From: an uncultured Eisenbergiella sp.
GTDB taxonomy: Bacteria; Bacillota; Clostridia; Lachnospirales; Lachnospiraceae
Direction of reading: 5' to 3'
Length of the DNA: 40,438 nucleotides
Assembly (NCBI GenBank): GCA_947627215.1
Contig: CANQVD010000034.1
Location: forward strand, 1-40,438
Shown here: one piece after another, positions 1-40,438 of the stretch
How the letters are laid out: each line of letters begins with the position of its first letter
Numbering within the stretch: position 1 is the stretch's first letter
Notes under the pieces: generated by a model
What the model saw: only the letters and a program-made list of their open reading frames with translations
Told to the model about the DNA's origin: nothing
Database searches by the model: none
Program-made: the position numbers and the translations under genes

Positions 1-29
1 CTTTCTCTGCACCCTGTACGGCAGCTACC

Positions 30-359
30 CTATTTCAGTTTGTAGGTTGATACTGTTTTATGCGTAGCTACCGTCGGTTCCGTCCCTTTCTGTCCCTTTT
101 CGTTTCGTTTTGCGTCCTCCACATTTGCGAAGTTTTTGATCGCTTCAATGTCCTCTGCTGCAAGTTCTCCAATGATACGGCTGTGCCAGCCGCCTTCCTC
201 CAGTTCGATCCGCTCCACTTCATATTTCCACGCATTATAAAACAAGCCGCACAGCAGGGATAAAAGCAGGGCAGAAATAAATGCCGCAATCGTAACGGAC
301 CAACCGGCCGAACGATTGTTTTTAATGTAGCTGGATGAATAATCTTTCCACATATCCAT
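30..359 (-). pseudogene. Truncated FtsX-like ABC transporter permease (N-terminal fragment)
   Basis: 109 residues remain of what should be a permease of several hundred. Residues 1-45 look like the start of an FtsX/MacB-type permease: a short basic cytosolic N-terminus, then one membrane segment at about residues 22-44, then the beginning of an extracellular domain. After about residue 87 the sequence turns into a low-complexity Lys/Thr-rich tail that does not look like the family, and a TAG stop follows at 30-32. Its ATG overlaps the stop codon of the ATPase gene by one base (TAATG), so it is translationally coupled to it and should be its membrane partner. The family exports or removes membrane-active peptides and drugs. 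Either a rearrangement replaced the rest of the gene, or the window ends at an assembly junction. The remnant is unlikely to work alone. Confidence 0.7.
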
Positions 360-1039
360 TACCTCCGCCGTTCATCACTGACGAGGCGCCCGTCCTCGAT
401 CGTAATGATGCGTTCTGCCGCCATAGCAACCTTTTCGTCATGGGTGATCAACAGAATGGTCTGTTCCAGATTGCGGTTGGAAAGCTTCAGCATGTCAACG
501 ACTTCTTTGGAGTTTTTCTGGTCGAGATTTCCGGTCGGTTCATCTGCCAGAAGCAGGGCAGGCCGATAAATCAGGGCGCGTGCAATCGCAACTCTCTGCT
601 GCTGGCCGCCGGATAACTGGTTCGGCAGAAGATCGAGTTTATCAGCGATTCCAAGAGAGCCTACAATCTTATCAAAATACTCTTTATTTGGTTTTTTCTT
701 ATCAAGCGCAAGCGGCATTAAAATGTTTTTCCGCGCCGTGAGAGTGGGGATCAGGTTATAAAACTGATATACCAGTCCTACCTTCCTGCGGCGGAAGATC
801 GCTGCCTGTGTCGGATTCAGTTTGGAGAGATCGGTTCCGTCTATGATGACCTTTCCATCCGTAGGTTTGTCCACGCTCCCAAGAATATGCAGCAGCGTGG
901 ACTTACCTGACCCGGAAGCCCCAAGGATTGCCACAAATTCTCCTTTACTCACAGATAGATCAATTCTGTCAAGTGCTACTGCCTGATTCCCTCCAGAGCC
1001 ATATACCTTCCTGACTCCCTCACATTTTAAGATTTCCAT
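359..1039 (-). CDS. ABC transporter ATP-binding protein, FtsX/MacB/BceA type
   Basis: Cytosolic ATPase of an ABC transporter, 226 residues, the normal length for this class. Visible motifs are the Walker [10 protein letters not shown] near residue 40, the Q-loop region (LVYQFYNL), the signature [10 protein letters not shown], the Walker [13 protein letters not shown] and the H-loop LLITHDE. The GNLD after Walker B is typical of ATPases that pair with FtsX-like permeases (BceA, MacB, LolD, CprA type). It follows the kinase gene after about 110 bases and is coupled to the permease fragment downstream. The start at 1039 has an AAAGGAG ribosome binding site in front. Because the partner permease is broken here, the ATPase may lack its membrane component unless an intact copy exists elsewhere. 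Confidence 0.9.
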
Positions 1040-1149
1040 TTTGATGTTCTCCTTTCATTTGTGCGCTTGTCTTTCAGAATTGCGCTTCCTGTCGAGGGAC
1101 GAATCCTTCCTGCCTTTACAAGTACATTGTATCAAATGAAAATTACAAC

Positions 1150-2334
1150 TCAGTGACAGTAGAAGCGAATTTCAAAAATAGCGCCTCCGCCGGGCCTGTT
1201 TTTGGCCCGTATCGTCCCGTTTTGACGTTCTATGATCTCTTTTGCCAGGGCAAGTCCGATCCCGATCCCGCCCTCATGGGCATTTTGGCCCCGATAAAAC
1301 CGCTCAAAGATGTGCGGCATATCTTCCTTCGCAAACCCTTTCCCTTCATCCCAGATCAGGATTTCCGTGTATAGCGGATTCTGGGCATAGGAACAATGGA
1401 CAGCGCCACCGGCTGTATGCTCCATGCAGTTTTTCATCAGATTCATGATTGCTTCCATTGTCCAGTCCATATCCACGGAAATGAACATTTCCCCCTGTTC
1501 CGGGATCTCAATGGAAGTGCCCGAACCGCGGAAAAGCTCCTGTAAGTTATCCGCCGCAAGAACAAGGAGCGTAAAGACATCCGTTTCCTCTTTTTGCAAA
1601 AGCAATGTTCCGGCGTCAAGCCGGGACAGGATCAGCAGAGCTTCTTCCAGATAAGTTAATCGGGAGAGCTGTTTTTCTACCTGTTCCAGAGCGCCGGGGT
1701 CGAAATCCTGCTTCATCCTCTGGGACGCCAGAGAAATAGCCGTAATCGGCGTTTTGATCTGATGCGCGATATTGGATAAATTTTCCGCAAAATCATTTTT
1801 AGCCTTTACAGCCTGATCTTTTGTTTGATAGAGGAATGTCACGGTTTTATAAATTTCATCCTCCAGCCTGGAAAAATCGTCCTCTCCCGAAGCGGACAGG
1901 ATCAGTGCTTTTCCGTTGTTTACCTGTTCCAGATATTCAGCTAAATCCCTGATTTTCCTGTTTTCCATCCTGTTTCGATAAAGGAACGTGAAAAGGAAAA
2001 GGGAAGCTCCTGCTGACAATCCGGCCGCTGCAAAGAAAGCAATCTGTTTGTAATGAAAGTCCGAAAAATCAGATACCTGATACCCAAGCGAGGACAATAC
2101 AGGATCTTCCAAAAGGCCGTCTTCGTTTCCCTCTGTATATTCCTTTAATGCGGCGGATATGATTTTCTGCGTTTCCGGGTCCTGCTCGATTACTTCGCAG
2201 CAGACCGCGTTTACCAGATCAAAGGCTGTCCTGCTGTAATGATAGGAAACCAGCCATGCGGCGACAGCGGCAGAAATAAAACTGACAGATAATACAAATC
2301 CCAAAGTGACAAATACATTCTTACGGCTGCTCAT
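1150..2334 (-). CDS. Sensor histidine kinase, two-component, OmpR-partner class
   Basis: Membrane-bound sensor kinase of 394 residues. A first membrane segment lies near residues 8-30, an extracellular loop of roughly 65-70 residues follows, then a second segment near 96-120. The dimerisation helix carries the phospho-accepting His in IAHQIKTP (about H191). The N box is NLMKNCMEHT; the ATP lid contains DEGKGF and the glycine-rich GIGIGLALAK. The start was placed at the ATG at 2334 because it overlaps the TGA of the regulator gene (ATGA), the usual coupled arrangement; an upstream ATG at 2382 is in frame but lies well inside the regulator gene. BceS-type intramembrane kinases have almost no extracellular loop, so this one probably has its own ligand-sensing domain. 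It should phosphorylate the regulator encoded directly upstream. Confidence 0.9.
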   Translation of the reverse strand: MSSRKNVFVTLGFVLSVSFISAAVAAWLVSYHYSRTAFDLVNAVCCEVIEQDPETQKIISAALKEYTEGNEDGLLEDPVLSSLGYQVSDFSDFHYKQIAFFAAAGLSAGASLFLFTFLYRNRMENRKIRDLAEYLEQVNNGKALILSASGEDDFSRLEDEIYKTVTFLYQTKDQAVKAKNDFAENLSNIAHQIKTPITAISLASQRMKQDFDPGALEQVEKQLSRLTYLEEALLILSRLDAGTLLLQKEETDVFTLLVLAADNLQELFRGSGTSIEIPEQGEMFISVDMDWTMEAIMNLMKNCMEHTAGGAVHCSYAQNPLYTEILIWDEGKGFAKEDMPHIFERFYRGQNAHEGGIGIGLALAKEIIERQNGTIRAKNRPGGGAIFEIRFYCH

Positions 2335-3002
2335 ATTGTATCCTCCATACGATAGCCCACGCTTCGGATCGTTTTCAGGCACGCCGGCTGTGAAAGCTTA
2401 TCACGGAGCCGTTTCATCGTAACCGTCAGGGTGTTATCATTCACATAACTGCCATTCACATCCCATACCTGTTCCAGGATTTTTTCTCTGGTGACGGTTC
2501 TTCCCTTGTGCTGCATCAGATACAATAAAAGCTGATACTCCGCTGTACTTAAAAATATTTCTTCCGAATTATAAAATACAGCATGGAGATTTTGATCGAT
2601 CCTGATGCCATCACAGGAGAGATACTGCTCTGTCACGTTTCCGGTTCTGCGAAGTACCGCAAGAAGTCGCGAATACAATACCTCTAATTCAAATGGTTTT
2701 ACCACATAATCATCCGCGCCGCTCTTGAAGCCCGAAACAATATCCGTACTGTTGCCGCGGACGGTCAAAAAGATAACGGGCAAATCTTTCCAATGACCGC
2801 GAATCCACTGACACAAATCATCCCCGCGGCCGTCCGGCATATTCCAGTCCAATAGAACGCAGGACGGAACATGATCTTTGATATGCTGCCGGGCCCTGGC
2901 GAGAGTTGTGCAGATCGTTACATGAAAATTTTTATGTTCCAGATATTCCTTTACAGCGAGTGCGATGTTCGGATCATCCTCAATATAATATAAATCCACC
3001 AT
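2331..3002 (-). CDS. Response regulator, OmpR/PhoB family
   Basis: 223-residue DNA-binding response regulator. The receiver domain has the acidic pair EDD at residues 8-10, the phospho-acceptor Asp in LLDWNMPDG (about D52), the Thr of FLTVRG and the Lys of VVKPFELE. A C-terminal winged helix follows (about residues 125-220), with the recognition-helix region near NDNTLTVTMKRLRDKL and the wing IRSVGYRM. The chosen start at 3002 has GGGAGAG six bases upstream; an in-frame ATG at 3056 would add 18 residues without family similarity. It is the first gene of the minus-strand operon regulator-kinase-ATPase-permease. It probably activates the operon in response to a membrane-active compound, as in the BceRS and CprRK systems. 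Confidence 0.9.
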   Translation of the reverse strand: MVDLYYIEDDPNIALAVKEYLEHKNFHVTICTTLARARQHIKDHVPSCVLLDWNMPDGRGDDLCQWIRGHWKDLPVIFLTVRGNSTDIVSGFKSGADDYVVKPFELEVLYSRLLAVLRRTGNVTEQYLSCDGIRIDQNLHAVFYNSEEIFLSTAEYQLLLYLMQHKGRTVTREKILEQVWDVNGSYVNDNTLTVTMKRLRDKLSQPACLKTIRSVGYRMEDTI

Positions 3003-3059
3003 GGCAAATTCTCTCCCGATCGGTTCGTAAATACCAGTATAAAGAAACCCTTTCATTCT

Positions 3060-3093
3060 ATTATAGCAGATAAAAATGACAGTTTGGTGACAG
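3060..3093 (-). promoter_or_regulatory. Promoter -10 and direct-repeat operator of the two-component operon
   Basis: Reading the minus strand, a perfect TATAAT lies at 3065-3060, about 57 bases before the regulator start. Just upstream are two copies of the hexamer read as TGACAG on the plus strand, at 3077-3082 and 3088-3093, exactly 11 bases apart. Direct repeats spaced by one helical turn next to a poor -35 are the usual binding pattern for OmpR-family activators, so this is a likely autoregulation site. The repeat and the -10 are seen; binding is inferred. Confidence 0.5.
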
Positions 3094-3170
3094 ACTTCAT
3101 ACAGCTATCGTGTTAAGTCTGCCGGGGTAAGAATGGAGTGGGGAGGCAATGAAGAGTATGGAGACACATC

Positions 3171-3220
3171 GGGGCCCCGCATGCGGACTCCGGCCAAACG
3201 CCGGGCCGCGGCGGGGCCCC
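3171..3220. repeat. GC-rich inverted repeat between operon promoter and gene remnant
   Basis: The arms GGGGCCCCGC (3171-3180) and GCGGGGCCCC (3211-3220) are perfect inverted copies 30 bases apart, and each arm is itself largely palindromic. The spacer is also very GC-rich. It lies just after the 3' end of the minus-strand 4Fe-4S remnant, where a terminator might once have been, but there is no T-run. Confidence 0.5.
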
Positions 3221-3248
3221 GGGAACGGTAAAAGATGGAACGTTTTCT

Positions 3249-3540
3249 TCAGGCGTTCAACTGGTGCGCAAAAGCGGACATCGCTTCGGAAATCCGGATC
3301 TGCTGGGGGCAGACTCGCTCGCAGGAACGGCAGCCGATGCAGGCGGAGGGCTGTTTTTCCGCAGGGACCGCCATCAGCGCCATCGGGGCGATAAACCCGC
3401 CGCCCGTGCGCAGCGCTTCCATTTCCGGCCCGTTCAGCGGTCTGTCAGTTTCAAAGGTGCGGATATTTTCCTGAAGCTGTTCCAGGGATGTAAAAGATAT
3501 ATGCCTGACAGTGGACCGGAGCTGCCATGTGTAGGTATGC
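3249..3540 (-). pseudogene. C-terminal remnant of a 4Fe-4S aldo/keto reductase
   Basis: Translating the minus strand from about 3540 to the TGA at 3251-3249 gives an open stretch of about 95 residues with no usable start codon at its head. Its second half contains the ferredoxin-like cluster motif CIGCRSCERVCP followed by QQIRISEAMSAF. This matches the C-terminal iron-sulfur tail of ferredoxin-type aldo/keto reductases, with the LEQLQENI helix that normally precedes it. The TIM-barrel portion (about 250 residues) is missing; upstream sequence becomes unrelated within about 100 codons. It is not a fragment of the intact reductase gene at 32892, whose tail carries a different sequence with two such motifs. 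A very short free-standing ferredoxin-like gene is the alternative, but no start codon with a ribosome binding site supports it. Confidence 0.6.
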
Positions 3541-3662
3541 TTGCGGTTTTTTGAACCGTGGGGAAGAATTGAATTGTAAACCTGGACGGAATTCGGTATA
3601 ATAAAATTACCGGGGAAGATCGTTACTGTATTTTACGCAAAAGTTAAGGGAAAGGCGGTAAA

Positions 3663-4517
3663 ATGGCGCAGACGACACCGAAACGAAAGATAAAAGACAG
3701 TGTTTTTACGAACCTGTTTCAGGATAAGAAATATCTGCTGCGGCTGTATAAGGCTCTCCATCCGGAGGACAGCGGCGTGACAGAAGATGACATAAAGGAT
3801 GTTACCATTAAGCACATACTGGTGGATGCAGATTATAATGACCTTGGGTTCTCAGTCGGCGACAGATTGGTCATATTGGTGGAGAGTCAGTCCAGTTGGA
3901 TGCTGAATATCATTATCCGTGCGCTGATGTATTTGATACAGACTTATCATGATTATTTTAAGCGTACCAGGCAGAATCTGTATGGAAGTAAGAAAGTGAA
4001 TATGCCAAAACCTGAAATGTATGTGATATTTACGGGTGAAAAGCCGGAAAATCCGCCGGATGTCATATCACTTTCCAGGGATTTCTTCGCCGGCGAGAAG
4101 ATGGCTATAGATGCGGAAGTCCGGGTATTGTATCAGGAGGATGAAAGCAACATCATAGGGGAGTATATTATTTTCTGCAAGGTGTATAATGAGCAGAGAA
4201 AGAAATACGGTCAGACAAAGGAGGCCGTATTGGAAACGATCCGTATCTGCAAAGACAGGAACGTGTTGAAAGAGTATCTGGAAAGCAGGGAAAAGGAGGT
4301 TGTGGATATTATGATGACATTGTTTGATGATGAGCAGGTTTTGGAAGCATATGCAAAAGATATTGAAGATAATACTGCACACAGAGAGGCAAGGAGAACT
4401 GCCGAAAGGATGATAAAGGACGGCGAACTTACTCTTGAAAAGATTGCAAGTTATGTACCCTCACTGTCAATGGACGAATTGAAGCAGTTGGAAGCAGAGA
4501 TCATGCAGATGGCATAA
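3663..4517 (+). CDS. Rpn-family recombination-promoting nuclease / PD-(D/E)XK transposase-like protein
   Basis: 284 residues. The N-terminal half matches the PDDEXK_2/Rpn family: a KIKDSVFTNLFQDKKYLLRLY opening, an acidic residue in VGDRLVILVESQSS (the D...ExQ part of the nuclease core, near residues 75-85), and a conserved stretch with ARALMY-like and EMYVIFTG segments. The C-terminal third is helical and charged, with ERMIKDGELTLEKIA typical of family members in Clostridia. Biochemically studied relatives (RpnA) are DNA endonucleases that promote RecA-independent recombination; most relatives are uncharacterised. GGAAAGGCGG lies just upstream of the ATG. It appears to be a single-gene unit, and its position next to a decayed reductase fragment fits a region of past rearrangement. 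Confidence 0.75.
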   Translation: MAQTTPKRKIKDSVFTNLFQDKKYLLRLYKALHPEDSGVTEDDIKDVTIKHILVDADYNDLGFSVGDRLVILVESQSSWMLNIIIRALMYLIQTYHDYFKRTRQNLYGSKKVNMPKPEMYVIFTGEKPENPPDVISLSRDFFAGEKMAIDAEVRVLYQEDESNIIGEYIIFCKVYNEQRKKYGQTKEAVLETIRICKDRNVLKEYLESREKEVVDIMMTLFDDEQVLEAYAKDIEDNTAHREARRTAERMIKDGELTLEKIASYVPSLSMDELKQLEAEIMQMA

Positions 4518-4557
4518 GAATATATGCGCAAAACAGAATAAAATATCGCGATTGCGA

Positions 4558-4602
4558 AAGAACTGTGACATAATGCTGTCATGGTTCTTTTGTTATACTG
4601 GA
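4558..4602 (+). promoter_or_regulatory. Dyad operator with extended -10 promoter, WYL gene
   Basis: GAACTGTGACA (4561-4571) and TGTCATGGTTC (4578-4588) form an imperfect dyad, 9 of 11 positions paired, around a 6-base centre. Directly after it is an extended -10, TG at 4592-4593 and TATACT at 4595-4600, so the dyad sits over the -35 region, which has no good -35 hexamer. Nearly the same 45 bases, with two differences, occur at 19076-19120 before the ABC-2 exporter operon. An operator for the WYL regulator encoded just downstream is the natural reading. Confidence 0.65.
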
Positions 4603-4626
4603 TCCGAAAGGGCCGCATCGGGTCCG

Positions 4627-4689
4627 GGAAAGACCGCAGTTGCTTCAGGAAAGACTGAGGCGGTTTCAGAAAAAGCTGAGGCGGCTTCT
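4627..4689 (+). repeat. Three 21-bp imperfect tandem repeats in the WYL leader
   Basis: Three head-to-tail 21-base units begin at 4627, 4648 and 4669, starting GGAAAGACCGC, GGAAAGACTGA and GAAAAAGCTGA. They fill the untranslated leader between the operator and the WYL start codon. The unit length is a multiple of three and one frame is open from an ATG at 4572 to a TGA at 4708. That ATG lies upstream of the predicted transcription start and has no ribosome binding site, so translation is doubtful. Confidence 0.6.
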
Positions 4690-4728
4690 GAAATGCTTTG
4701 CCGGACATGAGCGCAGAAAGGATGCAAT

Positions 4729-5652
4729 ATGAAGATCGACAGACTGCTGGGCCTTGTTGTTTATCTGCTGAATCACGGGCGGACCTCCGCGCAGAAGCTG
4801 GCGGAGGAATTTGAGGTTTCCCCGCGGACCATCGTGCGGGATCTGGAAGCGCTGGACCGGGCCGGGATCCCGATCCAGTCCTTTTACGGCGCGGACGGCG
4901 GATATCAGATCATGGATACGTATGTTCTGGACAGACAGGTTGCCACAAGCCGCGATTACGCATGGATCGTTGCCGCTCTGCAGGGATTGGTCAGCGCCTA
5001 CGCCAGCAAAAATCTGGAGCAGACGTTGGCGAAGATCAGATGTCTGAATGATACGGAAAGTCCGACGGTTTCCGTCGATCTGTCTGTGGCGCGAGAGGAC
5101 GGCGGGATCGATGAACAACTGGCGCTTCTGGAGGGCGCCATCGTGAGAAGGCATGCGGTCCGTTTTTCTTATACCAACGGCCGCGGCGAGGAGAAGGAGA
5201 TCCAGGCGGAGCCGGTCCGTCTCCAGTACAAATGGTACAACTGGTATCTGATCGGATACTCGGAAAAACATCAGGATTACCGCATGTTCAAGCTGGTCCG
5301 TATGGAACATCTGCAGGAAACGGAGATCGCGAACACGAAGGAGCATGCGCTTTCGGACATAAACATAGAAGCGGATTACAGCGACAGGATCCGGGTCAGG
5401 CTGTACGCGAGGGCATCCGTTCGGGCAGGGTGCAGGGAGTATCTGAACGGACAGATCACGCGGGAGTATGAAAATGGCGATTTCGAATATTGCTTTTCGG
5501 TGCCGGAGCATGAGACCTTTTGGTTCGGCGCACTCCTTTCCTTCGGCAGTCAGGTCCGGGTCCTGGAACCGGAGAGGATTCGGGAGAGGATTCTGCGGAC
5601 CTGTGAGGAGATCCGGGTGGAGTATGAGAAATATCAGAAAGAGATGTCATGA
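4729..5652 (+). CDS. WYL-domain transcriptional regulator, YafY/DeoR-like HTH
   Basis: 307 residues. Residues 1-60 are a DeoR/HTH_11-type winged helix (AQKLAEEFEVSPRTIVRDLEAL). Residues about 135-205 are a WYL domain with the diagnostic YKWYNWYLIGY segment followed by DYRMFKLVRM. The C-terminal part (about 220-300) is the WCX extension. WYL domains bind ligands, often nucleotides or nucleic acids, and tune DNA binding by the HTH; ligands for this subgroup are not known to me. The ATG follows AGAAAGGATGCAAT. The gene has its own dyad operator and repeats upstream and terminators behind, so it is probably autoregulated. Because the same operator lies before the ABC-2 exporter at 19166, that operon is its likely target. 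The function as a regulator is firm; activator versus repressor is not decidable here. Confidence 0.9.
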   Translation: MKIDRLLGLVVYLLNHGRTSAQKLAEEFEVSPRTIVRDLEALDRAGIPIQSFYGADGGYQIMDTYVLDRQVATSRDYAWIVAALQGLVSAYASKNLEQTLAKIRCLNDTESPTVSVDLSVAREDGGIDEQLALLEGAIVRRHAVRFSYTNGRGEEKEIQAEPVRLQYKWYNWYLIGYSEKHQDYRMFKLVRMEHLQETEIANTKEHALSDINIEADYSDRIRVRLYARASVRAGCREYLNGQITREYENGDFEYCFSVPEHETFWFGALLSFGSQVRVLEPERIRERILRTCEEIRVEYEKYQKEMS

Positions 5653-5664
5653 CCATCGATATGG

Positions 5665-5699
5665 AGGAGAGGAAGCGGTAAAGATATCTCCTGTTTTTT
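5665..5699 (+). terminator. Rho-independent terminator after the WYL gene
   Basis: Stem AGGAGA (5665-5670) pairs with TCTCCT (5687-5692), followed by G and six Ts. The loop is long (16 bases), so this is a moderate candidate; a stronger hairpin follows at 5737. Confidence 0.45.
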
Positions 5700-5736
5700 G
5701 AATTAAAAGAAAGTGTATGGATTCCATAAGACAGCG

Positions 5737-5778
5737 AAACGGCGATGCTGGGTTAAACAGGCATTTGCCGTTTTTTTT
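5737..5778 (+). terminator. Rho-independent terminator, strong
   Basis: AAACGGC and the following bases (from 5737) pair with GCATTTGCCGTTT (to 5773), then a run of eight Ts. It isolates the catabolic operon that starts at 5801 from the WYL transcript. Confidence 0.7.
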
Positions 5779-5800
5779 GTAACAGGGATTGGAATCACAA

Positions 5801-5861
5801 AATAATCCTTGTTTCTCACAAATGGGTCCAGTTACATGCCTGCCGGGCAATTATAAAATAG
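5801..5861 (+). promoter_or_regulatory. Promoter/operator A of the sugar-acid operon
   Basis: AATAATCCT (5801-5809), TCCAGTTACAT (5827-5837) and TATAAAAT (5852-5859) occur in the same order and with identical spacing at 12514-12574 before the sugar importer operon. TTACAT can serve as -35 with TAAAAT as -10 at 16 bases; upstream AATAATCCT is a candidate activator half-site. The YesN-type regulator encoded between the two operons is the likely binder (inference). Confidence 0.65.
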
Positions 5862-5915
5862 AATATGAAGTATGAAGCGGTGTGGGAGCGGTGTCCGAAT
5901 TTTAAGGAGGGGATT

Positions 5916-6833
5916 ATGGAAATCAATAGAAAAGAGGACATTCTTTTTTTAACAAAAGAGTGGGCGGGTGAGCGGTTCGAGGATGGGCGGCCAAAGGTCA
6001 GTGACGGGTTATTGGAACGGCTGAAAAATGTTACGACAGAAGAAGCGGTTATGGCTATGCTCAGCAAAGGATATAAACACCAGTTTGAAGGCGACTTGAA
6101 AAGTATACATTCAGAGATACGGCTGGTCGGCCGTGCCGTAACTGCCATATTGGTGCCTACGCGGCCGGATGTACATATGAATATGCTGGAAAAGGGCCGC
6201 ACACAGGATGGACGTCATGGTTTTTTTAATCAGTGGGTGATAGAAACCCTGGTGGAGCGGGATGTGCTCGTTGTAGATATGTGTGACCAGATCCTGTATG
6301 GCACTTATGTCGGCGGCAATCTTTCCACGGCGATCAAAACCCGTACGAAGAGCGGCGGCGCGGTTATTTGGGGCGGTATTCGTGATCTGGAACAGATTGT
6401 AAAAATCCCGGATTTTCAGATCTATTATCGCGGGGTAGACCCTACTCCGATCGGGGATGTGATGATGACCGGTATGAATATGCCTTGCCGCATCGGACAT
6501 GCGGTCTGTCTGCCGGGAGATGTCGTGCTGGGCACGGTCAGCGGCGTAACCTTTATTCCGGCGCATCTTGCAGAATTTGTTGCCTGTACGGCTGAAAAAG
6601 CCCATATTAAGGATGTCTTTGGCTTTGAGCGTCTGGCCAGCAAAACATATACACCTTCTCAGATCGATAATGCGTGGAATGAAGCGATCATGGATGATTT
6701 CATGAACTGGCTTGCTACGTCTGATGCAGCGAAAAATTACCGGCACCTGACATGGGAAAAAGAAATGGAGGAGGCTAAGAATCCTGGAAAGAAGCGGGAA
6801 TTTAATGGCTTGGTGGGATATAGCTATTGTTGA
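5916..6833 (+). CDS. RraA-family protein, aldolase/decarboxylase-like, long variant
   Basis: 305 residues, longer than the usual 160-240 for RraA/HMG-aldolase relatives, with about 70 extra residues in front and about 60 behind the core. The core has GGAVIWGGIRDLEQI, matching the family motif in which Arg and Asp bind substrate and divalent metal, followed by DFQIYYRG and MPCRIGHAVCLPGDVVLGTVSGVTFIP. In most relatives the last motif reads GD....D..GV; the second Asp is Thr or Val here. Known functions are class II pyruvate aldolase (HMG/CHA aldolase), oxaloacetate decarboxylase and RNase E inhibition (RraA). The sugar-acid neighbours argue for aldolase-like carbon-carbon cleavage. The ATG at 5916 follows AAGGAGGGGATT; an upstream in-frame ATG at 5865 has no such site. 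First gene of a three-gene operon whose next start codon follows its stop directly. Confidence 0.75.
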   Translation: MEINRKEDILFLTKEWAGERFEDGRPKVSDGLLERLKNVTTEEAVMAMLSKGYKHQFEGDLKSIHSEIRLVGRAVTAILVPTRPDVHMNMLEKGRTQDGRHGFFNQWVIETLVERDVLVVDMCDQILYGTYVGGNLSTAIKTRTKSGGAVIWGGIRDLEQIVKIPDFQIYYRGVDPTPIGDVMMTGMNMPCRIGHAVCLPGDVVLGTVSGVTFIPAHLAEFVACTAEKAHIKDVFGFERLASKTYTPSQIDNAWNEAIMDDFMNWLATSDAAKNYRHLTWEKEMEEAKNPGKKREFNGLVGYSYC

Positions 6834-7901
6834 ATGAAACGGAAAATATTTGTCGGAAGTTATGCACCTGCCGGGGCTCCGGGTATCCAGATACTGGAAC
6901 TGGATGAAGAAACCGGATTATTGAGCGGTTTACATACCTGCAGTATAGTGGAATGTCCGTCCTATTTGGCACTTGGTCCGGATGAAAAAACGTTATACGC
7001 GGTTTCCGAAACAACTGTCGGCGGCAGCATATATGCTTTTACGATAGCGGCTGATGGGAACCTCTTTTTACAGGGACATATGCCCACAAGCGGCGGCGCT
7101 GCCTGTCATCTGGCTGTTGATCCGAAGGGACAATTTTTACTGGTGTCGAATTACGGGAGCGGCATTCTGGATATGTTCCGATTAACGGCCTGCGGCGGTT
7201 TGGCTGAACACGCGTGTGCTTTGCAGTTTTTCGGGAGCGGGCCGGATTTGCGGAGGCAGGAACAGGCACATGCGCATTTTTCCACCTTTGTACCGGAGGG
7301 AATAAGTCGGTTAGCAGCAGTGGACCTGGGAAGCGACAGATTGTGGCTGCTTGAATGGAAGCAAGAGAGCGGCAGGCTGGTTTTGAAGGGGAGCGTTTCT
7401 CTGCCGGCGGGCTATGGCCCCAGGCATCTGGTATTCTCACCCAGGCATAGTAACCTCGCCTATGTGATCTGTGAACTGGGCCTGCGGGTCCTGAGCGTGC
7501 AGGTGAATGAAAGAGATGGAAAGGTGATACAGGATCAGAGCTGTGTCCCGGAGAACGCCGTTTTGGAAGCGGGGGCAGGAGCGATTAAGCTGAGTGAGGA
7601 CGGACGGTTCGTGTACGCCAGTACAAGGGTTTATCATGCGGACCGGGGAACTGACTGCATTGCCTGCTATGCGGTAGAGGAAGAAAGCGGAAAGCTTGGG
7701 GAACCGATTTTTTATGAACTGGACGGCCGCGTACCGAGGGATATTCTATTGACTGAGAATTATCTGCTGGCGGCCTGTCAGGAATCTGACTGCATTTTGG
7801 TTCTCCCGCGCAATCAGGAAACAGGAGAATTATTGTCTGCGGTTCAGCGTTATCCACTGTATCGCCCATCCTGCGTGATTCATGCATGGGGCGGAAGGTA
7901 A
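6834..7901 (+). CDS. Lactonase, YbhE/Pgl-type seven-bladed beta-propeller
   Basis: 355 residues, typical of the lactonase_7 family (6-phosphogluconolactonase of the YbhE/PgL type and muconate-lactonising relatives). Propeller signatures recur: GSYAPAGAPGIQILELDEETG near the start, CHLAVDPKGQFLLVSNYGSG near residue 95, GPRHLVFSPRHSNLAYVICELG near 195 and IKLSEDGRFVYAST near 255. There is no signal peptide, so it acts in the cytosol. It should open a sugar lactone to the free aldonic acid; the exact sugar cannot be read from the sequence. The ATG directly follows the TGA of the RraA-like gene, so the two are translationally coupled. In this operon it would link a dehydrogenase product (SDR at 18159) to the UxuA-like dehydratase. 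Confidence 0.85.
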   Translation: MKRKIFVGSYAPAGAPGIQILELDEETGLLSGLHTCSIVECPSYLALGPDEKTLYAVSETTVGGSIYAFTIAADGNLFLQGHMPTSGGAACHLAVDPKGQFLLVSNYGSGILDMFRLTACGGLAEHACALQFFGSGPDLRRQEQAHAHFSTFVPEGISRLAAVDLGSDRLWLLEWKQESGRLVLKGSVSLPAGYGPRHLVFSPRHSNLAYVICELGLRVLSVQVNERDGKVIQDQSCVPENAVLEAGAGAIKLSEDGRFVYASTRVYHADRGTDCIACYAVEEESGKLGEPIFYELDGRVPRDILLTENYLLAACQESDCILVLPRNQETGELLSAVQRYPLYRPSCVIHAWGGR

Positions 7902-7919
7902 GAAAGGGAGAGGATTCAT

Positions 7920-8903
7920 ATGAAGATTGCTTATTATATTGGCGGAACGGAGCACATACCGCTGAAGCATTTTGCGAGGCAGCTTGGCATCCGATACGGC
8001 GTAGGAAATACCTGCGGCGTATCGGCCTATGCGCCTTATGCGAACGGCTGGGATTACATGCCGCTTTGGAAGCTGAAAAAAGAATTTGCAGATTTTGGAA
8101 TGAAGCTGTCTGTTTATGAGGGCGTGGATTTTATTGACGCCGCGAAGCTGGGGACCGGGGAGCGGGATGCCGCCATCGCGCATTTTTGCACGCTCCTGGA
8201 AAACCTGAGTCTGCTTGGGGTAAAAACAGTCTGTTACAATTGGATGCCGGTTTGGGGATGGTTTCGCACGGATATCAATCTGCCGCTTCCCGGCGGCGCC
8301 ACGTCCAGTGGATTTCGGATGTCGGAAGTGGCGGACATGCCGGCCTGCGGCGTAACGGTCAGTAAGGATCAGCTCTGGACGAATCTGGAATATTTTTTGA
8401 AAAAAGTGGTGCCGGTTGCCGAAAAATATAAAGTAGAGCTGGCAATTCATCCGGACGATCCGCCAGTGGATTGTATCGGCGGCGTAGAGCGGATTCTGAC
8501 CAGCTCGGAGGCCATGTATCAGGTCACCCGTCTGGTACCCAGTGAATATAACGGGATCACGCTCTGCCAGGGAAATTTCGCGCTGATGGAGGAAGATATT
8601 CCGACGGCGATCCGGCGTTTTGCGGCGGAGAAAAAGCTCTTTTTCGTACATTTTCGCGATGTCATCGGGGATAAATATGATTTTCAGGAAACCTATCATC
8701 ATACGGGCAAGACGGACATGTATGAGGCGATGAAAACCTATTATGAGGTCGGGTTTGAGGGTTGTATGCGGCCCGATCATGTTCCTACGATGTATGGAGA
8801 TAATAATGACCGGCCCTCATATGCCATCAACGGAAATCTGGTAGCCACCGGGTATATGCTCGGCCTGATGGAAGCGATCGAAAAAGAACGGCCGCAGCCA
8901 TAG
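7920..8903 (+). CDS. Mannonate dehydratase-like (UxuA family) sugar-acid dehydratase
   Basis: 327 residues; authentic UxuA proteins are about 350-395, so this is a compact member. Family motifs are clear: CYNWMPVWGWFRTD near residue 102, the metal-ligand region AIHPDDPP near 180, NGITLCQGNFA near 215, VHFRDV near 245 and MRPDH near 281. UxuA converts D-mannonate to 2-keto-3-deoxygluconate in hexuronate breakdown. Here there is no uronate isomerase or fructuronate reductase nearby, but there is a lactonase and an aldolase-like protein, so a related aldonate produced by lactone opening is a more likely substrate (inference). GGGAGAGG precedes the ATG. It is the last gene of the operon; 18 bases separate its stop from the convergent YesM-type gene. 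Confidence 0.8.
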   Translation: MKIAYYIGGTEHIPLKHFARQLGIRYGVGNTCGVSAYAPYANGWDYMPLWKLKKEFADFGMKLSVYEGVDFIDAAKLGTGERDAAIAHFCTLLENLSLLGVKTVCYNWMPVWGWFRTDINLPLPGGATSSGFRMSEVADMPACGVTVSKDQLWTNLEYFLKKVVPVAEKYKVELAIHPDDPPVDCIGGVERILTSSEAMYQVTRLVPSEYNGITLCQGNFALMEEDIPTAIRRFAAEKKLFFVHFRDVIGDKYDFQETYHHTGKTDMYEAMKTYYEVGFEGCMRPDHVPTMYGDNNDRPSYAINGNLVATGYMLGLMEAIEKERPQP

Positions 8904-8921
8904 CGTTCGGCAGGGTTCCGG

Positions 8922-10790
8922 TCACAGGGAATGGGGCAGGACAGGGTCCCCGTCGGTTTGAGTCGGCGGGGATTTTCGTTTGGGAATGGTGACCTCCACG
9001 GAGGTGCCCTGAGATAAGGAGCTTCGGAAGGATATGCCGTATTCCTTCCCGTAGTTCAGATGGATCCGCTCCCGGATATTATGAATGCCGTATCCCTGAT
9101 CTGAGCTGTCTACCGTCGGATGGTTCAGCTCGTCGAGTTTTGCGGGGCTGATGCCGATGCCGTTGTCTGAAATAGTCAGGGCCAGCCCTTCTCGGATTTC
9201 TCTGGCGGAGATCTGAATGCTGCCAGTATCCTGATCGTTCTCCAGAATACCGTGAATGATCGCGTTCTCCACGATGGGCTGCAGCAGCATTTTCAGAATG
9301 CAGCATTGCCGGATATCTTCGGAAACGTCCAGGGTCAGCGTAAACCGATTTTCATATTTCCGGTTCTGGAGATGGATATAGGTTTCAATAAGCGTCAGCT
9401 CGCTGCCGATCGTCACGAAGTCGGCCCCATGACTCAGATTCAGCTTGTAAAAGGTGGACAGATCCTGGATCATATTGCAGATATCGGGTACCTGTTTTTC
9501 GATGGCCATCCAGTTGATCAGATCCAGCGTATTGTACAGGAAATGGGGATTGATCTGCGCCTGCAGCGTTTTGATCTGCGCCCTTTCCACATCCTTGCCC
9601 AGCTTATACTGCTGCTCCAGCAGAAACTGGATTTTGTTGATCATATAGTTGTAGCTGCTGATCAGAATGCTGATCTCGTCAGAACCGCTTTCCTCCATCA
9701 GGGTTGGCAGATGGGAGTCGGATACCGTTTTGATATGCTCCGTCAGGCTGACGATGCGCCTTGTAATGGATCTTGAAAAAAGTGCGGAAAAAAGAATGGA
9801 GAAAAAAATGAGCAGAAATGCTACGGGCAGCAGCGCGACCAGAGCGTTTTTGCTCGCGATACGGATATCGGCCGTGGGCGTGATGGAAACCATGGTCCAG
9901 TCTGTATCCCGAATGCCTCTGGTGGAAACGAACAGGGGGGTATGGCTGCCGCTGATCTTTTCCCATGTAACCTGTTCGCCGGGCCTGTCGGCCAGGAACG
10001 CGGTGATATCGGATAAGTGATCCGTATAGCTGACAGGATCGGAACAGGCTACCAGCTCTCCGTCCGTATTCAGAATGAGAAACGCGTCATAGACGGAGCT
10101 GGTTCCGTTGATCAGAATCTGGTTGATATCTGATTGAGGAATGTCCACTTTCAGGATCCCGATGTTCTCGTGATAGTTGTTGGGATTCTTAATGGTCCGG
10201 ATATAGGAAAGGGTATTTGAAGTGCCCTCTGGAGACAGAGGGTCTGTCCCGTCGGATGACGACACGTTCCATAATCCCTTGCTGTTTTTGACGGTCAGAG
10301 AAGAATACCATTTTTCCTCCCGGATACTGGAAATGCGGTCAAACGCATAGCCGCTGGGCGTGCGGCCGGAGCTTAAGCCGCTGGAGTACGCGACGGAATC
10401 CGGAAGAAATAATGTCAGCTTCTGCATATTTTTGGCGGAATAGGCATTGAGCATCAACTGGCGCATAAAGGTATAATCCTCCATGAGAACCGGGCTGGCG
10501 TCCAATCCGGAATCCCGAAGGATTGTCTCGCCCAATTCCGGCGTGACGACAAACTGTTCCGCCTCGGAAAGAAGGATCGCCAGATAATGGTTCAGAACCT
10601 CAGAGGTTTGATTGATCGCGTGGTTGGAAGCGTACATCAACTGGTCCGTATTGGATCTTTGAATACTGAGATACGTCAGCGCAAAGAACAGGAAAAAGGA
10701 AAAAGCAAAGAGGGCAGTAAAAGCGGTAAATATCTTCTTCTTCAGGGATTTGGAACGGTAATGCTTTACCACAAACGAACAAAACGACAT
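8922..10790 (-). CDS. yesM: Sensor histidine kinase, YesM/LytS type
   Basis: 622 residues. A membrane segment at about 20-43 and another at about 316-338 enclose a long extracellular sensor domain of the dCache/YesM type. A HAMP linker follows (about 339-390), then the His_kinase domain with QAQINPHFLYNTLDL (phospho-acceptor about H416) and a C-terminal ATPase domain with IVENAIIHG, ISDNGIGI and GYGIHNIRERI. The family senses extracellular sugars or binding proteins in Bacillota polysaccharide-use loci. It lies downstream of its regulator gene on the same strand (49 bases apart) and between the two operons it presumably controls. The ribosome binding site AAAGGA is rather far from the ATG. 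The family assignment is firm; the inducer is unknown. Confidence 0.9.
   Translation of the reverse strand: MSFCSFVVKHYRSKSLKKKIFTAFTALFAFSFFLFFALTYLSIQRSNTDQLMYASNHAINQTSEVLNHYLAILLSEAEQFVVTPELGETILRDSGLDASPVLMEDYTFMRQLMLNAYSAKNMQKLTLFLPDSVAYSSGLSSGRTPSGYAFDRISSIREEKWYSSLTVKNSKGLWNVSSSDGTDPLSPEGTSNTLSYIRTIKNPNNYHENIGILKVDIPQSDINQILINGTSSVYDAFLILNTDGELVACSDPVSYTDHLSDITAFLADRPGEQVTWEKISGSHTPLFVSTRGIRDTDWTMVSITPTADIRIASKNALVALLPVAFLLIFFSILFSALFSRSITRRIVSLTEHIKTVSDSHLPTLMEESGSDEISILISSYNYMINKIQFLLEQQYKLGKDVERAQIKTLQAQINPHFLYNTLDLINWMAIEKQVPDICNMIQDLSTFYKLNLSHGADFVTIGSELTLIETYIHLQNRKYENRFTLTLDVSEDIRQCCILKMLLQPIVENAIIHGILENDQDTGSIQISAREIREGLALTISDNGIGISPAKLDELNHPTVDSSDQGYGIHNIRERIHLNYGKEYGISFRSSLSQGTSVEVTIPKRKSPPTQTDGDPVLPHSL
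8947..8976 (+). terminator. Plus-strand terminator inside the antisense 3' end of the kinase gene
   Basis: TCCCCG (8947-8952) pairs with CGGGGA (8967-8972), with further CG pairs inside, and TTTT follows. It would end the RraA-lactonase-dehydratase transcript, yet it lies within the last 20 codons of the minus-strand kinase gene (stop at 8922). Confidence 0.5.
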
Positions 10791-10839
10791 TTTTAATATA
10801 AATTTCCTTTCTCAGGCAGACAACTGGACGGACTATATC

Positions 10840-12405
10840 CTAACGCGGCGCGATAAGCCGGGAATCGCTCCCATATTGGGCACGGTAGACAGAAGGCGGA
10901 ATCCCGGTGATCTTTTTAAAGATCCGCATATAATAATTCGGATCGCTGTAACCTACCCGGGAAGCGATCTCATAGAGCGGCATATTCTCGTCCAGCAGGT
11001 ATGCCTTGGATCTTTCCACACGGATCAGATTTAAATAAGAGGAGATTGTTTCGTTCCGCTCCTTTTTAAACAGATGACAGACGTAGGTGGCCGAAAGATG
11101 CACGAATTCGGCAATTTCGCTGATGCCGATGGAAAAGGACGCATGATGCCGGATGATATAGGTGCATATCTGGGTCACAAGACTGTCGGTTTCCTCTCTG
11201 TTGATCGCAAGATAATAGAGACGGATCTGTCTGATCAGTTCTGTTTCAAAGGCGTCTGCGGTCTCAAAATCGGAACTGTCGGCCGTGCGATTAGGACGTC
11301 GCGGAAATATCCCGGCACCGACGCTCCGCATTCCGGATCTTTCCTTCAGTTTTGCGGTTATCTGATCACAGAGCGAACGCGCATGGAGGACACTGTGATA
11401 GGAAAGGGAGCGGATGGCTTTCAAAAATTCCTGCAGGAGGGTCAGCGTTTCGGCCTCACAGCCGAATAACAGGCTGATTCCGAATTTTTCCATAAAGTAG
11501 GCGGAGGAGACAGAAAGACGGTCAGCGCTTTCGGAAATGGGAATCGCGATGGAACCGTATCCGGAGAGAAACAACTGGGAAGCAACCTGCTCGACAGATA
11601 AAACGGCCTGACGCAACAGCGCGGGATCAGAAAAAACAGCGCTCGCCGCAAGAAACGGAAGCGTGTCCAAAGCAAGCGAACGGAGCAGCTCATGCTGCAG
11701 GATATTTAGAGAGCGATACAGGAGCGGCTCTTTTTCCGTCACTCGGTCTGCGATCAGGGCGTAGTAGGCGTGATGGCAACAGACGCAGATCCCCTGATAA
11801 AAGTTTTTGCGGATCACATCCTCGATCTTTGATTCGGTGTCCTGGGCGGCGGGGATCTGATCTGCCGGGGCGAATTTGCAATACAGCATCCGGTAAGACA
11901 GGGCCTCCTCGGAATCCTGCAGCCAGTTCTCCAGCAGGGAAAAGCGGTGTTCAGGTACGGGCTCCGTCAGGAATTCCTGCAATTCTTTTCGGAGAGAGGA
12001 CCTATTTTCAGAGGTCTGATTCTGAAGGCGTTCATTTTTGAGTTGTGTGACCGCAAGCTGTACGGCGGCTGTGAGAACCTCCGGACGGGTCGGCTTATCC
12101 ACAAAATCGATGGCATGGAGCTTGATCGCAGCTTTATAGTATTCCTTCTCATCGTAGCTGCTGAGAAAAATGATCTTTATGCAGGGGTTCAGAACACGGA
12201 TTTTCCGTGCCAGCTCCAGACCGTTCATTTTTGGCATCCGGATATCGGTAAGAAGGACATCCGGGATAAAATGTTCGCATAAATGAAATGCCTGTTCCCC
12301 GTTCCCGGCTGTCATGATCTGATCCACACCCAATTCGTGCCAGGGAATCAGATGCGTCAGGCCGTTGCGGATCGGGGCCTCGTCTTCCACGATCAAAAGA
12401 TTCAT
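10840..12405 (-). CDS. yesN: Response regulator, YesN type, with AraC-family DNA-binding domain
   Basis: 521 residues. The N-terminal receiver contains VEDEAP, the phospho-acceptor Asp in LLTDIRMPKMNG (about D54), FLSSYDE and VDKPTRPE. A middle region of about 290 residues lacks clear motifs, as in other YesN proteins. The last 100 residues hold two AraC helix-turn-helix units (ISEIAEFVHLSATYVCHLFK and EIASRVGYSDPNYYMRIFKK). The start at 12405 follows GGGGAGGAAGAA; an in-frame ATG at 12426 would add seven residues upstream of that site. It should be phosphorylated by the adjacent YesM-like kinase and activate sugar-transport and catabolic operons. The matching promoter elements at 5801 and 12514 are the obvious targets. 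Confidence 0.9.
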   Translation of the reverse strand: MNLLIVEDEAPIRNGLTHLIPWHELGVDQIMTAGNGEQAFHLCEHFIPDVLLTDIRMPKMNGLELARKIRVLNPCIKIIFLSSYDEKEYYKAAIKLHAIDFVDKPTRPEVLTAAVQLAVTQLKNERLQNQTSENRSSLRKELQEFLTEPVPEHRFSLLENWLQDSEEALSYRMLYCKFAPADQIPAAQDTESKIEDVIRKNFYQGICVCCHHAYYALIADRVTEKEPLLYRSLNILQHELLRSLALDTLPFLAASAVFSDPALLRQAVLSVEQVASQLFLSGYGSIAIPISESADRLSVSSAYFMEKFGISLLFGCEAETLTLLQEFLKAIRSLSYHSVLHARSLCDQITAKLKERSGMRSVGAGIFPRRPNRTADSSDFETADAFETELIRQIRLYYLAINREETDSLVTQICTYIIRHHASFSIGISEIAEFVHLSATYVCHLFKKERNETISSYLNLIRVERSKAYLLDENMPLYEIASRVGYSDPNYYMRIFKKITGIPPSVYRAQYGSDSRLIAPR

Positions 12406-12513
12406 TTCTTCCTCCCCATGTTCCATGAATCGTTTGGTATCATTCCGATTTTCTTTTTATCATTATATAACAGGATATGAATAAAAGTAAATGGCAAAAA
12501 GGGCAAAGCGTAG

Positions 12514-12574
12514 AATAATCCTGAATGAAAACAATTGAGTCCAGTTACATATGCTCATGATTGTTATAAAATAG
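12514..12574 (+). promoter_or_regulatory. Promoter/operator B of the sugar importer operon
   Basis: AATAATCCT (12514-12522), TCCAGTTACAT (12540-12550) and TATAAAAT (12565-12572) repeat promoter A with no change in spacing, while the bases between them differ. The conservation of islands with fixed spacing indicates a functional regulator/RNA polymerase site and not a recent duplication. Confidence 0.65.
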
Positions 12575-12617
12575 AGCAAAGAAAAGGCAAATGTGCACAA
12601 AGAATTAGGAGATGAGA

Positions 12618-13577
12618 ATGCAAAAAAAGAAGGAAAAACAGGAACAGAAGCTGAAACCCAGGCGTCCGACACTGCGGTCGGAGCTGAAAAAAAATGGGAT
12701 CCTTTTTTGTATGCTGCTTCCCGCAGTGCTTTATGTTCTGATTTTTAATTATCTGCCCATGCCGGGAATGATCGTTGCGTTTAAAAATTTCAACTATGGA
12801 AAAGGGCTGTTCGGCAGCGACTGGGCCGGCCTGAAGAACTTCGGCTATCTGTTTAAAACGGGCGCTATCTGGCGGGTTACCAAGAATACCGTTGTCTACA
12901 ATCTGCTCTTTATTATCTGTGATATGGTGGTGCAGATCGCGGTTGCCGTCTTTCTGTCGGAAACGCTGGGGAGAAAATTCAAGAAGGTTTCCCAGACCAT
13001 GCTGCTGCTGCCCTATTTCATATCCTGGGTCGTGGCGGGGGCCATTGTCTATAATCTTTTGAGTACTGACTACGGGCTGATCAATCATATCCTGACCGCG
13101 AACGGTAAGGAGGCGGTTAATTTCATGAATACCCCGCGTTACTGGCCGGGGCTGTTTGTTCTGTTTCATGTCTGGAAGCAGTTGGGGTATGGTTCCGTGG
13201 TATATCTGTCCGCCATCACCGGAATTGACAGCGAGATTTATGAGGCGGCCCTGGCGGACGGCGCCAATATCTTCCAGAGAGTTTTCAGGATCACCATTCC
13301 CCTTTTAAAGCCTACAGTGATCGTATTGCTGCTGTTGAATGTGGGGAATATCATAAAAGGCGATTTTGCCATGTTTTATAATCTGACGGGAAACAGCGCC
13401 ATGCTGATGGATGTTTCGGATGTAATTGACACGTTTGTTTACCGGTCGATGATACAGACCCAGAATTTCGGGATGTCCGCCGCGGCTGGCATGCTTCAGT
13501 CCTTTCTCGGCTTCGGGATCGTGATGACGGTCAATACGATCATCCGAAAGGTGGAGCCTGATTACGCCCTGTTCTGA
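12618..13577 (+). CDS. Carbohydrate ABC transporter permease, LplB/YtcP type 1
   Basis: 319 residues with a basic N-terminus and six predicted membrane segments, a MalF-like importer subunit. The cytoplasmic EAA loop reads EIYEAALADGANIFQRVFR and is where the ATPase docks. AGGAG lies six bases before the ATG at 12618; an ATG at 12612 overlaps that site and is a poor start. First gene of the importer operon. No ATPase gene is present in the operon, as is common for LplB-type systems that share an MsmX-like ATPase encoded elsewhere. Together with the next permease and the lipoprotein it should import oligosaccharides. Confidence 0.9.
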   Translation: MQKKKEKQEQKLKPRRPTLRSELKKNGILFCMLLPAVLYVLIFNYLPMPGMIVAFKNFNYGKGLFGSDWAGLKNFGYLFKTGAIWRVTKNTVVYNLLFIICDMVVQIAVAVFLSETLGRKFKKVSQTMLLLPYFISWVVAGAIVYNLLSTDYGLINHILTANGKEAVNFMNTPRYWPGLFVLFHVWKQLGYGSVVYLSAITGIDSEIYEAALADGANIFQRVFRITIPLLKPTVIVLLLLNVGNIIKGDFAMFYNLTGNSAMLMDVSDVIDTFVYRSMIQTQNFGMSAAAGMLQSFLGFGIVMTVNTIIRKVEPDYALF

Positions 13578-13634
13578 CCGGGACCCGGAAGAATGGGAGG
13601 CCAGACCGGCGGGAAAAGGAAAAAGGAGGGGAAT

Positions 13635-14522
13635 ATGAAAAGAAAGAGCGGCGATGTGATCGTCTTCAATGTAATAGGATATCTTGTGATTATCGTTCTT
13701 GCGCTGCTGTGCATCCTGCCGGTGGTTCTGATCCTTTCCGGATCTCTTTCCGACAATGCCGCCATTATGATCCACGGCTATTCCCTTCTTCCTCAGGAGT
13801 TCTCCCTGGAAGCCTATCGGATGATCTTCAAGCATCCGGAGGAGATTGCCGGCGCGTATCGGGTGACGATTCTGATCACCGTGTGCGGCACCTTTCTCCA
13901 ACTGGCGATATGTTCCATGGCGGGCTATGTGTTGTCCAGAAGGAATTTCGCCTACCGCAGCAGATTTTCTTTTTATTTTTTCTTTACGACGATCTTCAGC
14001 GCGGGTCTTGTACCATGGTACATTTTGTGCGTCCAGTATTTTCATTTTAAAGAGCATCCGTATCTGGCACTGGTACTGCCCAGCCTGTTCAGTTATTTTT
14101 ATGTCATTATTTTCCGGAGCTTCATGTCCGAAATTCCGGACGCCCTGGCGGAATCCGCCAAGATGGACGGCGCAAATGAATTCGTGATCTTTCTGCGGAT
14201 CATTCTGCCCCTGTGCAAGCCGGTCCTGGCTACCATCGGCCTGTTTTCCGCGCTTCATTATTGGAATGACTGGTACAATGCCATGCTGTTCAGCACGAAG
14301 CGCGCCAATTATCCTCTGCAGTATTATCTGTATACGGTCATAAATGCCGCAAATGCGCTGAGCAATATCAGCGCTTCCGCGGGGATCATAATGGATTCTT
14401 TGCCGACGGAAACCTATAAGCTGGCGATGACTGTCGTCGCCACCGGTCCTATCGTCCTGGTGTATCCGTTTGTACAGAAGTATTTCATCAAAGGAATGAC
14501 CATCGGAGCCGTCAAGGGCTGA
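13635..14522 (+). CDS. Carbohydrate ABC transporter permease, LplC/YtcP type 2
   Basis: 295 residues, MalG-like second permease. Six membrane segments are apparent; the EAA loop reads ALAESAKMDGANEFVIFLRI, and the C-terminus IKGMTIGAVKG is the standard ending of LplC-type permeases. The ATG at 13635 follows AAAGGAGGGGAAT; an ATG at 13593 is in frame but has no such site. It forms the translocation pore with the permease encoded just upstream, 57 bases away. Confidence 0.9.
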   Translation: MKRKSGDVIVFNVIGYLVIIVLALLCILPVVLILSGSLSDNAAIMIHGYSLLPQEFSLEAYRMIFKHPEEIAGAYRVTILITVCGTFLQLAICSMAGYVLSRRNFAYRSRFSFYFFFTTIFSAGLVPWYILCVQYFHFKEHPYLALVLPSLFSYFYVIIFRSFMSEIPDALAESAKMDGANEFVIFLRIILPLCKPVLATIGLFSALHYWNDWYNAMLFSTKRANYPLQYYLYTVINAANALSNISASAGIIMDSLPTETYKLAMTVVATGPIVLVYPFVQKYFIKGMTIGAVKG

Positions 14523-14627
14523 AGGTGATTCTGTGTTTCCCGAAAAGAAAGGAGGTGTGGAAAAAGGAGATTTGACAGTTTGTAACCGAAGATCAAGGAT
14601 GATTTTACAGAAAATGGAGGATTAGTA

Positions 14628-16244
14628 ATGAAAAGAGTATTTTGTATGCTTCTGACGATGGTTTTCCTGTTCTCTGCGGTCGGCTGCGGATCCGGCCAGT
14701 CGGATACCGCAAAAACGCCTGCCGCCGTCGAAGAGACGGGGGCGCAGGAGGCGGCCTCTGATGCCGACAGCGGCGAAAGCCAGGAGGCGGCCGGGGCGCA
14801 GGAACTGGAATTTGTTCAGTTGAAGATGATCGCCTTGGGGGACAGTACGGCGGATTCCGAGAGGTTTCTCAGGCTGCTGAATGAAAAGCTGAAAGCGGAT
14901 CTGAACTGTGAGATGGAAATCGAGTACATTTCCTGGTCAGACTGGACGACGAAATATCCGCTGGTATTCGCTTCCGGAGAGGAATTTGATCTGGTCTATA
15001 CCTCCAACTGGGCGGATTATGCAGACCAGGCCAGAAAAGGAGCGTTCTATGAGCTGACGGAGAGTGACCGGGAGACCTATATGCCCATGACCTGTGAGGC
15101 GCTGGGGGATACGGGCTGGGATCAGGCCAAGCTGGACGGAAAGGTGTATATGGTTCCGAGTACGCCGCAGGGATATTTTGATGACTGCACCTGCTTCGGG
15201 GTCCGCGGAGATTTGATGAAGGAATTCGGCATGGATTCCATCACGACGGCGGAGGATATGCTGGCTTACTGGGACAACGTGCTGGATAAGCATCCGGAAA
15301 TGGTTCCGATCAACATGACCAATACCAGTTCAGGTCACTTTGGAGCGTTTCTGGCAAAGAATTTTATCGATGACCCCTATCATGACACCAACGAAGAGGG
15401 AATCCCTTTGATGACGGGCCATCAGGAAGGTTCGCTGATGCCGGTGATCGTGGATATCTCCGATCGGGCGAATATCAGGTATCTGGATCAGGAGGAGGCG
15501 GATCAGTATTTCCTCCGCGTGTTTGAAAAGGCGCAGGAGCTGCGGAAAAAGGGCTATTGGACCGCTGATGCCCTGACCATTACGGAAGAGATGGATGTGG
15601 CCTACAGGAACGGGAAAAGCGCCTCGACGGTACGACAACTGGGAAATATCGAAACAGCCAATCAGGAGATCCTGCAGAATCATCCGGAATGGGAACCGAC
15701 CATCGTGCGCTTCGTGGATACGCCCTATTATTCGATCCCGGGGATGAACAACGGGATGGCCGTCCATGCCACCTCCGGAAATCCGGAGCGGGCCATGATG
15801 GTGCTGGACCGGATGGGGTATGACCAGAGCTATTATGATCTGATGCATTACGGAGAAGAGGGCGTGGATTACACGCTGGATGGGGACGGCGCGGTCACGA
15901 GGATCACGAATTTTGCCGATGCCAGTAATATGGGATTTTTGAGTCCCAGAGAGCGGGTTGAAGTGTCAAGTACGGATGCGTATGTCGCCCTGCGGGAGGA
16001 AGGGATTAGCAATTGCGCAATACCTTCCTATAAGGCATTTGCCTTTGATAAGTCTCCCTGTGAGACGGAATGCGCCGCCATGTCGCAGGTCTCCAGCAAA
16101 TATTATCCGATCCTGAGTCTGGGCATGTCTGATGATGTTGCGGGAACCTATCAGGAAATGGTGGAGGAGCTGAAGGCTGCGGGAATGGATGTGGTGATGG
16201 AGGAGTATCTGAAGCAGATTCAGGCCTTCTACAATGCGCTGTAA
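14628..16244 (+). CDS. Extracellular solute-binding lipoprotein of the sugar importer
   Basis: 538 residues. A lipoprotein signal peptide ends in SAVGC, so the mature protein starts at about Cys20, is lipidated and sits on the outer face of the membrane. A low-complexity Ala/Glu/Ser linker of about 40 residues follows, then the binding domain of the LplA/family-1 type, large enough for oligosaccharides. GGAGG precedes the ATG. It stands third in the operon after the two permeases, the usual order for these importers. It delivers substrate to the permeases and may also present ligand to the YesM-like sensor. The substrate cannot be read from the sequence. Confidence 0.9.
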   Translation: MKRVFCMLLTMVFLFSAVGCGSGQSDTAKTPAAVEETGAQEAASDADSGESQEAAGAQELEFVQLKMIALGDSTADSERFLRLLNEKLKADLNCEMEIEYISWSDWTTKYPLVFASGEEFDLVYTSNWADYADQARKGAFYELTESDRETYMPMTCEALGDTGWDQAKLDGKVYMVPSTPQGYFDDCTCFGVRGDLMKEFGMDSITTAEDMLAYWDNVLDKHPEMVPINMTNTSSGHFGAFLAKNFIDDPYHDTNEEGIPLMTGHQEGSLMPVIVDISDRANIRYLDQEEADQYFLRVFEKAQELRKKGYWTADALTITEEMDVAYRNGKSASTVRQLGNIETANQEILQNHPEWEPTIVRFVDTPYYSIPGMNNGMAVHATSGNPERAMMVLDRMGYDQSYYDLMHYGEEGVDYTLDGDGAVTRITNFADASNMGFLSPRERVEVSSTDAYVALREEGISNCAIPSYKAFAFDKSPCETECAAMSQVSSKYYPILSLGMSDDVAGTYQEMVEELKAAGMDVVMEEYLKQIQAFYNAL

Positions 16245-16264
16245 TAGCCGGAAGGAGACGTGAG

Positions 16265-16295
16265 GGACTGTGCGGGGCATTGCCCTGTGCAGTCC
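16265..16295 (+). promoter_or_regulatory. Intercistronic hairpin after the binding-protein gene
   Basis: GGACTG (16265-16270) pairs with CAGTCC (16290-16295), and GGGC pairs with GCCC inside, with no T-run. Such hairpins behind binding-protein genes commonly protect the upstream mRNA or reduce read-through, giving more binding protein than downstream enzyme. The role here is inferred from position. Confidence 0.4.
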
Positions 16296-16382
16296 TCTGT
16301 GCAGGAGTGGAATGATTCGCCGCGGGGGAGGGCTGTCTAAAGGACGCCGACTGTCTGACGATGGCGGGAATGAGGAGAGAAT

Positions 16383-18140
16383 ATGGCATACGAGGATATT
16401 AAACAGGTGATCGTGGATGCGGGATGTGCCGCAGACGGACAGCCGGTTCCAAAATTCGGCAGATGGCAGGCGGCGTTTCCCGCAGACAGCCGGGTGAAGC
16501 GGGTGGTCATTGAAGGTCCCTCCGGAGAGCGCAGGGAAAGGCCGGTCTTTACGCACCAGCCGGCAGTGCTCCGGTATGATGTCCATGGGTATGAATGGGT
16601 CGAGCCCCAGGGGGATCCTGTGCTTGCCGTTCGGTTTACGCCGGCCGAGGCCGGCACCTATTTCTATCAGGCCTGGAGCGGGGAAACGCTTTACAGCAGC
16701 GGAAGCTTTGTCTGTGTGGAGGATTTACATCCCGGTTATGTGGAGATCAGCAAAAAGGACCCGCGTTATTTTGCCTATTCCAATGGAACCGCCTGCGTTC
16801 CCATTGGATTGAATCTGACGAGTCCTGAAAAATATCAGCAATCGGCGGGCAGCGAGTTCGCACTTGCGGATCAGACCGGTACTACAGGCTGTATCTGTTA
16901 CCGGCGCTGGTTTGAAAGGCTGGCACAAAACGGCGGCAATTACGCCAGGCTCTGGCTGTCGGATACCTATTTCGATCCGGAATCGGAGACGGCGGGGGAA
17001 ACGGATGCTCTTCGGTATGCCCGTCTGGATCAGGTATTTGCCCTGGCAAGAAAATATCGTATCCGTCTGAAACTCACGCTGGAGCACTTCCGCTATATGT
17101 ATGAGGAAAAAGGAGCGGCCAAAGGACAGAATTATTATCATCTTTTTGCAAAAAAACTCCGGGACGGAAAGACCGGAGAGGCCTGCACCAGCATGGACGA
17201 TTGGTTCCTGAAGGAAAACTGGCAGACTGCCTGGCTGAAAAAACTGGACGGATATCTGGCCCGCTACGGGGACGATCCTGTGGTCATGGCCTGGGAGCTC
17301 TGGAATGAATGCAACTGCTGTACCGTCAGCGATCCGCAGATCGTGGCGGACTGGACGCGGAACACCATCCTCAGGATCAAAGAAAAGTCGCCGGCGAATC
17401 TGGCGGTGAATTCCATTGGCAGTTATGACGCGGACGATCCGCAGAACTGGTGGTATGATGTTTTCAAAAATATGAAGGAAATGGATTATCAACAGGTACA
17501 CCGTTATCTGGATCAGGGGGCGCCCTATGAGATCTGTCATAGGGATCCCTGTGAATTCGTTCCGGATGCCATCCGGCGTATCCGTCGGGACGATAAACCG
17601 GCGATCCTGGCGGAAACCGGCGGTGTCAATGACTGCCACAGCGGTCCCTTCCGTTTTTATTCGATGGATGACCGCGGGATCATTTTCAGTGACTGCACCT
17701 TCGCGGCCTTTTTTGCCGGAGCGGCCGGAACCGGCCAGATGTGGCACTGGGGAGAAGCCTATGTGGATGCAAAGGGGCTGATGTCCCTGTACGGTCCCTT
17801 CGCCCGTATGCTGGAGGGGATTTGTGTGGATGAAGAACGGTTCGTCCCTCGGGATCGGTCCGATTCCGCTGTCTGGTGTCTGATCCTGGCAGGGAAAAAA
17901 CATATTTTGGGGTATCTGCGAAACAAAGAGGATAGCTGGTACAACGTCCTGCGGGATGGAAACAGGCCGCGCCGTCTGGAAAACAGAAGGATCGAGCTGG
18001 ACTGCAGCAGGATAGAAGATAGTTCGATGGAAATATATCAACTGTGGCCCGAGGATCCCGTACTCATGGGACTGGAGGGCACAGAGCTGTGTATCAGAAG
18101 AATGGATTACGGATGTCTGTTTAAGATAGACAGAAGCTGA
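16383..18140 (+). CDS. Cytosolic clan GH-A glycosidase with N-terminal DUF5060-like domain
   Basis: 585 residues without a signal peptide. Residues about 5-112 form a beta-sandwich resembling DUF5060, with ending typical of an immunoglobulin-like module. A TIM barrel follows from about 120 to 480. The acid/base is the Glu of WELWNE (about E309) and the nucleophile the Glu of ILAETGG (about E411), the spacing expected for GH5-like enzymes of clan GH-A. A short beta-rich C-terminal domain completes it. Relatives are annotated as cellulase-like or mannanase-like, mostly untested. Located inside the importer operon, it should cleave the oligosaccharide brought in by the transporter. GAGGAGAG precedes the ATG. 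The family-level call is secure; substrate is unknown. Confidence 0.8.
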   Translation: MAYEDIKQVIVDAGCAADGQPVPKFGRWQAAFPADSRVKRVVIEGPSGERRERPVFTHQPAVLRYDVHGYEWVEPQGDPVLAVRFTPAEAGTYFYQAWSGETLYSSGSFVCVEDLHPGYVEISKKDPRYFAYSNGTACVPIGLNLTSPEKYQQSAGSEFALADQTGTTGCICYRRWFERLAQNGGNYARLWLSDTYFDPESETAGETDALRYARLDQVFALARKYRIRLKLTLEHFRYMYEEKGAAKGQNYYHLFAKKLRDGKTGEACTSMDDWFLKENWQTAWLKKLDGYLARYGDDPVVMAWELWNECNCCTVSDPQIVADWTRNTILRIKEKSPANLAVNSIGSYDADDPQNWWYDVFKNMKEMDYQQVHRYLDQGAPYEICHRDPCEFVPDAIRRIRRDDKPAILAETGGVNDCHSGPFRFYSMDDRGIIFSDCTFAAFFAGAAGTGQMWHWGEAYVDAKGLMSLYGPFARMLEGICVDEERFVPRDRSDSAVWCLILAGKKHILGYLRNKEDSWYNVLRDGNRPRRLENRRIELDCSRIEDSSMEIYQLWPEDPVLMGLEGTELCIRRMDYGCLFKIDRS

Positions 18141-18158
18141 TCCGGGGAGAAGGATGGG

Positions 18159-18950
18159 ATGGATGCGTTGCTGCGATCAAGTGTTTCAAAACAGTTAAAG
18201 GGAAAAACGGCTCTGGTGACGGGCTCCAGTTCCGGGATTGGCCGGGGGATCGCGCTGGAGCTGGCCAAACGAGGGGCCAGGGTGATCGTAACCGGCCGCC
18301 GGGAAGTGGAAATTGCAAATACGGTACAGCAGATCCAGGCTTTCGGAGGTCAGGCCTCGGGCCGGCCGATGGATGTCAGCAGAAAAGAGGAGATCGACGC
18401 GTTTTTCAGGGAGTTGGCCGGACAGGACGGGCTGGATATTTTCTGTAATAATGCCGGTATGACGGTAAAAAAGAAGTTTCTGGAAAACACGCAGGAGGAG
18501 CTGGAGACGATCTGTCGGACCGACCTGATGGGGGCCGTCTACTGTATCCAGAACGCGGCGCGGCTGATGGTGGAGCAGAAACGCGGCGGGAGCATTGTAG
18601 TGATCACCTCCTGCAACGCCTATGCCCCGCTTCCGCATCAGGCCTTTTATTCCTCCGTGAAATGTGCGCTGGAAGGTCTGGTCCGTGCTCTCGCGTGGGA
18701 ACTGCGCCGGGACCGGATCCGGATCAACTGTGTTGCGCCGGGAGCGGTGGAATCCGGCATGACGCCTGCCTCCCGGGAAACGGATCTGTTTGCGCAGGAC
18801 CGGATTCCGATCCCGCGGATCGGACAGCCGGAGGATATCGGAAAGGCGGTGGCGTTTCTGGCATCGGATGAGGCATCCTATATTACCGGGACGTCACTGC
18901 TGGTAGATGGCGGGCTGATCCTGCGGCCAGGGGTTTCAGAGAACTCTTAA
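18159..18950 (+). CDS. SDR-family oxidoreductase, possible sugar dehydrogenase
   Basis: 263 residues, classical short-chain dehydrogenase. The cofactor motif TGSSSGIG lies near residue 22, NNAG near 98, the catalytic Ser in VVITSCNAY near 147 and the YSSVK Tyr/Lys pair near 161-165; the C-terminus ITGTSLLVDGGL is typical. An Arg pair after the second strand (TGRR) suggests NADP(H), by family rule. It is the last gene of the importer operon. Since the co-regulated operon supplies a lactonase, dehydratase and aldolase-like protein, oxidation of a sugar at C1 to its lactone is an attractive role, though keto-acid reduction is also possible. GGGGAGAAGG precedes the ATG. Confidence 0.85.
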   Translation: MDALLRSSVSKQLKGKTALVTGSSSGIGRGIALELAKRGARVIVTGRREVEIANTVQQIQAFGGQASGRPMDVSRKEEIDAFFRELAGQDGLDIFCNNAGMTVKKKFLENTQEELETICRTDLMGAVYCIQNAARLMVEQKRGGSIVVITSCNAYAPLPHQAFYSSVKCALEGLVRALAWELRRDRIRINCVAPGAVESGMTPASRETDLFAQDRIPIPRIGQPEDIGKAVAFLASDEASYITGTSLLVDGGLILRPGVSENS

Positions 18951-19075
18951 GATGTAGGATTTGGAATGAAGGGTGGAAGAATAATCTCCTTTGCCCGATT
19001 GTAACCTGGGTTAATCAGCAGTTGACGATGGCCAGGCCGGACGAATGGGAACAGAATGGAATATCGTAAAGAAAA

Positions 19076-19120
19076 AAAGAACTGTGACATAACGCTGTCA
19101 TGGTTCTTTTGTTATATTGA
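19076..19120 (+). promoter_or_regulatory. Second copy of the WYL dyad operator, before the ABC-2 operon
   Basis: The dyad GAACTGTGACA (19079-19089) and TGTCATGGTTC (19096-19106) and the extended -10 (TG then TATATT at 19113-19118) match the element at 4558 at all but two positions across 45 bases. Sequence outside the element is largely unrelated apart from a short upstream AATATCG. The transcript would begin about 40 bases before the ATPase start. Confidence 0.7.
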
Positions 19121-19165
19121 ACCCAAAGCAAATTGCAGCGACACGCTGGGCTTTGGAGGAAACGT

Positions 19166-20158
19166 ATGGACATCGATGTCAGAGAGATCACCAAGATTTA
19201 CAGAGTATTTGATAAAAAGGAAGGCCTCCGGGCATCCGCGCTGTCCCTGTTTCACAGGGAAATGCGGGAGATACCCGCGCTGCGGGGGATCAGCTTTCAT
19301 ATTGACGGCGGAGAGATCGTGGGTTTTGTGGGAAAAAACGGGTCGGGAAAAACGACGACCATGAAGATACTGGCGGGGCTTCTGTCTCCGACGGCAGGCA
19401 GCGTCCGGATCGATGGGTGGACGCCTTTCGATAAGGATTATGAGTTCCTGAAAAGACTGGGCTTTATCACGGGACAGAAAGGACAACTGCGGCCGGATCT
19501 CCCGGCGGCGGATTCCTTTGACCTGCTGATCTCGATTTACGAGCTGGATCGGACGGAGGCGGAAAAGAGAATCGGGGATCTGGCCGGGGAATTGACGGTG
19601 GAGCATGTTTTATCCCAGCCCGTGCGGCTGCTGTCGCTGGGGCAGCGGATGAAATGCGAGCTGATCGCGTCGCTGCTTCACGGCCCGTCCCTGCTGCTTC
19701 TGGATGAACCGACGCTGGGGCTGGATTTCGCGTCCGCGGAATCGATCCGGCGGATCATTTACAAAGAGGCGAAGGAAAAGGGAACGACGGTCATCCTCAG
19801 CAGCCATATCCTCGATGATATTCAGGAAATATGCGGGCGGATGATCCTGATCGACGCCGGAAGGGTGAAGTTCGACGGCTCTCTGGACGCGTGTTTTCGT
19901 GCCTATGCGAAGCATAAGATCCTGACGGTGCGGACAAAGAAAGATCAGATGGAGCTGGCGAAGCGGATCGCGCCGGATGCCGTCTGCGGGGTCGAAAATA
20001 ACACCGTCAGTTGGGAAATCCCGCGGGAGGAGATGCCGCGCATGGTGGAAAGGATCATGCGGCAGATCGGCGTGGAGGATATCACCGTAAAAGAGCCCTC
20101 CCTCGGGAAGGTGATCGAACGCATTGCGGCCGGAGGAAACCGGGAGGCGGAGAAATGA
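19166..20158 (+). CDS. ABC-2 exporter ATPase, first set
   Basis: 330 residues. Walker A GKNGSGKTTT near residue 55, signature LSLGQRMKCEL, Walker B LLLLDEPTLGLD, H-loop ILSSHILDD, then a C-terminal domain of about 100 residues. The LSLGQRM form of the signature and the domain layout fit ATPases that pair with PF06182 (ABC2_membrane_6) permeases, a group that includes viologen exporters. The start at 19166 follows GGAGG. Its stop overlaps the next start (ATGA). The promoter carries the WYL-type dyad, suggesting control by the regulator at 4729. It is a paralogue of the ATPase at 22552. Confidence 0.9.
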   Translation: MDIDVREITKIYRVFDKKEGLRASALSLFHREMREIPALRGISFHIDGGEIVGFVGKNGSGKTTTMKILAGLLSPTAGSVRIDGWTPFDKDYEFLKRLGFITGQKGQLRPDLPAADSFDLLISIYELDRTEAEKRIGDLAGELTVEHVLSQPVRLLSLGQRMKCELIASLLHGPSLLLLDEPTLGLDFASAESIRRIIYKEAKEKGTTVILSSHILDDIQEICGRMILIDAGRVKFDGSLDACFRAYAKHKILTVRTKKDQMELAKRIAPDAVCGVENNTVSWEIPREEMPRMVERIMRQIGVEDITVKEPSLGKVIERIAAGGNREAEK

Positions 20159-20970
20159 GCGGAAAATATGAGAAATACAGGAAAAATATGTTTCTGGCTC
20201 TGAAAACGGCATATATGTACCGGGAAAATTTTCTGATCAGCGTCGTCATGCGGTTCATCGTAGTCCTGCTCACCCTTTATCTGTGGAAAGCGGTTTATGC
20301 CGGGCGGGATGCGCTGGGGGATTATTCCTTTCTCGAAATGATCCTGTATCTTTTTCTGGCGAACTTCATTTACGGGCTGGGGAACTTTGATGGCTTTTCC
20401 TATGAGCTCGTGGACAGCATCCTGCAGGGAAAGCTGAACAGCGCTCTGCTCCGGCCGGTTTCCTACAGCAGGATGGCTTTTTTTGAGTGCGTCGGGCAGA
20501 AGCTGGTTTATGCGCCGATCGATTTTCTGGCGTACGTCATTCCGTTGGGGGCGGCGGCCGTTTACGGCGGCTGGCGGCTGCGCATGGGTCCGGCGGCGTG
20601 GTGCATGCTCCTGCTGACCTCCGCGGGGGGCGTGCTGACGGGCTTTTTGATCTCGTTCCTGATGGGGATGATCGCGTTTTATGTGGAAAATCCGCGGGTA
20701 TTGATCTTCATCAAGGGAGAGCTGTTCGCCCTGCTGAGCGGCAGTCTGATCCCGCTGGATCTGTTTCCGCAGGGAGTGAGAGCGTTTATCGAAATGCTCC
20801 CCGTGAAATATATCGGATATTACCAAAGCTCGATCCTGCTGGGACATGTGCGTTGGGAGGAATGCGTTTACGACCTGGCGCTTCTGGCCGGGTGGATCCT
20901 CCTGCTGACGCTGCTGGTCCGCCGCCTGTGGAGACTGGCGCTGACAAAATATATCGCGAATGGAGGCTGA
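20155..20970 (+). CDS. ABC-2 family permease (PF06182-like), first set, subunit 1
   Basis: 271 residues with about six membrane segments after a short amphipathic N-terminus (KYRKNMFLALKTAYMYREN, a recurring opening in this family). Conserved traits include the central YELVDSILQGKLNSALLRP and the late region LIPLDLFPQGVRAFIEMLPVKYIGYYQ, which match the ABC2_membrane_6 family. The ATG overlaps the ATPase stop. It should form a heteromeric exporter with the next gene. Substrate unknown; family relatives export cationic compounds. Confidence 0.85.
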   Translation: MSGKYEKYRKNMFLALKTAYMYRENFLISVVMRFIVVLLTLYLWKAVYAGRDALGDYSFLEMILYLFLANFIYGLGNFDGFSYELVDSILQGKLNSALLRPVSYSRMAFFECVGQKLVYAPIDFLAYVIPLGAAAVYGGWRLRMGPAAWCMLLLTSAGGVLTGFLISFLMGMIAFYVENPRVLIFIKGELFALLSGSLIPLDLFPQGVRAFIEMLPVKYIGYYQSSILLGHVRWEECVYDLALLAGWILLLTLLVRRLWRLALTKYIANGG

Positions 20971-20972
20971 CA

Positions 20973-21752
20973 ATGAAATATCTTCGTCTGTTTGGGAAAA
21001 TGGCGGGATTCAACCTGAAGGTGCAAATGCAGTACCGGGTCAACTTCCTGCTGCAACTGCCGTTTCATCTGTCGTGGACGTTGAAGGAAGTCGTTGTGAT
21101 CTTTCTGATGTACCGCTATACGGACCGCATACTCACCTGGGACCGGTACGAGTATATTTTCCTGCTGGGCACCTATTTTGTCGCGGACAGCATTTTTAGC
21201 TGTATTCTGCTCCCCAACCTGTCAAATCTGTCCGCCCAACTGGTGAACGGGACGTTCGACCACATTTTGCTCAAACCGATCGACAGCCAGTTTTATACCA
21301 TGACGTATGAAATGGGCATCGGCGTACTGTTTGCGATGCTCCTGGGATTCGTTCTCGTGATCTGGTCGGGCGTGCGGGTCGGGCTGCCCGCGTCGGCGGG
21401 CAGGGTTTTGGCCTACCTGCTTTTTCTGGTGGCAGGGATCGCGATCTACGGCGCATTGCTATTCATCTGCGCGGTGCCGGTGTTTTGTCTGATACGGATC
21501 GATTATATCCACAATATCTTTCTGTGCATCGCGAATATTTCCCGGAAGCCGCTGGAGGTGTTCCCGGACCTCGTTGTAAAGCTTTTGTATGTGATCCCGG
21601 TCGCTTTCATTTCCTATGTTCCGGCCTGCTGTTATCTGGGAAAGCTGGACCTGAAAGTGGGAGCGGTATCTGTTTTTGCGGCGGCCCTTCTGTGGCGGCT
21701 CGCCCGGGCGCTCTGGAAAATGGGAGTCCGGCGGTATGTGAGCGTGAGCTGA
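20973..21752 (+). CDS. ABC-2 family permease, first set, subunit 2
   Basis: 259 residues, about six membrane segments. The opening RLFGKMAGFNLKVQMQYRVNF and the segment GTFDHILLKPIDSQFY mirror the partner permease and mark the same ABC2_membrane_6 family. GGAGG lies in front of the ATG, which follows the previous stop by two bases. Immediately after its stop is the 217-bp inverted repeat, which probably ends or insulates this transcript. Confidence 0.85.
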   Translation: MKYLRLFGKMAGFNLKVQMQYRVNFLLQLPFHLSWTLKEVVVIFLMYRYTDRILTWDRYEYIFLLGTYFVADSIFSCILLPNLSNLSAQLVNGTFDHILLKPIDSQFYTMTYEMGIGVLFAMLLGFVLVIWSGVRVGLPASAGRVLAYLLFLVAGIAIYGALLFICAVPVFCLIRIDYIHNIFLCIANISRKPLEVFPDLVVKLLYVIPVAFISYVPACCYLGKLDLKVGAVSVFAAALLWRLARALWKMGVRRYVSVS

Positions 21753-21764
21753 AGCCTCGTTAAC

Positions 21765-21981
21765 GCCTCCCTGGCCCGCCCCGCCAAACCGCGCCGCCCG
21801 CCGCCCGCGTGTATTCCTTTTCCGGACACGCTCGCGCTCGAAGAAAAGCGCAGTGGTTCTAAGCTCAGCTTCGTTCTGACGAACTTGCTTCGCTAAGAAC
21901 CAGCGCTTTTCTAACGGTCCGGGAAAATGGAATACACGCGGGCGGCGGGCGGCGCGGTCTGGCGGGGCGGGCCAGGGAGGC
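21765..21981. repeat. 217-bp nested inverted repeat (giant hairpin)
   Basis: Left arm 21765-21826 and right arm 21917-21981 are inverted copies with one internal mismatch and about two small gaps over some 62 bases. The arms are very GC-rich and begin GCCTCCCTGGCC. Inside, AGAAAAGCGC...TGGTTCT (from 21842) and AAGAACCAGCGCTTTTCT (21895-21912) form a second inverted pair, and the centre has a small hairpin around CGTTC...GAACG-like bases. No open reading frame fits. No clear target duplication flanks it. A MITE-like element or a long structured terminator/RNA are the options. Confidence 0.85.
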
Positions 21982-22021
21982 ACGGCATCCTACAGAATGA
22001 AAAGAAAGTGTTTTCATTATC

Positions 22022-22049
22022 TTGACAAAGATAAGAGGAGCGTGATAAT
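22022..22049 (+). promoter_or_regulatory. Sigma-70 type promoter of the MazG-like gene
   Basis: TTGACA at 22022-22027 and GATAAT at 22044-22049 with 16 bases between, about 36 bases before the MazG-like start codon. Confidence 0.6.
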
Positions 22050-22084
22050 GAGAAGGAAAGAGCGAAGCGAACGGAGGCGGCGGG

Positions 22085-22402
22085 ATGAAGGATTTCAGTA
22101 TCGGGGATATGCAGAAAATGCAGATGGAACTGCAGGATCGGTATAAAGGCAGATGGGAGCCGATCTGCCCGGAGACGGGCAAGAACAAAATGCTCTGGAT
22201 GATCTCAGAGATCGGGGAAGTGATTGATATCATCAAAAAGAACGACGATGTCACGGCTCCGGATATCCGAAAGGAACTGGTGGAAGAGCTGGCGGATGTG
22301 CTGATGTTTTACAATGATGTTCTGCTGTGTTACGGGATCACTCCGGATGAGCTGCGGGAAAGTTATATCGCCAAGTTCGAGCGGAATATGCATCGGTGGT
22401 AA
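22085..22402 (+). CDS. MazG-like nucleotide pyrophosphohydrolase
   Basis: 105 residues, the size of a single-domain MazG/dUTPase-like all-helical enzyme. Metal ligands are visible in the order expected: EIGEVID near residue 42 and EELADVLMFYND near 69-80. Such enzymes hydrolyse non-canonical or excess nucleoside triphosphates to monophosphates and pyrophosphate. GGAGG lies 7 bases upstream of the ATG. It sits between two paralogous exporter operons and has its own promoter; whether it is also part of the second operon transcript is open (150 bases to the next start). Confidence 0.8.
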   Translation: MKDFSIGDMQKMQMELQDRYKGRWEPICPETGKNKMLWMISEIGEVIDIIKKNDDVTAPDIRKELVEELADVLMFYNDVLLCYGITPDELRESYIAKFERNMHRW

Positions 22403-22514
22403 CGGTACGGCCGGCCGGAAAATGTCAGGCAATTTCCTTTCGGGGCTGGCCGCGCAGAGCGGTCGGATATGCTTGATGCTGGATTTTTGAAAAAATATGC
22501 GGCGGGGCGCTTGC

Positions 22515-22538
22515 TTTTGCCGCGGGACGGCGGCAAAA
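22515..22538 (+). promoter_or_regulatory. Leader hairpin before the second ABC-2 operon
   Basis: TTTTGCCGC pairs perfectly with GCGGCAAAA around a six-base loop, ending 13 bases before the ATPase start. It has no T-run on the plus strand and covers the approach to the start codon, so it may modulate translation or separate the operon from the MazG-like gene. Confidence 0.4.
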
Positions 22539-22551
22539 CGGAGAAATACCT

Positions 22552-23550
22552 ATGGCAGATTCGATTCAGGTCAGAGACCTGGGGAAAACCTTTTCTTATT
22601 ATGAAAAAGAGGTGGGCATCCGGAGCTCCCTAAAGAATCTGTTCCACCGGGAGAAGCTTCTGAAGACCGCGGTGGACCGGATTTCCTTCGATATCCAGGA
22701 GGGCGGGATCGTGGGTTTTCTGGGACCCAACGGCGCGGGCAAGACGACGACGCTGAAGATGCTGTCCGGGATCCTGGTGCCGACGGAAGGAGCGGCGAAG
22801 GTGCTGGGTTTCACGCCCTGGGAGCGGAAGATCGATTTCAAGCGGCAGATCGCCATCGTGATGGGGCAGAAGAGCCAGCTCTGGTGGGATCTTCCGGCGA
22901 ACGAGACATTTTATTACAATAAATGCATGTATGAGATCGGGGATGCGGAGTACCGGCGGACGCTGGACGAGCTGGTGGAGATGCTGGGCGTACAGGAGGT
23001 GCTGAAGGTGCAGGTGCGCCGTCTTTCGCTGGGGGAGCGGATGAAGATGGAGCTGATCGCATCCCTGCTCCACCACCCCAAAGTGGTGTTTCTGGACGAG
23101 CCCACCATCGGGCTGGATCTGATCTCCCAGCGGAAGATGCGGGAATTCCTGAAGGCTTATCATGAAAAGTACCGCGCCACGGTCATTTTGACCAGTCATT
23201 ACATGCAGGATATCCAGGATCTGTGCAGGCGGGTGATCGTGATCAACCGGGGGACGCTGGTCTATGACGGGGATCTGGCGCAGATCAACCACAGTTTTCA
23301 GAATCGGAAGATCGTGAAGGTCCGGTTCCACAATGATCTGGCGGAGGAGCTGGCACGGCTGGGGCAGGTGCTGGAGGAGAAGGAAGAGGAGATCACGCTG
23401 GAGGCGGAGCGGGAAAATCTTCCGCGGATCACGGAGGAGCTGATGGCGCACGGCGCGGCGGGGGATTTCGTCATCGAGGATATCCCCATCGAGCGGGGCA
23501 TCGAACGGCTGTATGAGAGGAAGGATGGCCGGGAGGATGAGGATGCGTAA
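22552..23550 (+). CDS. ABC-2 exporter ATPase, second set
   Basis: 332 residues, paralogue of the ATPase at 19166. Walker A GPNGAGKTTT near residue 59, Q-loop region VMGQKSQLWWDLP, signature LSLGERMKMEL, Walker B VVFLDEPTIGLD, H-loop ILTSHYMQD and the same C-terminal extension of about 100 residues. The QKSQLWWDLP segment is characteristic of ATPases working with ABC2_membrane_6 permeases. The last codons overlap the start of the next gene. No WYL-type dyad was found directly upstream. Confidence 0.9.
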   Translation: MADSIQVRDLGKTFSYYEKEVGIRSSLKNLFHREKLLKTAVDRISFDIQEGGIVGFLGPNGAGKTTTLKMLSGILVPTEGAAKVLGFTPWERKIDFKRQIAIVMGQKSQLWWDLPANETFYYNKCMYEIGDAEYRRTLDELVEMLGVQEVLKVQVRRLSLGERMKMELIASLLHHPKVVFLDEPTIGLDLISQRKMREFLKAYHEKYRATVILTSHYMQDIQDLCRRVIVINRGTLVYDGDLAQINHSFQNRKIVKVRFHNDLAEELARLGQVLEEKEEEITLEAERENLPRITEELMAHGAAGDFVIEDIPIERGIERLYERKDGREDEDA

Positions 23551-24346
23551 ATACTGGTATGTGTTCAAAATGGCGCTGCAGAGCGCGCTGGAATACCGGG
23601 TGAATTTTTTCCTGAGCCTGATCAGCGACGGATTCCTCGTCATCGTGCAGTGCTGTCTGTGGACGGCGGTGTTCGCCAGCAGCGGACGGGCCGTTATCAA
23701 CGGTTATACCTATCATCAGATGATCCTGTATTCGGTGGCGGCGGGCGTGGTGACGAAGGTGAATTCGGCGGGCGGCTTCCAGAATGAGATTGCGGCGGAC
23801 ATTAAAAACGGGGTGTTCAGCAAGTTCCTGACGCTGCCCACCCGGTATTCGCTGTTCCGCTTTTCCCGGTTTTTCGGGGATAAGGTGATGCAGCTCGTGA
23901 TCGCGGCAGGGATCCTGGCCGTGTTCTTCGGCGTTTACAGGCAGTACGGAACCGTGGAGCTGCCTGTATGGCGGTGCACGGCGTTCCTTTTCGCCTGCCT
24001 GGGGGCCATGGTCATCAATTTCATCCTGTTTTATGCGGTCAGCGCCCTGGCCTTTACCCTGACGGAGGTTTGGGGGATCTTCACCGCAGTCAATCAGGGG
24101 GTGATCCTGCTGGGCGGCGGGATCTTTCCGCTGGATTTTTTCGGGGAAAAGATCGGCGGGGCGTTGCAGCTACTGCCTTTTTCCTATACGCTGTTCTTTC
24201 CGGTGAACATCATCAACGGGCACTTGGGCGCGGCGGAGGCGGCGGAAGGGATCCTGATCCAGCTTTTCTGGATCGGTGTGCTGGCCGCGGCGGCGGGAGC
24301 GGCATGGAAGGGCGGCCTGAAGCGGTATGTGGCTGCAGGAGGATGA
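23543..24346 (+). CDS. ABC-2 family permease, second set, subunit 1
   Basis: 267 residues, about six membrane segments. It opens with RKYWYVFKMALQSALEYRVNF and has GVFSKFLTLPTRYSLFRFSRFFGDK and FPLDFFGEKIGGALQLLPFSY, matching the same family as the first set. ATG at 23543 is preferred because GGGAGG sits six bases upstream; an ATG two codons earlier is also possible. It overlaps the ATPase stop by eight bases. Confidence 0.85.
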   Translation: MRKYWYVFKMALQSALEYRVNFFLSLISDGFLVIVQCCLWTAVFASSGRAVINGYTYHQMILYSVAAGVVTKVNSAGGFQNEIAADIKNGVFSKFLTLPTRYSLFRFSRFFGDKVMQLVIAAGILAVFFGVYRQYGTVELPVWRCTAFLFACLGAMVINFILFYAVSALAFTLTEVWGIFTAVNQGVILLGGGIFPLDFFGEKIGGALQLLPFSYTLFFPVNIINGHLGAAEAAEGILIQLFWIGVLAAAAGAAWKGGLKRYVAAGG

Positions 24347-25164
24347 GCGAGATGGAACGAATGGGGAGAGCGGTTTTGCGGCATATCCGGCTGTACGGGC
24401 TGTTCGTGCGGAACAGCTTTTTAAGCTATGTGGAATATCCGGCGAATTTCTATGCCAGCATGACTATGGAGACGCTGTTTCTGCTGTCCAAGCTGGTCTA
24501 TGTGGTGTTCGTATACGCGGTGGACATCGAGATCAACGGGGTCTCGCCGGATCAGATGCTTTTCTTTACGGGAAGCTATACGATCATGGTGGCCTTTTAT
24601 ACCGGCCTGTTCATGGACAATTTCTTCAACATTTCCGGGTATATCAGCGACGGGACGATGGACATTTACCTGACGAAGCCGGTGTCCGCGCTGATGCTGA
24701 TCTCCCTGCAGCATATCAACTTCGCCTATCCGGTGCCCAATCTGACGGCGGGGATCGTCATGACGGTGATCGGCGCCAGGCGGCTGGACTATACGATCAC
24801 GCTGCGAAACGTACTGGTCTATCTGCTGATCCTGCTGTCCTGCATCGTGGTGATGTACTGCATGTTCCTGATCCCGCAGTTGTTGTCCTTCTGGACGGTG
24901 AAAACGGGGTCGGTGACGCAGATCCTGGACCGAAGCTGGGATCTGAACAACATGCCCATGCACATCTACGGGAAATGGTTCCGGCGGATGGGCACCTATG
25001 TGTTTCCGATCCTGTTCGTGAGCAATGTTCCGGCCATGTACTGGATCGGGCAACTCACCGGCGGGCTGAAGGTCTGGCTCGCGGCCGCGCCCGTGGTATT
25101 TCTGACGCTCCTGAACGTGACCTGGCGGTTCGCCAGCCGGAGGTATGTCAGCGCTGGGAGCTGA
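24343..25164 (+). CDS. ABC-2 family permease, second set, subunit 2
   Basis: 273 residues, about six membrane segments, opening with RHIRLYGLFVRNSFLSYVEYPANF and containing GTMDIYLTKPVSALMLISLQ, parallel to the subunit 2 gene of the first set. AGGAGG lies just upstream; the ATG overlaps the preceding TGA (ATGA). Completes the second exporter. The two sets are the same in gene order, overlaps and family, which indicates an ancient operon duplication that has diverged in sequence. Confidence 0.85.
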   Translation: MSEMERMGRAVLRHIRLYGLFVRNSFLSYVEYPANFYASMTMETLFLLSKLVYVVFVYAVDIEINGVSPDQMLFFTGSYTIMVAFYTGLFMDNFFNISGYISDGTMDIYLTKPVSALMLISLQHINFAYPVPNLTAGIVMTVIGARRLDYTITLRNVLVYLLILLSCIVVMYCMFLIPQLLSFWTVKTGSVTQILDRSWDLNNMPMHIYGKWFRRMGTYVFPILFVSNVPAMYWIGQLTGGLKVWLAAAPVVFLTLLNVTWRFASRRYVSAGS

Positions 25165-25353
25165 GTGGGGCTTTTCGGAGCGGGACAGGTTCTTTGGCAG
25201 TAAAGATCATTACGCATGAAAAGGATATAATTTTGGTATTCTTAACAGCTTGGATGATGACGATTTCCAGTAACCGGTTTTGCAGCCCGGAATGTAAAAA
25301 CAGGTATAATGTCTACAGAAGTCAGAAGAATAAGCCTGACGAGGAGATACAAA

Positions 25354-26819
25354 ATGAAGATTGACAGATGGATAGCGGAAGCGACGGAATGCGATTTTAA
25401 GGTCGCTCTGGAAACGAGAAAACCCAAAAGCTGGCTCAAAAGATCAGCGCCTTTGCCAATGGAAGCGGTGGAACATTGTTCTTCGGCATTGATAATGACA
25501 GAAATATAATCGGCTTGGCTGATGCGCAGATTGATGCCGAGGCAATCAGCCGATTGATAAAAGAACGTATTACGCCTTTCCCAAACTTTATTTTGTCGCC
25601 CGAAAGAGAGCTTGGCAAAGACATTCTGATATTGACCGTATCTGCGGGACGAACCACACCGTATTATTATAAGGCTGACGGCGTGATGGAAGCCTATATC
25701 CGTATTGGGAATGAAAGTGTAATCGCGCCGGATTACGTTCTGAACCAGTTGATTTTGAAAGGAATGCATCGCACTTATGATGCGCTTCCTACCGAGTACA
25801 GTTTCACGGACTATGCCTTTTCCAAGTTGAGGGAGAGATACAAGGTATGGACAGGAAACAGCATGGAGGATAAGCTGTTTGATTCTTTTGAGATTCGGGA
25901 TGAACAAGGAAAGCTGACAAATGCTGGCGCTTTGATTGCGGACGACTCTCCCATACGCCATTCGCGCTTGTTCTGTACTCGATGGAACGGGCTGGATAAG
26001 AGTGGCGGCATGGTCGATGCTCTGGATGGCGCGGAGTATTCCGGCAGTCTAATCATTCTTTTGAACGAGGGCGTCAGCTTTGTGAAGCGGAATATGAAGA
26101 CGCGCTGGAAGAAAGCCGCTGATTCTCGGATCGAGATGCCCGACTACTGTGAGAGAAGTGTTTTTGAGGCCCTCGTAAATGCTCTGATTCATCGTGATTA
26201 CCTGATTTTAGGGAGTGAGGTTCATATTGATATCTACGATGATCGGCTTACGATTCATTCTCCCGGCGGCATGGCGGACGGAACGCGGATACAGGAACGG
26301 GATATAGAAAATGTTTCCTCCACTCGGCGAAATCCCATTCTGGCAGACATTTTCGGGCGGCTGGGATATATGGAGCGGCAGGGCAGCGGCTTTAAGAAAA
26401 TCACTGACGCCTATCATGCCGCCTACAATTTCCGCACGGAGTTGGAGCCGGTTTTCTATTCGGATGTCACTTCGTTTCAGGTCACATTATATAACCTGAA
26501 TTATGAGGCAGAGATAGACGCTGGAAAGGCCACGGCAGAAAATGCTGTGATTGATGCCGACCATGTTGCGATTGAAGTTGCGATTGAAGTTGCGATTGAG
26601 AAACTGACCGCAAGCCCAAACACAATTCGGAAAGCGCAGGCTGTCTTTATGAAAGTGGGAACCGATGGGGTATTTGGTCGTTCTGACATTGCGGCGATTA
26701 CAAACGATTCTGTAACCGCTGCCGGAAATCTGATTACCAAGCTGAAGAAAGCAGATTTGATTGAAGAGGTCAGCGGATACGGCAAGGGAAAATACATTTT
26801 CAAAAAACCGGATCGATAA
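25354..26819 (+). pseudogene. Frameshifted AlbA_2/Schlafen-type ATP-binding transcriptional regulator
   Basis: Two frames together make one protein of about 488 residues. From the ATG at 25354 (GAGGAG upstream) the first 30 residues (ECDFKVALETRKPKSWLK) belong to an AlbA_2 domain. Near 25437-25442, at AAAAG, the reading must step back one base to continue as ISAFANGSGGTLFFGID and onward to 26819. The rest has the C-terminal GHKL-like part (ALVNALIHRDY, SPGGM, ENVSSTRRNPILADIFGRLGYMERQGSGF) and a final winged helix. Without the step the upstream frame stops at 25509. A one-base deletion or sequencing error is most likely. The AAAAG tract is a weak slippery site, and no strong downstream structure was noticed. 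A start inside the second frame (ATG at 25476 region) would lose half the AlbA_2 domain. Confidence 0.75.
26565..26600 (+). repeat. Three 12-bp tandem repeats inside the AlbA_2 gene
   Basis: GTTGCGATTGAA occurs at 26565, 26577 and 26589 (the last ends in G), coding for Val-Ala-Ile-Glu three times in the linker before the C-terminal winged helix. The repeat keeps frame and could vary in number between strains by slippage. Confidence 0.75.
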
Positions 26820-26823
26820 AAAG

Positions 26824-26862
26824 ATTGCCCGCTATCAGCGCAAAGCTGATAGCGGGCAATTT
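26824..26862. terminator. Bidirectional rho-independent terminator
   Basis: ATTGCCCGCTATCAGC pairs perfectly with GCTGATAGCGGGCAAT around a five-base loop (26824-26860). On the minus strand it is followed by five Ts, on the plus strand by three. It serves the convergent AlbA_2 and CD3324-family genes. Confidence 0.85.
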
Positions 26863-26883
26863 GTCAGGCATATGCAAGTTCTG

Positions 26884-27198
26884 TCAAAACGATTTTCTCC
26901 GGCCCTCCCGCATTCTTTCCTCCGGCGGGGATCCCTCCCGATGCCGGTATATGATGTTTCGAACCGTGTTTTCCGCCAGACCGAACCGGGCCGCCAGCTC
27001 CTTTATGGGAACCTTTTGCCGGTGTGCTTCCCGAATAAGCCGGTTTCTCTCCGCGTAATACTGCCGCGTGCCGTTGGCCCCGCCCCATTCCTTCTTTTCC
27101 TCCGCTCTGGGGATATAGAGCAGGCCGCCCTGAAAATAGGCCCGAAGGCCGCTCAGGATTTCTTCCGGAAGGATAACTGCTGCATTCTGATATTTCAT
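26884..27198 (-). CDS. CD3324-family small HTH protein
   Basis: 104 residues. The N-terminal half (KYQNAAVILPEEILSGL, GGLLYIPRAEEKKEWG, GTRQYYAERNRLIREA) matches the CD3324 family of Clostridia. The second half has a helix-turn-helix, IKELAARFGLAENTVRNIIYRH, resembling resolvase or sigma-type DNA-binding helices. AAGGAGG lies six bases upstream of the ATG. Members are widely present near mobile or accessory genes; I know of no demonstrated function. A small inverted repeat AATGAA/TTCATT at about 27207-27223 lies just before the ribosome binding site and could be an operator. Confidence 0.75.
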   Translation of the reverse strand: MKYQNAAVILPEEILSGLRAYFQGGLLYIPRAEEKKEWGGANGTRQYYAERNRLIREAHRQKVPIKELAARFGLAENTVRNIIYRHREGSPPEERMREGRRKSF

Positions 27199-27663
27199 TC
27201 CGTCCTCCTTAATGAATTTTTTTCATTAAGTGCAGAAACAGCAGCGCATATAGAAACATTTCCCCACGCAAAATCCTATATGCCCGCTATTCTGCGTGGT
27301 TCAAACAGACGGCACAGATATTATCCCGACGCATCGTTTCTCCCTTCCTCTCTGTTGAAGAATGACAGACGCTCCGCGGGCAGCCCCGGAAGAGTTCTGC
27401 GTTCTGTTTTCATTATAGACATCCTCGGGCAAAATTTCAAGGACGGAATGTTGTCGTGTTTCCGCAAGAATCGGGGTCGACGGACATCCGTGGCAGCGCA
27501 GCGATTTGAATCTGCCGATCACGTTAAGCTGTTCCTGAATGGTAAAGGCGGCAGGATACCGTCTTTGGTTTAAACCAAACGCTCCCCTTGTACAGCTTTC
27601 GTGCATACTCTATCCTGTTTCTGACAGCATACTGTAGGAAAAGCAGACGGAGGCCAAGAAACG
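27199..27663. other. Intergenic region with a perfect palindrome
   Basis: 465 bases between divergent genes with no convincing gene. TTTGGTTTAAACCAAA at 27564-27579 is a perfect 16-base palindrome, the size and symmetry of a dimeric repressor site, located just upstream of the promoter of the ABC exporter. The open minus-strand stretch at 27301-27606 has no ribosome binding site and no family resemblance. Confidence 0.6.
27588..27616 (+). promoter_or_regulatory. Promoter of the heterodimeric ABC exporter
   Basis: TTGTAC (27588-27593) and TATCCT (27611-27616) with the optimal 17-base spacer, about 48 bases before the GTG start. The palindrome at 27564 ends eight bases upstream of the -35. Confidence 0.5.
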
Positions 27664-29421
27664 GTGAGAACAGGAGACGGAAAATACAGGGATGAAAGAA
27701 ACGGGGACGGAAAAGCCTTTGAATGCGAGCAGCCCCGTCGCAAACGGTTCAGGGACATAACGAATGCGGTAAAAGGGGAGGCGGTCAGGAAGAAAAGGCT
27801 TTTCATCGGAGTGGGGGCCGCGCTGGCCGCGGAAACTGTGACCGCTCTGTGCATGCCGCAGCTTCTGAGCCGGATCCTGGATCAGCTGACGGTGCAGTCG
27901 AACGCATGGCTGTACGGCGCCGCGGCGGCATATTGCGGCGTCGTTCTGCTGAAAGGGGCCGTCAGCGTTTTCAACACATATCTGAGTGAAAAGCTGGGAT
28001 GGGGCCTGTGCGACTGTCTGCGGGCGGATCTGTTCCGGGTGGTCTATGATCTTCGGATGGAGCAGCACAGCAGGATCAGGGCGGGAGAATTCCTGGAGCG
28101 GCTGGAAGGGGATGTCAATATTCTGGCGGGCTTTTTTTCCAGCATGTTCATCGATATCCTGGGAAGCGTCCTGCTGGTGGCGGGGATCCTGTTCGTGTTC
28201 TGGCAGAAGTCCGGCGTGCTGAGCGGGATCTTCACGGTGCTGTCTGCCGGGATCCTGCTGCTCTTTATGACGACGCAGAAGGGGATTGCCCGGTTATGGG
28301 AGGCGGCGCGGGCCGGGGAAACGGAGGTGCTGGGGGAATTCAGCCAGGCGGTGGAAGCGGAAAGGGACATCGCGGGGCTGCAGAAGAGCGCCTATGTGCT
28401 GGACCGTTTTGAACATCGGTACGCCCGTTTCGGGAAACGGCAGGTGCGGGCTTCTTTTCTCGGAAATCTTCCGGCCACGGCGTTTTTCTCCCTGCTGAAC
28501 CTGGGAGAGGGGACGGTGCTGGCCGTCGGCGTGTTCCTGATGGGGCAGGGGCGGATGTCGCTGGGAGAGCTCTATCTGATACTGAGCTATGCCGGGATCC
28601 TGAACTTCCCCTTTTACCGGCTGAAAAACGAGTTCGCGCAGCTCCCGGCGGCGCTGGCGGCGGCGGAACGGATCGGCGGCATATACGGCATGCGGGAGCC
28701 CCCGCGGGAAACGGGAACGGAAAAGGCCCCGGCGGACGGAAGCGTCGTGTTTCAGAACGTTTCCTTCTGCTATGAACCGGAGCAGGAGGTGCTGAAAAAT
28801 GTGAGCTTTTCCGTCCGGTCCGGAGAAAAGGTCCTGATAGAGGGACGGACCGGCGGCGGGAAAAGCACGATCCTTTCGCTCATCGCGGGGCTTTATGCGG
28901 AAACCGCGGGCAGCGTCCTCGTGGGCGGACATGCGGTGAGCGCTTATTCCAGGGAGGCGTATGGCCGCATCGTTTACTGTATTTTTCAGTCCAATCCGAT
29001 CCTGAACGATACGCTGCGCAGTAACCTGACCAGATACGGCGGCGGGTATGACGATGCGGCCATCCTGGAGGCGGTCAGCGCCGTCGGGCTGGAGGACTGG
29101 ATGCGAAAGAGCGGCCGGGGACTGGACAGCGTCATTTCCGGGGAGGACGTGACGCGGGATGAGGCCCAGCGCATCGCCTGGGCGGGCGCATTGCTGGCAA
29201 AGCCCGCGGTCCTGCTGGCGGACGAGTTCGACGCCGTGATCCGGGAGGATACGGTGCGGCTCATCGACGGATTGATCGGCAGCTTTTTCGCGGACACCAC
29301 GGTTCTTTTTGTGAGCCACAGGAAGAGAAGCGCGGTACAGGTACAGAAAAGGATTCTGGTGGAGGAGGGGGAGGTTTTTGCCGTTCCCGTCCGGCAGAAT
29401 GCATCGGAAAGCGGGGAATGA
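27664..29421 (+). CDS. ABC exporter half-transporter, Walker-competent subunit with lost signature
   Basis: 585 residues: membrane domain about 45-335, ATPase domain about 358-575. Walker A is intact (GRTGGGKST, Lys about 400), as are the Q-loop Gln (CIFQSNPIL, about 442), the Walker B with catalytic Glu (AVLLADEFDAV, about D520-E521) and the H-loop His (FVSHRK, about 552). The signature, normally LSGGQ before QRIA, reads VTRDEAQRIAWAGALL, so it is destroyed. The next gene shows the opposite pattern, so the pair would share one working ATP site. The start is GTG with GGAGG ten bases upstream. The substrate is unknown; no peptide precursor or maturation gene was seen beside it. Confidence 0.85.
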   Translation: MRTGDGKYRDERNGDGKAFECEQPRRKRFRDITNAVKGEAVRKKRLFIGVGAALAAETVTALCMPQLLSRILDQLTVQSNAWLYGAAAAYCGVVLLKGAVSVFNTYLSEKLGWGLCDCLRADLFRVVYDLRMEQHSRIRAGEFLERLEGDVNILAGFFSSMFIDILGSVLLVAGILFVFWQKSGVLSGIFTVLSAGILLLFMTTQKGIARLWEAARAGETEVLGEFSQAVEAERDIAGLQKSAYVLDRFEHRYARFGKRQVRASFLGNLPATAFFSLLNLGEGTVLAVGVFLMGQGRMSLGELYLILSYAGILNFPFYRLKNEFAQLPAALAAAERIGGIYGMREPPRETGTEKAPADGSVVFQNVSFCYEPEQEVLKNVSFSVRSGEKVLIEGRTGGGKSTILSLIAGLYAETAGSVLVGGHAVSAYSREAYGRIVYCIFQSNPILNDTLRSNLTRYGGGYDDAAILEAVSAVGLEDWMRKSGRGLDSVISGEDVTRDEAQRIAWAGALLAKPAVLLADEFDAVIREDTVRLIDGLIGSFFADTTVLFVSHRKRSAVQVQKRILVEEGEVFAVPVRQNASESGE

Positions 29422-29425
29422 GGAC

Positions 29426-31051
29426 ATGCGGAAACGGATCGGAAATGAAAAAATTTTTATGCGGGAAGGAAAAACCGGGCCCGGATGCGCACAGCCCGGA
29501 GCGGGAAAAGAGGGAGAAAGCATTTACCGTGCCGCGATACGGGGCGTTCGCTTCTTTGGCCTTTTTATCATTCTGACGGAGACGGCCGCCTATACCTTCA
29601 GTTTTCTGGTCAGCGGACTGATCCGGAAGGATGTCTTCAACCTTCTGGAGGGAAAGCCGGTGTCCCTCGGAATCCTTTCCCTGACGGTCCTGATCCTGCT
29701 GGATATCGCGGTGCCCCTGCTCATCAACGCCGTGAAACAGATCAATGCCGGGCTGGCCGCAAAGCTGAAGGTGCGGATCTCGCGGAACGTGAAGCGCTGG
29801 CTGCTGGAATGCGTGCTCCGCATCCCGCTGGATGAAAGGATGCCGCTGGGAGAGGGAGAGACGATCAGTCTGTTCCGAAATGAGTGTGAGGACGTGAGCG
29901 GATTTTTCATGGAATTCTATTATCAGGTCCCGAAGATCGTCCTGTCCTGCGCGATCCTGATCGTGATGTTCGGCGTCCATCCGCTGTTCGCCGCGGTCAG
30001 CCTGTGCCCCACCGTCCTCATCCTGGCGCTGCTGCGGAGGATGTCCCGGCGCGTCGCGGCCTATCGGGAGTCCGCCCGCAGATCGACTGGCGAGGTCACG
30101 AATTTTCTGAACACCTTTCTGGGGAACATCGCGTTTTTCAAAATGATCGGGGACAGAGAGAGGGTGTACGATGCCTTTCGGAGCAAATGCGGGGAACGGG
30201 CGGGAAACGAGATCCGGGACCGCGTGTTCGACCGGGTGCTGGGTGTTTTTTCGGAGAACGCGTCGGATCTGACGCTGGGCGTCATTCTGCTGATCGCCAT
30301 CCCCTTTTTCGCCGCCGGAAGATTTACCGTGGGGGAATTCGTCATGTTTGAGTATTATTATGCTTTTTTGACCTCTCTGCCGGGGGCTCTGGGGAGTCTG
30401 GTCAGGAAAAGCAGGCAGACGAAGGTTTCCGTAAAGCGGATGGAGGTCATGCGGCACGAAAATGTCCGGCGTGAGAACATTCGGAAGGAGACCGTCCGGT
30501 ATGAAGCCGGAGGACTGTATCTCTCTCTGGAAGTGCGCGGAGAAAGAACAGAGATAGAAGCGCACAGGGGACAGAGCATCCTGTTCGTCAGCGAAAACCG
30601 ACAGACGGGAAGTGAGCTTCTGCGGCGGCTGTTCGTGCGCTGTACGGAAAAAGAGGTCTGCTGTTACGTGCCGGAGGATCCCGTGCTGTTCGACGAATCC
30701 GTCCGGGAGAATATCTGTCTGGACAGCGCTTATGAGGAGGAAAGATTTGCCGGGGTGCTGGAGAAGACGGATCTGTGGGAGGACGTGAGATCCTTCCCGG
30801 ACGGGATACAGAAAAGGGCGGGCAGGAAAGGGATGGCCGTTTCCGGCGGGCAGAGGAAGCGGATCGGCATCGCCAGGGCCCTCTATTCAGGCGCGCAGAT
30901 CCTGTTCCTCGACGGCTTCTCCGATCAGGTGGACCGGGCGACGGAGGAAAAGCTGCTCGCCCGCATTCTGCGGCAGTTTGACGGGATCCTCCTGCTGGCA
31001 TCGGATTCCGCCAGGGCGGCGGAGATGGCGGACCGGGTGGTGAGGCTCTGA
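29426..31051 (+). CDS. ABC exporter half-transporter, degenerate ATPase subunit retaining the signature
   Basis: 541 residues: membrane domain about 35-325 (six segments), ATPase-like domain about 360-541. The Walker A region reads FVSENRQTGSELL and lacks the GK(S/T) loop. The Q-loop Gln is Glu (VPEDPVLF, about 417), the Walker B Glu is Gly (ILFLDGFSDQ, about 497), and the H-loop His is replaced in LLASDSAR. Only the signature is intact: VSGGQRKRIGIARAL (about 472-486). It cannot bind and hydrolyse ATP by itself but can supply the signature to the partner's site. The ATG at 29426 follows AATGAGGAC, five bases after the partner's stop. It ends convergently with the GH39 gene. Confidence 0.85.
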   Translation: MRKRIGNEKIFMREGKTGPGCAQPGAGKEGESIYRAAIRGVRFFGLFIILTETAAYTFSFLVSGLIRKDVFNLLEGKPVSLGILSLTVLILLDIAVPLLINAVKQINAGLAAKLKVRISRNVKRWLLECVLRIPLDERMPLGEGETISLFRNECEDVSGFFMEFYYQVPKIVLSCAILIVMFGVHPLFAAVSLCPTVLILALLRRMSRRVAAYRESARRSTGEVTNFLNTFLGNIAFFKMIGDRERVYDAFRSKCGERAGNEIRDRVFDRVLGVFSENASDLTLGVILLIAIPFFAAGRFTVGEFVMFEYYYAFLTSLPGALGSLVRKSRQTKVSVKRMEVMRHENVRRENIRKETVRYEAGGLYLSLEVRGERTEIEAHRGQSILFVSENRQTGSELLRRLFVRCTEKEVCCYVPEDPVLFDESVRENICLDSAYEEERFAGVLEKTDLWEDVRSFPDGIQKRAGRKGMAVSGGQRKRIGIARALYSGAQILFLDGFSDQVDRATEEKLLARILRQFDGILLLASDSARAAEMADRVVRL

Positions 31052-31063
31052 GAGAGCCTCACC
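31039..31063. terminator. Shared hairpin over both convergent stop codons
   Basis: GGTGAGGCTCT and AGAGCCTCACC form a perfect 11-base stem with a three-base loop. The exporter stop (31049-31051) and the GH39 stop (31061-31059) are both inside it. No T-run on either strand, so efficiency is uncertain. Confidence 0.5.
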
Positions 31064-32579
31064 GAAGGCCGACCGCCCGTTCGTAATCGTAACCGCGGTC
31101 GCTGTTCTGGCACACGGGATACAGTTCAAAATAGACGACGGCAAATTCCTTCAGCTCCAGGGCGCACTGCACTTTCTCTCCGGCTTCGATCCTTCTGCTG
31201 GAAAGGAACGGACGGGACGCCTCCCGCAGGAGCTTTAGCTGACGGGGGGAGAGGCTGGCGGGCTCGCCCATGTCGTGCCAGAGGCGCAGCGGATTGCAGG
31301 TATCTTCGTCCACCGTTTCGGTGAGCAGCAGATATGGCCCGCTTTCCGCGGCGGGCAGCGTCAGGGAAAGGAGCAGTGTTCTCCCGGTTCTGGTCCGGGC
31401 GCTGTTCCAGGCGATGCCGCAGTAGCAGCCGGTCTTTTCCTCCAGCACCAGCAGCTCCCCGGAACGGTGGATGCATCTGCCGCGTCCCTGCAGCTCTTTG
31501 AAAAAGCGGAAGGTCCAGAAGGTGGGCTTGGGGATCACGCCGTTTGCCACCAGCCCGAAGCCGCCGTGGAAGGGTGTATAGGGAACGCCCTGTTCCTCGA
31601 ACACATCCCCGAAGGTCCAGTAGGAATAGGATTCGTTCATGTCTCCCAGCCGGGACAACTGCAGCGCCAGATAGGCCGCGTTCTGATTCGTGTCGTGCAG
31701 GGGAGCGTTCGGGATATAGGAGGTGTTGAACTCCGTCAGATGGATCGGCAGCCCCCGGAACCGGTCAAAGCTGTCGATGATATCGCGGGTGGTCTGCAGG
31801 TTCGCGAAGCCCTCCTCGGGATCGGACAGGTTCACATAACCGTAATGCCCTTCGTGCTCCGGCAGATCCGTGGTATAGTGGTGCCTGGTGATGAAATCCG
31901 GGACGATCCCTTCCGCCGCGCAGAATTCCAGAAAAGAGCGGATCCAGAATTCGTCCCGGACGCCGCAGACGGCGGGGCCGCCGACGCGGAATGCGGAATC
32001 CAGCGCCTTGACGGCGAAAAAGGTATGGCGGAAGAGCCGGAAATATTCTTCCATATCCGCATTTTCCCAAAAACCGGGCAGGTTCGGCTCGTTCCACACC
32101 TCGATGGGCCACTGTACCACCTCGTCCCTGCCGTACCGTTCCATGAGGTGGGAGAGGGTGGCGGTCACGAGGGCGCACCAGGCCTCATAGCTGGCGGGCG
32201 GTGTGGTGTTGCCCTTCCAATAGAAGATGGTCTGGCTGCCGCTGGCGAGTCTGGACGGCATGAAGCCCAGCTCGAGGAAGGGCCGCAGCTTCGCTTCCCG
32301 GTAACTGTCCATGACCAGATCCAGATAGGTGAAATTGTATTCCGTGTGCTTCTCGCCCGATCCTGTCTCATATTCCTGGCAGATCGCCATGTCGTCTGAA
32401 AAGAGTCCGTGACCGCGGATATGCTGAAAGCCGATCTCCTTCTGCACGAACTGCAGTTGTTTCTGATATTCCTGCTGCAGGGCCAGCCCCATCCGTCCTG
32501 TGCCCACGCAGAAGTCCACCCGGTTGTGAAAAGCGACTTCTTCTTTTCCTGTGATTAAAAAGGATTTCTGTTCGAGCAT
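31059..32579 (-). CDS. Glycoside hydrolase family 39, beta-xylosidase-like
   Basis: 506 residues, close to the 500 typical of bacterial GH39 beta-xylosidases. The acid/base is the Glu in IEVWNEPNL (about E164) and the nucleophile the Glu in HLTEFNTSY (about E283), matching the family in spacing. A TIM barrel occupies about 1-340 and a beta-sandwich the C-terminal 150 residues. No signal peptide, so it removes xylose or a related sugar from imported oligosaccharides. AGGAGG lies eight bases upstream of the ATG. It is a single-gene unit read divergently from the aldo/keto reductase, from a promoter with a mirror-image twin. Confidence 0.9.
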   Translation of the reverse strand: MLEQKSFLITGKEEVAFHNRVDFCVGTGRMGLALQQEYQKQLQFVQKEIGFQHIRGHGLFSDDMAICQEYETGSGEKHTEYNFTYLDLVMDSYREAKLRPFLELGFMPSRLASGSQTIFYWKGNTTPPASYEAWCALVTATLSHLMERYGRDEVVQWPIEVWNEPNLPGFWENADMEEYFRLFRHTFFAVKALDSAFRVGGPAVCGVRDEFWIRSFLEFCAAEGIVPDFITRHHYTTDLPEHEGHYGYVNLSDPEEGFANLQTTRDIIDSFDRFRGLPIHLTEFNTSYIPNAPLHDTNQNAAYLALQLSRLGDMNESYSYWTFGDVFEEQGVPYTPFHGGFGLVANGVIPKPTFWTFRFFKELQGRGRCIHRSGELLVLEEKTGCYCGIAWNSARTRTGRTLLLSLTLPAAESGPYLLLTETVDEDTCNPLRLWHDMGEPASLSPRQLKLLREASRPFLSSRRIEAGEKVQCALELKEFAVVYFELYPVCQNSDRGYDYERAVGLR

Positions 32580-32644
32580 ACGGGGTTCCTCCTGTTTTCT
32601 TTCGTTCTGTTTTTGTCCGGCCGTCCGGCGTTTTTTCTGATTCC

Positions 32645-32717
32645 AACATAATGCCTGCGGGAAGGGATGTCAACCGGAATCTGTGCTCTTGACATCCCTC
32701 CGTGCATGAAGTATATA
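32645..32717. promoter_or_regulatory. Symmetric divergent promoters for GH39 and the reductase
   Basis: GGGATGTCAA (32664-32673) and TTGACATCCC (32689-32698) are perfect inverted copies, each containing a consensus -35 TTGACA. Plus strand: TTGACA 32689-32694, 17 bases, TATATA 32712-32717. Minus strand: TTGACA 32673-32668, 17 bases, TATGTT 32650-32645. Both promoters therefore read outward and their -35 boxes form one dyad. Confidence 0.65.
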
Positions 32718-32801
32718 TGAAGCAGGGATAGAACCCCGTTTTGAGGGGAAGAGATCTGTCTCCGATCCGCGCGAATATTGTTGTCGCAATTACCGATGAT
32801 C

Positions 32802-32813
32802 ATGTGTTATAAT
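32802..32813 (+). promoter_or_regulatory. Second candidate promoter for the reductase (extended -10)
   Basis: TATAAT at 32808-32813 preceded by TG one base upstream. The -35 is poor (TTGTCG lies too far). It is about 80 bases before the reductase start, closer than the divergent promoter. Confidence 0.4.
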
Positions 32814-32891
32814 CCAGTCAGGATCACGTTTGCAGGATCGGGAACAAAGGAGAAAAAAACAGGCTGTGCATTCAGCAAAAGAGAGGAAAAA

Positions 32892-34025
32892 ATGAATTAC
32901 CGCGAATTCGGGAAAACGGGTGAAAAGATATCCGCGCTGGGATTCGGGTGCATGCGTTTCCCGGAATATCAGAAGAACGGAAAAAGCTGTGTGGATCAGG
33001 ACCGGGTGGATGAGATGATCCGCACCGCCTTCGAGAACGGGGTGAATTATTTTGACACCGCGCCCTATTACTGCGGCAACAACAGCGAGACGGCTCTGGG
33101 GAAGGCTGTGAAGGACTTCCGGGATCAGGTCCTGCTTTCCACCAAGCTCCCGACGGAGGAGATCGGGAAGCCGGACGATTTCCGCCGCGGGGTGGAGCGG
33201 AGCCTGCGGGGGCTGGGGACGGATCATATCGACTTCTATCATTTCTGGGGGATCAATAAGGACAAATTCGACAATGTGATCCTGAAATATCACCTGCTGG
33301 AGGAAGCGGCGAAGGCGAAGGAGGAAGGGCTGATCCGCCACATTTCATTTTCCTTCCACGACGATCCCCGGGTGATCCGCTATATCATCGACACCTCCGA
33401 GGAGCGCGGCGTGTGCATGGAGTCCATGCTCTGTCAGTACAATCTGCTGGACCGTTCCAATGAGGAGATGATCCGATATGCCCATGAAAAGGGGCTGGGA
33501 ACCGTGGCCATGGGCCCTGTGGGCGGCGGAAGGCTGGCCGCGCCCACGGATCTGTATGCAAAGCTCACCGGGAAGGCGCCCATCGCCACCTATGAGCTGG
33601 CGTTCAAGTTTTGCCTGGGAAATCCGAACCTCAACTGTGCGCTGTCCGGGATGCAGACGGCGGATATGGTGCGGCAGAACGCCGGGCTGGCCTCCGACAG
33701 CACGGCTTTTTCCGAGGAGGAGTGGCAGCAGTTGGGAAAGGCGATGGAGGAGATCCGGAAATTCGACGAGCTTTACTGCACCGGCTGCAGATACTGTCAG
33801 CCCTGCCCCGCCGGGATCGACATCCCCAGGATCTTCGAATGCTATACCTATCACAATGTATACGGCCTTACGGACCATGCGAAGCGCATGATGGAGAGCT
33901 ATGTGAAGAACGGCGGGAAGGTTTATAAGGACTGTAAAAACTGCGGCCTCTGCGAGAGAAAGTGCCCGCAGCACCTGCCGGTCCGGGCGCACCTGGATAA
34001 GGTCTGCGGCCTGTTCGACGTATGA
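32892..34025 (+). CDS. Aldo/keto reductase with C-terminal 4Fe-4S ferredoxin-like domain
   Basis: 377 residues. An aldo/keto reductase barrel covers about 1-285: YREFGKTGEKISALGFGCMRFP at the start, the catalytic NYFDTAPYY segment with Asp and Tyr near 55-60, and STKLP with the Lys. The tail carries two cluster motifs, CTGCRYCQPCPAGIDIP near 297 and CKNCGLCERKCPQHLP near 349. This class probably couples a carbonyl/alcohol redox step to ferredoxin-like electron transfer; substrates are mostly unknown. GAGAGG precedes the ATG. Its stop overlaps the MATE start (ATGA). The remnant at 3249 came from a related gene but has a single motif. Confidence 0.9.
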   Translation: MNYREFGKTGEKISALGFGCMRFPEYQKNGKSCVDQDRVDEMIRTAFENGVNYFDTAPYYCGNNSETALGKAVKDFRDQVLLSTKLPTEEIGKPDDFRRGVERSLRGLGTDHIDFYHFWGINKDKFDNVILKYHLLEEAAKAKEEGLIRHISFSFHDDPRVIRYIIDTSEERGVCMESMLCQYNLLDRSNEEMIRYAHEKGLGTVAMGPVGGGRLAAPTDLYAKLTGKAPIATYELAFKFCLGNPNLNCALSGMQTADMVRQNAGLASDSTAFSEEEWQQLGKAMEEIRKFDELYCTGCRYCQPCPAGIDIPRIFECYTYHNVYGLTDHAKRMMESYVKNGGKVYKDCKNCGLCERKCPQHLPVRAHLDKVCGLFDV

Positions 34026-35422
34026 GCCGGGAAATGACAGAGAAGCGGGAAGACGGCATGGATACCAAAGGAAAAACATCCGCAAAGGACATGACATCGG
34101 GGAACATCATCCTGCTGCTGATCCAGTTTTCGGTCCCCCTGATCGTCGGAAACCTGTTCCAGATGATGTACAATACCGTGGACTCCCTGGTGGTGGGGAA
34201 CTTCGTGGGAAAAGAGGCGCTGGCGGCGGTGGGCTCCACCACCATGATCATCAATATGCTGGTGTTCTTTTTCAACGGGGTGTCCGTCGGCGCGGGGGTG
34301 GTGATCAGCCGCTATTACGGGGCGAAGGATCAGAAGCGTCTGCACGCGGCGGTGGAGACCACGATCTTCGTGACGTTCGTCTGCGGCGTGCTGTTCACGG
34401 TCATCGGGATCCTGCTGGTGCATCCCATGCTGGTGTTCATGTTCACGCCGGAGGACGTGATGGATGCGGCCACGGTCTATCTGCGGATCTATTTCGCGGG
34501 GATGCTGGGGCTTCTGGTCTACAATATGGGGAGCGGGATCCTGCGGGCCGTGGGAGATACCCGCAGGCCGCTGCTGTTTCTGATCTTTACCAGCGTCCTG
34601 AACGCGGTGCTGGACCTTTTGTTCGTGGTGGTGTTTCACGCGGGCATCGCGGGCGTGGCCTGGGCCACGATCCTCTCTCAGTTCCTCTCCGCGGTGATGA
34701 TCCTGGTGCTCCTTTCCGGAACGAAGGAGGTCTATTACCTTTCCTGGAAGGACCTGAAATGCGATCTGCCCATTCTTCGGCAGATCTTTCTCATCGGGCT
34801 GCCGGCGGGCGTGCAGTCTGTGATCACGGCCTTTTCCAACGTTTTCGTGCAGTCCTATATCAACAGCTTCGGTTCCGCCTGTATGGCGGGCTGGAGCTGT
34901 TATAACAAGCTGGACACGTTCATCATGCTTCCCATGCAGAGCGTCGCCCAGGCCGCCACCACCTTCGTGGGGCAGAACATCGGCGCCGGGAAGCAGGATC
35001 GGGTGAATCAGGGCACCGTGCAGTCGATGGTGCTCACTGTGGGCAGCACGGCGGGGATCGCGGTGTTTCTGTACCTGTTTGCCGCGCCCGCCACCGGGCT
35101 TTTCACCGGCGATGCAGAGGTGGTCCGGTACGGGGCCATGTTTCTGCAGACAAACGTATTTTTCATGCTGTTCAACTGTATCAATCACACGCTGGCCGGG
35201 GCGCTGCGGGGGCGCGGGGATTCTGCCGGTCCCATGATCATCATGCTGGTGAACTTCGTGGCGGTGCGGCAGATCTATCTGTTCGTCATGACGCGCTATA
35301 TCAGCAATACGGCCCGGCTGGTGGGCTTTGGCTATCCGGTGGGCTGGACGGCCTGCTGCATCATGGAGGTGGCCTATTTTTATCTGCGCTGGGGAAGAGG
35401 AAGGCGCGGGGATCAGGCCTGA
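34022..35422 (+). CDS. MATE-family efflux transporter, first copy
   Basis: 466 residues, twelve membrane segments expected, ordinary length for the family. Recognisable regions are FSVPLIVGNLFQMMYNTVDSLVVGNFVG at the first helix, the internal repeat opening LIGLPAGVQSVITAFSNVFVQSYI near 255, and AQAATTFVGQNIGAGKQDRV near 310. It exports drugs or metabolites using a Na+ or H+ gradient. The ATG at 34022 overlaps the reductase stop, and a second ATG at 34058 with a weak site is possible. Being coupled to a reductase, it may expel the reduced product, but this is a guess. Confidence 0.88.
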   Translation: MSREMTEKREDGMDTKGKTSAKDMTSGNIILLLIQFSVPLIVGNLFQMMYNTVDSLVVGNFVGKEALAAVGSTTMIINMLVFFFNGVSVGAGVVISRYYGAKDQKRLHAAVETTIFVTFVCGVLFTVIGILLVHPMLVFMFTPEDVMDAATVYLRIYFAGMLGLLVYNMGSGILRAVGDTRRPLLFLIFTSVLNAVLDLLFVVVFHAGIAGVAWATILSQFLSAVMILVLLSGTKEVYYLSWKDLKCDLPILRQIFLIGLPAGVQSVITAFSNVFVQSYINSFGSACMAGWSCYNKLDTFIMLPMQSVAQAATTFVGQNIGAGKQDRVNQGTVQSMVLTVGSTAGIAVFLYLFAAPATGLFTGDAEVVRYGAMFLQTNVFFMLFNCINHTLAGALRGRGDSAGPMIIMLVNFVAVRQIYLFVMTRYISNTARLVGFGYPVGWTACCIMEVAYFYLRWGRGRRGDQA

Positions 35423-35469
35423 CAGCGCCGGGATTCGGCACAAGGCGGTCCAGGCAGAAAGGAGATCAA

Positions 35470-37416
35470 ATGCAAAATGTAAGGATCCTTGGAGAAAACC
35501 TGACGGACGGGGCGGTTCTGGAAGAGGCGGCGGGCGGAACGTATCTGCTCCGGCTTTCGGAAAAAGGCGCCGGGTTCTGTATGCCGCAGCTTCTGACCTG
35601 CGAAGAGCGGTTTCTGAGCTTTCGGGCCCAGGTGCTGGAGGAGCACAGCCTGGCGCTGAACTTGCTGGTGTATGTCCGCGGGGAAGAAGCGCCCGCCTTT
35701 ACGGTCCGGATGGGACTGCTCCCCGGGGTGGAGACGAACGTCCTTCTGGATCTGGAGTGGATGGACGCTCACGAGCTCTTCCCCAAATCCCTGCCCGGCA
35801 TGCTGAAGATCGTCTGCCACGGCAGGCGGGTGAGCCGGGAGGAGATCTCGAAGATCGTGCTGGCCTCCATGCCGGCCTTCCATGAGGTGCGGATGAAGCT
35901 GTGGGATCTGAGACTGACAGAGCAGATGCCGGAGCAGCCGGAGCTTCCCGACCGGAAGCTGATCGACCGGTTCGGGCAGAGCAAGTGGAAGGACTGGCCC
36001 GGCAAAACGAAAGAGGAAGCGGAGCTGAAGAAAGCGCTGGAGGCGCAGGCGGCCGGAACGGAGAGCGGCCGGGAGGGCAGCTATCCCTTCGCGGACTGGT
36101 CTGTTTACGGCGGCTGGAAAGAAAAGCGGCTCACGGAGGGCACCGGCTTCTTTTCCAGGAAGAAGGAAAACGGGAAATGGTGGCTGACGGATCCGCTGGG
36201 CTATGCGTTTTTCAGCATGGGCCCGGACTGCGTGCGGCCCGGTGAATACTGCCGGACGAAGGGTGTGGAAAAGTGGCTGGATGCGGCGCCGGAAACGGAA
36301 TCCTTTTATACGGAAAACCTGTATCGGGCGTTCGGAGCAGACTGGTTTGAAAAGTGGAAAGGGATGATGGAGCGCCAACTGAAGGCGCACGGGATGAACA
36401 CGCTGGGCAACTGGAGCGACGCGCGCATCCTCGGGAAAATGAGCATTCCGTATGTGACCTCTCTGCCGGAGTTCCCGGCGACGGAGCAGATGATCTTCCG
36501 CGACTTCCCGGATGTGCTCGGCGAGGAGTACCGGCAGCAGGCCAGGCGGTGCGCGCAGGCGCTGGAGGGCCGCCGGGACGATCCGCTGATGATCGGGTAT
36601 TTCCTGCGCAACGAACCGGCCTGGGCCTTCGTGGACAATCTGGTGCTGGCGGATGAGGTTCTGTACAATCCGGCGAAAACCGCCTGTAAGGAGGCGCTGA
36701 TCGGCTTCCTGCGGGAGCGCTACCGGGAGATCGGGGCGCTGAACCGCGCATGGAGCTGTTCGTTTGCGGATTTTGACGATCTGTATCAGCCCCAGCGGGA
36801 CGTTTCGAAGCGGTCCGGGCAGGCTGAGGCGGACATGAAGGAATTTTCCAGACGGCTGCTGCGGGCCTATGTGGAGATCCCCGCCCGGGAATGCCGGAAT
36901 GTAGATCCCAACCACATGATCCTGGGGATGCGCTGGGCCTGGATCTCCGATCCGGATCTGGTGACCGGCTGGGAGAATTTCGATGTGTTTTCCATCAACT
37001 GTTACGCGGTGGATCCCACAGAACACATTCAGCATGTGGCGGATCTGGGCGTGGATCTGCCGGTGATGATTGGAGAATTTCATTTTGGGGCACTGGATGC
37101 AGGATTGCCTGCAACCGGGCTGGAGGGCGTGGCCGGCCAGCAGGATCGCGGGATCGCCTATCGGTATTACTGCGAAAGCGTGGCCGCCCATCCCTTCGGC
37201 GTGGGCTGTCATTATTTCCAGTGCTACGACCAGTTCGCGCTGGGGCGCTTCGACGGAGAAAATTACAATATCGGGCTGTTCGATATCTGCTCCCGTATTC
37301 ATCCGGAAATGATGGAAAAGGTACGGGCGTGCAGCGGCGAGGTGTACGAGGTTGCGGACGGCCGGAAGGAAAGATGCGGGGAGAAGGCGGCCTCGATCCC
37401 CATGATCGCGTATTGA
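35470..37416 (+). CDS. GH50-like (beta-agarase-type) clan GH-A glycosidase
   Basis: 648 residues with no signal peptide. Residues about 1-140 form a beta-sandwich, followed by a barrel with GFFSRKKENGKWWLTDPLGYAFF near 226, HGMNTLGNWSD near 307, GYFLRNEPAW (acid/base Glu about 382) and VMIGEFHFGALDAGL (nucleophile Glu about 536), then CHYFQCYDQFALGRFDGENYNIG. These stretches resemble GH50 beta-agarases and related proteins often labelled beta-agarase. In a gut-type Bacillota lacking other agar genes the substrate is probably another galactose- or uronate-rich glycan, so I would not name it agarase. AAGGAGATC precedes the ATG. Confidence 0.75.
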   Translation: MQNVRILGENLTDGAVLEEAAGGTYLLRLSEKGAGFCMPQLLTCEERFLSFRAQVLEEHSLALNLLVYVRGEEAPAFTVRMGLLPGVETNVLLDLEWMDAHELFPKSLPGMLKIVCHGRRVSREEISKIVLASMPAFHEVRMKLWDLRLTEQMPEQPELPDRKLIDRFGQSKWKDWPGKTKEEAELKKALEAQAAGTESGREGSYPFADWSVYGGWKEKRLTEGTGFFSRKKENGKWWLTDPLGYAFFSMGPDCVRPGEYCRTKGVEKWLDAAPETESFYTENLYRAFGADWFEKWKGMMERQLKAHGMNTLGNWSDARILGKMSIPYVTSLPEFPATEQMIFRDFPDVLGEEYRQQARRCAQALEGRRDDPLMIGYFLRNEPAWAFVDNLVLADEVLYNPAKTACKEALIGFLRERYREIGALNRAWSCSFADFDDLYQPQRDVSKRSGQAEADMKEFSRRLLRAYVEIPARECRNVDPNHMILGMRWAWISDPDLVTGWENFDVFSINCYAVDPTEHIQHVADLGVDLPVMIGEFHFGALDAGLPATGLEGVAGQQDRGIAYRYYCESVAAHPFGVGCHYFQCYDQFALGRFDGENYNIGLFDICSRIHPEMMEKVRACSGEVYEVADGRKERCGEKAASIPMIAY

Positions 37417-37516
37417 GGCCGGGCCCCACGGGCAGCGGCTTTCCGGCCTGCAGCCTGCGGTACAGCCGCTCGACTCTGCGTACAGCGGAAAGGGCCTGTA
37501 CCTGGTCAGTGAATAT

Positions 37517-37535
37517 GCCGCCTGCAAAGGGCGGC
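37517..37535 (+). promoter_or_regulatory. Small hairpin before the GH43 start
   Basis: GCCGCC pairs with GGCGGC around TGCAAAG, ending 15 bases before the ATG and beside its ribosome binding site GGAG. It may temper translation. The 134 bases between the GH50-like and GH43 genes hold nothing else recognisable. Confidence 0.3.
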
Positions 37536-37550
37536 GGAACGGAGCATATT

Positions 37551-38978
37551 ATGAAAAAACGAGTGAGATCCGCAAATCCTTATCTTCCCCTCTGGGAGCA
37601 TATCCCGGACGGTGAGCCGCGCGTTTTTGAATATAACGGCGAAAAACGCGTCTATGTCTACGGCTCGCACGATACCGAGCGCACCGCCTATTGCGGAAGG
37701 GATCAGGTGGTCTGGAGCGCGCCGGTGGATGACCTGACGGACTGGACCTGTCACGGCGTCTGCTACCGGGCGGCCGACGATTCGATCCTCTTTGCGCCGG
37801 ATGTGGTGCAGAAGGGCGATACCTTTTATCTTTACGCAGCAGAGGATCACGGTTCGAGGATCGTGGTCGCGTCCTCCAAAAATCCCGCCGGCCCGTTTGA
37901 AAATCCGAAGCCCACGCAGTTGGGCTTTGATCCCGGTGTTCTGGTGGATGACGACGGCAGGGTGTATGCGTTCTGGGGTTTTTGCAGGGCGTTTTGCGCG
38001 GAGCTGAACGACGATATGTGCACGATCAAAGAGGGCACGCTGCGCCGCGATCCCATCGGCCATGTCCCGGATCCGTGGAATGAAAAGAACAACGAGTCCG
38101 GCGTCGATCTGCGGGATGCTTTTTTCGAAGCGTCCTCCCCGAGAAAGATCAACGGGAAATACGTCTATGTTTATTCCAAACGCTATGTGACGCCTGTCCC
38201 TGAGCTGGGCGTGTACGGACCGTGCAACGGGTTTTTGAGCTATAAATGGTCCGACAGCCCGCTTGACGGATATCAGGACGGCGGCGACATCTCGTTCAAC
38301 GGCGGCGAGATCCTGCGGCTGGCGGACGGCACAGGCCGACAGACCTACCGCTGGGGCAACAATCACGGCGGCCTTGTGGAGGTAAACGGCCAGTGGTATA
38401 TTTTTTATCACCGGCAGACCGGCACGGACGAATTCTCCAGACAGGGCATGATCGAGCCCGTGGAGATCGCGGTGGGCAGGGACGGAAAGATCTACATCGG
38501 AGACATCACATTTATCGACGGAGAACCGGTGAGCGCGAAGCCAGTGGAGGAGACCTCCTCCGGCGCGTCGGTCAACGGCATAGACGCTTATCAGATCGTC
38601 TCCGCGGGCTATGCCTGCCATCTTTCACCGCTGGGGCAGGCTTATATCAAGCCGGTCTATGAGCAGACGGACGGCGTTTCCGCCCCGATCGTGCACATCC
38701 AGGACGGCACCACGGCCGGGTTCCGTTACCTGCAGTTTGGCCTGAACGCGCCGAAAACCTGTACCGTTTCGATGACCTGCAGCGGGAAAATGCGCGTGAA
38801 GATCAGGATCGACGCGTGGCGCGGCAGGATCGCGGCGCAGTTCGACGCACAGCCGGGCAAGACGGAGTACTGTGTGCCGCTTGCCTGCGGGATCATCGGC
38901 AGGCGTGCGATGTACTTTGAGTTCTGCGGCGACGGCGAGGCGGAGTTCGACTGGTTTACCTTTGACAGGCAGGATTGA
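37551..38978 (+). CDS. Glycoside hydrolase family 43
   Basis: 475 residues. A five-bladed propeller covers about 1-320 with the GH43 triad: base Asp in HIPDGEP (about D20), pKa-tuning Asp in GFDPGVLVDDDG (about D127) and acid Glu in FFEASSPRKI (about E193). NHGGLVEVNGQWYIFYHRQT near 285 is a well-known GH43 segment. The C-terminal 120 residues look like a carbohydrate-binding beta-sandwich (CBM6-type), ending in AEFDWFTFD. No signal peptide. GH43 enzymes release arabinose or xylose; family members of this layout include arabinofuranosidases. Together with GH39 it fits arabinoxylan-type side-chain removal. GGAG lies eight bases before the ATG; longer in-frame extensions have no start support. 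Confidence 0.85.
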   Translation: MKKRVRSANPYLPLWEHIPDGEPRVFEYNGEKRVYVYGSHDTERTAYCGRDQVVWSAPVDDLTDWTCHGVCYRAADDSILFAPDVVQKGDTFYLYAAEDHGSRIVVASSKNPAGPFENPKPTQLGFDPGVLVDDDGRVYAFWGFCRAFCAELNDDMCTIKEGTLRRDPIGHVPDPWNEKNNESGVDLRDAFFEASSPRKINGKYVYVYSKRYVTPVPELGVYGPCNGFLSYKWSDSPLDGYQDGGDISFNGGEILRLADGTGRQTYRWGNNHGGLVEVNGQWYIFYHRQTGTDEFSRQGMIEPVEIAVGRDGKIYIGDITFIDGEPVSAKPVEETSSGASVNGIDAYQIVSAGYACHLSPLGQAYIKPVYEQTDGVSAPIVHIQDGTTAGFRYLQFGLNAPKTCTVSMTCSGKMRVKIRIDAWRGRIAAQFDAQPGKTEYCVPLACGIIGRRAMYFEFCGDGEAEFDWFTFDRQD

Positions 38979-39050
38979 CCGGGCGGATGCGGCGGCCCCA
39001 GTGCGTCCGCGCTGCCGGGCGCTGTTCTGCGGCGGTATGAGGTGATTTCC

Positions 39051-40400
39051 ATGCGGAACATGACGGAGGGCAGCATCGGCCGCCATCTGATACAATATGC
39101 GGTCCCCATGATCCTGGGGAATCTGTTTCAGTTGACCTACAACGCGGCGGATTCCGTCATCATCGGGAAATTTCTGGGAGAAAACGCGCTGGCGGCGGTG
39201 GCCACCTCCAATCCGGTCATGACCATCATGATACTGGGGGCGTCCGGGATCGGGATCGGCGCTTCGGTCATCATGGGAAATTTTTACGGCGCGAAGGATC
39301 ATGCCGCGCTGAAGCGGGAGTTTTCCACGACGGTGATCTCCTGTACGGTATTTTCCCTGCTGGTGTTCCTGCTCGGGTCGCTTCTGACGCCGGAGATCCT
39401 GACGCTGATCCATACGCCGCCTGCGGCCTTTGACATGGCGGTATCGTATCTGCGGATCATCTTCGTCGGCTTTTTGTTTTCTTTCCAATATAATATCCTG
39501 TCCCACGCGATGCGCAGCATCGGCGATTCCAGGACGCCGGTGGTCTTTCTGTCGGTGTCCTGTGTGCTGAACGTTCTGCTGGATCTGCTGCTGATCGGGG
39601 TCCTCCGTCTGGGCGTGGCGGGCGCGGCCTGGGCGACCACGGCTTCGGAGGCGTTCTCCATGGTGCTGAGCATTGTCTGGATCGAAAAAAAGATTCCGCT
39701 GCTGAGCCTGTCCCGGGGAGAATACACGGTAGATAAGGGGCTGCTGGCCGAAACGATGAAGAGCGGATTCCTGACGGCCCTGCAGCAGGCGGCCCAGCCC
39801 ATCGGCAAGGTACTGATCCAGAGCGCGGTGAATCTGCAGGGCGTCGTCGCCATCGGCGCGTTCAACGCCGTCTGCCGGGTGGATGATTTCGCCTGCATTC
39901 CCGCCCAGAGCATCGGCAGCGGGATCATGACCTGCGCGGCCCAGAACCGGGGCGCGGGGAAATGGGAGCGGGTCCGCCGTTCCCTGACCGCGGGGCTTTG
40001 TATCGCGCTGTGCTATTTCCCGATGATCTGCGGCGTCACGCTGCTGTTCCGGGGGCCCCTGATGCGGCTGCTCACGCCGGAGGACAGTCCGGAAATGGTG
40101 CGGATGGGGACGGCCTATCTGGCGGTGAAGGCCTGGTTTTTCATCATGCCCTGTATCCTCAACGCCATACAGGGATATTTCCGCGGGCTGGGAAAAATGG
40201 CGGTGGTGCTGCTGGCCACGGTGACGCAGATCAGCGTCAGGACCGTTTGCGTATGGGTTCTGGTGCCCCGGGTCGGCATCGTGGGGGAGGCTTGGGGCTG
40301 CTTTACGGGCTGGATGTGCCAGCTTGTGCTGGAGCTTTCGGTTCTGGTGTTTTTGAACAGGAAAAAGTCTGCAAATAAAAAGTCAAGCAGAAATTTGTGA
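39051..40400 (+). CDS. MATE-family efflux transporter, second copy
   Basis: 449 residues, homologous over its length to the MATE gene at 34022 but clearly diverged. It has YAVPMILGNLFQLTYNAADSVIIGKFLG at the first helix and GIGASVIMGNFYGAKDH near 75. The ATG at 39051 follows TGAGGTGATT; a GTG at 39042 is also in frame. Seventy-two bases separate it from the GH43 stop, so it may be in the same transcript. Specificity unknown. Confidence 0.88.
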   Translation: MRNMTEGSIGRHLIQYAVPMILGNLFQLTYNAADSVIIGKFLGENALAAVATSNPVMTIMILGASGIGIGASVIMGNFYGAKDHAALKREFSTTVISCTVFSLLVFLLGSLLTPEILTLIHTPPAAFDMAVSYLRIIFVGFLFSFQYNILSHAMRSIGDSRTPVVFLSVSCVLNVLLDLLLIGVLRLGVAGAAWATTASEAFSMVLSIVWIEKKIPLLSLSRGEYTVDKGLLAETMKSGFLTALQQAAQPIGKVLIQSAVNLQGVVAIGAFNAVCRVDDFACIPAQSIGSGIMTCAAQNRGAGKWERVRRSLTAGLCIALCYFPMICGVTLLFRGPLMRLLTPEDSPEMVRMGTAYLAVKAWFFIMPCILNAIQGYFRGLGKMAVVLLATVTQISVRTVCVWVLVPRVGIVGEAWGCFTGWMCQLVLELSVLVFLNRKKSANKKSSRNL

Positions 40401-40438
40401 ATTTTGAAAATTTTACACAGGTTGAATGAAAAGCACAA

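Follow-up and report, generated by a model that had tools for sequence, protein, structure and literature searches.

Heterodimeric ABC exporters with one degenerate site are known, and TM287/288, TmrAB, MsRv1273c/72c and similar bacterial proteins, compared here by their descriptions, each pair TMD-NBD subunits in a heterodimer that has a consensus site and a degenerate one, the latter binding ATP in at least some states. In the model reported for TM287/288, ATP stays in the degenerate site throughout (PMC7756269); in MsRv1273c/72c, ATP is described as clamped there in the occluded state, and the site as too distorted for binding in the ADP-bound state (PMC12038006). The function of degenerate sites is called unclear in a review that suggests ATP held there as a permanent glue (PMC7756269). 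According to the same source, one site of Pdr5 carries Walker A Lys to Cys, Walker B Glu to Asn, H-loop His to Tyr and the signature LNVEQ, and the Walker A change that accompanies a signature change in ABCG5/G8 is only Lys to Arg (PMC7756269). All conserved regions of Pdr5 NBS1 are reported to deviate except the D-loop, and ATP was still found bound there by cryo-EM (PMC8421411).

The 40,438-nucleotide stretch analyzed here (the window) carries two neighboring genes on one strand, P1 and P2, separated by 4 nt (Table 1). Both proteins score above the cut-off for ABC_membrane and ABC_tran, with the TMD preceding the NBD in each. The P2 frame is also open from a TTG at 29378, the ATG at 29426 being the likelier start, and the N-terminus of P1 differs in length in a sister-species contig. 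In the near neighborhood are an ABC-2 system and one gene each of the AlbA_2, HTH and GH39 types. The first-pass annotation had noted no obvious substrate gene. Inspection by eye of small ORFs that overlap 27190-27680 gave no convincing RiPP precursor or other substrate gene, and ORF 27304-27606 (-) had no Pfam match at 0.001. The palindrome upstream of P1, earlier proposed as an operator, is real and the sole perfect 16-bp one in the window; its operator role is unsupported, because one arm base is changed in the sister-species contig.

Table 1. Coordinates and state of the features of the exporter pair.
Feature	Position	Strand	State
Perfect 16-bp palindrome TTTGGTTTAAACCAAA	27564..27579	.	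Upstream of P1; function unsupported
P1	27664..29421	+	TMD-NBD half exporter; ATP-binding half-site intact, signature lost; GTG start
P1 Walker A GRTGGGKST	28843..28869	+	Intact
P1 Q-loop Gln (IFQS)	28987..28989	+	Intact
P1 former signature VTRDEAQ	29149..29169	+	Aligns with LSAGEAQ or similar in relatives
P1 Walker B VLLADE	29209..29226	+	Glu intact
P1 former D-loop DAVIR	29230..29244	+	Asp lost (Arg here); SSRLD or similar in relatives
P1 H-loop His (SHR)	29317..29319	+	Intact
P2	29426..31051	+	TMD-NBD half exporter; ATP-binding half-site lost, signature intact
P2 P-loop position SENRQTGS	30590..30613	+	Lacks Gly pattern and Lys
P2 Q-loop (YVPEDP)	30674..30676	+	Gln to Glu
P2 signature VSGGQ	30839..30853	+	Intact
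P2 Walker B LFLDG	30902..30916	+	Catalytic Glu to Gly
P2 D-loop SDQVD	30920..30934	+	Asp retained
P2 H-loop (ASDS)	31004..31006	+	His to Asp

The first-pass annotation had described P1 as keeping Walker A, the Q-loop, the Walker B Glu and the H-loop but lacking LSGGQ, and P2 as lacking Walker A, the Q-loop Gln, the Walker B Glu and the H-loop His yet keeping SGGQ; the ORFs, their coordinates and these motifs were confirmed for both proteins, although the A-loop of P2 can be placed only tentatively. In addition, P1 has lost the D-loop Asp, which is present in 14/14 of its relatives. All six losses (signature and D-loop in P1; Walker A, Gln, Glu and His in P2) fall in one composite site, and the other, formed by the Walker side of P1 and the signature side of P2, has complete consensus motifs and no loss. 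The motifs thus predict, as had been proposed, one canonical site and one with nothing left, the latter altered both in Walker B (Glu to Gly in P2) and in the partner signature (VTRDEAQ in P1). The P-loop, usually retained in degenerate sites, is absent by sequence from P2, and we therefore regard P1/P2 as a variant of the heterodimeric exporters with a degenerate site.

By alignment to the family model, the loss in P2 extends beyond the motif to a large part of the domain half that contains Walker A: an HMM built from 14 relatives has 100 positions around Walker A that P2 leaves unmatched, and P2 has 56 residues there, 44 below the model length. A regular expression for the P-loop found no match in the six frames of 30250-30750. 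In the 19 stretches examined from the same genome, 32/32 exporter ORFs retain the Lys of Walker A, the second Gly of the signature and the Asp of the D-loop. Among 69 exporter ORFs from a further set of loci (L054-L083, L098-L107), which overlaps the relatives described below and in which locus ends truncate many of the ORFs, only one lacks Walker A Lys, and it is P2 of the window itself.

The nearest known case is Pdr5, a close precedent that is absent from the earlier list of asymmetric exporters. As in P1/P2, Walker A, Walker B, the H-loop and the partner signature of one site are all altered in the published accounts; in contrast to P1/P2, Pdr5 is one eukaryotic polypeptide with each NBD ahead of its TMD, retains the D-loop and has ATP in the deviant site. 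Proteins of the PDR family are described as full-length NBD-TMD-NBD-TMD polypeptides that do not occur in bacteria (PMC7756269), and membership of P1/P2, two TMD-NBD half transporters in a bacterial genome, is excluded. ABCG5/G8 shares with P1/P2 the combination of a signature and a Walker A change, but its Walker A change is only the Lys to Arg given above, and TM287/288, TmrAB and MsRv1273c/72c share the domain layout and the single consensus site but differ in the ATP binding described for their degenerate sites.

Apart from two close copies, the nearest sequence relatives of both P1 and P2 are heterodimeric exporter pairs from Clostridia, cyanobacteria, Deinococcus, Streptomyces and Nonomuraea, labeled F1/F2 here, which share 22-27% identity with the window proteins. 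Here, too, the corresponding site is the weak one, but its degeneracy is mild, with an LSAG[EQ] signature, a Walker B Asp and an intact P-loop. The third signature residue is Ala or Ser in 13/14 F1 proteins; all 15 F2 proteins carry the Walker B Asp, where P2 has Gly, as well as the P-loop Lys, and eight of the 15 are missing the H-loop His. Loss of this His tracks the signature only loosely: the sole F1 with SGG (L025) has an F2 partner that retains His, but so do six further F2 proteins whose partner signatures carry Ala. A quick 63-row tree with long stems (about 2.2 changes per column) and SH-aLRT support without bootstrap groups P1 with F1 (98) and P2 with F2 (99), and places the window pair outside the remaining F1/F2, as their sister. 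Whereas F1/F2 retain the P-loop, Q-loop Gln, D-loop and an [LMV]S.G signature, P-loop and S.G signature are not present in both subunits of P1/P2, and for this reason the pair is filed, on sequence grounds, as a divergent sister lineage rather than a plain member.

F1 and F2 are adjacent in 12/14 loci with both NBDs readable and lie apart, within one gene cluster, in the other two (L089, L090). Among the relatives whose surroundings were checked, NRPS or siderophore genes were seen at L031, L032, L084, L089 and L090. Such genes, frequent near F1/F2, are absent from the P1/P2 neighborhood, and no Condensation domain was found in G000, G707 or G364. By analogy with these neighborhoods, a weak guess would be that the substrate is a small natural product or peptide. 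Whether the complementary losses co-vary across genomes, as the first-pass annotation asked, has a divided answer: same-sided mild asymmetry extends through the wider family, but full loss occurs in one lineage only and so has no independent replicate, and no intermediate between the two was found. The present states of P1/P2 and their milder relatives, which are not ancestral states, suggest that signature and Walker B Glu may have been lost first, the H-loop variably, and P-loop, Q-loop and D-loop last.

Two complete copies of the pair are known, both from one genus. The second, on the sister-species contig from a separate assembly (L021), has both genes open, retains every derived motif and shares 93-97% identity with the window pair, depending on alignment. 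All four domains are under purifying selection between the two; the P2 NBD differs by three amino-acid changes in 178 codons (dN/dS 0.05), with about 4/24 differences non-synonymous versus 0.75 expected. A more distant copy (G364; about 55-56% identity) shows the same P1 losses, with the signature VTQDEEQ and His in place of the D-loop Asp. This copy looks broken: P1 is split over two frames, P2 homology stops before the NBD, after about 178 residues and 118-125 bases from the contig end, with a stop codon 118 bases ahead of that end. Upstream there is an ORF for an IS66-family transposase. A search of that genome for the P2 NBD gave only general ABC matches (E 9e-10), and between window and G364 the P1 signature is no better conserved than the rest of the NBD (11/15 versus 118/210, P about 0.13). 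Counting its own genome each time, the pair occurs in 2/13 genomes of its genus and 2/397 of a family draw. Plasmid and phage records held only distant P2 matches (at most 36% identity, mostly 20-30%); in viral contigs, P1 had no match and a P2-family profile found five distant exporter loci.

A homodimer of either protein would lack a complete site, and only the heterodimer could therefore work as a pump. With a probability of about two in three, we infer that P1 and P2 form an ABC exporter that is an obligate heterodimer and has one nucleotide site only, the second being empty. The pair, which would be active in transport and work in the export direction, probably arose from a heterodimeric exporter whose corresponding site was already mildly degenerate. 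P1 would contribute Walker A, Q-loop, Walker B and H-loop to the sole site, and P2 the signature and D-loop; binding of a single ATP would close the dimer and its hydrolysis would open it. The second site, composed of the Walker side of P2 and the signature side of P1, would bind no nucleotide at all, and the P2 NBD remnant would serve as a scaffold that presents VSGGQ and passes motion on via its TMD. The odds are even, in our judgment, that the second site is never nucleotide-bound, with closure, hydrolysis and reset running on one ATP and the glue ATP dispensable.

Alternatively, the second site might not hydrolyze, yet hold one ATP as glue through non-canonical residues. The nucleotide seen in Pdr5 despite its deviant motifs (PMC8421411) and the glue proposal (PMC7756269) speak for this reading, but we consider it unlikely: Walker A of Pdr5, as described, has one named change, whereas P2 lacks Gly pattern and Lys alike, its Walker A region is truncated, and the D-loop Asp of P1 is lost as well. 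Slightly less probable still is a non-working pair whose losses reflect pseudogenisation. The rare and patchy distribution, the long stem branches and the disrupted frames and transposase ORF of the G364 copy would fit such decay; however, frames are open in two species, all four domains are under purifying selection, and random decay would be expected at the other site too. The G364 defects may, moreover, be assembly faults or confined to that lineage. For the window lineage, pseudogenisation was set aside in view of the purifying selection and open frames.

Since further half exporters are numerous in the genome (32 exporter ORFs were examined), P1 and P2 might each work with another half exporter, or P2 might be a regulatory subunit; the adjoining genes with complementary losses, the adjacency of most F1/F2 relatives and the tree placement of P1 with F1 and P2 with F2 make this very improbable. 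We give almost no weight to the motif losses being sequencing or assembly errors. Although the window comes from a draft assembly of 108 contigs, equal motifs stand in the separately assembled sister-species contig, the P1 losses recur in G364, and the six-frame search of 30250-30750 found no hidden P-loop; the sister-species contig and this search in practice refute the error reading. Equal motifs, open frames and purifying selection thus argue against both error and pseudogene in the sister species. Intact-motif homologs and frameshifts or stops in relatives, named earlier as signs of either, are seen for neither complete copy, and broken frames are seen in G364.

A pump that lacks the P-loop, partner signature and D-loop Asp of one site, yet is under purifying selection, represents a natural experiment on the ATP-glue idea. 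If its second site is empty, as the preferred single-site reading holds, the pair could test whether ABC exporters need ATP at the second pocket.

Each of two adjacent half-exporter proteins, P1 and P2, matched an exporter membrane domain (TMD) and an ABC ATPase domain (NBD) in Pfam, with the ATPase match of P2 confined to profile positions 60-133 of 137, and their genes are separated by a gap of four bases. The first-pass annotation had described complementary motif loss in the two subunits, and the motifs indeed read as it stated: P1 retains Walker A (GRTGGGKST), the Q-loop Gln, the Walker B Glu (LLADE) and the H-loop His (SHR) with VTRDEAQ at its signature position; P2 keeps the signature (VSGGQ) and shows SENRQTGS at the P-loop position, Glu in the Q-loop, Gly as the final Walker B residue and Asp in the H-loop. 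Additionally, the D-loop Asp, which is retained in P2, in all 14 relatives of P1 and in 32/32 exporter ORFs of the same genome, is replaced by Arg in P1. According to the excerpted parts of a review, one domain contributes Walker A/B and the Q- and H-loops to an ATP site and its partner contributes the signature (PMC7756269). With signature and D-loop altered in P1 and four motifs altered in P2, six elements are therefore lost, all belonging to one composite site, the degenerate site formed by the Walker side of P2 and the signature side of P1. At the level of sequence, this one-sided pattern supports the proposal that the pair would build one canonical ATP site and one with nothing left.

Features of the exporter pair and its upstream neighbours
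Feature	Position	Strand	Basis
ABC-2 system, window neighbour	22552-25164
AlbA_2/Schlafen + HATPase_c_4 gene	25476-26819		domain matches
P1, half exporter	27664-29421	+	open reading frame
P2, half exporter	29426-31051	+	open reading frame

The loss in P2 extends beyond single residues. A profile built from 14 relatives of P2 (window excluded) matched it in two stretches totalling 231 bits, leaving profile positions 328-427 (100 positions, from the domain linker to beyond Walker A) unmatched, where P2 has 56 residues. MAFFT alignment placed SENRQTGS at the P-loop position and showed that P2 lacks ~20 residues in the segment joining the Walker A helix to the Q-loop; the placement of the A-loop Tyr is uncertain, and the C-terminus follows shortly beyond the H-loop. 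Searching all six frames of 30250-30750 by regular expression, we found no encoded P-loop. Among exporters of the same genome (32 ORFs in 19 stretches, picked from 68 matches), the P-loop Lys was kept in every ORF and a Walker B Asp occurred in seven. Across loci L054-L083 and L098-L107, a set with many truncated ORFs and some family members counted already, 68 of 69 exporter ORFs kept the Lys, the exception being P2 of the window, refetched.

Sequencing error or pseudogenisation could produce such losses, and the two available relatives differ in this respect. The genome contig scan returned only L021 as a relative, a contig from the MAG of an uncultured Eisenbergiella of a sister species (taken as the same record as the 10,289-base contig of genome G707, which matches at corresponding coordinates). 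Both genes are open in L021 and carry all derived motifs. Nei-Gojobori dN/dS between window and L021 was 0.153 for P1 (TMD 0.221, NBD 0.079) and 0.134 for P2 (TMD 0.194, NBD 0.050), compared with 0.033 and 0.046 for two ABC-2 genes and 0.073 for a GH39 gene. The degenerate NBD of P2 is therefore the most constrained of the pair's four domains; non-synonymous changes make up only ~4 of its 24 differences, where a fraction of 0.75 would be expected (p ~3e-9, simple binomial on rounded counts). Together, open frames, retained motifs and low dN/dS led us to reject error and pseudogenisation for the window lineage.

The warning that relatives might show frameshifts or stops did apply to G364, a genome of another genus in the same family. 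Its copy, close to a contig end, has P1 spread over two frames (55-56% identity to the window) and a P2 frame resembling window P2 residues 47-224 (61% identity), with a stop codon 118 bases short of the contig end. No further P2 similarity was detected there by tblastx, nor a matching P2 NBD elsewhere in the assembly, where general ABC proteins scored best (E 9e-10, 30% identity). The copy appears to be disrupted or misassembled. Upstream of it is an ORF for an IS66-family transposase; at L020 2704-4000, this above-cut-off ORF is accompanied by a weak DDE match below cut-off. The P1 signature in G364 reads VTQDEEQ and His replaces the D-loop Asp, so the P1 losses are common to both genera, and the P2 NBD losses were observed in window and L021 only.

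The pair is rare. In overlapping genome draws, P2 (E 1e-25) and P1 (1e-80) were each found in 2/397 genomes of the family (own and G364), and the pair in 2/13 of the window's genus (own and G707), 1/6 of the genus of G364 (itself) and 1/344 of the order (own); among relatives of G364, the P1 profile at 1e-60 found 1/185, G364 itself. With the same profile and threshold, 245 genomes of the class yielded own, G899, G813 and G889. In another search, 165/391 genomes passed 1e-60 and just six (own included) fell below 1e-100; the remainder are taken to be other exporters. Plasmid tblastn with a P2-like protein of G899 gave 36-45% identity in 12 of the best 25 of 99 records and ~25-28% in the other 13; nine of the 12 were used, and two S. 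clavuligerus records and Picosynechococcus 7117 were left out as near-duplicates. Including weaker genome matches (G730, G1062) and omitting L026, the same record as L089, the family set comprised 14 sequences of the P1-like branch (F1) and 15 of the P2-like branch (F2) with readable NBD. In a quick maximum-likelihood tree built from 63 sequences, P1 grouped with F1 (98) and P2 with F2 (99), although stems of ~2.2 changes per column and the lack of bootstrap call for caution.

Across relatives, a milder asymmetry lies on the same side. F1 has Ala or Ser as third signature residue in 13/14 and the Walker B Glu in 14/14; F2 has Asp at the Glu position in 15/15 and the H-loop His in 7/15. The weakened motifs among these sit on the same site, and the dead site of the window is therefore the weak site of its relatives. 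All 15 F2 sequences keep the P-loop Lys and SGGQ, and no intermediate between this mild state and the full loss was found among the family sequences. The F1 frame of G889 (L034 5764-7347, -) ends past Walker B and before the H-loop at 528 aa, and this copy may be frameshifted.

NRPS genes adjoin F1/F2 pairs at L031 and L032, siderophore receptors or binding proteins those of Gloeothece, Synechococcus NIES-970 and Picosynechococcus 7002, and a putative esterase the pair at L034; annotation of the Deinococcus loci contained no NRPS or siderophore genes. The NRPS and siderophore-uptake neighbours (L031, L032, L084, L089, L090) suggest natural-product or siderophore export. No NRPS condensation domain was found in the window genome, G707 or G364. 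In the window, the pair has as neighbours the ABC-2 system, the AlbA_2 gene, an HTH protein and the GH39 glycosidase (opposite strand). The AlbA_2/Schlafen gene is mostly absent from L021: in the blastn match, window positions 25207 and 26330 fall next to each other on L021. The small upstream HTH protein (26884-27198, -) shows eight non-synonymous and two synonymous differences from L021, albeit in small numbers, and the P1 N-terminus of the sister species carries a 25-residue insertion relative to the window (L021 5002-5200).

TM288, which we take to be the subunit with consensus Walker motifs, would be the counterpart of P1. Its D-loop is described as reaching the nucleotide in NBS1, the degenerate site in the terminology of the excerpted review (PMC7756269). 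Related changes described in the same excerpts are those of ABCG5/G8 (Lys to Arg; section 7) and Pdr5, in which every motif of one site is altered, including Lys to Cys and LNVEQ (PMC7756269). In the part of the structural report consulted, ATP occupies the deviant site of Pdr5 and the D-loop alone is conserved (PMC8421411); in P1, by contrast, the D-loop Asp is lost as well. Within listings and abstract beginnings of the open-licence PMC literature, we recognised no bacterial exporter in which one half lacks Walker A, though one may exist in print. P1/P2 represents a lineage sister to known heterodimeric exporters and divergent from them, and it shows the most complete one-sided loss among the sequences compared in this analysis; the key mechanistic claim is that its second site would be empty.
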